Position numbers and translations under genes: made by a program
Origin: Steroidobacteraceae bacterium
GTDB taxonomy: Bacteria > Pseudomonadota > Gammaproteobacteria > Steroidobacterales > Steroidobacteraceae
Assembly: GCA_019634915.1 (NCBI GenBank)
Contig: JAHCAN010000019.1
Coordinates: forward strand, 1-49,232
Direction of reading: 5' to 3'
Length of the DNA stretch: 49,232 nt
Shown: positions 1-49,232 of the stretch, one piece after another
Layout of the letters: each line of letters begins with the position of its first letter
Position numbering within the stretch: position 1 is the first letter of the stretch
Notes under the pieces: generated by a model
Told to the model about the DNA's origin: nothing
What the model saw: only the letters and a program-made list of their open reading frames with translations
The model's database searches: none

Positions 1-101
1 TCCTTGACCTTGACCTGCACGACGACGGTGTCGCCGGGGCGGAATGCCGGCACCTTGCGGGTCACGCGGCTCTGTTCAATCTGCTGGATGATGTTGGCCA
101 T
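1..101 (-). CDS. rplS: 50S ribosomal protein L19, N-terminal part (cut by window edge)
   Basis: The visible 33 residues begin [20 protein letters not shown] and continue with [14 protein letters not shown], the usual N-terminus of L19, a protein of the 50S subunit at the 30S interface. The rest lies outside the window. The ATG at 99-101 (minus strand) sits inside the 3' end of trmD, giving a 26 nt overlap. A GAGGAAG ribosome binding site, also inside trmD, precedes it by about 7 nt. Gene order rpsP-rimM-trmD-rplS is the standard proteobacterial operon. Confidence 0.95.
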
Positions 102-837
102 GTCGCACTTCCTCGAGATACTCGTTGAGCAGCGCACTCGCCTCGCGGCTGAGCCCGCCCCTCGCTATCAGATCCGGCCGGCGCCGCCACGTGCGGCCCA
201 CCGCCTGCTTCAGCCGCCAGCGCCGGATGTCGGCGTGGTGGCCCTGCTGCAAAACCCCGGGCACCGTGTGCCCTTCGAACTCCACCGGCCGCGTGTAGTG
301 CGGCCAGTCGAGCAGCCCTTCGGCGAACGACTCCTCGACGCTCGAGCGCTCGTCGCCGAGCACTCCCGGCAGCAGTCGCGCGACCGCGTCGATCAGCGCG
401 AGCGCCGGCAGCTCGCCGCCCGACAGCACGAAGTCGCCGAGCGACACTTCGCGGTCGATGCGCGAGGCGATCACGCGCTCGTCGAGCCCCTCGTAGCGGC
501 CCGCGACCAGCACGAGCCCCTCGAAGGCCGCCAGCTCCGCGACGAGCCGCTGTTCGAGCCGCTCGCCCTGCGCCGACAGATACACCCGCGGCGCGCCGCG
601 CGGCGCCCGCGCCGCCGCGGCATCGATCGCCGCCGCCATCGGCCCGGGCTTCAGCACCATGCCGGGCCCGCCACCGTACGGCCGGTCGTCGACCGTGCGA
701 TGCACGTCCTGCGTGTGCTCGCGCGGATCCTCGGTCCCGACCCGCACGAGGCCACGCTCGATCGCGCGGCCCAGCACGCCGAAGCCGAGCGCATGCCGGA
801 CCATGTCCGGAAACAGCGTGACGACTTCGATCTGCAC
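76..837 (-). CDS. trmD: tRNA (guanine-37-N1)-methyltransferase TrmD
   Basis: A SPOUT-family methyltransferase of 253 aa, the normal length. It transfers a methyl group from S-adenosylmethionine to N1 of G37 in tRNAs reading CUN, CCN and CGG codons, which prevents +1 frameshifting. The start [12 protein letters not shown] matches the family N-terminus. The trefoil-knot SAM site is visible as [10 protein letters not shown] and [15 protein letters not shown]. The tail [21 protein letters not shown], which packs near the active site, is also present. It lies 14 nt after rimM and runs 26 nt into rplS, so termination here may influence L19 initiation. Confidence 0.97.
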
Positions 838-851
838 CGACCACCCGCCGA

Positions 852-1361
852 TCAGAAATCAGCAGGCCAGTCGACGACGATCGTGCCCGCGTCGCGATCG
901 ACCTTGCGCAGGTGCTGCGGCGTGACCGGCAGCCAGTGCTCGCGCTCACCGCGCACGACCATCACCCTGTTCGCGGGCGCATCGACGAAATGGTCGACCC
1001 GCCCGAGTTCGATACCCTCGACGTTGCGCACCACCAGGCCGAGCAGGTCGACCAGGTAGTACTGGCGTTCACCGGGATCCGGGAGCGCCGCGCGCTCGAC
1101 CTCGATCCCCGCGCCCGTCAGTCGCGCCGCATCCTCGCGCGTCCCGACACCCGCCAGCCGCGCGACGTAGTGCTTGCCGTGCGGACGTATCTCCGCGACC
1201 TCGTACATGCTGCACGCCCCCTGCGTCCGGCGCAGCTGCCAGTGGCGCAGCCGGGCCAGCAGCTCCGGCGGCTCGGTGTACGACTCGACGTGGCAGAAAC
1301 CCCGTATCCCGTACGGCGCACGGATGCGCCCGACCTCGACCGGCTGCGACGTGGTCGTCAG
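852..1361 (-). CDS. rimM: 16S rRNA processing protein RimM, apparent CTG start
   Basis: RimM binds ribosomal protein S19 and helps mature the 30S head. The first in-frame ATG (1208) would remove the N-terminal domain, which reads [20 protein letters not shown] and is clearly RimM (G-R-I-x-x-P-x-G-I-R-G). I see no ATG, GTG or TTG between that motif and the rpsP stop. The only plausible initiator is a CTG at 1359-1361 that overlaps the rpsP stop as CTGA. It gives 169 aa, typical for the family. The PRC-barrel half follows ([30 protein letters not shown]). No strong ribosome binding site is visible, so re-initiation after rpsP is likely. Identity is sure; the start is inferred. Confidence 0.9.
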
Positions 1362-1612
1362 GCGGCCGCTTGCTTGCGGTAGGTCGAGACCAGCGTCGCG
1401 ACCCGCACCGACGGCTTCGCGCCCTTGCCGACCCAGTGATCGATGCGCGGCAGGTCGAGCTTCAGCTTCGCATCGCCCTTGCGCGCGACCGGGTTGAAGA
1501 ACCCGACCTGCTCGAGGCTCTTGCCGCCCTGGCGCTTACGGCTGTCCGTAACCACCACATGATAGAAAGGCGAGTTTTTCGCACCGCGCCGCGTCAGTCG
1601 AATCGTGACCAT
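1358..1612 (-). CDS. rpsP: 30S ribosomal protein S16
   Basis: An 84 aa small-subunit protein. The sequence [20 protein letters not shown], then [21 protein letters not shown], is the standard S16 N-terminus. An upstream in-frame ATG at 1708 is rejected because the added 32 residues run back across the intergenic hairpin and into the end of ffh. A GGAAG site sits just before the chosen ATG. It is the first gene of the rpsP-rimM-trmD-rplS operon, and its stop overlaps the proposed CTG start of rimM. Confidence 0.97.
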
Positions 1613-1627
1613 AGCTTCCGTTTGCCT

Positions 1628-1647
1628 GCCGCCCCGCCGGGGGCGGC
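1628..1647 (-). promoter_or_regulatory. Stem-loop in the rpsP 5' leader
   Basis: An 8 bp perfect stem (GCCGCCCC pairing with GGGGCGGC, 4 nt loop) lies 16 nt before the rpsP ATG. On the transcribed strand the T-run comes before the hairpin, not after it, so it is not an intrinsic terminator for ffh or rpsP. It could be a leader structure controlling translation of the ribosomal protein operon. The hairpin is seen; the role is inferred. Confidence 0.45.
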
Positions 1648-1682
1648 CAAAAAAGAGCGCGGATTCTACGCAAATCAGCGGT

Positions 1683-3032
1683 TTATAGGAAGCCCGGCGG
1701 GCGGCCACCCTTCAGGCCGCCGAGCAGGCGCTGGAGCCGCCCGCCCTTCATGCTCTTCATCATCCGCTGCATTTCCTGGAACTGCTTCAGCAGGCGGTTC
1801 ACATCCTGCACCTGCACGCCCGCGCCACCGGCGATCCGCCGGCGCCGCGAGCCGTCGATCACGGCCGGATGACGCCGCTCGCGGCGCGTCATCGAATTGA
1901 TGATCGCGATCTGGCGGCGCACGTCGCGGTCGGCCGGGGCATTGGCGGCCCCCCGCGCCAGGTGGGCCGGCAGCTTGTCCATCACGGCGGCGAGCCCGCC
2001 CATCTTCAGAAGCTGTTCAAGCTGGCTGCGCAGGTCATTGAAATCGAAGCCTTTACCCTGAGCGACCTTTTTGGCCAGCCGCTGCGCCTCGTCGGTATCG
2101 ACCTGCTTCTGCACCTGCTGCACGAGCGCCACGACGTCGCCCATGCCGAGGATGCGCGTGGCCATGCGCTCGGGGTCGAAGGGCTCGAGCGCCTCGGTCT
2201 TCTCGCCGGTGCCGACGAACACGATCGGCTTGCCGGTCACCTCGCGCACCGACAGTGCGACGCCGCCGCGCGCATCGCCGTCGGCCTTGGTCAGGATCAC
2301 GCCGGTCAGCTCGAGCGCCGCGCCGAAGGCGCTGGCCGCGTTGACGGCGTCCTGGCCCGCCATCGCGTCGACCACGAACAGCCGCTCGTGCGCGCCGATC
2401 GCGCGATCGATGTCGCGTACCTCGTCCATCAGCGCCTGGTCGACGTGCAGGCGGCCGGCGGTGTCGACGATCAGCACATCGGCGAGTTCGCGCTTCGCCT
2501 GCGCGAGCGCCTCGGCCGCGATCTGCGCCGGCGGCATCCCGGGATCGGCCGCGTGGAAGCCGGCCCCCACCTGCGCGGCAAGACGCTCGAGCTGCAGGAT
2601 GGCCGCCGGCCGGCGCACGTCGGTCGAGACCAGCAGCACGCGCTTTTTCTGCGCGTCGATCAGCCAGCGCGCGAGCTTCGCGGCGGTGGTCGTCTTGCCC
2701 GCGCCCTGCAGGCCGGCGAGCAGCACGACGAACGGCGGCTGCGCCCGCAGCGTGAAGCCCGCCGCGGCGCCACCCATCAGCGCGACCAGCTCCGCGTGCA
2801 GGATGCCGACGAACACCTGCCCGGGCGTCAGGCTCTGCTGCACGTCGGCGCCGATCGCCCTCGCCCGCACCGCTTCGATGAAGCGCTTGACGACCGGCAG
2901 CGCGACGTCCGCCTCGAGCAGCGCCATGCGCACCTCGCGCAGCGTCTCGGCGATGTTCTCGTCGGTGATGCGGCCGCGGCCCCGCAGGGTCGCCGCGGTC
3001 TGTGACAGGCGGGCGGTCAGATTGTCGAACAT
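1683..3032 (-). CDS. ffh: Signal recognition particle protein Ffh
   Basis: The SRP54 GTPase binds 4.5S RNA and signal sequences emerging from the ribosome, then docks with FtsY at the membrane. It has 449 aa, the usual length. The N domain spans about 1-85. The G domain has the P-loop GLQGAGKTT near 107-115, DTAGR near 190-194 and [10 protein letters not shown]. The methionine-rich M domain runs from about 320 to the end. It contains the RNA-binding [14 protein letters not shown] and the tail [11 protein letters not shown]. It sits upstream of rpsP and is divergent from the CorB-like gene, with a 55 nt gap. Confidence 0.97.
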
Positions 3033-3087
3033 CCGCGCAGTTTACGTCAGGTGCCGGATCGGACGCGGGGCCCTATCCTTGGGGGTC

Positions 3088-4374
3088 ATGGATACCGCCC
3101 CCACGGCCGTTCTGGCCGCCGCGCTCGTCGCGCTGCTCGCCGTCATCGCGTTCTCCTCGGGCACCGAGGTCGCGATGCTGTCCGTCAACCGCTACCGCAT
3201 CAAGCACCGCGCCGGCGCCGGCCAGCGCACCGCGCGCGCGCTCGATGCGCTGCTCGGCAAGCCCGACGACTGGCTCGGCGTCAACCTGGTGATCCTCGCG
3301 GCGGCGAGCGTGTTCGCCTCGCAGATCGCGACGATCCTCGCGCAGCGCTCGGGCTACGAACTCGCTCTGCCGGTCGCCGGCGCCGGCCTCACGGTCGTGA
3401 TGATCGTGTTCTGCGAGCTCGCGCCAAAGATCTTCGCGGCGCTGCACGCCGAGGGCGTGGCGCTCGCGAGCACCTACATCTATCGCGCACTGGTCGCGAT
3501 CGCGCGCCCGGTGCTGTGGATCGCGAACCACCTCGCCTATGCGTTCCTGCGCCTGTTCGGCGTCGCGCGCACCAGCCGCGGCGGCCACACGCTGTCGGCC
3601 GACGAGCTGCGCACCGTGGTCGCCGAGACCGGCACCGTGATCCCGCAGCGCCACCGCCAGATGCTGCTGTCGATCCTCGATCTCGAGCGCGTCTCGGTCA
3701 ACGACATCATGGTGTCGCGCCAGGACATCGCCGGCATCGACCTCGACGACGACTGGGACGACATCCTCGACCAGATCCGCCAGACGCCGCACACGCGCCT
3801 GCCGGTCTACCGCGGCGAGCTCGACGACGTCGTCGGGCTGCTGCACATGAAGCGCGTCGCGCAGGAGCTCGCCCGCGGCACGCTGACGCGCGAGCGCTTC
3901 GAGGAACTCGCGCGCGGCCGCGAGCCCTATTTCGTGCCCGAGGGCACGCCGCTGACCGTACAGCTCGCGAACTTCCAGAGGAACCGGCGCCGCATCGGTT
4001 TCGTCGTCGACGAGTACGGCGGCATCGAGGGCCTCGTCACGCTCGAGGACATCCTCGAGGAGATCGTCGGCGAATTCACCAACGACACCGCCACGGTGGT
4101 GCACAAGGACATCCATGCCGAGGCGCCGGGCAGCTACATCATCAATGCCGGCGCAACGATCCGCGCGCTGAACCGCGCGCTCGGCTGGCGATTGCCGATC
4201 GACGGGCCGAAGACACTGAACGGCCTGCTGCTCGAGCGCTTCGAGACCATTCCCGATCCCGGCGCCACGCTGCGCATCGACGCGCAGCAGTTCGAAGTGC
4301 TGCAGATCCAGGACAACGCGATCCGCACCGTGCGCGTGCGCACCGCCGGTGGAGCCGGCGCCGGCCGCGGTTAG
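3088..4374 (+). CDS. CorB/CorC-family membrane protein (DUF21-CBS-transporter-associated domain)
   Basis: A 428 aa integral membrane protein of the HlyC/CorC (CNNM) family, linked to divalent cation (Mg2+/Co2+) transport or efflux. The DUF21 membrane region spans about 1-150 with hydrophobic helices at 5-25, 65-80, 95-115 and 130-150. Two CBS repeats follow (DIMVSRQDIAGIDLD; LPVYRGELDDVVGLLHMK; RRIGFVVDEYGGIEGLVTLED). The C-terminal CorC_HlyC domain ends in the FEVLQIQDNAIRTVRV region. In E. coli the paralogue yfjD/corB also neighbours ffh. The ATG at 3088 is chosen because the open frame upstream runs antisense through ffh. It converges on radA with a 4 nt overlap. Confidence 0.9.
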   Translation: MDTAPTAVLAAALVALLAVIAFSSGTEVAMLSVNRYRIKHRAGAGQRTARALDALLGKPDDWLGVNLVILAAASVFASQIATILAQRSGYELALPVAGAGLTVVMIVFCELAPKIFAALHAEGVALASTYIYRALVAIARPVLWIANHLAYAFLRLFGVARTSRGGHTLSADELRTVVAETGTVIPQRHRQMLLSILDLERVSVNDIMVSRQDIAGIDLDDDWDDILDQIRQTPHTRLPVYRGELDDVVGLLHMKRVAQELARGTLTRERFEELARGREPYFVPEGTPLTVQLANFQRNRRRIGFVVDEYGGIEGLVTLEDILEEIVGEFTNDTATVVHKDIHAEAPGSYIINAGATIRALNRALGWRLPIDGPKTLNGLLLERFETIPDPGATLRIDAQQFEVLQIQDNAIRTVRVRTAGGAGAGRG

Positions 4375-5720
4375 CGACAGGCCGCGATCGCCTCGGCCAC
4401 GCGCGTGACCGCGCGCACCTCGAGCCCGTCGACCGGCTTGCGCGGCGCATTGCCCTGCGGCACGACCGCGACCTTGAAGCCCTGCTTCGCCGCCTCGCGC
4501 AGGCGTTCCTCGCCGTAGGCGACCGGACGCACCTCGCCGGTCAGGCCCACCTCGCCGAACGCGACCAGCGACTGCGGCACGGCCCGGCCCTGCAGGCTGG
4601 AAGTCAGCGCCAGCACGAGCGGCAGGTCGGTGGCGGTCTCGGCCAGATCGAGCCCGCCGACGACGTTCGCGAACACGTCGTGTTCCTGCAGCGAGACGCC
4701 GGCATGGCGGTTCATCACCGCGAGCAGCATCGCGAGGCGGTTCGCGTCGAGGCCCTGCGCGACGCGGCGCGGCGCGCCGAAGCGCATCCGGTCGACGAGC
4801 GCCTGCAGCTCGATCAGCAGCGGCCGGCCGCTGCCGTGCGCGACCATCACGATCGAGCCGGGCGCAGCCTCGGCCGCTCGCGCGAGGAAGATCGCCGACG
4901 GATTGCGCACTTCGCGCAACCCCTCGCCGCTCATCACGAAGAACGCGAGCTCGTTGACGGCCCCGAAGCGGTTCTTGACGGCGCGCACGATGCGGAACCG
5001 GCTGCCCGCCTCGCTCTCGAAATAGAGCACCGCGTCGACCAGGTGCTCGAGCACGCGCGGGCCTGCGATCGTGCCCTCGCGCGTCACGTGGCCGATGATC
5101 ACGACCGCGATGCCGGTCGACTTCGCGAAGCGCACCAGCTGCGCGGTGCACTCGCGCAGCTGGGTCACCGCGCCGGCGCTGGCGCCGAGTTCCGCATGCT
5201 GCACGGTCTGGATCGAATCGACGATCAGCAGCGCGACCCGCGCCTCGCGCGCGGCGTCGAGGATGGTCTCGAGGTCGGTCTCCGCGAGCACCGCGAGGCC
5301 GTCCCCCGAGAGCCCCAGCCGGTGAGCCCGCATCGCCACCTGCGCGAGCGATTCCTCGCCGGTGGCGTACAGCGTGGCGCGCGAGGCGATCGCGCTCGCC
5401 GCCACCTGCAGCAGCAGCGTCGACTTGCCGATGCCCGGATCGCCGCCGATCAGCGTCACCGAGCCCGGCACGAGACCGCCCCCCAGCACCCGGTCGAATT
5501 CGCCGAGCCCGGTCGTGAAACGGCCGCGATCGGGATCGGCCGCCACCGTGAGCCTCGCCGGCACCGACCGGGCCGGCGCGGACTTGCCCTTCGCGACCGC
5601 CGACCGGCCGGCGCGCTGCTCGAGCGAGTTCCACTCGCCGCATTGCGGGCACTGGCCCTGCCACTTGGGCGCCTCGGCGCCACAGGCACTGCAGACATAG
5701 ACCAGGGCGGGACGGGCCAT
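4371..5720 (-). CDS. radA: DNA repair protein RadA
   Basis: A RecA-like ATPase that processes branched recombination intermediates and acts as a branch-migration helicase. It has 449 aa. The zinc finger CSACGAEAPKWQGQCPQCGEW sits at about 10-30. Walker A GGDPGIGKST lies near 92-101. The RadA-specific KNRFG motif is followed by a Lon-protease-like C-terminal domain (MLLAVMNRHAGVSL to the end). The minus-strand start is followed upstream by a 258 nt divergent intergenic region shared with the PP2C gene. Confidence 0.97.
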   Translation of the reverse strand: MARPALVYVCSACGAEAPKWQGQCPQCGEWNSLEQRAGRSAVAKGKSAPARSVPARLTVAADPDRGRFTTGLGEFDRVLGGGLVPGSVTLIGGDPGIGKSTLLLQVAASAIASRATLYATGEESLAQVAMRAHRLGLSGDGLAVLAETDLETILDAAREARVALLIVDSIQTVQHAELGASAGAVTQLRECTAQLVRFAKSTGIAVVIIGHVTREGTIAGPRVLEHLVDAVLYFESEAGSRFRIVRAVKNRFGAVNELAFFVMSGEGLREVRNPSAIFLARAAEAAPGSIVMVAHGSGRPLLIELQALVDRMRFGAPRRVAQGLDANRLAMLLAVMNRHAGVSLQEHDVFANVVGGLDLAETATDLPLVLALTSSLQGRAVPQSLVAFGEVGLTGEVRPVAYGEERLREAAKQGFKVAVVPQGNAPRKPVDGLEVRAVTRVAEAIAACR

Positions 5721-5930
5721 CGCTCGACTCTAGCACGCGCCTTGCATGGCAATGGCTGACGGACCGGCGTCACTTACTTTACGATCGCCCGCACGGGGAG
5801 CGATGGCGCGCAGGGAAATGTGATCGGGGGCTCGGACTTGAAGCCCGCCGATGCTAGTGTTGGCAGCTACGTTCAGTTGCCGAATGACCGGGGGTTCGCG
5901 GGCCTTGATTGCGCAGGGTGAGATCGTGTC

Positions 5931-5946
5931 TGTGACGCGCGTCACA
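5931..5946. promoter_or_regulatory. Perfect CRP/Vfr/Clp-type palindrome upstream of the PP2C-FHA unit
   Basis: TGTGACGCGCGTCACA is a perfect 16 bp palindrome matching the CRP-family consensus TGTGA-N6-TCACA at all ten conserved positions. It lies 33 nt before the GTG of the PP2C phosphatase and about 210 nt from the divergent radA start. The regulator may be cAMP-CRP/Vfr or, in Xanthomonad relatives, c-di-GMP-sensing Clp. The site is so close to the start codon that repression or roadblock is as likely as activation. The remaining 258 nt between radA and this gene hold nothing else I recognise. Confidence 0.7.
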
Positions 5947-5978
5947 CTTCTGCCCGCGCCTGGAAGGTCCGGGTAGCC

Positions 5979-6827
5979 GTGGCGCGCCGTTACCGACCTC
6001 CGCCGAGCCTGCGCGGCAAGCTGCGCCTGGTCGGCCTCACCGACACCGGCCGGGTGCGTGAGCACAACGAGGACACGATCGCGATCGACCCCGATCTCGG
6101 CCTGATGGTGCTCGCCGACGGCATGGGCGGCTACAACGCCGGCGAGGTCGCGAGCGGCATCGCGGTCAAGACGATCGTCAACCTCGTGCGCGAGGCGATG
6201 GAGCGCGAAGACATGACGGCGAAAGACCCGTCGACCAAGCTGACCCGGCCGAGCATCATCCTGCGCGACGCGATCACGCGCGCGAACAAGATCATCTACC
6301 AGACCGCGCGCTCGCAGCCGCAATGCGAGGGCATGGGCACCACCGTCGTCAGCGCCCTGCTCTTCGACAACATGATCTCGATCGCCCATGTCGGCGATTC
6401 ACGCCTCTATCGCCTGCGCAGCAACCGCTTCGAGCAGGTGACGATGGACCACTCGCTGCTGCAGGAGCTGGTCGACCGCGGCTTCTACTCCCCCGAGGAG
6501 GCGCAGCGGGCGGCCAACAAGAACTATGTCACCCGGGCGCTCGGGGTCGAGGCCAATGTCGAGGTCGAGCTGCGGGAAGTGCCCGTCCAGAAGGGCGATC
6601 ACTACGTGCTGTGCTCCGACGGCCTGTCCGACATGGTCGAAGACAGCGATATTCACTTAACGGTCAATACCTTTAATGATAATCTGGATACGGTCGCCAA
6701 GCATTTGATTCAACTTGCGAACGACAACGGGGGCCGTGACAACGTCTCGGTCGTGATGGCGCAGATACTCGATTCGTTCCCGGCGCGACGCGGCGTCTTC
6801 GACCGGGTCCTGGGTTGGTTCAGCTGA
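5979..6827 (+). CDS. PP2C-family protein serine/threonine phosphatase (Stp/PrpC type)
   Basis: A 282 aa soluble metal-dependent phosphatase acting on phospho-Ser/Thr proteins. Metal-binding and catalytic motifs are in order: RVREHNED (25-32), ADGMGGYNAGEVAS (46-59), GMGTTVV (118-124), VGDSRLYR (138-145), LCSDGLSDM (211-219) and GGRDNVSV (251-258). The start is GTG, with GGAAGG about 11 nt upstream. The C-terminal tail after 262 is short, with no membrane segment or kinase domain. Bases 6650-6720 are noticeably less GC-rich than the surroundings. It is followed 14 nt later by an FHA-domain gene. No Ser/Thr kinase is visible within the window. Confidence 0.93.
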   Translation: MARRYRPPPSLRGKLRLVGLTDTGRVREHNEDTIAIDPDLGLMVLADGMGGYNAGEVASGIAVKTIVNLVREAMEREDMTAKDPSTKLTRPSIILRDAITRANKIIYQTARSQPQCEGMGTTVVSALLFDNMISIAHVGDSRLYRLRSNRFEQVTMDHSLLQELVDRGFYSPEEAQRAANKNYVTRALGVEANVEVELREVPVQKGDHYVLCSDGLSDMVEDSDIHLTVNTFNDNLDTVAKHLIQLANDNGGRDNVSVVMAQILDSFPARRGVFDRVLGWFS

Positions 6828-6841
6828 GTGAAGGCGGACAC

Positions 6842-7546
6842 ATGGCACGCTTGATTTTGAGCCTGGACAGCCAGGTCCTCGCGGAATACAACATGAACAA
6901 GGAGCGCTACACGATCGGGCGCCTCCCTGACAATGACATCCGCATCGACAATCCGGCGGTCAGCGGCCACCACTCGCTGATCATCAACATCCTGAACGAC
7001 TCGTTCCTCGAGGACCTGAACAGCACCAACGGCACCTACGTCAACGGCAAGCTGATCAAGAAGCATGCCCTGCAGCACGGCGACGTGGTCACGGTCGGGC
7101 ACCACCAGCTGCGCTTCGTCGAGGACGACGAGCAGCAGGACGAATTCGAGAAGACGATGGTGATCCAGCCCTCGGCCCGCCCGGTCGAGAAGCTGCGCGA
7201 CGTGGCGGCCGATGCGGCCGCGACGCCGAGCGCGACCGGCATCCGCCGGGCGCTGGCCGAAGGCCAGACCGCGTTCCGGCCGGCCAAGCTGCAGGTGCTC
7301 TCGGGCGCGTTCGCGGGCCGCGAACTCGAGCTGTCGAAGGCGCTGACCACGCTCGGCCGCCCAGGCGTGCAGGTCGCCGCGATCACGCGCCGGGCCGATG
7401 GCTATTTCATCGTGCACGTCGACAGCGAGTCGGACGGCAACTTCCCGCTGGTCAACGGCTCGCCGATCGGCGCGCAGGCGCGCAAGCTGCAGGACAACGA
7501 CGTCATCCAGCTGGCCGGCGTCAAGATGGGCTTCTTCGAAGGTTGA
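6842..7546 (+). CDS. Double forkhead-associated (FHA) domain protein
   Basis: A 234 aa cytoplasmic protein. The first FHA domain (about 1-95) has the phosphothreonine-binding set GR (26-27), SGHHS (41-45) and NSTNGTYVNG (60-69). A linker rich in Ala/Thr leads to a second, degenerate FHA-like domain (about 150-234) with LGRPGVQVAAITRR and LVNGSPIGAQ. EFEKTMVIQ (about 101-109) just after domain 1 offers a possible internal phospho-acceptor threonine. The ATG at 6842 is preferred over 6815 because AAGGCGG precedes it. With the PP2C gene it forms a phosphorylation read-out pair. Function beyond phosphopeptide binding is unknown. Confidence 0.9.
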   Translation: MARLILSLDSQVLAEYNMNKERYTIGRLPDNDIRIDNPAVSGHHSLIINILNDSFLEDLNSTNGTYVNGKLIKKHALQHGDVVTVGHHQLRFVEDDEQQDEFEKTMVIQPSARPVEKLRDVAADAAATPSATGIRRALAEGQTAFRPAKLQVLSGAFAGRELELSKALTTLGRPGVQVAAITRRADGYFIVHVDSESDGNFPLVNGSPIGAQARKLQDNDVIQLAGVKMGFFEG

Positions 7547-8070
7547 TCGAAACCGAACGCCTCGCGATCCGGGAGATGACGCCGGCCGACGCGGCGTTCA
7601 TCCTGCAGCTCGTCAACGACGCGGACTTCCTGCGCCACATCGGCGATCGCGGCGTGCGCAGCCTCGACGACGCGCGCCGCTACATCGAGACCGGCCCGCT
7701 CGCGAGCTACGCGCGCCACGGCTTCGGCCTGTGGCTCGTCGAGCGCCGCGCCGACGGCGCCCCGATCGGCATGTGCGGGCTGCTGAAGCGCGACACGCTG
7801 GCCGACGTCGACATCGGCTTCGCCTACCTGCCCGCCTGGCGCGGCCAGGGCTACGCGCTCGAGGCTGCGCAGGCCGTCATGGAGCATGGCCGGCGCGTGC
7901 TCGCGCTGCCGCGCATCGTCGCGATCGTCTCGCCGGACAACGCCGGCTCGATCCGCCTGCTCGGCAAGCTGGGGCTCGTGTTCGAGCGCCGCGTCGACCT
8001 GAACGGCGACGGCCGGGAGACGAGCCTCTACGTGCCCGCGGCCACGCTAGCCACCGCGGTCGCCCGCTGA
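7543..8070 (+). CDS. GNAT-family N-acetyltransferase (RimJ/RimL-like)
   Basis: A 175 aa acetyl-CoA-dependent transferase. The N-terminus IETERLAIREMTPADAAFIL and the acetyl-CoA loop near WRGQGYALEA, followed by NAGSIRLLGKLGLVFERR, are typical of the RimJ/RimL subfamily that acetylates protein or small-molecule amines. Its substrate cannot be told. A TTG start overlaps the FHA stop as TTGA, so it is translationally coupled to the PP2C-FHA pair. The 3' end overlaps the convergent APH-like gene by 24 nt. Confidence 0.88.
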   Translation: MIETERLAIREMTPADAAFILQLVNDADFLRHIGDRGVRSLDDARRYIETGPLASYARHGFGLWLVERRADGAPIGMCGLLKRDTLADVDIGFAYLPAWRGQGYALEAAQAVMEHGRRVLALPRIVAIVSPDNAGSIRLLGKLGLVFERRVDLNGDGRETSLYVPAATLATAVAR

Positions 8071-9123
8071 CGCCTTCCGCGCCTGCTCCCAGGCGAGGTC
8101 TGCGATCGCCTCGACATTCGCCGCGTACTCGCGCGCCCGCGCGCTGACCGCCGTGCCGCGCAGCACGCGGCCGCGGATGCCGTGGAAGATGCCGGCGAGG
8201 CGGTACATGCAGAACGCCACGTAGAAATCGAGATCCGGCAGGCTCTCGCGCCCCGTGAGCCGGCAATAGGTGGCGACGTGCTCCGCCTCGGTCGGAATGC
8301 CGAGCGCCGCGAAGTCGCAGCCCGCGAGCCCGGTCTTCGACAGCGCCGGCATGCGCCAGCTCATCAGGTAGTAGGCGAAGTCGGCAACCGGATCGCCGAG
8401 TGTCGACAGCTCCCAGTCGAGGATCGCGAGCACGCGCGGCGCGGCCGGATCGAACATCACGTTGTCGAGCCGGTAATCGCCGTGCACGATCGCCGGTGGC
8501 GGCTCGACGGCTGGCAGATGGCGGGGCAGCCACTCGATCAGCCGCTCCATCGATTCGACGCGCCCGGCCGCCTCGTCGGCGTGGTACTGCTTCGCCCAGC
8601 GTTCGATCTGGCGGGGCAGATAGCCGCTCGCCCGGCCGTAATCCTCGAGGCCGGCGGCGGCCGGATCGACGCGGTGCAGGCTCGCGAGCGCCGCGAGCGC
8701 CGCGTCGTAGTAGTCGCGCCGCGCCTCCCGCGGCAGTTCGGGCAGCGTGCCATCCCAGAACACGCGGCCATCGACGTGGTCCATCACGTAGAACCAGCTG
8801 CCGATCACCGCGTCGTCGGTGCACAGCGCCCAGGTGCGCGCGACCGGCACAGTGGAATGCGCGCGCAGCGCCGTCAGCACGCGATACTCGCGATCGACCG
8901 CGTGCGCGGAAGCGAGCAGCTGCCCCGGGGGTTTGCGGCGCAGCACGTAGCGGCGCGCCGGCGTCGCGAGCAGATAGGTCGGATTCGACTGCCCGCCGCG
9001 GAACTGCCGCACCGTCAGCGGGCCCGAGAAGCCCTCGACGTGCAGGGCGAGCCAGGCCTCGAGCCGCGGCACGTCGAACGCCATGCCGGCGCGCACTTCA
9101 GTGGTCGTGTCGTCCGTCTGCAC
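8047..9123 (-). CDS. Phosphotransferase family protein (APH/choline kinase fold, ACAD10-like)
   Basis: A 358 aa kinase-like protein. Catalytic loop IVHGDYRLDNVMFD and Mg-binding ILDWELSTLGDPVADFAYYL are intact; GGQSNPTYLL and RYVLRRKPPG form the nucleotide lobe. This subgroup often sits with acyl-CoA dehydrogenases and is thought to phosphorylate hydroxyacyl or other small substrates, not aminoglycosides; no such neighbour is present here. I chose the GTG at 9123 because GGAGGA precedes it by 4 nt; the more upstream ATG at 9192 adds a low-complexity basic extension. It is divergent from the PotD-like gene by 98 nt. Confidence 0.87.
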   Translation of the reverse strand: MQTDDTTTEVRAGMAFDVPRLEAWLALHVEGFSGPLTVRQFRGGQSNPTYLLATPARRYVLRRKPPGQLLASAHAVDREYRVLTALRAHSTVPVARTWALCTDDAVIGSWFYVMDHVDGRVFWDGTLPELPREARRDYYDAALAALASLHRVDPAAAGLEDYGRASGYLPRQIERWAKQYHADEAAGRVESMERLIEWLPRHLPAVEPPPAIVHGDYRLDNVMFDPAAPRVLAILDWELSTLGDPVADFAYYLMSWRMPALSKTGLAGCDFAALGIPTEAEHVATYCRLTGRESLPDLDFYVAFCMYRLAGIFHGIRGRVLRGTAVSARAREYAANVEAIADLAWEQARKASAGDRGG

Positions 9124-9221
9124 CCGCTCCTCCGCCGGACGACCCGCCCGTCGCCGAGCCCGCACGGTAGCGAACGGGGCCGCGCGCGACAACCCGTGCC
9201 ACCCGTCCTAGAATCCCGGCA

Positions 9222-10415
9222 ATGAACCAGACCATCGTCCGGGCCGCGGTGTTGCCGCTCACCGCCGCCTTCGCACTCACGCTCGCGGCATGCGGCGGGA
9301 AGCCTTCTGCAAACGGCCCGGCAGCGCTGCCGATCTCGCTCGGCCCGCTCGAGTCCGCGCTCGACATCGTCGCGCGCCCGGAGTACCTGCAGCGCGGCGC
9401 GGAGGACGCCCGCTACGACTGGATCAGCAAGTTCGAGACCGAGACCGGCTGCACGGTCAATGTCACGCCGGCGACGGACTCGCAGGAGATCTACGGGCAG
9501 ATGGCCGAAGGCGGCCACGACGTCGTGATCGCACCGAGCGACATGTCGCTGCAGCTGATCAGGGCGGGCCTCGTGCAGCCGATCAACACGGCGCTCGTGC
9601 CGAGCTACAACGCGATCGACATCCGCCTGCGCCGCGCGCTGTGGCACTACGTGCGCGACGTGCACTATGGCGTGCCGTTCCAGTGGGCGCCGAACCTGCT
9701 CCTCTACGACACCTCGATCTTCGAGACCCCGCCGGCCTCGTGGTCGGTCGTCTTCGAGCCGCAGGATCTGCCCGACGGCAAGCCGAACGCCGGGCGCATC
9801 GAGGCCTACGACGCACCGATCGCGCTCGCAGATGCCTCGCTTTATCTCTTCTTCAACCGGCGCGAGCTCGGCATCCTGAATCCCTACCAGCTCGAGGAGC
9901 CGCAGTACGCAGCGGTGCTCGAGCTGATGCGCAGCCAGCGATCGCTGCTGCATGCGTACTGGCACGACCCGCAGGAGCAGGTGCGCGCGTTCGCCGCCGG
10001 CGAGGTCGTCGCGTCGGGCGCGTGGCCGCGCCAGCTGCACGAACTCGAGGCGATGGGGCGCCCCGTCGCCGGCACGATTCCGCAGGAAGGCGCCACGGGC
10101 CGCGCCGACACGACGATGATCGCCGCGCAGGCAAAGCATCCGAACTGCGCCTACCGCTGGCTCGAGTGGTCGATCGGCACGAAGACGCAGGGCGACGTCG
10201 CGGCCTGGGCCGGCACGGTGCCGGCCGTCACCGCAGCCTGCGAGAACAATGCGCTGCTCGGCCCCGGGGGCTGCAAGGCCAACGGGGCCGAAGACTTCGA
10301 CCGGATCTGGTTCTGGCGCACGCCCGAGAAGGAATGCGACACGGCCTTCGGCCGCTGCGTGCCCTACGAGCGCTGGGTGAGCGACTTCGACGCGATCAGG
10401 CAGGCGGCGGATTGA
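9222..10415 (+). CDS. Extracellular substrate-binding lipoprotein (PotD/PotF-like)
   Basis: A 397 aa periplasmic solute-binding protein with a lipoprotein signal (hydrophobic h-region, lipobox LAAC, Cys about 24). The body resembles spermidine/putrescine binding proteins: DWISKFETETGCTVNV, SDMSLQLIRAGLVQPIN, YGVPFQWAPNLLLYD and a C-terminal EDFDRIWFWRTP segment. No permease or ATPase genes lie nearby, so it is an orphan receptor or is served by a transporter elsewhere. The 3' end overlaps alr by 20 nt in convergent orientation. Substrate is inferred only from family. Confidence 0.85.
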   Translation: MNQTIVRAAVLPLTAAFALTLAACGGKPSANGPAALPISLGPLESALDIVARPEYLQRGAEDARYDWISKFETETGCTVNVTPATDSQEIYGQMAEGGHDVVIAPSDMSLQLIRAGLVQPINTALVPSYNAIDIRLRRALWHYVRDVHYGVPFQWAPNLLLYDTSIFETPPASWSVVFEPQDLPDGKPNAGRIEAYDAPIALADASLYLFFNRRELGILNPYQLEEPQYAAVLELMRSQRSLLHAYWHDPQEQVRAFAAGEVVASGAWPRQLHELEAMGRPVAGTIPQEGATGRADTTMIAAQAKHPNCAYRWLEWSIGTKTQGDVAAWAGTVPAVTAACENNALLGPGGCKANGAEDFDRIWFWRTPEKECDTAFGRCVPYERWVSDFDAIRQAAD

Positions 10416-11484
10416 GCACGCGCGGCACGCGCCCGGTGAGCGAACACAGCAGCTCGTAGGCGATCGTGCCGGCGCGCCCGGCGACCTCCTCGACCGGCAG
10501 CTGCGGTCCCCACAGCTGCACCGGCGTGCCGACCTCGATGCCCGCCAGGCCGGTAACGTCCGCCGCGAGCATGTCCATCGACACGCGCCCGACCAGCGGC
10601 GCACGCTGCCCGCCGACGAGCACCGACGCTCCGGCGCCGCAGTCGCGGATCAGACCGTCGCCGTAGCCCGCCGCGATGACTGCGACACGGCTGTCGCGTA
10701 CGGCACGCCAGGTGGCGCCATAGCCGACCGCCTCGCCGTGCGGCAGGCTGCGCACCGCGATCACGCTCGATACGAGGGTCATCGCGGGCTGCAGGCCGAG
10801 ATCGACGCCGCGGCGGTCCGCGAACGGCGATGCCCCGTACAGCGCGAGCCCCGGGCGCACCCAGTCACCCTGCGAACGCGGCGAGGCGAAGATGCCCGCC
10901 GAGTTGCCGATGCTCGTCTCGAGACCGAGCCGCCCGACGCAGGCCTCGAAGCGCGCGAGCTGTGCGCGCGTGGCGGTGTCGTCGGGTTCGTCGGCGGTCG
11001 CGAGATGGGTCAGCACGCGCACCGCGGCCGGCGGCGCCGCGAGCGCCGCGACGCGCGCGCGCGCCGCGGGAAAATCCTCCGCCCGAAAGCCGAGGCGATT
11101 CATGCCGGAATCGACTTTCAGCCACAGCGCAAAGCGCCAGGGCCCGCGCCAGGCCTCGAGCAGCGCGAGCTGCGCGGCCTCGTGCACGACGAGATCGAGA
11201 TGCAGCGCCGCGGCCTGCGCGAACTCCTCGGGGCCGAACACGCCCTCGAGCAGCAGCAGCGGCGCACCGATGCCCGCCTCGCGCAGCACGACCGCCTCTT
11301 CGAGGCGCGCGACGGCGAGCATGTCGGCGCCCGCGAAGGCGCGCGCCGCGGTCACGAGCCCGTGGCCGTAGCCGTTCGCCTTCACGACCGCGATCACGCG
11401 CCGGCCCGCGGCGACTTCCCTGACCCGGGAGAGATTGGCTTGGAGGGCCCGCGTGTCGATCAGCGCGCGGATCAGCCGGCTCAC
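10396..11484 (-). CDS. alr: Alanine racemase
   Basis: A 362 aa PLP-dependent fold-type III racemase converting L-Ala to D-Ala for peptidoglycan. The PLP lysine is in IAVVKANGYGHG (K35). The second catalytic base Tyr is in AVGYGATWRAV, and VGRVSMDML and the C-terminal barrel are present. The GTG start at 11484 overlaps the dnaB stop as GTGA, so expression is coupled to dnaB. The same gene order (dnaB-alr) occurs in E. coli. The open frame extends further upstream but that part is antisense-shifted dnaB sequence. Confidence 0.96.
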   Translation of the reverse strand: MSRLIRALIDTRALQANLSRVREVAAGRRVIAVVKANGYGHGLVTAARAFAGADMLAVARLEEAVVLREAGIGAPLLLLEGVFGPEEFAQAAALHLDLVVHEAAQLALLEAWRGPWRFALWLKVDSGMNRLGFRAEDFPAARARVAALAAPPAAVRVLTHLATADEPDDTATRAQLARFEACVGRLGLETSIGNSAGIFASPRSQGDWVRPGLALYGASPFADRRGVDLGLQPAMTLVSSVIAVRSLPHGEAVGYGATWRAVRDSRVAVIAAGYGDGLIRDCGAGASVLVGGQRAPLVGRVSMDMLAADVTGLAGIEVGTPVQLWGPQLPVEEVAGRAGTIAYELLCSLTGRVPRVLNPPPA

Positions 11485-12860
11485 CGCAACACGCCCTCGG
11501 CGTAGCTGTCGGGTGCGTAGTTGACGAAGCGGCTGAAGGGCCCCTGGAAGGTCAGCAGGATCGTGCCGATCTCGCCGTTGCGGTGCTTGGCGAGCTCGAT
11601 CTCGGCGAGGCCCTTCTTCGTCGTGTTCTTGTCGTACACCTCTTCGCGGTAGATCAGCAGGATCATGTCGGCGTCCTGCTCGAGCGCGCCGGACTCGCGC
11701 AGGTCGGACATCACCGGCTTTTTCTCCTGGCGCTGCTCGACGCCGCGGTTCAGCTGCGACAGCGCGATCACCGGCACGTTGAGCTCTTTCGCCAGCGCCT
11801 TCAGGCCGCGCGAGATCTCGGCAATCTCGGTCGCGCGGTTCTCCTTGGTGCCCGGCACCTGCATCAGCTGCAGGTAGTCGACGACGATCAGGTCGAGGCC
11901 GTGCTCGCGCTTGACCCGCCGCGAGCGCGCACGCAGTTCGGTCGGCGTCAGGCCCGGCGTCTCGTCGACGAAGATCTTCGATTCTGACAGCTGGCTGGTC
12001 GCGCTGGTGATGCGCGCCCAGTCCTCGTCGGCGACCTTGCCGCTCCTGATCGCGTTCAGCGGCACGCTGCCGATCGACGACAACATGCGCGTGATCACCT
12101 GCTCGGAGGGCATTTCCATCGAGAAGATGGCCACCGAGGCCTTGATGTCGGGATTGACCGCGGCGTACTCGGCGATGTTGACCGCCAGCGTCGACTTGCC
12201 CATCGACGGGCGCCCCGCGACGATCAGCAGGTCGCCGCCGCGCAGCCCGCCGGTCTTGCGGTCGAAGTCGGCGAATCCGGTCGGCAGGCCGCGCAGCGCG
12301 TCGGGATTGTTGTGCCATTCGTCGATCTTGTCGATCAGCGCCGGCAGCAGCGAGCGCACCGCGAGCGCGCCCTCGTGGCCGCGCATGCCCTGCTCGGCGA
12401 TCTCGAACACCGCCTGCTCGGCCCGGTCGACCAGATCGCGCGCGCTCTCGCCCTCCTGCTGGTACACCGACGCCGCGATGTCGGCGCCCGCCTTCGCGAG
12501 CCGGCGCAGCAGCGAGCGCTCGCGCACGATCGAGGCGTAGGCGCGCACGTTGGCGGCGGTCGGGGTGTCGCTGGCGAGCTGGCCGATGTACGCGAGCCCG
12601 CCGGCGTCCTCGAGCCGCCCGCTGCGTTCGAGCTGCTCGGAGACGGTGATCACGTCGCAGGGCTTGCCCTCACCGGCGAGCAGCCCGATGCTCTCGAAGA
12701 TCAACCGGTGGTCGGGGCGGTAGAAATCCTCGGCGATCAGCACGTCGCCGACGTTGTCCCAGGCGCTCGAATCGAGCAGCAGGCCGCCGAGGACGGATTG
12801 CTCCGCCTCGACGGAATGCGGTGGCACACGTGGTTCGCCCGACATCGCGCTATTTGGCAA
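11481..12860 (-). CDS. dnaB: Replicative DNA helicase DnaB
   Basis: The hexameric helicase that unwinds the replication fork, 459 aa. The N-terminal primase-interaction domain begins PHSVEAEQSVLGGLLLD. The RecA-like domain has Walker A AGRPSMGKST, LDLIVVDYLQLM (Walker B) and the arginine-finger region AKHRNGEIGTI. Motif DLRESGALEQDADMI is intact. No intein is present. It follows rplI by 26 nt and overlaps alr. Confidence 0.97.
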   Translation of the reverse strand: MPNSAMSGEPRVPPHSVEAEQSVLGGLLLDSSAWDNVGDVLIAEDFYRPDHRLIFESIGLLAGEGKPCDVITVSEQLERSGRLEDAGGLAYIGQLASDTPTAANVRAYASIVRERSLLRRLAKAGADIAASVYQQEGESARDLVDRAEQAVFEIAEQGMRGHEGALAVRSLLPALIDKIDEWHNNPDALRGLPTGFADFDRKTGGLRGGDLLIVAGRPSMGKSTLAVNIAEYAAVNPDIKASVAIFSMEMPSEQVITRMLSSIGSVPLNAIRSGKVADEDWARITSATSQLSESKIFVDETPGLTPTELRARSRRVKREHGLDLIVVDYLQLMQVPGTKENRATEIAEISRGLKALAKELNVPVIALSQLNRGVEQRQEKKPVMSDLRESGALEQDADMILLIYREEVYDKNTTKKGLAEIELAKHRNGEIGTILLTFQGPFSRFVNYAPDSYAEGVLR

Positions 12861-12886
12861 TGGACCCGGGCGTAAAGCCAGCGGAA

Positions 12887-13336
12887 TTACTCCTCGGCGA
12901 GGATCGAGATGGCGAGCGGCACGTTCACGTCGGTATGGAGGTGCAGCATCACCATGTGCTCGCCGACGACGCGCAGCGGGCCGTTCGGCAGCCGCACTTC
13001 GCTGCGGGCCAGCTTGTGATCGGCACGGGTCGCGGCCTCGGCGATGTCCGATGTGCCGATCGAGCCGAACAGCTTGCCCTCGGAACCGGCCTTCGCCGTG
13101 ATCTCGAGCTTGAACTCCGCGAACGCCTTCGCGCGCAGCTCGGCATCGCCGAACTGCTCGCGCGCGACGCGCTCGAGCTCGGCGCGGCGCGCCTCGAACT
13201 TCGCGACGTTGGCAGGCGTCGCGAGCGTCGCCTTGCCGTGCGGCAACAGGTAGTTGCGGCCATAGCCGCTCTTGACCTTGACGCGATCGCCGATCGTGCC
13301 GAGGTTGGCCACTTTCTGCAGCAGGATGACTTCCAT
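12887..13336 (-). CDS. rplI: 50S ribosomal protein L9
   Basis: A 149 aa large-subunit protein with the N-terminal RNA-binding globule MEVILLQKVANLGTIGDRV and KSGYGRNYLLPHGKA, a central connecting helix (about 42-75) and a C-terminal domain. It is 8 nt downstream of rpsR, in the conserved rpsF-rpsR-rplI-dnaB order. Confidence 0.97.
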   Translation of the reverse strand: MEVILLQKVANLGTIGDRVKVKSGYGRNYLLPHGKATLATPANVAKFEARRAELERVAREQFGDAELRAKAFAEFKLEITAKAGSEGKLFGSIGTSDIAEAATRADHKLARSEVRLPNGPLRVVGEHMVMLHLHTDVNVPLAISILAEE

Positions 13337-13344
13337 GGCGGGCC

Positions 13345-13584
13345 TCAGTGCTGGTCGGTGTAGGGCAGCAGCGCGAGGAAGCGCGCGCGCTTGACGGCCA
13401 CCGACAGCTGGCGCTGATAGAACGACTTCGTGCCGGTGATGCGGCTCGGGACGATCTTGCCGGTCTCGGTGATATAGCCCTTCAGCGTCGCGAGATCCTT
13501 GTAGTCGATCTGCTTGACGCCTTCCGCGGTGAAGCGGCAGAACTTCTTGCGCCGGGAAAACCGGCTCTGACGGGGTGCTGGCAT
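13345..13584 (-). CDS. rpsR: 30S ribosomal protein S18
   Basis: A 79 aa small-subunit protein with the signature [22 protein letters not shown] and the [22 protein letters not shown]-terminal half. It dimerises with S6 on 16S rRNA. priB, found between rpsF and rpsR in enterics, is absent here: the gap to rpsF is only 18 nt. Confidence 0.97.
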
Positions 13585-13602
13585 CTGCGTATTCCTCGTG
13601 GA

Positions 13603-13998
13603 TCAGGCGTTGTCGCCGGCGGAGTCGTCATCCGCATCGTCGCGGGCGCGCTCGCGGCGGCCACCGCCCGACTCTTCCTCTTCGGCCTTCGCCATCGGCG
13701 AGGGCTCGGTCACGGCCTCGTCCATCGACACGACCAGGTGGCGCAGCACCGCGTCGCTGAAGCGGAACGCGCCGGTGAGCTCCGCCAGGACCTTCTGGTC
13801 GGTCTCGACGTTCATCAGCACGTAGTGCGCCTTGTGGACCTTGGCGATCGGGAAGGCGAGCTGGCGGCGGCCCCAGTCTTCGAGCCGGTGCACGTGACCG
13901 CCACCGGCCGCGATCATGCCCTTGTAGCGCTCGATCATGGCCGGAACCTGCTCGCTCTGGTCCGGATGGACCAGGAAAACGATCTCGTAGTGCCTCAT
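13603..13998 (-). CDS. rpsF: 30S ribosomal protein S6
   Basis: A 131 aa small-subunit protein. [20 protein letters not shown] is the typical start, and [11 protein letters not shown] carries the S18 contact. The C-terminus after about 100 is a long, acidic, low-complexity tail ([17 protein letters not shown]) like the variable tail that RimK extends with glutamates in E. coli. A strong AAGGAG site lies 6 nt before the ATG. It heads the rpsF-rpsR-rplI-dnaB-alr unit. Confidence 0.97.
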
Positions 13999-14017
13999 GT
14001 GTACTCCTTATGGGTAT

Positions 14018-14045
14018 GCCACCCGCCGAGGCACGGCGGTGGGGC
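14018..14045 (-). promoter_or_regulatory. rpsF leader stem-loop, candidate S6:S18-binding element
   Basis: The rpsF leader folds into a stem in which CCACCGCCG pairs with CGGCGGGTGG, leaving one bulged G and a short loop. A conserved hairpin with a CCG element in the rpsF leader is known to bind the S6:S18 complex and to regulate the operon in many bacteria. Position (about 20 nt before the ATG) and the CCG content agree, but I did not compare it with the covariance model. Confidence 0.45.
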
Positions 14046-14059
14046 AAGGAAGGCGCGCG

Positions 14060-14088
14060 AGGATACTGGAAGGCGGGAGCCCCCGCAA
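14060..14088 (-). promoter_or_regulatory. Sigma-70 type promoter for rpsF operon
   Basis: On the minus strand TTGCGG (14083-14088) and TATCCT (14060-14065) are separated by exactly 17 nt. A transcript would begin near 14053 and include the leader hairpin at 14018-14045 before rpsF. Matches are moderate (4 of 6 in each box). Confidence 0.5.
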
Positions 14089-14101
14089 GACAGCCATGGA
14101 A

Positions 14102-14845
14102 TCAACCGCTTAGCCGCTGCCGCAGCACCTCGTAGAGCAGCATCCCGGTGGCCACCGAGACGTTGAGGCTCTCGACCGCGCCCAGCTGCGGCAGGCGGAC
14201 CAGGAAATCGCAATGCTGGCGGGTCAGCTGCCTGAGGCCATGGCCCTCGGCCCCCATCACGATCGCGAGCGGGCCCTTGAGGTCGGCTTCGGAGGCGAGC
14301 TTCGGCGCTTCGCCGGCCGCGCCGACGACCCACAGCCCGGCCTCCTTCAGCAGCTTCAGCGTGCGCGCGAGATTGACGACGACGACCACCGGCGTCGTCT
14401 CGGCCGCGCCGGCCGCGACCTTGCGCGCGGTCGCGTTCAGCGGCGCCGCGCGATCCTTCGGCACCACCACGGCGAGCGCCCCGCAGGCATCCGCGGTGCG
14501 CAGGCAGGCGCCGAGGTTGTGCGGGTCCTGCACGCCGTCGAGCACGAGCACCAGCGGCGCCGGCGTCTCGCGCAGCGCTTCGAGCAGATCGTCCTCGCGC
14601 CAGGGCGGCATCGGCCGCACTTCGGCGACCACGCCCTGGTGCACGCCGTCGCCGGCCAGCTTCGACAGTGTCTGCGCATCGACGCGTCGCAACGCGACGC
14701 CTGCCTGCCGCGCCAGCGACTCGATTTCGGCGCTGCGCGCATCATCGCGCTGCCCGGCGAGCGAGAGTTGCACGACGCGCGCCGGGTCGCGCCGCAGCAC
14801 CGCCCGCACGGCATGCAGCCCGAAAACGCGCGCCGTGTCGTTCAT
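14102..14845 (-). CDS. rlmB: 23S rRNA (guanosine-2251-2'-O)-methyltransferase RlmB
   Basis: A 247 aa SpoU-type methyltransferase that methylates the 2'-O of G2251 in the peptidyl-transferase P loop. The N-terminal substrate-binding domain begins VFGLHAVRAVLRRDP. The SPOUT knot shows LDGVQDPHNLGACLRTADA, IVMGAEGHGL and VESLNVSVATGMLLYEVLR. The ATG at 14845 overlaps the rnr stop as ATGA. The frame stays open upstream only as an off-frame reading of rnr. Confidence 0.96.
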   Translation of the reverse strand: MNDTARVFGLHAVRAVLRRDPARVVQLSLAGQRDDARSAEIESLARQAGVALRRVDAQTLSKLAGDGVHQGVVAEVRPMPPWREDDLLEALRETPAPLVLVLDGVQDPHNLGACLRTADACGALAVVVPKDRAAPLNATARKVAAGAAETTPVVVVVNLARTLKLLKEAGLWVVGAAGEAPKLASEADLKGPLAIVMGAEGHGLRQLTRQHCDFLVRLPQLGAVESLNVSVATGMLLYEVLRQRLSG

Positions 14846-16872
14846 GCCAGTTCGAGATCGATCAGGCCTTCGACCGGATTGGCGCCGGTGACGATCACGC
14901 GGATGCGCTCGCCGAGGCCGAGACGGCGGCCGCTCTTGCGGCCCACCCAGGCATGGCCGCCGGCATCGAGCTCGTAGACATCGTCGGTCAGCGCCGCCGT
15001 GTGCAGCAGGCCGTCGGCCGCCACGTCGAGGATCTGCACGAAGCAGCCGAACTCGACCACTGCCGTGACGAGGCCCTCGAAGGTCTGCCCCAGCCGCTCG
15101 CGCAGCCAGCAGCACTTCAGGAACTGGTCGACGTAGCGGTCGGCCTCGTCGGCGCGCTTCTCGAGCTGCGAGGTCAGCTCGCCGAGGCGCGCGAGATCCT
15201 CCGCGCCGTAGCGCACGCCCGCCGGCGGCGGCAGGCCGAGCATCGCCTTCAACGTGCGATGCACGACCAGATCGGGATAGCGGCGGATCGGCGACGTGAA
15301 ATGCGCGTACGCTTTCAGCGCGAGCCCGAAGTGGCCGATGTTCGCCGGCTGGTAGACGGCCTGCGGCATCGAGCGCACGACCAGCGATTCGACGAAAGGC
15401 CGCGCGGGCGAGGAGCCGAGCCGGTGCGTGATCTGGCGGATGTCGCGCGGCGTGACGGTCTCCGGAATCTCGGCCGGAAAGCCGAGCGCCGCGAGCGTCG
15501 CGAGCAGCCGGTCGAGCTTCTCCTCGTCGGGCTGACCGTGCACGCGATAGAGCGTACCGGCCTGGCGCCTGCCGAGCTCGAGTGCGACCGCGACGTTCGC
15601 GAGGATCATGCACTCCTCGATCAGCCTGTGCGCATCGTTGCGCGCCTTCAGCACGATGCCCTTCACGCGACCCTGATCGTCGATGTCGAAGTTCGCCTCG
15701 GGCGCATCGAAATCGAGCGCACCGCGCCGGTTGCGCGCCTTCTGCAGCGCGCGGAAAAGATCAACGAGCGGCAGCAGGCGCTCGACCAGCCCGCCGATCT
15801 GCCGCCGCGCTTCGGGCCGTCCCTCGATCAGCGCGGCGTTCGCGATCGTGTACGTGAGTCGCGCCGCCGAATGCATCACGGCCGGATAGACGCGCGTCTC
15901 CTTCAGCTGCCCCTGCTTCGTGACGATCATGTCGGCGGCGAAGCACAGCCGGTCGACGCGCGGCTGCAGCGAACACAGCTGATCGGACAGTGCCGGCGGC
16001 AGCATCGGCAGCACGCGCGCCGGGAAATAGACGGAGGTACCGCGCCTGACCGCCTCGGCGTCGAGCGCGCCGCCGGGGCGCACATAGTGGCTCACGTCGG
16101 CGATCGCGACGATCAGCCGGAAACCCTGCGGATGCGGCTCGGCGTAGACCGCGTCGTCGAAATCGCGCGCGTCGTCGCCGTCGATCGTCACGAGCGGCAG
16201 CTCGCGCAGGTCCACGCGTCGCGCCGCCTCCTCCGGATCGACCTCGCGCCCGAAGGCCGCGGCCTCGGCGATCGCCGCCGCCGGAAACTCCGCCGGCAGG
16301 CTGAAGCGCGCGATCGCGGTCTCGGTCGCGAGCTCGACCGGCCGGTCCGGATCGAGCCGCCGCGCCACGCGCGCCTGCGCGCCGCCCTTCGCGCCGGGAT
16401 AGCGGGTGATCTCGGCGATGACCCAGTCGCCCTGGCGGGCGCCGGCCAGCTCGGCCGGGGCCACCTGGCAGCGCAGCGAGAGTCGCCGGTCGGCCGACAC
16501 GGCATAGGCCGTGCGCCCCTCGAAGTCGATCGTGCCGAGGAAGGCACGCACGCCGTGCTCGACGATGCCGAGCACCTCGCCGGCGAAGCGCCCGTCGCGG
16601 TCGCGCCTGACCGTGAGGCGGATGCGATCGCCGTGCATCAGCCCCGCCATCGCGAACGGTGGAATGAACACTGAATCGGTCATGCCCTCGACGCGCGCGA
16701 AGCCGTAGCCGGCACGGTTCGCGCTGACGACTCCCTCGACGGGCCCCTGCGCCATCGGCCCCTTCGCGGCCGCGACCGGCGCGCGCCGGCCGGAAGTGCC
16801 CGATTTGCGGCCGTCCCGGCGTCGCGCCGTCTGCGCGCCCCGCGGCGCGCGGTTTGGTGTGCGTTTCTTCAT
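14842..16872 (-). CDS. rnr: Ribonuclease R, short form
   Basis: A processive 3'-5' exoribonuclease of 676 aa (E. coli RNase R is about 813). A Lys/Arg-rich N-terminus (1-38) leads directly to the cold-shock domain (VEGVVSANRAGYGFARVEG). The RNB domain has the catalytic aspartates in DGDDARDFDDAVYAE. The S1 domain (FEGLVTAVVEFGCFVQI) runs almost to the stop. The N-terminal winged-helix region and the C-terminal basic tail of E. coli RNase R are both missing, with a basic stretch at the other end instead. rnr-rlmB is the standard pair. Its 5' end is divergent from tRNA-Leu. Confidence 0.95.
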   Translation of the reverse strand: MKKRTPNRAPRGAQTARRRDGRKSGTSGRRAPVAAAKGPMAQGPVEGVVSANRAGYGFARVEGMTDSVFIPPFAMAGLMHGDRIRLTVRRDRDGRFAGEVLGIVEHGVRAFLGTIDFEGRTAYAVSADRRLSLRCQVAPAELAGARQGDWVIAEITRYPGAKGGAQARVARRLDPDRPVELATETAIARFSLPAEFPAAAIAEAAAFGREVDPEEAARRVDLRELPLVTIDGDDARDFDDAVYAEPHPQGFRLIVAIADVSHYVRPGGALDAEAVRRGTSVYFPARVLPMLPPALSDQLCSLQPRVDRLCFAADMIVTKQGQLKETRVYPAVMHSAARLTYTIANAALIEGRPEARRQIGGLVERLLPLVDLFRALQKARNRRGALDFDAPEANFDIDDQGRVKGIVLKARNDAHRLIEECMILANVAVALELGRRQAGTLYRVHGQPDEEKLDRLLATLAALGFPAEIPETVTPRDIRQITHRLGSSPARPFVESLVVRSMPQAVYQPANIGHFGLALKAYAHFTSPIRRYPDLVVHRTLKAMLGLPPPAGVRYGAEDLARLGELTSQLEKRADEADRYVDQFLKCCWLRERLGQTFEGLVTAVVEFGCFVQILDVAADGLLHTAALTDDVYELDAGGHAWVGRKSGRRLGLGERIRVIVTGANPVEGLIDLELA

Positions 16873-16887
16873 ATATGCGTAGCGTAA

Positions 16888-16916
16888 TTGACAGCGCGGG
16901 GGCGCATGCGTAGATT
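16888..16916 (+). promoter_or_regulatory. Sigma-70 promoter of tRNA-Leu
   Basis: A consensus -35 TTGACA (16888-16893), 17 nt spacer and -10 TAGATT (16911-16916) lie just before the tRNA at 16930. The predicted start is about 16923. It is the best promoter match in the window. Confidence 0.8.
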
Positions 16917-16929
16917 TCGCGGCCCACCT

Positions 16930-17014
16930 GCCCAGGTGGCGGAATTGGTAGACGCACTAGCTTCAGGTGCTAGCGGGTAACTCCGTGGAGGTTCGAGTCC
17001 TCTCCTGGGCACCA
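16930..17014 (+). tRNA. tRNA-Leu (anticodon CAG)
   Basis: An 85 nt class II tRNA with encoded CCA. Acceptor arms GCCCAGG / CCTGGGC pair fully. The D arm contains GGCGGAATTGGTAGACGC. The anticodon stem CTAGC/GCTAG holds loop TTCAGGT, giving CAG. The variable arm GGGTAACTCC and T arm GAGGTTCGAGTCCTC are intact. It decodes CUG. Leucine tRNA genes are common integration targets and a decayed element begins right after this one. Confidence 0.96.
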
Positions 17015-17061
17015 CGACCAAGTTTCAGGGCATCTCAAAAAATCTCGAAGCGACGCCAAGA

Positions 17062-17084
17062 CCCCGCAAATCGCGGGGTTTTTT
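17062..17084 (+). terminator. Rho-independent terminator after tRNA-Leu
   Basis: CCCCGC and GCGGGG form a 6 bp GC stem with a 5 nt loop, followed by six T residues. It would end the tRNA transcript. Confidence 0.85.
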
Positions 17085-17142
17085 GTATCTGGCAGTCTCG
17101 CGCCGTACCATGCAATCGCGCCCTTCGTGGGCGTACGAATGA

Positions 17143-17424
17143 GGGTACATCCGGGTCGAGAAAACGCATAGCAAGGCCCAGTACGTCATCGACGCGTACT
17201 TGGGCCCCGCCCTGCGCCGACACTCCATTGCAACCCTGAAAACCAAGGATGCGGTCGATGCCCTTCAAGGCATCCCGCCATCACTCGCGAGGAAAGCGCG
17301 GCAGTACCTCTGCGGCATCGTGAACCATGCGATCCGGGAAGAGTTGCGCGAGGACGGTCGTCTGTTGTCGTTGCAAGGCGCCCTTCCAAAGTATCAGAAA
17401 GGTCACATACCCGGCGCCACCGAA
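17143..17424 (+). pseudogene. Tyrosine recombinase (P4-type integrase) remnant
   Basis: An open stretch without a start codon (stop TGA at 17140-17142) reads GYIRVEKTHSKAQYVIDAYL, then LKTKDAVDALQGIPPSLARK and ARQYLCGIVNHAIREELRED, ending near GHIPGATE. This resembles the middle core-binding part of tRNA-targeting P4-family integrases. The N-terminal arm-binding domain and the whole catalytic domain (R..H-x-x-R..Y) are missing. Position right after the tRNA and its terminator supports a dead integrase. The family call rests on my recognition of the motif, not on a search. Confidence 0.6.
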
Positions 17425-17541
17425 CATCATGAAGGCCTTGGCCCGTACCGCGGCCTTGGTTTCATCGTTCACGGAAGGTTCCCAGCGGTCTGGCTCGGAC
17501 GGGTTGTCCTTGACGCTGTTCGGTGAACCGCCGCAGCACGG
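17425..17541 (-). other. Unidentified coding remnant
   Basis: The minus strand is open from a stop at 17542-17544 and reads SPNSVKDNPSEPDRWEPS, then VNDETKAAVRAKAFMMFGG, which looks like real protein, not random GC-rich frame. It stops resembling anything near the integrase junction. I do not recognise the family. It may be a scrap of another island gene placed head-on against the integrase remnant. From here to 17707 I see no intact gene. Confidence 0.25.
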
Positions 17542-17707
17542 TCAGCGCTGCAGTGACTTCAGCCAGGGTTGGTTGGTTGCTGGTTCCGCGATGTTCCAGG
17601 ACCGCCTGGACAAAACCGACTCAAATGGGGCCAGGCTTGGTGACAGATCATCGGCAACGGTGGCGGGGACTGCTGGCTGACCGGCTCTCTGAAATTGGCC
17701 GGAGATA

Positions 17708-17723
17708 CTGTATATAAATACAG
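17708..17723. promoter_or_regulatory. Near-perfect LexA (SOS) box without an adjacent gene
   Basis: CTGTATATAAATACAG matches the CTG-N10-CAG LexA operator with an AT-rich centre and differs from the E. coli consensus CTGTATATATATACAG at a single base. TATAAA inside the box could serve as a -10 on the plus strand. The nearest downstream gene is abiEi, 189 nt away; on the other strand only remnants lie nearby. Either an SOS gene was lost or the box now feeds the abiE operon. Confidence 0.65.
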
Positions 17724-17789
17724 TCGCGTAGAGTCAAGGCCCTAGCGAGCGGCCGGGGAGTCCTCGTAAGCCCGCGGATCCCTATCGAT

Positions 17790-17881
17790 CTCATCAAAAT
17801 ATTGATCTTATGAGGATAAATATTAGATATAGATCAATCTAATTGTCTTGCTGAGGCGCTCCTCATAGATTAATATTTATC
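17790..17881 (+). promoter_or_regulatory. AT-rich promoter/operator region of the abiE operon
   Basis: A promoter TTGCTG (17848-17853), 17 nt, TAATAT (17871-17876) precedes abiEi. Inverted repeats surround it: GATAAATATTA (17815-17825) with TAATATTTATC (17871-17881, over the -10), ATGAGG (17810-17815) with CCTCAT (17861-17866), and ATCAA-AATA-TTGAT (17793-17806). AbiEi antitoxins are known to repress their own operon by binding inverted repeats through an N-terminal winged helix, so these are the expected operator sites. The sharp drop in GC marks this as imported DNA. Confidence 0.6.
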
Positions 17882-17911
17882 AAATTTTCATCCTATAAAG
17901 AGCGTTTTATT

Positions 17912-18754
17912 ATGAATACGCACTTTCGCACTCTTGGGCCTCGGGAGGCGCAGCTCGTCCTGACACTCAGCGAGCAGGGGCGCCACACGATTACCGCCGC
18001 TGAAGCCATCGAGCTGCTGGGTTCGAAAGGCAGCGCGCGCAATGTCATTCAGGGCCTCGTGCAGAAAGGATGGCTGATTCGGCTCGTCGGCGGACGCTAC
18101 CTGTTCCTGCCGCCCGAGCGCGGACCTGAGAACTTGGGCGAGAACAATGCCCTCGCACTGGCCTCGGCTGTCGTCGAGACCTCCTATGTCGGCTGGTGGG
18201 CAGCAGCGACCTTCCATAGCCTGACTACACAGAAGCCCTCTACGATTGCCGTGGCCGTGTTGCGCCAGCGGCCGGCTCGCGAGATCGAAGGCACCGCGAT
18301 CCGCTTCGTGAAAGTGGCTCGCCGCAAGTTCTACGGCTGTCAGGACTTCGAAATTTTTGGTCGCACCGTCCGACTGTCAACAGCTGCCAAAACTATCGTC
18401 GATTGCGTGGATCGCCCTGACCTCTGCGGCGGCCCATCCGAGCTGGCGCGCATCGTGTTCGGTGGCGCCTCACAAGCAGACCCTGCTGCCTTGGTCGAAG
18501 ACGCGCTGCGCATGCAGTCCACCGCCCTCATCCAGCGCCTGGGCTTTCTCGCCGACCTGGTCCGCTGGAAACTGGACCATACGCTGCGCGCCCGACTGCG
18601 CGCGGCAATCCCTTCGAGCGCGCGCTCCCATTTCGGTCGTACGGAGCGGCGGGAAGGAGACATGGGCTACGTGCACGACTGGGGCCTCTTCGTTCACGCC
18701 AGCCGCCGCGACCTCTTGGCCGACGTGCCACAGATCACTTCCGTGGCGGCATAG
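17912..18754 (+). CDS. abiEi: AbiEi-type antitoxin/transcriptional autoregulator
   Basis: A 280 aa protein. A winged-helix N-terminus (about 15-70: TITAAEAIELLGSKGSARNV, LVQKGWLIRLVGGRYLFLP) is followed by the AbiEi C-terminal domain (ETSYVGWWAAATFHSLTTQ; IRFVKVARRKFYG; VRLSTAAKTIVDCVDRPDLC). In type IV systems it counteracts AbiEii without binding it and represses the operon. The stop abuts the abiEii ATG with no gap. It is part of the island next to tRNA-Leu; phage-defence function is inferred from family. Confidence 0.85.
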   Translation: MNTHFRTLGPREAQLVLTLSEQGRHTITAAEAIELLGSKGSARNVIQGLVQKGWLIRLVGGRYLFLPPERGPENLGENNALALASAVVETSYVGWWAAATFHSLTTQKPSTIAVAVLRQRPAREIEGTAIRFVKVARRKFYGCQDFEIFGRTVRLSTAAKTIVDCVDRPDLCGGPSELARIVFGGASQADPAALVEDALRMQSTALIQRLGFLADLVRWKLDHTLRARLRAAIPSSARSHFGRTERREGDMGYVHDWGLFVHASRRDLLADVPQITSVAA

Positions 18755-19657
18755 ATGCTCACAACTCAGCAATTGCGCCAGGTTGCCGCGCGCTCCGGCG
18801 CGCGCGACATCGCCAATGTCGAGATCGACGTCATCCTGACCCAGCTGCTCCAGCTCTTTCACGAGAAGGGGCTGACGGAACATCTCGCCTTCAAGGGCGG
18901 AACCATGCTGCGCAAGATGGTATTTGGCCCACGCGGCAGGCTATCGACCGATCTGGATTTCACCCGCCGGACGGATATGACCCTTGATGATCTGATGCTG
19001 CTGCTGCTCGACGCACTCGAACAGCCCTACCACGGAATCGACTTTCGCTTCGACAGGGACAGGGACTGGTATCTGACAGACGATGGCTGTGCCGCCAACC
19101 CCGTCTGCAGTCACGCCGACAATCCGCGAGGAGTGAAGATCAAGCTCCAGATCAGCATACGGGAGAAGCCCGTCATGCCGGTCGTTGCTCAGCCACAGCT
19201 GCAGCAGGACTACTTCCGGTTGCTGCCTTTCGAGCCCGCCGACATCCCCAGCCTGGCGCTCGAGGAAGTGATCGCCGAAAAGGTACGCGCCGCAAATCAA
19301 CGCTCCAAGATCCGCGATCTGCACGACCTGAGCGAGCTTGCGGCACGGCCGTTCAACCGGGATCTCGTACGCAGCCTCGCGGTCCTGAAGCTGTGGAATA
19401 GCGGCGGTGCCGGGCTCAACTTCGACACGTTCCGCCGGAGCATTGAGGGTGGCGCCGACTACGATGTCGGCGACCTGCGCAATCTGCTGCGCAATGACCA
19501 AACGCCGGAGCTACCGACGATGATTCGTCGGGTGGTCGATGGCTTCCAGTTTCTCGGCATGTTGAGCGAGACCGAGCGCGCGCTCGCCGCGGATCGCGCG
19601 CTCCGATTGCGCGCCGAGGCACAGGCGCTGCAGCAGACCCTGATGAGGCGCGAATGA
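18755..19657 (+). CDS. abiEii: AbiEii-type nucleotidyltransferase toxin
   Basis: A 300 aa DUF1814 protein. The DNA-polymerase-beta-like nucleotidyltransferase motif is intact: FKGGTMLRKM (G48-G49-T50) followed by RLSTDLDFTRR (S64, D66, D68). A later KIRDLHDLSEL motif and the all-helical C-terminus are also present. Relatives such as MenT/AbiEii add nucleotides to tRNA or other targets and halt growth during phage infection. Its stop overlaps the next gene by ATGA. All catalytic residues I can identify are kept, so it is probably functional. Confidence 0.87.
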   Translation: MLTTQQLRQVAARSGARDIANVEIDVILTQLLQLFHEKGLTEHLAFKGGTMLRKMVFGPRGRLSTDLDFTRRTDMTLDDLMLLLLDALEQPYHGIDFRFDRDRDWYLTDDGCAANPVCSHADNPRGVKIKLQISIREKPVMPVVAQPQLQQDYFRLLPFEPADIPSLALEEVIAEKVRAANQRSKIRDLHDLSELAARPFNRDLVRSLAVLKLWNSGGAGLNFDTFRRSIEGGADYDVGDLRNLLRNDQTPELPTMIRRVVDGFQFLGMLSETERALAADRALRLRAEAQALQQTLMRRE

Positions 19658-20037
19658 ACATGCCCGCTACGCCGATAGAGCGGTTCCTCGACTCGGTGCG
19701 ACATCAGCTGCCCGCATACCGACACTCATCGATCTCATTCGTGCCCTTGGTGCATGACGGCTACGAGACCATCGTGCGCCATGACTGCCTGTGGTCCCGG
19801 GAAGCTGCTGAAGGACGCGCACAGGGGAAGGACCGCCCTGCTTGCCTCGTCGCCGTGAACGACAGCGCGATCGAACCGCGCTTCGTCGTCCTGCTGCCCG
19901 TCACGCACTCTGCGCCGATCGGCGACACTGTTGGCATCGAGATTCCAGCCAAGGTGCGCCAGGCAATCGGACTGGATGGCCAACCAGGTTGGGTTGTCGT
20001 CTCGGAATACAACAGCGAGGCGGTAGAGCGCAGCTGA
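19654..20037 (+). CDS. PemK/MazF-like protein coupled to AbiEii, possibly C-terminally truncated
   Basis: A 127 aa protein. After a 45-residue leader it reads DCLWSREAAEGRAQGKDRPA, then VVLLPVTHSAP and GIEIPAKVRQAIGLDG with WVVVSEYN. This resembles the distant PemK/MazF-like proteins found in proteobacterial mobile DNA, whose shared features are K-x-R-P, P-V/I-T-H and W-V/I-V. Relatives usually continue past the EYN/ELN segment with a WPGPDLR-like stretch; here a stop follows after seven residues, close to the island edge. ATGA overlap with abiEii implies co-translation. Whether it is toxin, accessory or vestigial is open. Confidence 0.6.
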   Translation: MNMPATPIERFLDSVRHQLPAYRHSSISFVPLVHDGYETIVRHDCLWSREAAEGRAQGKDRPACLVAVNDSAIEPRFVVLLPVTHSAPIGDTVGIEIPAKVRQAIGLDGQPGWVVVSEYNSEAVERS

Positions 20038-20063
20038 CTGCCGGGCCGTACCGGGCACTGTGC

Positions 20064-20315
20064 TCAGGCGACGATCGTAAAATCGATGACGATCGCGCCC
20101 GGCTCGCGCTGCTGATACTCGATCGAAATGTGCTCGCCGAAGCGCTGCCGCAGCTGATCGAGCAGCGGCAGCGGGTCGTGATCGTTGACGAACCGCATCG
20201 CCTCGCCCGGCTGCAGCGCGCTCAGGGCGCCGAAGATGGCCGAGTGACGGAAACGGCGCGCGACGCCGCGCGCGTCGAAGAGGTGTGCGGCGGATGGGGA
20301 GCTGGCTTCTGGCAT
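20064..20315 (-). CDS. DUF2249 domain-containing small protein
   Basis: An 83 aa protein: HLFDARGVARRFRHSAIFGA, LSALQPGEAMRFVNDHDPLP, LLDQLRQRFG and a beta-rich end IVIDFTIVA are the DUF2249 pattern (TusA-like fold). Members often sit in FNR/DNR-controlled denitrification clusters. The ATG at 20313-20315 is chosen over longer frames because the domain begins right after it. It marks the return of ordinary chromosome after the island, 26 nt beyond its last gene. Confidence 0.8.
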   Translation of the reverse strand: MPEASSPSAAHLFDARGVARRFRHSAIFGALSALQPGEAMRFVNDHDPLPLLDQLRQRFGEHISIEYQQREPGAIVIDFTIVA

Positions 20316-20350
20316 GGAACTGCTCTTTCGCAGCGACGGGCTGCTATAGG

Positions 20351-20396
20351 GGACCGATTTGGTCCACATTATTGCGCCCACGCCGCAGTGACGCAA
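20351..20396 (-). promoter_or_regulatory. Promoter with palindrome over the start site, upstream of DUF2249 gene
   Basis: On the minus strand TTGCGT (20391-20396), 17 nt, AATAAT (20368-20373) forms a reasonable promoter. The predicted start (about 20361) falls inside a perfect palindrome with arms GGACC and GGTCC and a 5 nt centre (20351-20365). It could be an operator or a 5' hairpin. I see no FNR-type site here. Confidence 0.45.
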
Positions 20397-20500
20397 GCGG
20401 GAAGCCGACGGCGGCGGGCGGCACGTATGGCAGCACCCCGGAGCGCGCAGGCAGAATGTGCGCAGCGCCGGCATCGCGTGCGCATCGAGGAGAGACGGGA

Positions 20501-20998
20501 ATGATACTTGCGCGTTCCGTGACGCTGCCCTGCCTGCTGCTGCTCGCGACCGTGACGGCCTGCGCGCCGGCAAAGAACGATTCGACGGCGGCACCGGAGG
20601 CCGTCGTTCGCGACTTCAACGCGGCGATTTCGGCGCGCGAACTCGACACCGCTCTCGCGCATCTCGAACCCGGTGCCGTGAACTTCAATTTCGGCTCGGC
20701 GCATTCGTTCACCGCCGCGCCGGGCATGAAGGAACCCCTGACCAGCGATCTCGCGCTGCATTGGCGCACGATCACGCCGGTGCTCTACGGCACCAGCCGC
20801 AGCTATGCGCGCAACGTCGAGGCGGTCACGACACACGTCGACGGCGCGCTCGCGGTCGTCTGGGCGCGCATGCGCACGGTCACGGAGCCGACGACGGGCA
20901 GCGCAACGAGTCGCGAGTTCACGGAGAGCTATGTACTGCGCTTCGACGCGGGCGAGTGGCGCATCGCCGGCATCGCGAGCTCGCGCACGGCACGTTAG
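20501..20998 (+). CDS. Putative lipoprotein with SnoaL/NTF2-like domain
   Basis: A 165 aa exported protein. The signal LARSVTLPCLLLLATVTAC ends in a lipobox (Cys about 20). The mature part (VVRDFNAAISARELDTALAH ... YVLRFDAGEWRIAGIASS) has the length and pattern of the SnoaL/DUF4440 NTF2-like fold, a small binding or scaffold domain. ATG at 20501 follows GAGGAGAG. No enzyme role can be assigned. It is divergent from the DUF2249 gene. Confidence 0.75.
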   Translation: MILARSVTLPCLLLLATVTACAPAKNDSTAAPEAVVRDFNAAISARELDTALAHLEPGAVNFNFGSAHSFTAAPGMKEPLTSDLALHWRTITPVLYGTSRSYARNVEAVTTHVDGALAVVWARMRTVTEPTTGSATSREFTESYVLRFDAGEWRIAGIASSRTAR

Positions 20999-21035
20999 CG
21001 CTGCGGCGGCACGCCGGCCGCAGACCTCGCGCCCT

Positions 21036-21917
21036 TCAGCCGATCCGCTGCATTTCCGAATCGCAGAGCCGCAGGCCCCCCGCCGCGGCATTCTGCTCGA
21101 GATGCGCGATGCTCGACGTGCCCGGTATCGGCAACATGACCGGGGAGCGCGTCAGCAGCCACGCGAGCGCGGCCTGGTTGACGTCGATGCCACGCTCGCG
21201 CGCGATCGCCTGCAGCGCCCGCACCGGCGCGGGTGGCGCTTCGCCCGCCCGCGCGCGTTGCGCAAGCGGCCCCCACGGAATGAACGCGATCCCCTCGCGT
21301 TCGCAGACCTCGAGCACGTCGTCCGACGCCCGGTCGGCGAGGTGGTAGCGGTTCTGCACCGCGACGACCTTGACGATCGCCTGGGCGCGGCGCAGCTGTT
21401 CGACGCTGACATTGGAGACGCCGATGTGGCGCAGCTTGCCCTCCCGCTGCAGGCGTGCGAGCTCGCCGATCGAATCCTCGAACGGCACCTGCGGATCGGG
21501 GCGGTGGAACTGGTAGAGGTCGATGCGCTCGAGCTTCAGGCGGGCGAGGCTGCCCTCGCAGGCGGCGCGCAGATGGGCGGGTCGTCCATCCGACACCCAT
21601 TCGTTCGGCCCGGGACGCACCAGTCCGCCCTTGGTCGCGATCACGAGGCCGGGCGGGTACGGGTGCAGCGCCTCGCCGATCAGGCGTTCGCTGACCTCGG
21701 GCCCGTACGAATCGGCGGTATCGATGAAATCGATGCCGAGCGCCGGCGCACGTCGCAGCAGCGCGCGTGCACCGTCGGTGCTCGCCGGTTCGCCCCAGAT
21801 GCCCTCGCCGGTGATGCGCATCGCACCGAAACCGAGGCGCGCCACCTCGAGATCACCCCCGATCCGCAGCACGCCGGCGGCGGCGGCCAGTGCGTCACGA
21901 TCGACGATGCGCGCCAT
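21036..21917 (-). CDS. Aldo/keto reductase
   Basis: A 293 aa NADPH-dependent TIM-barrel oxidoreductase. The catalytic tetrad is visible: Asp and Tyr in FIDTADSYGPEVSERLIGEA, Lys in ATKGGLV and His in YQFHRPDP. The cofactor end reads PIPGTSSIAHLEQNAAA. The ATG at 21917 is chosen because AGGAG precedes it; a GTG at 21932 that overlaps the upstream stop is the alternative. It is the second gene of a two-gene unit with the signal-peptide protein upstream. Substrate is unknown. Confidence 0.9.
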   Translation of the reverse strand: MARIVDRDALAAAAGVLRIGGDLEVARLGFGAMRITGEGIWGEPASTDGARALLRRAPALGIDFIDTADSYGPEVSERLIGEALHPYPPGLVIATKGGLVRPGPNEWVSDGRPAHLRAACEGSLARLKLERIDLYQFHRPDPQVPFEDSIGELARLQREGKLRHIGVSNVSVEQLRRAQAIVKVVAVQNRYHLADRASDDVLEVCEREGIAFIPWGPLAQRARAGEAPPAPVRALQAIARERGIDVNQAALAWLLTRSPVMLPIPGTSSIAHLEQNAAAGGLRLCDSEMQRIG

Positions 21918-21928
21918 CTGCCCGCTCC

Positions 21929-23296
21929 TCACCCGGTCCCGAGAACGATGTTGAATTTCTCGCGCCGCCCGACCTTCGCGATGGCCGCCTCGACGTCCGG
22001 GCGCGCGAGCAAGGCCTGCCAGCGCCGTTCGTATTCCTGCTGCACGGCGGTTTTCGGCAGCTCGAGGCCGTCCTGCACGTCGAGCAGCGCATCGTTGCGC
22101 TGTTCGACATTCGCGAGCCGCGCGACCAGCAGCGCCCCATGGCGCACGCTCTGCATCTGCATCTTCCCGTATGAGCTCATGCCACCGCGTGTCCAGTCGA
22201 TCTGCCCGAGCAGCGCGAGCGCCTCGCGGGCGCGCCCGTCATCGAGATACTCGCCGGCGAGATTGATCGTCTGGCTCACGTTCGTCCCGCCGTCCTCGTC
22301 GAGCGTGCGCGCCTGCTCGAGCTGCGCCAGCGCCTCGTCCCGGCGGCCCAGGCGGCTGAGCGCGATGGCACGATTGTTCATGATCCACGGCCGGTACCGG
22401 GCCACGTCGTCGAACGGCGGCGCATCGGGCCCGGCCGCATCGATGCGCGCGAGCGCATCGCCGGTCAACTCCAGGACCGCGTCGTTCTGCCCGACACTCA
22501 GCAGATCATAGGTATGGTCGGTCAATGCCCGCAGCGACCGCGGCCGCGCACGCACGATCGCCGCCGTCTGCGCGCGGGCCGCGGCGCTCGCACGGTCGAT
22601 GTCGAACTGCTCCGGAGCTGCCGTGACGATGGCCGCATAACGATGATCGACGCGCAGCGACAGCAGCATCTCCGGGGAGGTGATGCGGCGGACCACGATC
22701 TGCGCGCGCTCCTGCTGCCCCCGGCCGAGCAGGTCGACGGCCAGCCAGCGCCAGATGTGGCTCGGCTCGATTCCATCCTCGAGCACCCACGAGGCATCGA
22801 ACAGGGCGCCCGCCAGCTCGACGCGCGCGGCATGGTCGGTGGCTGGGTCGAGCGCACCGAAGGCCGCCATGATGGCGCGCTCATCGAACTGCGACAGGCG
22901 CTGCGGCCAGTGCCCGGCGAGCACGACGAGGCTGCGCGCGGCGTCGGTCCAGTTCTCCGCCCAATACGCCGCCGAGAACCGGCCCGCCCAGTCGTCGTCG
23001 TCGGCCTGCGGGTACCGGGTCGACAGCGCGTAGTACTCGAGTGCCGTCAGCGGATCGTCGAGGTCGAGGGCCAGCGCGGCGAGCAAACCCAGCGCGACGT
23101 GCTGCTCGGCTGCGCCGAGCGCGGCGAACTCCTCGCTCGACACGACCGCCCTGAGCCTCGCAGCGGCGTCCTCGAGCTGGCCCTGCTGTGCGGCGGTCGC
23201 GGCCTGGCGGATCTCCCGGCGCAGCGCATCCGGCGCGGTGGCGGCGGCGGCACCACCGGCGAGCAGGGCGAGGACCAGCGGCACGACCCAGCGCAT
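21929..23296 (-). CDS. Exported hypothetical protein, helical-repeat (TPR-like)
   Basis: 455 aa. A cleavable signal peptide (MRWVVPLVLALLAGGAAAAT) is followed by alternating amphipathic helices. TPR-like stretches include NNRAIALSRLGRRDEALAQL and INLAGEYLDDGRAREALALL in the C-terminal half. A periplasmic scaffold role is likely but I cannot name the family. It overlaps or abuts the aldo/keto reductase start and is divergent from the membrane protein at 23448. Confidence 0.65.
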   Translation of the reverse strand: MRWVVPLVLALLAGGAAAATAPDALRREIRQAATAAQQGQLEDAAARLRAVVSSEEFAALGAAEQHVALGLLAALALDLDDPLTALEYYALSTRYPQADDDDWAGRFSAAYWAENWTDAARSLVVLAGHWPQRLSQFDERAIMAAFGALDPATDHAARVELAGALFDASWVLEDGIEPSHIWRWLAVDLLGRGQQERAQIVVRRITSPEMLLSLRVDHRYAAIVTAAPEQFDIDRASAAARAQTAAIVRARPRSLRALTDHTYDLLSVGQNDAVLELTGDALARIDAAGPDAPPFDDVARYRPWIMNNRAIALSRLGRRDEALAQLEQARTLDEDGGTNVSQTINLAGEYLDDGRAREALALLGQIDWTRGGMSSYGKMQMQSVRHGALLVARLANVEQRNDALLDVQDGLELPKTAVQQEYERRWQALLARPDVEAAIAKVGRREKFNIVLGTG

Positions 23297-23447
23297 GCGG
23301 CCATTCTAGCCCTTGATCGAACGCATGATGGCAGGCGCGGCAGCCTGGCGGCCGGCCTCCGGCAGGTGGCGGGTACGGGTTTCTACACTTGTCCGGCCGC
23401 AAAGCCGGCGATCATCATGCCGCGCATCGCAAGGGACGGGGTGAGCC

Positions 23448-24128
23448 ATGGAATTCTATGTCACGACTCACGGGGTACTGCGCTGGCTGCACGTACTCGC
23501 GATGGTCTACTGGCTGGGCGGTGAATGGGGTGTGTTCAACACCTCGCGCTACGTCACCAACATGAACCTGTCGCTCGACGAGCGCCGCCGTCACATGGAC
23601 ACGGCCTTCCGCATCGACATCCTCGCGCGCCTCGGCATCATCCTGCTGCTGCCGCTCGGCATCCACATGGGCTACGACCTCGGCATGCAGCCGCTCGGCG
23701 GGCCGTGGATCACCGCGACCTGGATCTTCTTCGGCGCCTGGCTGTGCCTGACGCTCGCGGCGTTCTTCACCCACCAGACCGACCTCGGGCTGAAACTGAC
23801 GCGCATCGACGAGGCGCTGCGCTACGTGCTGATCCCCGCGCTGCTGGTACCGGGCGTCATGGGCCTGTTCGGCATGGGTCCGCTCGCCGCGCGCTGGTAC
23901 GCGTTCAAGGTGACGCTGTACGCGATCCTGCTGATCATGGGGCTCGTGCTGCGCGTCGTGATGCGCCACTGGGTCACGCTGTTTCGCAGCCTCGACGCCG
24001 GTGCCTCGCGCTCGTCGGTCGAAGCGCAGCTCGGCCGCGAGATTGCGCTGGCGCGCGTGCTCGCCTATTTCTACTGGGTGGGCATCGCGACGGTCGGTTT
24101 CTTCGGGGTCGTCAAGCCGATCGTCTAG
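23448..24128 (+). CDS. Integral membrane protein of unknown function (CopD-like topology)
   Basis: 226 aa with about five hydrophobic helices (13-30, 60-78, 85-108, 128-147, 155-175) and one at the C-terminus (203-222). His8 and His15 in VTTHGVLRWLHVLAMVYW and His118 (FFTHQTD) lie in or near membrane segments. The pattern resembles small CopD/HemJ-type haem or copper membrane proteins, but that is only a hint. It opens a plus-strand run (membrane protein, Usp, hemolysin III, HemN-like, FNR). A GGGACGGGGTGAG site precedes the ATG. Confidence 0.7.
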   Translation: MEFYVTTHGVLRWLHVLAMVYWLGGEWGVFNTSRYVTNMNLSLDERRRHMDTAFRIDILARLGIILLLPLGIHMGYDLGMQPLGGPWITATWIFFGAWLCLTLAAFFTHQTDLGLKLTRIDEALRYVLIPALLVPGVMGLFGMGPLAARWYAFKVTLYAILLIMGLVLRVVMRHWVTLFRSLDAGASRSSVEAQLGREIALARVLAYFYWVGIATVGFFGVVKPIV

Positions 24129-24173
24129 CGATCCACGGGGGCATGCCGCACAGGCAGGCGGCACATGTAGACT

Positions 24174-25058
24174 ATGCCGATGAGCCTCAAGATCCGTCGC
24201 ATCCTGGTCGCGATCGGCGACCCCTCGAAGGTTCCGGCCAGCCAGCTGCAGAAGGCGGCGCAGATCGCCCGCGCCGCCGGCGCGCAGCTCGAGCTGTGCC
24301 ACGCGATCCATGCCGATCGCGCGCATGCCGTCGCGGCGGTGCGCGGGCGCCTGGAACGCCTCGCGGCCCGCAGGATCTTCGCCGGCCTCGACGTGCGCAG
24401 CTGCCTCGCGATCGATTTTCCGCCGCACGAGGCGATCGTGCGCCGGGCCGGCGTGATGCGCGCCGACCTGATCGTCGCGGCCACCGTCTCCCACAGCGTC
24501 GGTGAGCGCCTGCTGCTGCGCAACACCGATTGGGAGCTGATCCGGCATGCGCCCTGCCCGCTGCTGCTGGTGAAGGCGCGCGGCAGCTACCGGCAGCCGG
24601 CGGTGCTCGCGTCGATCGATCCATTCCATGCGCGCGCGAAACCGCAGCAGCTCGACACGAAGCTGCTCGCCGCCGCGCAAGGCATGGCCGCGCTGCTGCG
24701 CGGCCGCGCCCACGCGTTTCACGCCTACCTGCCGCTCGTCGCGGCGCTGCCCGGCGCGATGGGCCAGCCGGTTGCGCTGGCGATGCCGCCGGACGCCGAG
24801 GACGTGCACGGCGAGAACGTCAGGAAGACCTTCGACCGGCTGGCGTCGGCGGCCGGCATTCCGGCCGCGAGGCGCCACCTGCACATGGGCGACGTGCCGA
24901 CGCAGCTCGGCGCCGTGGTCAGGAATACCCGCGCGTCGATCGTCGTGATGGGCGCGATCTCGCGCTCGGCGCTGAAGCGCCTGTTCGTCGGCAGCACCGC
25001 CGAACACATCCTCGACCGGCTGCCCTGCGACGCGCTGATCATCAAGCCCGGCAGATAG
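24174..25058 (+). CDS. Tandem universal stress protein (UspE-like)
   Basis: 294 aa made of two Usp domains (about 1-140 and 150-294). The first reads KIRRILVAIGDPSK ... DLIVAATVSHS; the second ends ASIVVMGAISRSALKRLFVG and STAEHILDRLPCDALIIKPG. The second retains most of the G-x2-G-x9-G-S/T nucleotide loop, with Ser in place of the second Gly. Tandem Usp proteins are often induced on oxygen limitation by FNR/ANR, which fits the fnr gene 1.8 kb downstream. ATG at 24180 is an equally good start. Confidence 0.88.
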   Translation: MPMSLKIRRILVAIGDPSKVPASQLQKAAQIARAAGAQLELCHAIHADRAHAVAAVRGRLERLAARRIFAGLDVRSCLAIDFPPHEAIVRRAGVMRADLIVAATVSHSVGERLLLRNTDWELIRHAPCPLLLVKARGSYRQPAVLASIDPFHARAKPQQLDTKLLAAAQGMAALLRGRAHAFHAYLPLVAALPGAMGQPVALAMPPDAEDVHGENVRKTFDRLASAAGIPAARRHLHMGDVPTQLGAVVRNTRASIVVMGAISRSALKRLFVGSTAEHILDRLPCDALIIKPGR

Positions 25059-25068
25059 GCACGCGCCG

Positions 25069-25719
25069 ATGATGCCCCACTACGGCTCTGCCCTCGAGCG
25101 GCTCGCCGACCAGTGGGTGCACATCGTCGGCATCACCGCCGCCGGCGTGGGCGCGCTGTTCCTGCTGTCGCTTGCGCTGCAGGGCGGACAGGCCGGCGAG
25201 ATCGCCGCCGTCGCGATCTACGGCGCCGGACTCGTCGCCACCTTCACCTGCTCCATCGCCTACAACCTGACCCGCGCGCCGGCGCGCCAGCGCGTGCTGC
25301 GCCGCTTCGACCACGCCGCGATCTACCTGATGATCGCGTGCTCCTACACGCCGTTCACGACCCGGTGCCTGCGCGGCGGGTGGGCCGTCGGCATGACCGT
25401 CGCGGTCTGGACGATCGCGCTCGCCGGCATCGTCACAAAGCTCGCCTTCCCGAGCCTGCCGCGCAAATGGTCGGTGGCCGGCTATCTCGCGCTCGGCTGG
25501 ATCGCGCTCGTCGCGCTCGTACCGATGTTCGAGAGCGTGCCGCGGGCGGCGATGTGGCTGATCGCGGCCGGCGGGCTCGTCTACTCGCTCGGCGTGCCGG
25601 TCTACGTGTCGAAGCGGCTGCCGTTTCGCCGCGCGATCTGGCATGGCTTCGTGATCACGGCCGCGGCGCTGCACTGGGTAGCGGTCCTGATCGTGGTCGT
25701 CGCCCCGCCGCTCGCCTGA
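25069..25719 (+). CDS. Hemolysin III family membrane protein (PAQR superfamily)
   Basis: A 216 aa seven-helix protein of the YqfA/TrhA type. Conserved PAQR residues are visible: SIAYNLTRAP, RRFDHAAIYLMIACSYTPFT and the C-terminal IWHGFVITAAALHWVAV, which provide the predicted metal-binding Ser, Asp and His set. Roles in membrane fluidity sensing or lipid hydrolysis are discussed for the family. It starts 10 nt after the Usp gene, so they are probably co-transcribed. Its stop codon lies within the FNR-type palindrome at 25715-25730. Confidence 0.87.
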   Translation: MMPHYGSALERLADQWVHIVGITAAGVGALFLLSLALQGGQAGEIAAVAIYGAGLVATFTCSIAYNLTRAPARQRVLRRFDHAAIYLMIACSYTPFTTRCLRGGWAVGMTVAVWTIALAGIVTKLAFPSLPRKWSVAGYLALGWIALVALVPMFESVPRAAMWLIAAGGLVYSLGVPVYVSKRLPFRRAIWHGFVITAAALHWVAVLIVVVAPPLA

Positions 25720-25730
25720 TCCAGATCAGG
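25715..25730. promoter_or_regulatory. FNR/ANR-type palindrome upstream of the hemN-like/fnr pair
   Basis: CCTGATCCAGATCAGG is a perfect inverted repeat. Its core CTGAT-N4-ATCAG differs from the FNR consensus TTGAT-N4-ATCAA only at the two outermost bases. It lies 32 nt before the hemN-like ATG and covers the hemolysin III stop. FNR encoded 1.2 kb downstream would be expected to bind it, giving autoregulation. Confidence 0.55.
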
Positions 25731-25762
25731 GCGCACACCCCCCGATCGGGCGAGCATGCCGC

Positions 25763-26911
25763 ATGCCCGATGCGCACCACCTCGACGCGGTACGCCCGTA
25801 CGCGTGCCTCAGCACGGCATTCGACGAGCCGGCCTGGCGGGACGAGGCCGAGCGCAGCAATGCCGAGCCGATTCCGCGCGCGCTCGTGCTGCGGATCGAG
25901 ACCAGCGGCGACATCGAACGGCTGCTCCGCGAGATCGAACTCGTCGCGCCGCACTTCGATCGTGACCGGGACGTGGTCGCGGTGCACGTCGAGGCCGCCG
26001 TCGTGCCCTCGCCGGCCAGGCTCGGCGCATTGCTCGGGAGTCTCGAGCGCCATTTCCACTTCGCGCCGGCCGGCCGGGCCGCGCGCTCGCTCGGCGTCGG
26101 CGCACGGCGCGTGCGTCACGGCGATTTCGCGGCGTTTGCCGCTCTCGGCTTCGTGCAGGTCAATTTCGCGGCCGGCTCCCGGGATCTCGACAGCGCGCTG
26201 CGGGGCATTGCCGCCGCCCGCGCGCAAGGCGTGCACCGCACCGGTCTCGAGGCGAGCCTGCCCGCGACCGCGGAGAGCGCGGGCGGGCCCGACCTCGACG
26301 CCATGATCGATGCGCAGCCGCAGCAGCTCGCGCTGCGCCTGGCCGGGGTACCGGACGGCGCCGCGCCGATCGACACGCTCGCGACGCTGGCCACGGCACT
26401 GCATGCCGGCGGTTACCGCGACATCGGTCTCGATGCGCGCCCGCTCGCCTGGCTCGAAGAGGGTCCACCCCGCATCGCCGGCGTCACCGGGCACAGCGCG
26501 ACGCCGGTGCCCGGCCAGGAGGTCGACCTGATCGGCTTCGGTCCCGGCGCGCGCGCGCGCATCGGCGACGCGATCTGCGAGAATCTTGCCGACCCCGACG
26601 CATGGAGTGCCGCGATCGACGCCGGCAGGCTGCCGCTCTGGCGCGGGTTGACGCTCGACACCGAGGCGAGGCTGCGCACCGACGTGGTCGGCCAGTGGCT
26701 GCGCAACGGCGAAATCGACATCGAAGCGGTCGAGCGCCGCTACGGCATCGTGTTCGGCGAGTACTTCGCCGACGCGCTCGGGCGGCTCGAGCCCTGTGCG
26801 CGCGAAGGGCTCGTCAGCCACATGCCCTCGTACGTGAGGGCCACGTCGCGCGGCCGGCTGATGCTGCGTATCATGGCGCGGTGCTTCGATCCGCCCGACC
26901 CACACCGATAG
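25763..26911 (+). CDS. HemN-like protein lacking the radical SAM cysteine motif
   Basis: A 382 aa homologue of oxygen-independent coproporphyrinogen III oxidase (normally about 455 aa). The C-terminal HemN region is clear: GGYRDIGLDARPLAW, VDLIGFGPGARARIGDAICE, AAIDAGRLPLWRG, YGIVFGEYFADALGRLEP and TSRGRLMLRIMARCFD. The N-terminal ERSNAEPIPRALVLRIE segment also aligns. But the PFC-xxx-C-xx-C loop that binds the 4Fe-4S cluster is deleted, and GGGTP is replaced by HVEAAVVPSP. Only scattered cysteines remain. It therefore cannot be a standard radical SAM oxidase. It is 31 nt overlapped with fnr. Canonical hemN often neighbours anr in pseudomonads, so this may be a retained pseudoenzyme. Confidence 0.8.
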   Translation: MPDAHHLDAVRPYACLSTAFDEPAWRDEAERSNAEPIPRALVLRIETSGDIERLLREIELVAPHFDRDRDVVAVHVEAAVVPSPARLGALLGSLERHFHFAPAGRAARSLGVGARRVRHGDFAAFAALGFVQVNFAAGSRDLDSALRGIAAARAQGVHRTGLEASLPATAESAGGPDLDAMIDAQPQQLALRLAGVPDGAAPIDTLATLATALHAGGYRDIGLDARPLAWLEEGPPRIAGVTGHSATPVPGQEVDLIGFGPGARARIGDAICENLADPDAWSAAIDAGRLPLWRGLTLDTEARLRTDVVGQWLRNGEIDIEAVERRYGIVFGEYFADALGRLEPCAREGLVSHMPSYVRATSRGRLMLRIMARCFDPPDPHR

Positions 26912-27621
26912 CCGACGACGGCGACGACTTCCATTTCTGCAGCACCTGCGCGTTCTCGGCCGCCTGTCTCGAGAGCGGTTATGACAAGTCGCAACTGCGC
27001 GAGCTGCACGTGCTGGTCGAGCACATCGGGCCGTTCGCCGAAGGCGAGCACATCTTCCGCGAGGGCGATGCGTTCAACGCGATCGCGGCCGTGCGCTCGG
27101 GCACCGTGAAGACCTACGTGAACGACGCGAACGGCCGCGAGCAGGTGCAGGGCTTCTTCCTGCCCGGCGAGATGATCGGCCTCAGCGCGATCTCGCAGGC
27201 ACGCTATCCGTGCAACGCGGTCGCGCTCGAACCGACCGTGCTGTGCCGCTTCTCGTTCCCGTCGATGGCCGCGCTCGCCACCCGCATGCCGGGCCTGCAG
27301 CAGCAGATGTTCCGCCTGCTGAGCCAGGACATCGGCAAGGCGGCGCTGCTCGCCGGCAATTACACCGCCGACGAGCGCATGGCCGCCTTCCTCGTCTCGC
27401 TGTCGCGCCGCTATGCGGTGCGCGGCTTCCCGCCGACGCGCTTCACGCTCTCGATGACCCGCACCGACATCGCCAACTACCTGCGGCTCGCCGCCGAGAG
27501 CGTGAGCCGCGTCTTTCGCCGCTTCCAGGACGACGGCCTGATCCGGGTCGACCGGCGGGAGATCGAGATCCTGCAGCCGCGTGCCCTCGAGGCGCTCGCA
27601 CGCAGCGTGCTGCGCGAGTAG
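26881..27621 (+). CDS. fnr: FNR/ANR oxygen-sensing transcription regulator
   Basis: A 246 aa CRP/FNR regulator. With the GTG start, the cluster cysteines fall at 20, 23, 29 and 122, exactly the E. coli FNR numbers (FCSTCAFSAACLES and TVLCRF), so it should bind an O2-labile 4Fe-4S cluster. The cyclic-nucleotide-like barrel (GEHIFREGDAF, GFFLPGEMIGL) precedes the dimer helix. The HTH MTRTDIANYLRLAAESVSRV keeps the E-x-x-S-R contacts that read TTGAT half sites. The start lies inside the 3' end of the hemN-like gene, implying coupled translation. Probable targets are the palindromes at 25715 and 27653. Confidence 0.95.
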   Translation: MLRSARPTPIADDGDDFHFCSTCAFSAACLESGYDKSQLRELHVLVEHIGPFAEGEHIFREGDAFNAIAAVRSGTVKTYVNDANGREQVQGFFLPGEMIGLSAISQARYPCNAVALEPTVLCRFSFPSMAALATRMPGLQQQMFRLLSQDIGKAALLAGNYTADERMAAFLVSLSRRYAVRGFPPTRFTLSMTRTDIANYLRLAAESVSRVFRRFQDDGLIRVDRREIEILQPRALEALARSVLRE

Positions 27622-27652
27622 GTATTTGACCTGACCTGCCGCCGCGCCGCGC

Positions 27653-27666
27653 TTGACCCACGTCAG
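27653..27666. promoter_or_regulatory. FNR/DNR-type site upstream of the sirB2-nirK unit
   Basis: TTGACCCACGTCAG matches TTGAY-N4-RTCAA at nine of ten positions. It lies 32 nt after the fnr stop and 131 nt before the SirB2-like start, in the only sizeable gap (175 nt) before the nitrite reductase genes. It could bind FNR or a DNR/NNR-type NO sensor. I find no clear -10 to anchor its spacing. Confidence 0.5.
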
Positions 27667-27796
27667 TGATCACGCGGGTGCCGCCGCGCAGCATTTGCCC
27701 GCAGGCTGCCGGCGGCAACCGGCGAGGGTTACTGGTACGCTCGCTCCGCGGAATTGCTGCAGCAGCCGATCATCCAGCTGCCGGTGTGGAAGAGCG

Positions 27797-28240
27797 TTGG
27801 CTGAATTCTATCTACAGATCAAATGGGCACATGTCGTTGCAGTGGTATTGAGCGGCGGGCTCCTGTTCGCACGCGGGCTCGCCGCCCACCTTGGCGCCCG
27901 CTGGACGATGGCATGGCCGCTGCGCTGGCTCAGCTACACGATCGACACGGTGCTGTTCACCGCGGCACTGATGCTGATGGCCATCGTGCACCAATACCCG
28001 TTCGTGCACGACTGGCTCACGGTCAAGGTGCTGCTGCTCGCCGTGTACATCGTGCTCGGCAGCCTCGCGCTGAAGCGCGGCGCGACGCGGCGCATGCGTG
28101 TCGTCTGCTGGGTCGCCGCGATGCTGGTATACCTCTTCATCATCAGCGTCGCACGCAGCCACGATCCGTTCGGCCTGCTGCACGATCCGGGCGCACTCGA
28201 CCTGTATCACCGCCCGCTGATTCCACGGCACGCATTCTGA
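27797..28240 (+). CDS. SirB2-like membrane protein
   Basis: A 147 aa protein with four hydrophobic helices (about 10-25, 42-60, 73-90, 103-120) and SirB2-type features: LQIKWAHVVAVVLSGGLLFA near the N-terminus, KVLLLAVYIVLGSLALKRG and a C-terminal helix followed by SHDPFG. A TTG start at 27797 follows GGAAGAG; longer readings begin inside the upstream FNR-type site. It directly precedes nirK (36 nt). Function of the family is unknown. Confidence 0.8.
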   Translation: MAEFYLQIKWAHVVAVVLSGGLLFARGLAAHLGARWTMAWPLRWLSYTIDTVLFTAALMLMAIVHQYPFVHDWLTVKVLLLAVYIVLGSLALKRGATRRMRVVCWVAAMLVYLFIISVARSHDPFGLLHDPGALDLYHRPLIPRHAF

Positions 28241-28276
28241 TCCCGCGATGGCTCATTGCCCCTTGAAAGAGACACC

Positions 28277-29770
28277 ATGAACAAGCTGCTCGCCCTCTTC
28301 ATTTGTACCGCCGCGCTCGCGCTCGGCGCCTGCACCCAATCCGCGCCGACGACCGCGCGCGCACCCGAAACGGGCGGCTCGCGCAAGGGCGACTTCGGTC
28401 CGCCACAGGGCGAGCCGATCCACGCGATCCTGACGAGCCCGCCGGAAGTGCCACCCCCGACCAACCGCAAGCACCCGGCGAAAGTGATCGTCGAGCTCGA
28501 GGTGATCGAGAAGGACATGGAGATCGCCGAGGGCGTCTCGTACACCTTCTGGACCTTCGGCGGCACGGTGCCGGGCAGCTTCATCCGCGTGCGCCAGGGC
28601 GACACGGTGGAGTTTCACCTGAAGAACCATCCGTCGAGCAAGATGCCGCACAACATCGACCTGCACGGCGTCACCGGGCCCGGCGGCGGCGCGGCATCGA
28701 CCTTCACGGCCCCCGGCCATCGCACGCAGTTCACGTTCAAGGCGCTGAACCAGGGCCTGTACGTCTACCACTGCGCGACCGCGCCGGTCGGCATGCACGT
28801 CGCGAACGGCATGTACGGGCTGATCCTCGTCGAGCCGCCCGAGGGCCTGCCCCCGGTCGATCACGAGTACTACGTGATGCAGGGCGATTTCTATACGGTC
28901 GGCAAGTACCGCGAGAAGGGCCACCAGCCCTTCGACATGCAGAAGGCGATCGACGAGAACCCGACCTACGTGCTGTTCAACGGCGCCGAGACGTCGATGA
29001 CCGGCCCGAACGCGCTCAAGGTCGGCACCGACCAGAGCGTGCGCATGTACGTCGGCAACGGCGGCCCGAATCTGGTGTCGAGCTTCCACCTGATCGGCGA
29101 GATCTTCGACAAGGTGCAGTACGAGGGCGGCACGCACTTCCAGGAGAACGTGCAGACCACGCTGATCCCGGCCGGCGGCGCGGTCACGGTCGAATTCCAC
29201 ACCGAGGTGCCCGGCAGCTACGTGATGGTCGACCACTCGATCTTCCGCGCGTTCAACAAGGGTGCGCTCGCGATCCTGCAGGTCGAAGGCGCCGAGAAGC
29301 CGCACATCTACTCGGGCAAGCAGGTCGACGAGATGTACATCGGCGACAAGGTCGCAAGCCTCGCGCCGGTCGCCGAAGCGGCCACCGCAAAGGCAACGGG
29401 CACGCTGACGAAGGCGCAGCAGATCGCGGCCGGCGGCGTGCTGTTCAAGGGCACCTGCTCGACCTGTCACCAGGAGAACGGCCGCGGACTCGCCAATGTG
29501 TTCCCGCCGCTCGCCGGCTCGGACTACCTGATGAAGGACCCGCAGCATGCGATCGAAGTGGTGCTGAACGGCCTCACCGGCCCGATCACCGTGAACGGCA
29601 ATCCCTATAACTCGGTCATGCCGCCGATGAGCCAGCTGAACGACGACGAGGTCGCGAACATCCTGACCTACGTGCTGAACAGCTGGGGCAACAGCGGACC
29701 GGCGATCGCGAAACAGGACGTCGCCAGGGTGCGTACCTCGACCAAGCGGCCTGAAGGGGCCGCGCATTGA
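28277..29770 (+). CDS. nirK: Copper nitrite reductase with fused C-terminal cytochrome c, lipoprotein form
   Basis: 497 aa. It reduces nitrite to nitric oxide in the periplasm. A lipobox LALGAC (Cys19) anchors it to a membrane. Two cupredoxin domains carry type 1 Cu ligands H125, C166, H174, M179 and type 2 ligands H130, H165, H320, with catalytic Asp128 and His271. After a short Ala/Thr linker (about 362-380) a class I cytochrome c domain has CSTCH (394-398) and the axial Met in SVMPPM (448). Such three-domain NirK forms tether their electron donor. ATG at 28277 is chosen for the signal peptide. It overlaps nirV by 4 nt. Confidence 0.96.
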
Positions 29771-30540
29771 GGACGAGCCTCCGCATCTGGCTCGGCAGCG
29801 CCGCGCTCGCGGCGGCGCTGCCCTGTCTCGCGGTCGAAGTACCGGGCGGGCGCTTCAACTCGGTGCTGCCGCCCGCGCAGGGCGTCCGGACGGTCACGGT
29901 TGCGCCGTTCGATCTCGACCGGACGCCGGTCACGAACGCCGAGTTCGCACGTTTCGTGCGCGAGCGGCCCGAATGGCGGCGCGACCGCGTCGCGCGCGTA
30001 TTCGCCGATACCGGTTACCTGCAACATTGGCGCACCGCCGGCGAACCCGGCGCGGCGCTCGCACGCCAGCCGGTCGTGCACGTCAGCTGGTTCGCGGCCA
30101 GCGCCTACTGCGAATCGAAGGGCGCGCGGCTACCGACCTGGTATGAATGGGAGTACACGGCGGCGGCGAGCGAAACGCAGCGCGACGGCCGCAACGACCC
30201 CGCGTGGCAGCAGCGCATCATCGCCTGGTATTCCCGCCCCGCGACGGCGACGCTGCCCGACGTGGGCGGGACGGCCGCCAACGTCTACGGCGTCCAGGAC
30301 CTGCACGGCCTCGTCTGGGAATGGGTCGAGGATCTCGCCGCGATGATGGTCTCGGGCGACAACCGCGACCAGGGCGACCCGGACATCATGAAATTCTGCG
30401 GCTCGGGCGCGCTCACGATGGAAGAGAAGGAGAACTACACGACGCTGATGCGCATCGCGATGCTGTCGAGCATGAAGGCGAGCTACACGTCGGCGACGAT
30501 GGGATTTCGCTGCGCGGCCGACCGGAAGGTGAGCCCATGA
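29767..30540 (+). CDS. nirV: Formylglycine-generating-enzyme-like protein NirV
   Basis: 257 aa with a signal peptide (about 1-22). The FGE-sulfatase fold is visible: [67 protein letters not shown] and SATMGFRCA. NirV proteins accompany nirK in many denitrifiers; a structural or maturation role is assumed. A TTG start overlaps the nirK stop (TTGA), and the stop overlaps the SCO start (ATGA). Cysteines are at CESKGA, KFCGSG and FRCA; the canonical FGE catalytic pair is not obvious, so formylglycine formation is doubtful. Confidence 0.88.
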
Positions 30541-31094
30541 GGAAGATGGGGATCCCGGCCCTGGCGCTCGCGACCCTGGCCCTGCTGGCCGGCACGGCGC
30601 CGGCTGCCGACCTGCCGCCCGATTCGATCTACCAGCTCGACGCGGCGCTGACGAGCGAATCGGGCAAGGCGATCGGCCTCGACGTGCATCGCGGCCATCC
30701 GGTCATGATCACGATGTTCTATGCGAGCTGCCCCGCGGCCTGCCCGCTGTTGATCGACACGATCCGCGCGGTCGAGCGCTCGCTCGGCAAGGAGCAGCTC
30801 GCGCGCACGCGCGTGCTGATGATCTCGATCGACCCGCAGCGTGACACGCCGGCCGCGCTGCTCGCGCTCGCGAAGAGCCGCCGCATCGACCTCACGCGCT
30901 GGACCCTGGCGACCGCCGACGAGGCCACCGTGCGCCGGATCGCCGCGCTGCTGTCGATCCAGTACCGGCGCCTGCCGGGCGGGGAGTTCAACCACTCGAG
31001 CATCATCACGGTGCTGTCGTCCGATGGTGAAATCCGGCGCCAGAGCTCGCTGCTCGGCCGCGTCGACCCGGAGATCGTGGCGGCCATCGAGTAA
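30537..31094 (+). CDS. SCO1/SenC-family copper chaperone
   Basis: 185 aa with an N-terminal signal sequence ending near APAADL. The thioredoxin fold has the copper-binding C65-x3-C69 in FYASCPAACP and the distal His153 in EFNHSS. SCO proteins deliver copper to periplasmic cuproenzymes, classically CuA of cytochrome oxidase. Coupled to nirK-nirV by ATGA overlap, it is best read as the copper supplier for NirK. The copper ligands are all present. Confidence 0.92.
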   Translation: MRKMGIPALALATLALLAGTAPAADLPPDSIYQLDAALTSESGKAIGLDVHRGHPVMITMFYASCPAACPLLIDTIRAVERSLGKEQLARTRVLMISIDPQRDTPAALLALAKSRRIDLTRWTLATADEATVRRIAALLSIQYRRLPGGEFNHSSIITVLSSDGEIRRQSSLLGRVDPEIVAAIE

Positions 31095-31111
31095 TCCCCG
31101 CAGAATGCGCC

Positions 31112-32134
31112 ATGGTCCGCCCACTCGTGATGCGCTGTGGCGCACTCGGCGACATGGTGCTCGTCACCGCACTGATCCAGCAGCTGCATGCGCGCTTCGG
31201 CATGCCCGTCGACGTGATCACCTCCGGCGGCTGGGCGCGGCCGCTGCTCGCGCCGCGGCAGGGGGTCGGCGAAATCCATCTGCTGCGCAGCCGCCGCACG
31301 CCCTACTGGCTCGACCGGGAACAGCAAGCGCTCGTGCGCCGGCTTCGCTCGCGCGGCGCGGGACCCGCCTGGTACTGCGACGGCGGCGGCCACGGCCGCT
31401 CGCTGCTCGCGCGGGCCGGCATCACCGACGACCTCGTCTGCGATACGCGGGATCTGCCGTGGCTGCCGGGCGAGCACTTCGTCGAACGCTGGCTGCGCAT
31501 GGCGGCGCTGACGCCGCGCGCGCTCGAGCCGCCGCCGCCCCCGCCGCCGGCACGGGCGGCGAATGCCGTGCTCGATCTCACCGACGCCGAGCGGCAGGCC
31601 TGCGCCGCGTGGCTCGCGCAACGCGGTCTCGCCGGCCGCAGGCTCATCGCATTCCAGGCCGGCAACAAGCGCACGACGCGCGGCCTGCTGCGCCGGCGCG
31701 CCAGCAACACCAAGTACTGGCCGGAAACGCACTGGGGTGAGGTGATCCGCGCCGTGCGCGCCGCGGCGCCCGACGCCGCGCTGCTGCTGCTCGGCGTGCG
31801 CGAGGAGCGTTCGCTCAACGAGGACATCGCGCGGGCCGCCGGAGTCGACGGGCTGCACAACGTCGCCGGCGAGCTGCCGATCCCGGTGCTGCTGCCGTTG
31901 CTCGCGCTGTGTCACAGCCTGATCACGGTCGACACCGGGCCGGCCCACGTCGCCGCCGCGCTCGGCTGCCCGACGATCACGCTGTTCGGCGTCGCCGATC
32001 CGCGGCGTTTCCGTCCGGGTGGCGTCAGCACACCGGCCGTCGTGCTGACCGGCACGGTCGGCGGCAAGCCCGGCATGCTCGGCATCGGGCCCGCCACGGT
32101 CATCGATGCCTGGCGCCGAGCGGCCCCGCCATGA
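31112..32134 (+). CDS. Glycosyltransferase family 9 (heptosyltransferase-like)
   Basis: 340 aa GT-B protein. RCGALGDMVLVTALIQQLHA is the acceptor-side GT9 N-terminus. The donor site is marked by LIAFQAGNKR and LITVDTGPAHVAAALGCPTI with LFGVADPRRF. A proline run (EPPPPPPPA) links the halves. Family members add heptose or other sugars to lipopolysaccharide core. No LPS genes are adjacent, so its acceptor is unknown. It starts 17 nt after the SCO gene and overlaps the permease by 4 nt. Confidence 0.88.
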   Translation: MVRPLVMRCGALGDMVLVTALIQQLHARFGMPVDVITSGGWARPLLAPRQGVGEIHLLRSRRTPYWLDREQQALVRRLRSRGAGPAWYCDGGGHGRSLLARAGITDDLVCDTRDLPWLPGEHFVERWLRMAALTPRALEPPPPPPPARAANAVLDLTDAERQACAAWLAQRGLAGRRLIAFQAGNKRTTRGLLRRRASNTKYWPETHWGEVIRAVRAAAPDAALLLLGVREERSLNEDIARAAGVDGLHNVAGELPIPVLLPLLALCHSLITVDTGPAHVAAALGCPTITLFGVADPRRFRPGGVSTPAVVLTGTVGGKPGMLGIGPATVIDAWRRAAPP

Positions 32135-33957
32135 GCGGCGATCTCGCGCTCGTGCTCGCGCTGCTCGCCGCCGCGATCGTGATGTTCGCGGCCGGCAAGC
32201 CGCGCATGGATGCCGTCGCGCTGCTGATGATGACGCTGCTGCCGCTGACCGGCGTGATCGACATGAACGACGCGCTCGCGGGCCTCGCCGATCCGAGCAT
32301 CGTGCTGATCGCGGCGCTGTTCGTCGTCGGCGAGGGCCTCGCGCGCACCGGCGTCGCGCAGCGGCTCGGCGACTGGCTGCTGGCGCGGGCGGCGCGCGAC
32401 GAGACGCGCCTGACCGTGCTGCTGATGCTCGTGGTCGCCGGCGTCGGCGCGGTGATGAGCTCGACCGCGGTGGTCGCGATATTCATCCCGATCGTGCTGC
32501 GCATCGCGCGCACGACCGGCATCGCACCGGCCCGCCTGATGATGCCGCTCAGCTTCGCCGCCCTGCACAGCGGCATGATGACGCTGATCGCGACCGCGCC
32601 GAACCTCGTCGTCAACAGCGAACTGGTGCGGCGCGGCCACGACGGCTTCCCGCTGTTCGGCATCACGCCGTTCGGCCTGCCGCTGCTCGCGATCGGCATC
32701 GGCTACATGCTGGTCGCGCGCCGCTGGCTCGCCGGGCCCGCGCCGGCCGGCGCGGCGGGCCGGTTCCGGCCGTTCCTGTCGGAATGGATCGACAGGTACG
32801 GGCTCGCCGACCGCGCGCACCGGCTGCGGGTGGGCGCGCAGTCACCGATCGCCGGCAGGACGCTGCAGGAACTCGACCTGCGCGGTGCATCGGGCGTGAA
32901 CATCATCGCAATCGAGCGCAACGGGCGCTTCGCGAACGCCATGCTGAGTCCGCAGCCGGCGACCCGGATCGAGACCGGCGACGTGCTGTTCCTCGACGTC
33001 GCCGGCGGCATCGACGTCGAAGCGCTGTGCCGCCGCCTCGGCCTCGAGCGGCTGACGCTGGCCGGCGCGTATTTCTCGGACCAGTCGCAGGAAATCGGCA
33101 TGGTCGAGGTGATGATCCCGCCGGATTCGCGGTTCATCGGCAAGAGCATCGTCGAGGCGAGGATCCGCTCGCAGTACGGCCTGCACGTGGTCGGCCTGCG
33201 GCGGGGCAACGCGTCGCCCGGCGACGGGCTGCTCGCGGAGAAGCTGCGGCTCGGCGACACGCTGCTGCTCACCGGCCGCTGGCGCCAGATCCGGCGCATG
33301 CAGTCGAGCGGCGAGGAAGTGATCGTGCTCGACCTGCCGGCCGAGATCGACGACGTGATCCCGGCGCCGGCGCGCGCGCCGCATGCCCTGTTCGCGCTCG
33401 CCGCGATGATCCTGCTGATGGTGACCGGCATCGTGACCCACCTGCAGGCCGCGCTGATCGCCTGTCTGCTGATGGGGCTCACACGCTGCATCGATCTCGA
33501 CAGTGCGTACCGCTCGATCCACTGGCAGAGCATCGTGCTGATCGTCGGCATGCTGCCGTTCTCGCTCGCGCTGCAGCGGACCGGCGGTGTCGAGCTCGCC
33601 GCCGATGCGCTGCTCGGCATGGCCGGGGACGCGGGGCCGAGGACAATCCTCGCGGCGCTGTTCGCCATCACGGCACTGATGGGCCTGTTCATCTCGAACA
33701 CGGCCACCGCCGTGCTGATGGCGCCGGTCGCGATGGGTGTCGGCGACGCGATGGGCGCCTCGCCCTACCCGTTCGCGATGACCGTCGCGCTGGCGGCGTC
33801 GTGCGCCTTCATGACGCCGGTGTCGTCACCGGTGAACACGCTGGTCGTGGGCCCGGGCAACTACCGGTTCGGCGATTTCGTGCGGGTCGGCGCGCCCTAC
33901 ATGCTGATTGCGCTCGCGGTGAGCGTCACGCTCGTGCCGTGGCTGCTGCCGCCCTGA
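32131..33957 (+). CDS. SLC13/DASS-type permease with two TrkA-C domains
   Basis: 608 aa inner-membrane transporter (CitT/SAC1-like). N-terminal helices contain MSSTAVVAIFIPIVLRIA and LIATAPNLVVNSEL, the first ion/substrate hairpin. Two regulatory TrkA-C domains lie at about 210-300 and 305-405 (AGRTLQELDLRGASGVNIIA; SRFIGKSIVEARIRSQYGLH). The second half has LFISNTATAVLMAPVA and TPVSSPVNTLVVGPGNYRF. Substrates of relatives are dicarboxylates, sulfate or other anions; none can be chosen here. ATGA overlap couples it to the GT9 gene. Confidence 0.9.
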   Translation: MSGDLALVLALLAAAIVMFAAGKPRMDAVALLMMTLLPLTGVIDMNDALAGLADPSIVLIAALFVVGEGLARTGVAQRLGDWLLARAARDETRLTVLLMLVVAGVGAVMSSTAVVAIFIPIVLRIARTTGIAPARLMMPLSFAALHSGMMTLIATAPNLVVNSELVRRGHDGFPLFGITPFGLPLLAIGIGYMLVARRWLAGPAPAGAAGRFRPFLSEWIDRYGLADRAHRLRVGAQSPIAGRTLQELDLRGASGVNIIAIERNGRFANAMLSPQPATRIETGDVLFLDVAGGIDVEALCRRLGLERLTLAGAYFSDQSQEIGMVEVMIPPDSRFIGKSIVEARIRSQYGLHVVGLRRGNASPGDGLLAEKLRLGDTLLLTGRWRQIRRMQSSGEEVIVLDLPAEIDDVIPAPARAPHALFALAAMILLMVTGIVTHLQAALIACLLMGLTRCIDLDSAYRSIHWQSIVLIVGMLPFSLALQRTGGVELAADALLGMAGDAGPRTILAALFAITALMGLFISNTATAVLMAPVAMGVGDAMGASPYPFAMTVALAASCAFMTPVSSPVNTLVVGPGNYRFGDFVRVGAPYMLIALAVSVTLVPWLLPP

Positions 33958-33972
33958 AGGGCCCGTCGCGTC

Positions 33973-35250
<1,278 letters not shown>

Positions 35251-36120
35251 CTAGCGCGTTCCCGCGGCGTCCTTGAAGTAGCGGAAGAACTCGCTGTCGG
35301 GGCTCACCACGAGCACGTCGTCCCTGCCGATCGAGGTGCGATAGGCCTGCAGGCTGCGGTAGAACGCGTAGAACTCGGGATTGCGCTCGTACGCCTTCGC
35401 GTAGGTGGCGGCGGCGACCGCGTCGCCCTCGCCACGGATGCGCAGCGCGTCGCGCGCGGCGGCCGAGAGGATCTCGGTACGCTTGCGGTCGGCCTCGGCC
35501 TTGATGCGCTGGTTGTCCTTCTCGCCCTCGCCGCGCAGCTGGCGCGCCTGCTTCTCGAAGTTCTGCTTCATGTTGTCGTAGACGCGCGCCGCGACGTCGT
35601 CGGGCAGGTCGATGCGCTGCACGCGCACGTCCATCAGCTCGATGCCGAACTCGTCGACGGCCTGGCTCGCCCGGCCGAACATCTCGCCGGTCACGGCCGC
35701 GCGCTCGGCGGTCACGACTTCCTGCAGCGTGCGCTGCGCGACGGCGTTCTTGATGCCGTCCTTGACGATGTCGGCGAGGCGCTGGCCGGCCGCCTCCTCG
35801 TTGCCGCCGGTCGCGCGGAAATATTTCGCCGCGTCGGCAACGCGCCATTTGACGTAGAAGTCGACCAGCAGGCCGCGGTTCTCGTTCGTCAGGAAGGTCT
35901 CGCCCGCGTAGTTCTGCGTGACGACGCGCCGCTCGAAGCGCGCGACCTGGTCGATGAACGGCCACTTCATGTGCAGGCCGGGGCCGTAGTCGCCGCCCTG
36001 GATCTCGCCGAACTGCGTGCGGATCGCGAGCTGCGTCTGCTGCACCGTGAACAGCGAGGAGCTCGCAACGATCAGCAGCGCCACGAGGCCGAGCATCCAG
36101 GGGGTCACGCGCGGCGACAT
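35251..36120 (-). CDS. hflC: FtsH protease modulator HflC
   Basis: 289 aa SPFH/band-7 membrane protein that forms a cage with HflK around FtsH. One N-terminal membrane helix (about 8-26, LGLVALLIVASSSLFTV) is followed by the stomatin-like domain (HMKWPFIDQVARFERRV; MDVRVQRIDLPDDVA) and a coiled coil. It starts inside the hflK stop (TGATG). Confidence 0.96.
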   Translation of the reverse strand: MSPRVTPWMLGLVALLIVASSSLFTVQQTQLAIRTQFGEIQGGDYGPGLHMKWPFIDQVARFERRVVTQNYAGETFLTNENRGLLVDFYVKWRVADAAKYFRATGGNEEAAGQRLADIVKDGIKNAVAQRTLQEVVTAERAAVTGEMFGRASQAVDEFGIELMDVRVQRIDLPDDVAARVYDNMKQNFEKQARQLRGEGEKDNQRIKAEADRKRTEILSAAARDALRIRGEGDAVAAATYAKAYERNPEFYAFYRSLQAYRTSIGRDDVLVVSPDSEFFRYFKDAAGTR

Positions 36121-37217
36121 CAGCGCTCTCCCCGCTGGCGACCGTCGACCGTGACGGTCTCCGGTTCCGACGCCGCGCCGGATGCCGGCCGCGAGCCGGC
36201 GCTGGTATCGACCTCGCGCGCACGCCCCTCGGTCAGCTTGTCGAGCGGCAGATAGATCAGACTGTTGCCGACGCCCTTCGAGTCGATCACCACTTTCTTC
36301 GAGCCCTTCAGCACGCTTTCGATCGTGTCGATGTAGAGCCGCCGCCGGGTCACGGCCGGTGCGGCTTCGTAGGCAGCCCGCAGCTGCGTGAAGCGTGCGG
36401 CCTCGCCCTCGGCGAGCGCCGTGACCTGCGCCTTGTAGCCTTCGGCGTCCTGGATCTGGCGTGCCGCCGCGCCTTCGGCGACCGGAATGATGCCGCTCTG
36501 GTAGGCCTCGGCCTCCTTCTGCAGGCGGTCACGGTCGGCGATCGCCTTGTTCGCATCACGCTGCGAGGGCACGACCGCCTCGGGCACCTGCACCTCGGTC
36601 AGGTTGACGCTGGTGACGCGGATGCCGGTGCCGTAGAAATCGAGCGTGCGCTGGATCAGATCCTTGGTGCGCTCGGTGACCTGCTGGCGCGCCGACACGA
36701 GGATCGCCTCGAGCTCGCCGCGGCCGACGACTTCGCGGATCGCGCTCTCGCTGACTTCGCGCAGCGAGGATTCGGGATCGCGCACGCCGAACAGCATCTT
36801 CACCGGATCGCTGAACTGGTACTGCACGGCCAGCGTCAGGTTGACCAGGTTGACGTCGGCGGTCAGCACGCGCGACTCGTACTTGACGGTATTGACCTGC
36901 GAGACGTTGACCTTGGTGATCGTCTCGACGCCGCGCAGGCGCCAGCCGAGGCCGGGATCGCGCACGCCGACGAATTTGCCGAAGCGCTGCAGCACGCCGC
37001 GCTCGGCGGGCTGCACCTGGTAGAAGCCGCTCAGCAGCCAGACGGCCACGAGCGCGCCGAGCAGCAGCAGCGGCGAGAGCCCGCCGCCGCGCTTGCCGCC
37101 GCCGCCGAACAGCGACTCGAAACGGCGCTGCCATTCCTTCAGCGCCTGATCGAGGCCCTCGGGGCCGGGGCGCCTGCCCCAGGGATTCTGCTGACTGCCA
37201 GGTTGATTCCAAGCCAT
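36120..37217 (-). CDS. hflK: FtsH protease modulator HflK
   Basis: 365 aa partner of HflC. The Gly/Pro-rich cytoplasmic N-terminus MAWNQPGSQQNPWGRR leads to a membrane helix (about 58-78, LLLLGALVAVWLLSGFYQV). The band-7 domain follows (AERGVLQRFGKFVGVRDPGL; VNTVKYESRVLTADVNLVNL) with a coiled coil and a disordered tail. The ATG at 37215-37217 is chosen by the family N-terminus; it lies 2 nt after the hflX stop. Confidence 0.96.
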   Translation of the reverse strand: MAWNQPGSQQNPWGRRPGPEGLDQALKEWQRRFESLFGGGGKRGGGLSPLLLLGALVAVWLLSGFYQVQPAERGVLQRFGKFVGVRDPGLGWRLRGVETITKVNVSQVNTVKYESRVLTADVNLVNLTLAVQYQFSDPVKMLFGVRDPESSLREVSESAIREVVGRGELEAILVSARQQVTERTKDLIQRTLDFYGTGIRVTSVNLTEVQVPEAVVPSQRDANKAIADRDRLQKEAEAYQSGIIPVAEGAAARQIQDAEGYKAQVTALAEGEAARFTQLRAAYEAAPAVTRRRLYIDTIESVLKGSKKVVIDSKGVGNSLIYLPLDKLTEGRAREVDTSAGSRPASGAASEPETVTVDGRQRGER

Positions 37218-37219
37218 TG

Positions 37220-38593
37220 TTAACGCGTATCCGCCACCGCGAGGGGAACGTGGGATTCTAGCAGTCCGTCGACCGCCGCAGGAATGGCCGGCCCGGCCGC
37301 CACGGCCGCCACGGCCGCCACGGCCGCCACCCGCACGCCGGGGGCCTGCGCGAGCGCCAGCAGCTCGACCTCGGGCAGCTGCACGTCGAGATCGCAACCG
37401 CCGTCGTCGAGTGCGCGCTCGGCGCGCACCGTGCCGGCGGCGTACAGCCGCGAACGCAGCGCACCCTGGCCGGCCGCGAGCCGCAGCGTCGCGCCGCGCA
37501 CGCTGCGTGCGAGTCGTTCGGCGATCGCCTCGCGCAGCAGCTCGAGGCCGGCGCCGTGCGCAGCGGAAATCCATGCGCGGGCCGGCACGTCATCGGCGTC
37601 GCGTTCGACCCGCGGCTGCACTTCGAGCCGGTCGATCTTGTTGTAGACGCGAATCTGCGGGATGTCGCCCGCCCCGATCTCGTCGAGCACGGCGTTGACC
37701 TGCCCGATGTGCTCGTCGCGCCGCGGATCGCTCGCGTCGATCACGTGCAGCAGCAGCGTCGCCTCGCGCGCCTCGGTGAGCGTGGAGCGGAAGGCCGCGA
37801 CCAGCTCGTGCGGCAGTTCGCGGATGAAGCCGACCGTGTCGGCCAGCACGACCTCGGTGCCGCCCGGCAATTTCAGGCGCCGCACCAGCGGATCGAGCGT
37901 CGCGAACAGCTGGTCGGCGACGTAGGCCTCGGCGCCGGTCAGCGCGCGAAACAGCGTCGACTTGCCGGCGTTCGTGTAACCGACCAGCGCCACCGACGGC
38001 ACCGGAATCTCCGCGCGCGCGCGCCGGCCGGTCTCGCGCTGCACCTGCAGCTTCGCAAGCCGTTGCGTCAGCAGGCGCACGCGCTTGCCGAGCAGCCGCC
38101 GGTCGGTCTCGAGCTGCGTTTCGCCCGGGCCGCGCAGGCCGATGCCGCCGCCGCGCTGGCGTTCGAGGTGGGTCCAGCCGCGCACCAGGCGGCTCGCGAT
38201 GTGCTTCAGCTGCGCGAGCTCGACCTGCAGCTTGCCCTCGTGGCTGCGCGCGCGCTGCGCGAAGATGTCGAGGATCAGGCCGTTGCGGTCGAGCACGCGC
38301 CGCCCGGTCAGCTTCTCGAGATTGCGCTCCTGGCTCGGCGAGAGCGCGTGGTCGACGAGGATCAGATCGGCCGACTGTTCGACCGCGCTCACGCGGATCT
38401 CGTCGGCCTTGCCGCTGCCGACGAAGTAGCGCGGATCGGGACGCTCGCGCCGCCCGGTGATCGTGGCGACCGGCTGCGCGCCCGCGGAGCACGCGAGCGC
38501 CGTGAATTCCTCGATGTCCTCGGGATCGGCAGCGGCGCCGAGGCCGAGGCGCACCAGCACCGCACGCTCACCGGCGCGGGGTCGTTCGAACAC
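37220..38593 (-). CDS. hflX: GTPase HflX
   Basis: 457 aa ribosome-binding GTPase that splits stalled 70S ribosomes. The N-terminal domain contains the glycine-rich RGGGIGLRGPGETQLETDRR. The G domain has GYTNAGKST, DTVGFIRELPHELVAAF and NKID. The C-terminal domain ends with an Ala/Val repeat (RVAAVAAVAAVAAGPA) encoded by a 9 bp tandem repeat. It lies 27 nt downstream of hfq. Confidence 0.96.
   Translation of the reverse strand: MFERPRAGERAVLVRLGLGAAADPEDIEEFTALACSAGAQPVATITGRRERPDPRYFVGSGKADEIRVSAVEQSADLILVDHALSPSQERNLEKLTGRRVLDRNGLILDIFAQRARSHEGKLQVELAQLKHIASRLVRGWTHLERQRGGGIGLRGPGETQLETDRRLLGKRVRLLTQRLAKLQVQRETGRRARAEIPVPSVALVGYTNAGKSTLFRALTGAEAYVADQLFATLDPLVRRLKLPGGTEVVLADTVGFIRELPHELVAAFRSTLTEAREATLLLHVIDASDPRRDEHIGQVNAVLDEIGAGDIPQIRVYNKIDRLEVQPRVERDADDVPARAWISAAHGAGLELLREAIAERLARSVRGATLRLAAGQGALRSRLYAAGTVRAERALDDGGCDLDVQLPEVELLALAQAPGVRVAAVAAVAAVAAGPAIPAAVDGLLESHVPLAVADTR
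37295..37330. repeat. Four copies of a 9 bp tandem repeat inside hflX
   Basis: GGCCGCCAC repeats four times in tandem without change. It encodes repeated Val-Ala-Ala in the C-terminal tail of HflX. Each copy is a whole number of codons, so gain or loss would change tail length without a frameshift. Confidence 0.95.
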
Positions 38594-38620
38594 TCTCGGG
38601 TCCTGGTCGCTGGCGCGCCA

Positions 38621-38878
38621 TCACTCCGCTGGCGGCTCCGCCGCGCCCGCGGTCTCGTCGGCCGACGGCACGCGCACATTGCGGGCCGGCACGACGGTCG
38701 AGATCGCGTGCTTGTACACCATCTGGCTGACACTGTTCTTCAGCAGCACCACGAACTGATCGAACGAATCGATCTGGCCCTGCAGCTTGATGCCGTTGAC
38801 GAGGTAGATGGATACGGGGATGCGCTCCTTGCGCAGCGCATTCAGGAAGGGGTCCTGCAGGGACTGTCCTTTGGCCAT
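38621..38878 (-). CDS. hfq: RNA chaperone Hfq
   Basis: 85 aa Sm-like protein that pairs small RNAs with mRNAs. [20 protein letters not shown] carries the proximal-face Gln and Phe. [20 protein letters not shown] and the Sm2 [12 protein letters not shown] are intact. The C-terminal tail (about 68-85) is short and acidic ([12 protein letters not shown]). It is 81 nt after miaA, and an AAGGAG site precedes the ATG. Confidence 0.97.
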
Positions 38879-38959
38879 TGGGTTCTCCTTGTTGTCGAGT
38901 CTCGGGTCCGCAGCAGCAGCGCGGTGGCAGGCAAGCAGCCCCGGCGAGGCGAGGCATAA

Positions 38960-39916
38960 CTACGGAAATGATATCACAGCGCGCGGCCAGCCTGCCTGCA
39001 CCCGGGCTTGCCAAGCGGCCTCGGCGCCGCCGGCGAAAGGGTCGATTTTTTCCAGCAATAACGAGGACTTGAGCCAGGTCAGCTGGCGCTTCGCGAGCTG
39101 CCGCGTGGCCGCGATCGCGCGCGTCACCGCCACGTCCAGCGGCTGCTCGCCGGCCAGATGCGACCACAGCTGGCGGTAGCCCACCGCACGGATCGCCGGG
39201 TGCCGCGGCGTGAGGTCTCCGCGGGCGTACAGCCGGCGCACCTCCTCGAGGAGGCCCGCCGCCATCATCGCCTCGAAACGCCGCGCGATGCGTTCGTGCA
39301 GCACTGCCCGCTCGCCGGGCACGAGCGCGACGGCCCGGAAATCGAACTCCGCCGGTGCGACGCCGGAGGTGGCGCGCTGCAATGCCGAGATCGGCACGCC
39401 GGTCGCGAGCGACACCTCGAGCGCGCGCTGGATGCGCTGGCGGTCGTTCGGGTGGATGCGCGCCGCCGCGGACGGATCGAGACGCGCGAGCTCGGCGTGC
39501 AGTGCCGGCCAGCCGAGCCGGGCCGCGCGTGCGTCGATGTCCTCGCGCAGCGCGCCCTGCGCCGCCGGCAGCACCGCGATGCCGTGCAGCAGGCCGCGCA
39601 GATAGAGCATCGTGCCGCCGACGACCACCGGCAGTCTGCCGCGCGCGACGACGTCGCGCAGCGCCTGCGTCGCGTCGGCGACGAATTCCCCCGCCGAATA
39701 GCTCCCGGCCGCATCACGCAGATCGAGCAGGTGGTGCGGCACGCGCGCACGCGTCGCGGCATCGGGTTTGGCCGTGCCGATATCGAGGCCGCGATAGACC
39801 TGCGCGGAATCGCAGCTGACGATCTCCACGGGCAGCGTGTCGGCGAGCCGCAGTGCCCAGTCGCTCTTGCCGACGCCGGTGGGGCCGGTGAGGACGACGA
39901 CGGTCGCGCGACTCAT
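38960..39916 (-). CDS. miaA: tRNA dimethylallyltransferase MiaA
   Basis: 318 aa enzyme that prenylates A37 of tRNAs reading UNN codons. P-loop LTGPTGVGKSDWAL, SCDSAQVYRGLDIGTAKPDA, GGTMLYLRGLLHGI and NDRQRIQRALEV are present. The ATG at 39916 begins 10 nt after the mutL stop; a GTG at 39937 that overlaps mutL is less likely because SRATVVVL directly after the ATG matches the usual N-terminus. Confidence 0.96.
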   Translation of the reverse strand: MSRATVVVLTGPTGVGKSDWALRLADTLPVEIVSCDSAQVYRGLDIGTAKPDAATRARVPHHLLDLRDAAGSYSAGEFVADATQALRDVVARGRLPVVVGGTMLYLRGLLHGIAVLPAAQGALREDIDARAARLGWPALHAELARLDPSAAARIHPNDRQRIQRALEVSLATGVPISALQRATSGVAPAEFDFRAVALVPGERAVLHERIARRFEAMMAAGLLEEVRRLYARGDLTPRHPAIRAVGYRQLWSHLAGEQPLDVAVTRAIAATRQLAKRQLTWLKSSLLLEKIDPFAGGAEAAWQARVQAGWPRAVISFP

Positions 39917-39926
39917 GTCCGCCGGA

Positions 39927-41792
39927 TCAGCGCCCACGCAGGAACAGCTGGTCGAGCTCGGCGAGCGTGAGGCGTGCCCAGGTCGGCCGGCCGTGATTGC
40001 ACTGATCGGCGCGCTCGGTCGCCTCCATCCCGCGCAGCAGCGCGTTCATCTCCGGCAAGGTCAGGCGGCGATGCGCGTGGATGGCGCTGCGGCAGGCGAG
40101 CGTGCCGAGCAGCCGGTGGCCCGGCTCCTCGAAGTGGCGCGAGCCGCCGCCATCGAGCGCATCGCGGGCCACGTCGCGCAGCAGCTCCGCCAGATCGGTG
40201 CGCGGACCGAGCAGCGCCGGCACGCGGCGCACCGCGAGCCGCTCGGGCGCGAGCCGCTCGATGTCGAAGCCGAGCGCGGTCCACTCCTCGCCCGCATCGA
40301 TCACCGCGTCGACCTCGTGCGCCCGCAGCGACACGACCACCGGCTCGAGCAGGGCCTGTGAAGCCGGTGTGCCCGCCATCTGCCGCTTGTACTGCTCGTA
40401 CAGCACGCGCTCGTGTGCGGCGTGCATGTCGACGAGGATCAGGCCGTCGGCGTTCTGCGCGAGGATGTACACGCCGTGCAGTTGCGCGATTGCGGTGCCG
40501 AGCGGCTGGTCGGCCGCCGGCCAGGACGCCGCCGCGACATCATCCGCGCCCGCTGCCGTTCGCACACCAGTGCCGACGCCTGCACCGCCACCCCCGATTG
40601 CGACGCCGTCGGCGACGGCGCCCGGCGTGAAGGCCTCCGGCGCATGGCGCGCGAACGGCAACGGCTGCGTCGCCGCCGGCGCGGCGTAGCCCGGCCACAG
40701 CGACGCGAGCGTTCCAGCCGGCGCGCCCGGCGCACCCGTCACGCCCGTCACCCCCGGCGCTGCGGCGCTGCCCTGCACTGCGCCCGCCGCAGCCGGCCGC
40801 GTCGCCGCGAGCGCGCGCTCGACCGCGCGGAAGACGAAGTCATGGATCTGGCGGCTGTCGCGGAACCGCACTTCGAGCTTCGCCGGATGCGCGTTGACAT
40901 CGACCAGCCGCGGATCGAGCGTCAGCTGCAGCAGGTACGTCGGGTGCCGGCCGTGGTACAGCACGTCGCGAAAGCCGAGTCGCACGGCGTTCATCAGCAG
41001 GCGATCGCGCACGTGGCGGCCGTTGACGAACCAGTACTGCGCATCGGGCTGGGCGCGCGCGGCGGTCGGCGCGCCGATCCAGCCCTCGATCGTCACCGGG
41101 CCGGCCGAATGACTCAGCGGCAGTGCGCGCTCGAGGAACTGCGCGCCGAGCACCGCGTCGATGCGGCGCGAGGGACTCTCGCCGGCCCCGATCGCCGGCG
41201 CATCGAGCAGCGTGCGCGTGCCGCTGCGCAGCCGAAAGGCCACGTCCGGACGCGACAGCGCGAGCCGCTCGACCCAGCGCGCGATGTGCCCGGTCTCGGT
41301 CGTGTCGCTGCGCACGAACTTGCGCCGCGCGGGCACGTTGTAGAACAGGTCGCGCACTTCGATCGTCGTGCCCGGCGGATGCGCCGCCGGCCGCACGGCG
41401 CCGACGTGGCCGCCCTCGACGGTGACTTCGTGGGCCTGTCCGGCGCCGGCGGGCCGCGACACGACGCGCAGCTTCGCGACCGAGCCGATCGACGGCAGCG
41501 CCTCGCCGCGAAAGCCGAGCGTGCCGACCGCCTCGAGATCCTCGAGCGAGGCGATCTTGCTGGTCGCATGGCGCGCGATCGCGAGCGGCAGCTCCGCGGC
41601 CGCGATGCCGGCGCCGTCGTCGCGCACGCGGATCAGCCCGACGCCGCCGCGCTCGATGTCGATCTCGATGCGGCGCGCCCCGGCATCGAGCGCGTTCTCG
41701 ACCAGCTCCTTGACCGCGGAGGCCGGCCGCTCGATCACCTCGCCGGCGGCGATCTGGTCGATGAGTTCGTCGGCGAGGATGCGGATCGACAT
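39927..41792 (-). CDS. mutL: DNA mismatch repair protein MutL with endonuclease motif
   Basis: 621 aa. The N-terminal GHKL ATPase begins SIRILADELIDQIAAGEVIE and includes RDDGAGI and GFRGEALPSI. A variable Ala/Pro/Gly linker spans about 335-430. The C-terminal domain contains DMHAAHERVLYE, which fits the DQHA-x2-E-x4-E endonuclease motif, plus ACRSAIHAH and CNHGRP zinc ligands. So this MutL probably nicks DNA itself, unlike E. coli MutL, which depends on MutH. It sits between amiC and miaA as in enterics. Confidence 0.96.
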   Translation of the reverse strand: MSIRILADELIDQIAAGEVIERPASAVKELVENALDAGARRIEIDIERGGVGLIRVRDDGAGIAAAELPLAIARHATSKIASLEDLEAVGTLGFRGEALPSIGSVAKLRVVSRPAGAGQAHEVTVEGGHVGAVRPAAHPPGTTIEVRDLFYNVPARRKFVRSDTTETGHIARWVERLALSRPDVAFRLRSGTRTLLDAPAIGAGESPSRRIDAVLGAQFLERALPLSHSAGPVTIEGWIGAPTAARAQPDAQYWFVNGRHVRDRLLMNAVRLGFRDVLYHGRHPTYLLQLTLDPRLVDVNAHPAKLEVRFRDSRQIHDFVFRAVERALAATRPAAAGAVQGSAAAPGVTGVTGAPGAPAGTLASLWPGYAAPAATQPLPFARHAPEAFTPGAVADGVAIGGGGAGVGTGVRTAAGADDVAAASWPAADQPLGTAIAQLHGVYILAQNADGLILVDMHAAHERVLYEQYKRQMAGTPASQALLEPVVVSLRAHEVDAVIDAGEEWTALGFDIERLAPERLAVRRVPALLGPRTDLAELLRDVARDALDGGGSRHFEEPGHRLLGTLACRSAIHAHRRLTLPEMNALLRGMEATERADQCNHGRPTWARLTLAELDQLFLRGR

Positions 41793-41859
41793 GGGGCCAT
41801 TCTACGGCCCCGTGCGCAGGTTTCGGCGATTGCCGCAGCCGCCGGCCGGCGGCCGTGCT

Positions 41860-43050
41860 TCAGTCCGCGGCGGCGAGCCGGCGCAGTTCGGCGAAGCGCG
41901 TGCCTTCGGGCGGATTGTGCGTGAAGTAGGTCTGCACGCCGTCGACGATCGCGTCGGCGAGCCGCCGCCGCTGCGCATCGCTGCGCAGGCGCTTCTCGTC
42001 GGCCGCGTTGGTGATGTAGGCGGTCTCGATCAGCATCGACGGGATGTCGGGCGACTTCAGCACCAGGAAGCCCGCCTGCTGCACGCGCGTCTTGCGCACC
42101 GGCACCACTCCGCCGAACGAATCGAGCACCCGCTCGGCCGCCTGCATGCTCGCGGTGATGCTCGCCGCCTGCGACAGGTCGAGCAGCACCGAGGCGAGCG
42201 TGTCGTCCTTGTCGCTGAGCGACACGCCGCCGCGCAGGTCGGCGGCGTTTTCGCGCTCGGCGAGCCAGCGCGCGGCCTCGTCGGTCGCGCCCCGCTCGGA
42301 GAGCACGTAGACCGATGCGCCCGACACGCCGCGGTCGCGCAACGCATCGGCATGCACCGAGACGAACATGTCGGCCTTCGCGGCCCGCGCCCGCCGGATG
42401 CGCTCGCGGTGCGCGATGTAGTAGTCACCGTCGCGCGTCAGCACGGCGCGCATGCCCGGCTCGCGATTGATGCGCGCGGCCAGCTCGCGCGCGATCTCGA
42501 GCACGACCGTCTTCTCGTAAGTGCCGCCGTGGCCGATCGCGCCGGGATCCTTGCCGCCGTGGCCGGCGTCGATCGCGATCACGACGTCGCGCGTGCCGCC
42601 GCGCGGCGCATGCGCGGCGGCCACCACGCGCTGCGTGCCCGACGCCGTCGCGGCCACGCCGGCGAGCTCGATCACCAGCCGGTGCCCGCCGTCGGCGGAC
42701 GGCGCGAGGCGCGTCACGCGCGGCGCCTCGTCCGAACTCGTCTCGACGACGAGCCGCAGCGCCCCGCCCGGCTGAACACCGGACCGCACGGCGATGATCG
42801 CGCCCTGCGCACGCGGCAGTTTGACGCCGGCCGCCAGTTCCGTGTCGGCCAGATCGAGCACGACGCGGCGCGGGCTGTCGAGCGTGAAGAGCTTGTACTC
42901 GGCATTCGCCGTCAGCTCGACGACGACGCGCGCGCCGTCGGCCCCGCCCGAGGCGCGCACCGCCTCGACGCGGCGGCCGGCGGCCGACGCATCGATCGTC
43001 GCGAAACTCGCGGCAAGGCATAGGACGGCAGCGGCCAGCACGGTGCGCAT
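41860..43050 (-). CDS. amiC: N-acetylmuramoyl-L-alanine amidase (AmiB/AmiC type)
   Basis: 396 aa exported murein amidase acting in daughter-cell separation. A signal peptide (about 1-24) precedes an AMIN domain (AEYKLFTLDSPRRVVLDLAD). The Amidase_3 domain has zinc ligands in DAGHGGKDPGA, TYEKTVVLEIA and VSVHADA, with the catalytic Glu in LIETAYITN. The inserted helix region (WLAERENAADLRGG to QAAERVLDSFG) is the autoinhibitory segment controlled by EnvC/NlpD-type activators. AmiB is an equally valid label. Confidence 0.93.
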   Translation of the reverse strand: MRTVLAAAVLCLAASFATIDASAAGRRVEAVRASGGADGARVVVELTANAEYKLFTLDSPRRVVLDLADTELAAGVKLPRAQGAIIAVRSGVQPGGALRLVVETSSDEAPRVTRLAPSADGGHRLVIELAGVAATASGTQRVVAAAHAPRGGTRDVVIAIDAGHGGKDPGAIGHGGTYEKTVVLEIARELAARINREPGMRAVLTRDGDYYIAHRERIRRARAAKADMFVSVHADALRDRGVSGASVYVLSERGATDEAARWLAERENAADLRGGVSLSDKDDTLASVLLDLSQAASITASMQAAERVLDSFGGVVPVRKTRVQQAGFLVLKSPDIPSMLIETAYITNAADEKRLRSDAQRRRLADAIVDGVQTYFTHNPPEGTRFAELRRLAAAD

Positions 43051-43093
43051 GGCGGCTTAATGTAAAGCGGGTGCGGAGCTAATTCAATATAAA

Positions 43094-43572
43094 TTAATGG
43101 GATACGCGAACAAGCTCCAGCGCTGCCGCATACCATGCGGCCCCGCGCGGCCCGCCCCCCGCGAGCCGCACCGGATGCGCAGCCGCCTCGATCGAGAGCT
43201 CGAGCTGCAGGTCGCAGTCGGGCAAAGCTCCGGCGGCGCGCTCGGGCCACTCGACGATCCACAGATGGCCGGGCGCGTGCAGCTCGCGCAGCCCGAGCGG
43301 TTCGAGCTCTTCGGGGCCGCCCAGGCGATACAGGTCCGCGTGCACGATCGTGAGCCGCGCGAGCCGATACACCTCGATCAGCGCATAGCTCGGACTGCGC
43401 ACCGGGCCGGCGACACCCGCCGCCGCGAGCAGGCCGCGCGCGAGCGTCGTCTTGCCCGCGCCGAGTTCGCCCGACAGAAAGAGCAGCAGCGGCTCATCGA
43501 GTGGCAGCGGGCACGCGCGCGCGAGCGCGGCGCCAAGCCCGGCCATCGCCCCGGCATCGGCAGCCGCGTAGC

Positions 43573-43576
<4 letters not shown>
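43094..43576 (-). CDS. tsaE: tRNA threonylcarbamoyladenosine biosynthesis ATPase TsaE, possible CTG start
   Basis: 160 aa P-loop ATPase working with TsaB-TsaD in t6A37 synthesis. SGELGAGKTTLARGLL, VRSPSYALIEVY, HADLYRLGGPEEL and WIVEWPERA are the family motifs. A CTG at 43574-43576 overlaps the nnr stop as CTGA and places the P-loop Gly at residue 36, against about 35 in E. coli. The first ATG (43546) would trim ten residues, giving 150 aa and a shortened first strand/helix. No ATG, GTG or TTG is seen between the nnr 3' end and that ATG. Identity is certain, start uncertain. Confidence 0.9.
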
Positions 43577-45045
<1,469 letters not shown>

Positions 45046-45051
45046 GCGGTG

Positions 45052-45057
45052 ATTATA
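45052..45057 (-). promoter_or_regulatory. nnr: -10 element six bases before the nnr ATG
   Basis: A perfect TATAAT on the minus strand ends 6 nt before the nnr start codon, so transcription would begin at or next to the ATG. No ribosome binding site fits between. A -35 is weak and would lie in the queG start. This suggests a leaderless mRNA. Confidence 0.45.
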
Positions 45058-45076
45058 CTGTCCGCCGCCGCAAGCC

Positions 45077-46150
45077 ATGACCGAGAATCCCGCACCCGAC
45101 TACGCCGCGATCCGCCGGCTGCTCGACACCGAAGCCGCGAGGCTCGGCTTTACGGCGGTCGGCATCACCGGCATCGACCTGACCGACGACGAGCGCCGGC
45201 TCGAGCACTGGCTCGCGGCCGGCCGTCACGGCGAGATGGAGTACATGGCGCGCCACGGCACGAAGCGTTCGCGCCCCGCCGAGCTGCTGCCGGGCACGAT
45301 CCGCGTGATCTCGGTGCGCATGGATTACCGGGCACCCGGCACGCGCGCGCCGGAAGCCGTGCTCGGCGATCCCGAACTTGGCTATGTCTCGCGCTACGCG
45401 CTCGGCCGCGACTACCACAAGCTGATGCGCCGCGCGCTCGCGAAACTCGCGGCCACGCTCGAGGCCGCCGCCGGTCCGTTCGGCCATCGCGTGTTCGTCG
45501 ACAGCGCGCCGGTGCTCGAGAAGGCGCTCGCGCGCAACGCCGGCCTCGGCTGGATCGGCAAGCACACCAATCTGATCGCGCGCGACGCCGGCTCGTGGTT
45601 CTTCATCGGCGAGATATTCACGACGCTCGAGCTGCCGGTGGACCCGCCCGCGAGCGCGCATTGCGGCAGCTGCAGCGCCTGCATCCCGGCCTGTCCGACC
45701 GGCGCGATCACCGCGCCCTACGAGCTCGATGCGCGCCGCTGCATCTCCTACCTGACGATCGAGCTGCACGGCCCGATTCCCGAGGCGCTGCGCCCCGCGC
45801 TCGGCAACCGCATCTACGGCTGCGACGACTGCCAGCTCGTGTGCCCGTGGAACAAGTTCGCGCGCACGGCGAGCCACCCCGACTTCCACGCGCGCCACGC
45901 ACTCGATGCACCGCGGCTCGACGAGCTGTTCGCGTGGACCGAAGCGCAGTTCGATCAGCGCATGCGCGGCTCGGCGGTCTACCGCATCGGCTACGAGCGC
46001 TGGCTGCGCAACATCGCGGTGGCGCTCGGCAATGCGCCGTCGACGCCGGCGACGCTCGCCGCGCTGCGCGCTCGCGCGGCGGACCCCTCGCCGCTGGTGC
46101 GCGAACACGTTACCTGGGCGCTCGCGCGCCACGCAGCCGCGGGCGGGTGA
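45077..46150 (+). CDS. queG: Epoxyqueuosine reductase QueG
   Basis: 357 aa cobalamin- and Fe-S-dependent enzyme for the last step of queuosine synthesis in tRNA. The N-terminal half contains RVISVRMDYR, GRDYHKLMRR and GWIGKHTNLI. Two 4Fe-4S clusters are bound by CGSCSACIPACPTGA and C(730 region) with YGCDDCQLVCPWN. A HEAT-like C-terminal end (LRNIAVALGNAPSTPATLAAL) recognises tRNA. It is divergent from nnr, 31 nt apart, the usual neighbourhood. It is the only plus-strand gene between 33973 and the window end. Confidence 0.96.
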   Translation: MTENPAPDYAAIRRLLDTEAARLGFTAVGITGIDLTDDERRLEHWLAAGRHGEMEYMARHGTKRSRPAELLPGTIRVISVRMDYRAPGTRAPEAVLGDPELGYVSRYALGRDYHKLMRRALAKLAATLEAAAGPFGHRVFVDSAPVLEKALARNAGLGWIGKHTNLIARDAGSWFFIGEIFTTLELPVDPPASAHCGSCSACIPACPTGAITAPYELDARRCISYLTIELHGPIPEALRPALGNRIYGCDDCQLVCPWNKFARTASHPDFHARHALDAPRLDELFAWTEAQFDQRMRGSAVYRIGYERWLRNIAVALGNAPSTPATLAALRARAADPSPLVREHVTWALARHAAAGG

Positions 46151-46164
46151 GCCGCGTCGCCGGC

Positions 46165-47016
46165 TCAGAGCCGGTCGACCTGCAGATTGTCGATCAGCCG
46201 CGCCTTGCCGAGGCGCGCGGCCGTGAGCACGACGAGCTCGCGGTCATCGGCCACGGGCACGCGCAGGTCGAGCCGCCTGCGCACCGCGAAATAGTCGACC
46301 TGCAGACCGTGCGCCGCGAGCGCCGCGGCGCCGTCGCGCTCGATCGCGTCGAGGTCCGCGGATCCCGAGCCGATCGCGCGCGTCGCGGCCAGCAGCGCGT
46401 GATGGATCGCCGGCGCGATACGCCGCTCCTCGTCGCCGAGGTACTGGTTGCGCGAGCTCATCGCGAGTCCGTCGGCCTCGCGCACCGTGGGCGCGCCGAG
46501 GATCGTGATCGGGAAGCACAGATCGGCGACCATGCGGCGGATCACGACCAGCTGCTGGAAATCCTTCTCGCCGAACACCGCGACGTCCGGCTGCACGATG
46601 TTGAACAGCTTTGCGACCACGGTCGCGACGCCTTCGAAATGCCCCGGCCGGAACTGCCCGCACAGCACCGAGGAGATCTCCGGCACCTCGACCCGCGTCG
46701 GCGGCGTGGCGCCCGGTCCGTACATCTCGTGCACGTCCGGCATGAACATCAGGTCGCAGCCGGCCGCCGCGAGCATCCCGGCGTCGCGCCCGGGCGTGCG
46801 CGGATAGTGGGCGAAGTCCTCGTTCGGGCCGAACTGCATCGGATTGACGAAAATGCTCGCGACGAAGCGGTCGCCGTGGCGGCGCGCGAGCTCGATCAGG
46901 CTGATGTGGCCGGCGTGCAGGTTGCCCATCGTCGGCACGAACGCGACGCGCGCGCCTTCGCGGCGCCACTCGCGCACGCGCGCACGCAGTTCCGCGACCG
47001 TCGCCAAGGTGTCCAG
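46165..47016 (-). CDS. panC: Pantothenate synthetase PanC, apparent CTG start
   Basis: 283 aa, exactly the E. coli length. It condenses pantoate and beta-alanine with ATP. FVPTMGNLHAGHISLIELAR holds the HxGH motif; FGEKDFQQLVVIRRMV and MSSRNQYL complete the active site. A perfect AGGAGG (47023-47028) is followed after 6 nt by CTG GAC ACC. With this CTG the Pro of VPTMGNLH is residue 28, the same as in E. coli. A TTG nine bases on is 15 nt from the AGGAGG, too far. It is 11 nt downstream of panB. Confidence 0.93.
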   Translation of the reverse strand: MDTLATVAELRARVREWRREGARVAFVPTMGNLHAGHISLIELARRHGDRFVASIFVNPMQFGPNEDFAHYPRTPGRDAGMLAAAGCDLMFMPDVHEMYGPGATPPTRVEVPEISSVLCGQFRPGHFEGVATVVAKLFNIVQPDVAVFGEKDFQQLVVIRRMVADLCFPITILGAPTVREADGLAMSSRNQYLGDEERRIAPAIHHALLAATRAIGSGSADLDAIERDGAAALAAHGLQVDYFAVRRRLDLRVPVADDRELVVLTAARLGKARLIDNLQVDRL

Positions 47017-47027
47017 GATGCGCCTCC

Positions 47028-47858
47028 TCAGGCGAAGCCGTGCTCGGGCGCCGGGTAGCTCTTGTCCTTGACTGCGCGCACGTAGGCGCGCACCGCCTCG
47101 AGGTTGTTCGCCGCATCCGCCATGAAATTCCTGACGAAGCGCGGCTTGCGTCCGCTCGTGATGTCGAGGATGTCGTACAGCACCAGGATCTGGCCGTCGG
47201 GCGCCGGGCCGGCGCCGATGCCGATCACCGGCACGTCGAGCGCGGCGGTGATCTCGGCGCCGAGGTCGTTCGGGATGCACTCGAGCAGCACGATGTCGGC
47301 GCCCGCGGACTCGAGCGCCTTCGCATCGTCGACCATGCGCCGCGCGGCGTCCGCGCCGCGTCCCTGCACGCGAAAGCCGCCGGTCTTGTGCACCGACTGG
47401 GGCTTCAGGCCGAGGTGCGCGCACACCGCAATGTCGTGCCTGGCGAGAAACTCGACGATCTCGATCTGCCCGCCGGCACTCTCGAGCTTGACCATCTCCG
47501 CGCCGCCCTCCTGCATCAGGCGCACCGAGTTCTCGAGCGCACGCTCCCTGGACGGATAGCTCATGAACGGCAGATCGGCCATCAGCAGCGGGCGGTGGAT
47601 GCCGCGCGCGACGGTGCGGCTGTGATAGACGATGTCGTCCATCGTGACCGGCACCGTGGTGTCGTGCCCCTGGATCACCATGCCGAGCGAGTCGCCGACC
47701 AGCACCACGTCGACGTCGGCGATGTCGAGCAGCACGGCGAAGCTCGCGTCGTAGCAGGTAAGGGAGGCGATTTTCTCGCCGCGCGCCTTCATGTCGTGCA
47801 GCGTCGCGAGCGAGACCGGTGGGCGCGCCGAATCGCGCAGTTCGAGGTGCGTGTACAT
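47028..47858 (-). CDS. panB: 3-methyl-2-oxobutanoate hydroxymethyltransferase PanB
   Basis: 276 aa TIM-barrel enzyme making ketopantoate from 2-oxoisovalerate with methylene-tetrahydrofolate. SLTCYDASFAVLLD, VVLVGDSLGMVIQGHDTTVP, MADLPFMSY, MVKLESAGGQ, HLGLKPQSVHKTGGFRVQGR and IGIGAGPAPDGQILVLYDI are conserved in order. It precedes panC as in most proteobacteria. Confidence 0.97.
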   Translation of the reverse strand: MYTHLELRDSARPPVSLATLHDMKARGEKIASLTCYDASFAVLLDIADVDVVLVGDSLGMVIQGHDTTVPVTMDDIVYHSRTVARGIHRPLLMADLPFMSYPSRERALENSVRLMQEGGAEMVKLESAGGQIEIVEFLARHDIAVCAHLGLKPQSVHKTGGFRVQGRGADAARRMVDDAKALESAGADIVLLECIPNDLGAEITAALDVPVIGIGAGPAPDGQILVLYDILDITSGRKPRFVRNFMADAANNLEAVRAYVRAVKDKSYPAPEHGFA

Positions 47859-47872
47859 GGGAAAAGTGTGCC

Positions 47873-48529
47873 CTAAATCGCCCTGTGGCGCATCGGATTG
47901 AAGTAATGGCGGCCACGGTGGGTGCGGCCGATCGCCGCGAGCAATTCCTCGAAATCGGCCGCGTTCGACACCGGGTCGATCGCCGCGGCATTGACGATCA
48001 GCAGCGGCGCCGCCGAGTACGCATGGAAGAACTGCGCATAGGCCTCGTTCAGCCGCTCGAGATACTCCCGCCCGATCAGCTGCTCGTGGGCGATCCGCCG
48101 GCGCGCGATGCGCCCCTGCAGCACGTCGACCGGCGCCTGCAGGTAGATCACGAGATCGGGTTTCGGCGGATCGATGCCAAGGCGCTCGTACACCCGCTCG
48201 TACAGCTCGAGCTCGGCCGGCTCGAGCGTCAGGCGCGCGAACAGCCGGTCCTTCTCGAGCAGGTAGTCGGCGACGCGCACGCTCGCAAACATGTCCTGCT
48301 GGTTCATCGCGGCGAGCTGTTGCGCGCGCTGGAACAGGAAGTGCAGCTGCGCCGGAAAGGCCGCCGCGCGCGGATTGCGGTAGAAGCGCTCGAGGAACGG
48401 GTTGTCCTCGGCGCGCTCGAGCACGAGCGAGGCGTCGAGCCGCGGGGCGAGCCGGCGCGCGAGGCTGGTCTTGCCGACCCCGATCGGCCCCTCGATCGCG
48501 ATGTAGCGATGCGGCGCGGGCGCGGTCAC
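47873..48529 (-). CDS. Deoxynucleoside kinase family protein
   Basis: 218 aa P-loop kinase of the dAK/dGK type. YIAIEGPIGVGKTSLARRLA is Walker A; ERAEDNPFLERFYRNP follows. The base-binding/ERS-like segment is SVRVADYLLEKDRLFARLTL. The LID is RIARRRIAHEQLIGREYL. It would salvage deoxynucleosides. The GTG start overlaps the folK stop as GTGA. folK-dNK-panB-panC is a frequent order in non-enteric gammaproteobacteria. Confidence 0.9.
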   Translation of the reverse strand: MTAPAPHRYIAIEGPIGVGKTSLARRLAPRLDASLVLERAEDNPFLERFYRNPRAAAFPAQLHFLFQRAQQLAAMNQQDMFASVRVADYLLEKDRLFARLTLEPAELELYERVYERLGIDPPKPDLVIYLQAPVDVLQGRIARRRIAHEQLIGREYLERLNEAYAQFFHAYSAAPLLIVNAAAIDPVSNAADFEELLAAIGRTHRGRHYFNPMRHRAI

Positions 48530-49017
48530 GGCAGCGCCTCGACGCCGCCGGCCGGCAGCCGCGCGAGCAGGCTCGACACCCTGCCGACGCCGGGCACGTC
48601 GAGTGTCGGCGCGATCGCGGCGAGCGGCACGAGCACGAAGGCGCGCTCGGCGATGCCCGGATGCGGCAGCGTCAATTGCGCGTCTCTGATGCGCTCGCGC
48701 CCGAGCACCAGCAGGTCGAGGTCGATCATGCGCGGTCCCCAGCGCACCCGCGCGGGTTCGCGCCCGAGCTTGCGCTCGATCGCGCGCAGCGCCTCGAGCA
48801 GCGCGTGCGCATCGAGGCTCGTCAGGAAGCCGGCCGCGCTGTTGGTGAACTCGGCCTGCGCGACCGGGCCGAAGGGCGCCGTGCGATAGAGCGGCGCGCG
48901 CAGCAGATGGCGCGTGGTCGGCAACGCCGCGAGCCGATCGATCGCGGCACGCACCTGCGCTCCCGGATCGCCGAGATTGCTGCCCACTCCGACATACGCG
49001 GGCCGCCAATGGGTCAT
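48526..49017 (-). CDS. folK: 7,8-dihydro-6-hydroxymethylpterin pyrophosphokinase FolK
   Basis: 163 aa folate-pathway enzyme. PAYVGVGSNLGDPGAQVRAA, YRTAPFGPVAQAEFTNSAAG, RVRWGPRMIDLDLLVLG and LPHPGIAERAFVLVPLAAIA are the HPPK signatures. The ATG overlaps the pcnB stop as ATGA. Confidence 0.96.
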   Translation of the reverse strand: MTHWRPAYVGVGSNLGDPGAQVRAAIDRLAALPTTRHLLRAPLYRTAPFGPVAQAEFTNSAAGFLTSLDAHALLEALRAIERKLGREPARVRWGPRMIDLDLLVLGRERIRDAQLTLPHPGIAERAFVLVPLAAIAPTLDVPGVGRVSSLLARLPAGGVEALP

Positions 49018-49232
49018 GCGGCGGGCTTGGCTCCGCCCGGCCGGCGCCGGCGCCGCGCGCCGCGCACGGCGCCACCGGCACGGCCCCCGCCACCGGAGAG
49101 CGCATCGGCCATGCGGCCCTGCTCCTCGGGCGCGGCGGCCTGCAGTTTCGTCCACCACGCCGCCATGTCCGCCGACGCGAGCCCGAGCTCCGCGCGCAGC
49201 AGCAGCAGATCGTAGGCGGCGCGAAAGCGCGG
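49014..49232 (-). CDS. pcnB: Poly(A) polymerase PcnB, C-terminal end (cut by window edge)
   Basis: The last 72 codons are visible: PRFRAAYDLLLLRAELGLAS, then MAAWWTKLQAAAPEEQGRMA, and a Gly/Arg-rich basic tail. PRFRAAYDxLLLR and the WW segment are typical of the PcnB C-terminal domain, and pcnB-folK adjacency is standard. The enzyme adds poly(A) tails to RNA 3' ends. The catalytic part is outside the window. Confidence 0.85.
   Translation of the reverse strand, partial: PRFRAAYDLLLLRAELGLASADMAAWWTKLQAAAPEEQGRMADALSGGGGRAGGAVRGARRRRRPGGAKPAA

Follow-up and report, generated by a model that had tools for sequence, protein, structure and literature searches.

A hemN-derived gene directly upstream of fnr

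The window (the whole 49,232-nucleotide stretch of Steroidobacteraceae DNA analysed here) contains, at 25763..26911 on the forward strand, an ORF that is open throughout and encodes a protein of 382 amino acids, named HEMN-X in this work. Upstream lies a HlyIII-family gene (25069..25719, forward strand, domain match). Downstream, on the same strand, lies fnr (26881..27621), assigned by domain and family models to an Fnr-type regulator that contains C-x2-C-x5-C plus another cysteine in RYPCNAV; a GTG start is assumed, and the protein scores 196 bits against the Fnr subfamily model, below its 228-bit cut-off. If fnr starts at GTG 26881, the ORF coordinates give a 31-nt overlap between the two genes (26881..26911, forward strand), in agreement with a preliminary description of this locus. 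An FNR-like site, CTGATCCAGATCAG (25716..25729, forward strand; 8 of 10 consensus bases), lies 33 nt before the ATG of HEMN-X and overlaps the stop of the HlyIII gene. Genes for a copper nitrite reductase-cytochrome c fusion, an FGE-sulfatase-domain (NirV-like) protein and SCO follow downstream (28277..31094, forward strand; domain and family matches).

Several features of the surroundings are recorded here in their own right. In 5 of the 7 genomes of the genus, g1, the genes for NirK-cytochrome c, the NirV-like protein and SCO form a block that lies beyond fnr and SirB on the downstream side; a GT9 gene directly follows SirB in G003 and G004 (loci L099 and L100). The forward-strand gene at 23448-24128 encodes a membrane-like protein of 226 amino acids with no Pfam or NCBIfam match; it is 88-93% identical to its counterparts in the other six genus genomes and, with a dN/dS of about 0.02-0.04, is among the most conserved of the cluster. 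Between it and the USP gene, five of the seven genomes (L097-L101; not the window genome or G006) carry a gene for a 459-amino-acid protein resembling beta-CASP/metallo-beta-lactamase-fold nucleases, with matches below cut-off. At 16930-20400, a tRNA-Leu is followed by few called genes and by the ORFs 17912-18754 and 18755-19657, possibly a small island; neither ORF matched NCBIfam, and the two are reminiscent of an AbiE-type pair. An ARAGORN tRNA-Glu at 36094-36186 (forward strand), opposite the hflK-hflC junction, is likely a false positive.

The preliminary description had proposed that HEMN-X is a HemN homologue without the radical-SAM cysteines and GGGTP motif, with frame and C-terminal domain intact. 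Domain and family matches, alignment and motif scanning bear this out. The HemN_C domain (PF06969; residues 316-366, 26708..26860, forward strand) is retained, just over the Pfam cut-off (E 2.5e-5, 24.7 bits; cut-off 24). The hemN model TIGR00538 matched at E 4.2e-26 and 91.8 bits, below its cut-off of 324.95, and was the only family model listed; the HemW (TIGR00539) and ChuW/HutW (TIGR04107) models gave no match at E up to 1. E. coli HemN (1OLT) aligned at profile positions 49-377 with an E value of 1.5e-29 in a three-row profile.

A homologue search (E up to 1e-5) of 98 genomes, comprising the organism's own genome, genus, family and order, gave matches in 52. HEMN-X is present in all seven g1 genomes, the six other copies being 44-71% identical to the window copy. 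Motifs were scanned in the 30 best loci of this search plus the second HemN of G017, which covered 23 of the 45 non-g1 genomes with a match. CxxxCxxC and GGG[TS]P occur in none of the seven genus copies and in 23 of the 24 rows from other genera; the sole exception outside the genus is the fnr-linked copy of G017. GPRYTSYP and YGLP are likewise found in 0/7 genus copies versus 23/24 other rows, and [RK]NFxGY[TS] in 0/7 versus 19/24. In the window copy, alignment places the missing cysteine loop (about 23 residues in canonical HemN) at residues E46-G49 (25898..25909, forward strand), and the former GGGTP motif at residues 75-79, which read HVEAA (25985..25999, forward strand). This shortening of the loop amounts to about 23 residues for the window copy and is smaller in some genus members.

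The loss is wider than first described: relative to canonical HemN, HEMN-X has lost not only the cysteine loop and GGGTP but also the N-terminal stretch, the segment that follows QDFD, the YGLP and RNFxGYT motifs and the tail at the C-terminus, and it has 382 residues versus 464-481 in eight canonical neighbours. No orthologue with restored cysteines was found in the genus. A sequencing error or wrong start is ruled out, the same loss being present in 7/7 genomes. The HemW motifs CxxxCxxC and HNxxYW are also absent from all seven copies, and the LYxHxPFCxxxCxxCxF motif does not occur in HEMN-X, the loop being absent or shortened.

Purifying selection on HEMN-X

Goldman-Yang fits gave HEMN-X dN/dS values of 0.136, 0.201 and 0.159 in three pairs, at dS of 1.26, 1.38 and 1.60, and w=1 was rejected in each (2dlnL 153, 96 and 141). 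When the gene was divided into six regions, all 18 region-by-pair estimates were below 1 (0.03-0.29). None of the seven copies has an in-frame stop. In neutral simulations, which modelled substitutions and not frameshifts, only 10-14 of 1000 runs remained stop-free at 0.6-0.8 substitutions per site, and 61 of 1000 at 0.3 substitutions per site. Because dN/dS is below 1 overall and in all regions, and because the frames stay open against the neutral simulation, HEMN-X is constrained, though less than most of its neighbours. In the same pairs, dN/dS is 0.028-0.031 for FNR, 5-7 times lower than for HEMN-X, and 0.02-0.08 for HlyIII, GT9, PurA, NirK and the membrane gene at 23448. USP gave 0.07-0.08 in two unsaturated pairs, its third pair being saturated (dS 23) and the ratio rough. 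SirB ranges from 0.04 to 0.16 and slightly exceeds HEMN-X in the G000-G004 pair, the only one of the three in which any tested neighbour does so.

Among the seven copies, 89 columns are invariant, H75, H97, H99 and R266 being examples, and the canonical majority residue is kept at 73 of them. At nine invariant columns (E28, D70, A210, L223, R226, W230, G262, L313 and R314) the residue is shared by no more than 2 of the 22 canonical rows.

One could still regard HEMN-X as an unneeded hemN relic that decays slowly and has not yet broken. Its identity to the window copy is 43-46% in five genus members and 70% in G004, versus 87-90% for FNR, and its dN/dS exceeds that of FNR by the factor given above. 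Moreover, decay does occur in one more distant genome. Before its fnr, G015 holds only a 156-amino-acid HemN remnant (L103, 6850-7320, with a stop at its end); the middle of the protein is missing and the HemN_C tail is out of frame. HemF was found in this genome, and HemE and HemJ were not. Within the genus, however, the scattered stops that simple decay would leave are seen in none of the seven copies, with dS at 1.3-1.6 in the pairs tested; about 1% of neutral runs are stop-free, and w=1 is rejected in 3/3 pairs. A hemN pseudogene undergoing simple decay is thus rejected for the genus, and slow decay, largely refuted there, is a poor candidate overall.

By sequence, HEMN-X has the properties that define a pseudoenzyme, with catalytic residues lost and the rest under purifying selection. 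The ORF, domain and family models, alignment, dN/dS and motif scan all point to a selected, catalytically dead HemN, a description that is very probably correct.

An inherited place before fnr

In a protein tree, the seven HEMN-X sequences fall together as a single clade (100/100) at the end of a long stem. Support is weak (52/91) for a wider group that adds G048, G052, G017, G009 and G036; in four of these five genomes hemN is a neighbour of fnr. When the second G017 copy was left out, HEMN-X joined the fnr-linked G017 copy at 64/89.5, a grouping neither shown nor rejected. In the FNR protein tree, the order of lineages is not settled, 10 of 11 inner branches being open.

Among the eight nearest relatives fetched, fnr directly follows a canonical hemN on the same strand in five (G009, G033, G050, G048 and G036) and does not in G042, G052 and G023. 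The altered hemN of G017 also stands directly before fnr. No fnr was called next to three loci whose hemN belongs to a more distant type (G051, G026 and the second G017 copy), and no hemN was called in G059 by the simple gene caller. This distribution indicates that HEMN-X inherited its place next to fnr from a hemN-fnr arrangement and was not newly recruited there. The preliminary description had presented HEMN-X as coupled to the oxygen sensor. The adjacency and the overlap are real, whereas a special coupling to FNR does not follow from the adjacency, since a canonical hemN precedes fnr in five of eight relatives. Because the adjacency is inherited, the position beside fnr alone says nothing about modulation of FNR.

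The FNR-like site is part of the same picture. Taken alone it is weak: the window holds 14 FNR-like sites with at most two mismatches, versus 3.6 expected. The site claimed at the outset nevertheless holds up by its position, as an FNR-like site (7-8 of 10 consensus bases) begins 46-50 nt upstream of the gene in 7/7 genus genomes. A site occurs at a similar place before hemN in G009, G048, G050 and G017; in G015 and G033 it lies 62 nt and 12 nt before the called start, and in G036 no site was seen at the corresponding position.

The main rival to the reading that we favour below is that HEMN-X serves FNR, either by contacting and tuning the regulator or by virtue of fnr translation requiring ribosomes that read through HEMN-X. 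The overlap, measured in six of the seven genus genomes (all except G006), is 31 nt in G000 and G004 and 37 nt in G001, G002, G003 and G005, with the GTG at the same place. The five canonical hemN-fnr pairs show no overlap by the start codons of the simple gene caller, although in three of them the open frame of fnr extends upstream of the called start and an earlier fnr start is possible. In addition, no Shine-Dalgarno sequence is visible before the fnr GTG, and an FNR-like site is shared. Against this, the hemN-fnr adjacency was inherited, and a pure leader predicts an open frame but no amino-acid conservation from end to end, whereas dN/dS stays below 1 in all six regions. We consider this rival unlikely, if worth keeping in view.

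G017 offers a possible intermediate. Its fnr-linked HemN is full length (451 amino acids) and scores 400 bits with TIGR00538, above the cut-off, but it matches none of the seven HemN patterns tested, missing some by one residue and others by more. Of 124 columns chosen as near-invariant among 22 canonical rows, it retains 86. The rows used for that choice necessarily score high (122-124 in the five shown), and the second G017 HemN, which is outside the reference set and keeps 102, is the fairer control. At the other columns, the fnr-linked protein is identical to that of G009 at 179 of 338 positions (53%), close to the 55-61% that the canonical proteins of G050, G033, G048, G036 and G052 share with the G009 protein. 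Comparison with two canonical genes gave it dN/dS values of 0.053 and 0.074, rough at saturated dS, which fall within the 0.013-0.083 of five canonical hemN pairs, equally rough at saturated dS of 2.5-8.8. We read this copy as one that appears to have lost catalytic constraint first, without general decay. G017 also has HemF and a second HemN with the motifs, beside which lies a gene resembling hemE by eye. Because HemF and a motif-bearing HemN are present, the first copy could have been freed. The fnr frame of G017 extends back past the hemN stop codon, and the overlap may be shared with g1. G015 represents the other outcome, real decay of the fnr-linked hemN.

Haem synthesis in the genus and a possible role of HEMN-X

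Profile searches of the seven g1 genomes, of which G002 and G006 are listed as 100% complete and the window's own genome as 79%, found no HemE, HemF, HemJ or ChdC and no HemN over the TIGR00538 cut-off. The second canonical hemN that the preliminary description had suggested looking for is thus absent from all seven: the 20 matches listed are all HemW-like or HEMN-X, and none exceeds the cut-off. Ferrochelatase (HemH) and a HemW with CxxKCPYC and HNxxYW are present in 7/7. As controls, the HemF model matched in 73 of the 98 genomes, 71 of them over cut-off, and outside g1 and a second genus of the family, g13, HemJ was found in 5 of 6 tested genomes and HemE in 4 of 5, the miss being G015 in both cases. 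The coproporphyrin route was rejected as a replacement, ChdC being found in 0/7. TIGR00562 matched in 19/19 genomes searched, never over cut-off, and the listed matches are N-terminal, reaching at most model position 166 of 470; HemY/CgoX in the genus is not supported and seems doubtful. Five ferrochelatase neighbourhoods were fetched, and in the two read gene by gene (L122 and L123) no other haem gene was recognised by eye.

In nine genomes of family f1 (for example G057, G027 and G023), the HemF match crosses one stop codon; all nine matches stop short, at model position 271-284 of 295, and may represent a second, earlier-ending type of HemF.

The simplest reading is that genus g1 lost late haem synthesis, imports haem or protoporphyrin, and keeps ferrochelatase. 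The same pattern of late haem loss with ferrochelatase retained is found in Haemophilus influenzae. The genus is probably a haem auxotroph, as judged from the set of genes searched (HemE, HemF, HemN, HemJ, ChdC, HemY/CgoX, ferrochelatase and HemW). Haem auxotrophy is described as common among uncultured bacteria (PMC11139205). Genus g13 (G018, G037 and G053; genomes 98-100% complete) is probably a second haem-auxotroph genus of the family: HemE, HemF, HemN over cut-off, HemJ and ChdC are found in 0/3. HEMN-X is also found in 0/3, and since g13 shows the same haem gaps, loss of haem synthesis need not be accompanied by HEMN-X.

The loss of the catalytic site can be explained by this background, because genus g1 lacks HemE, HemF, HemJ and ChdC and keeps ferrochelatase. 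That HEMN-X works as a radical-SAM coproporphyrinogen oxidase is very unlikely, because it has lost the cluster together with the SAM-side and substrate motifs, and because HemE, the supplier of the substrate, was not found. It could be argued that HEMN-X fills the haem gap as a residual enzyme acting on coproporphyrinogen or coproheme without a radical-SAM cluster, given that known coproporphyrinogen oxidase and coproheme decarboxylase were not found in any of the seven genomes and that ferrochelatase is present. The substrate would, however, not be made in a cell without HemE and HemJ (neither found in 7/7), and g13 shares these gaps although it has no HEMN-X; we regard such an enzyme as highly improbable.

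HEMN-X resembles HemN/CgdH (TIGR00538, 1OLT) in its homology over profile positions 49-377, its HemN_C domain and its place before fnr, as in five relatives; unlike HemN/CgdH, it has no cluster cysteines, GGGTP, GPRYTSYP, YGLP or RNFxGYT, has only 382 residues and scores 91.8 bits. The GPRYTSYPTA and RNFQGYTT motifs are needed for HemN/CgdH activity (PMC10320005). HemW is likewise HemN-like and N-terminally shortened, and is described as binding haem without radical-SAM activity (PMC11442138); the HemW proteins of the genus keep CxxxCxxC and HNxxYW in 7/7 genomes, whereas HEMN-X has neither. A further parallel is CgdH2 of Campylobacter jejuni, a HemN-like protein that has no coproporphyrinogen dehydrogenase activity, binds haem, takes haem from ferrochelatase (an enzyme also present in g1) and requires His45, a residue conserved among HemW-like proteins (PMC10320005). 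CgdH2 differs in that it keeps LYxHxPFCxxxCxxCxF and groups with menaquinone methyltransferases, whereas HEMN-X lost the motif and derives from HemN proper. In Pseudomonas, hemN is also close to an Fnr-type regulator and preceded by an Anr box; it lies downstream of anr, with a gene between them in some species, and is described as a coproporphyrinogen III oxidase (PMC6588701). HEMN-X, in contrast, is a relic upstream of fnr with the motifs missing.

Taken together, we propose that HEMN-X is a selected, dead HemN from the hemN-fnr operon, kept for the handling of tetrapyrroles, and we assign a probability of roughly 0.4 to this statement as a whole. HEMN-X would have arisen from the hemN of the inherited operon. 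Once there was no more coproporphyrinogen to oxidise, what remained of HemN may have been kept as a non-catalytic protein, presumably made together with FNR at low oxygen. Its likeliest job would be to bind scavenged haem or protoporphyrin and to pass it to or from ferrochelatase and new cytochromes. Because the superfamily proteins HemW and CgdH2 can work as haem binders, non-catalytic tetrapyrrole handling is our leading guess; FNR modulation or translational coupling is the main rival. Several observations speak against tetrapyrrole handling. HEMN-X is missing the HNxxYW motif of HemW, the substrate-side motifs of HemN and, if His45 is the histidine of LYxHxPFC, as we infer, the residue needed by CgdH2. 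Its dN/dS is above that of all neighbours tested, SirB in 1/3 pairs apart; haem loss alone does not require HEMN-X, as the three g13 genomes show; and haem auxotrophy is itself inferred.

With both SAM-side and substrate-side motifs gone and nine new invariant positions, the barrel scaffold might instead have taken on a new function apart from tetrapyrroles and FNR. No partner or domain points elsewhere, however, and the gene still occupies the place of hemN before fnr with an FNR-like site, which makes this improbable. A combination of the two leading ideas, which we rate as a long shot, is that HEMN-X is a tetrapyrrole-responsive partner of FNR that senses imported haem or porphyrin and adjusts the oxygen sensor encoded in the same operon. 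If this were true, the haem-demanding denitrification genes would be switched on only when haem is available.

To our knowledge, a cluster-less HemN under selection in an fnr operon is new, although pseudoenzymes and HemN-like haem chaperones are already known. Among the open-literature matches listed, with subscription journals mostly outside their scope, no description of a HemN without the cysteines was found by title or start of abstract. Canonical hemN-fnr, the full-length G017 protein with failed motifs and the shortened HEMN-X would form a one-operon series from enzyme to pseudoenzyme, in which the placement of G017 on the same line as HEMN-X has a support of only 64/89.5. The series offers a testable case of what function remains once radical-SAM chemistry is removed. 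Haem auxotrophs of this kind might link their haem supply to the oxygen response.
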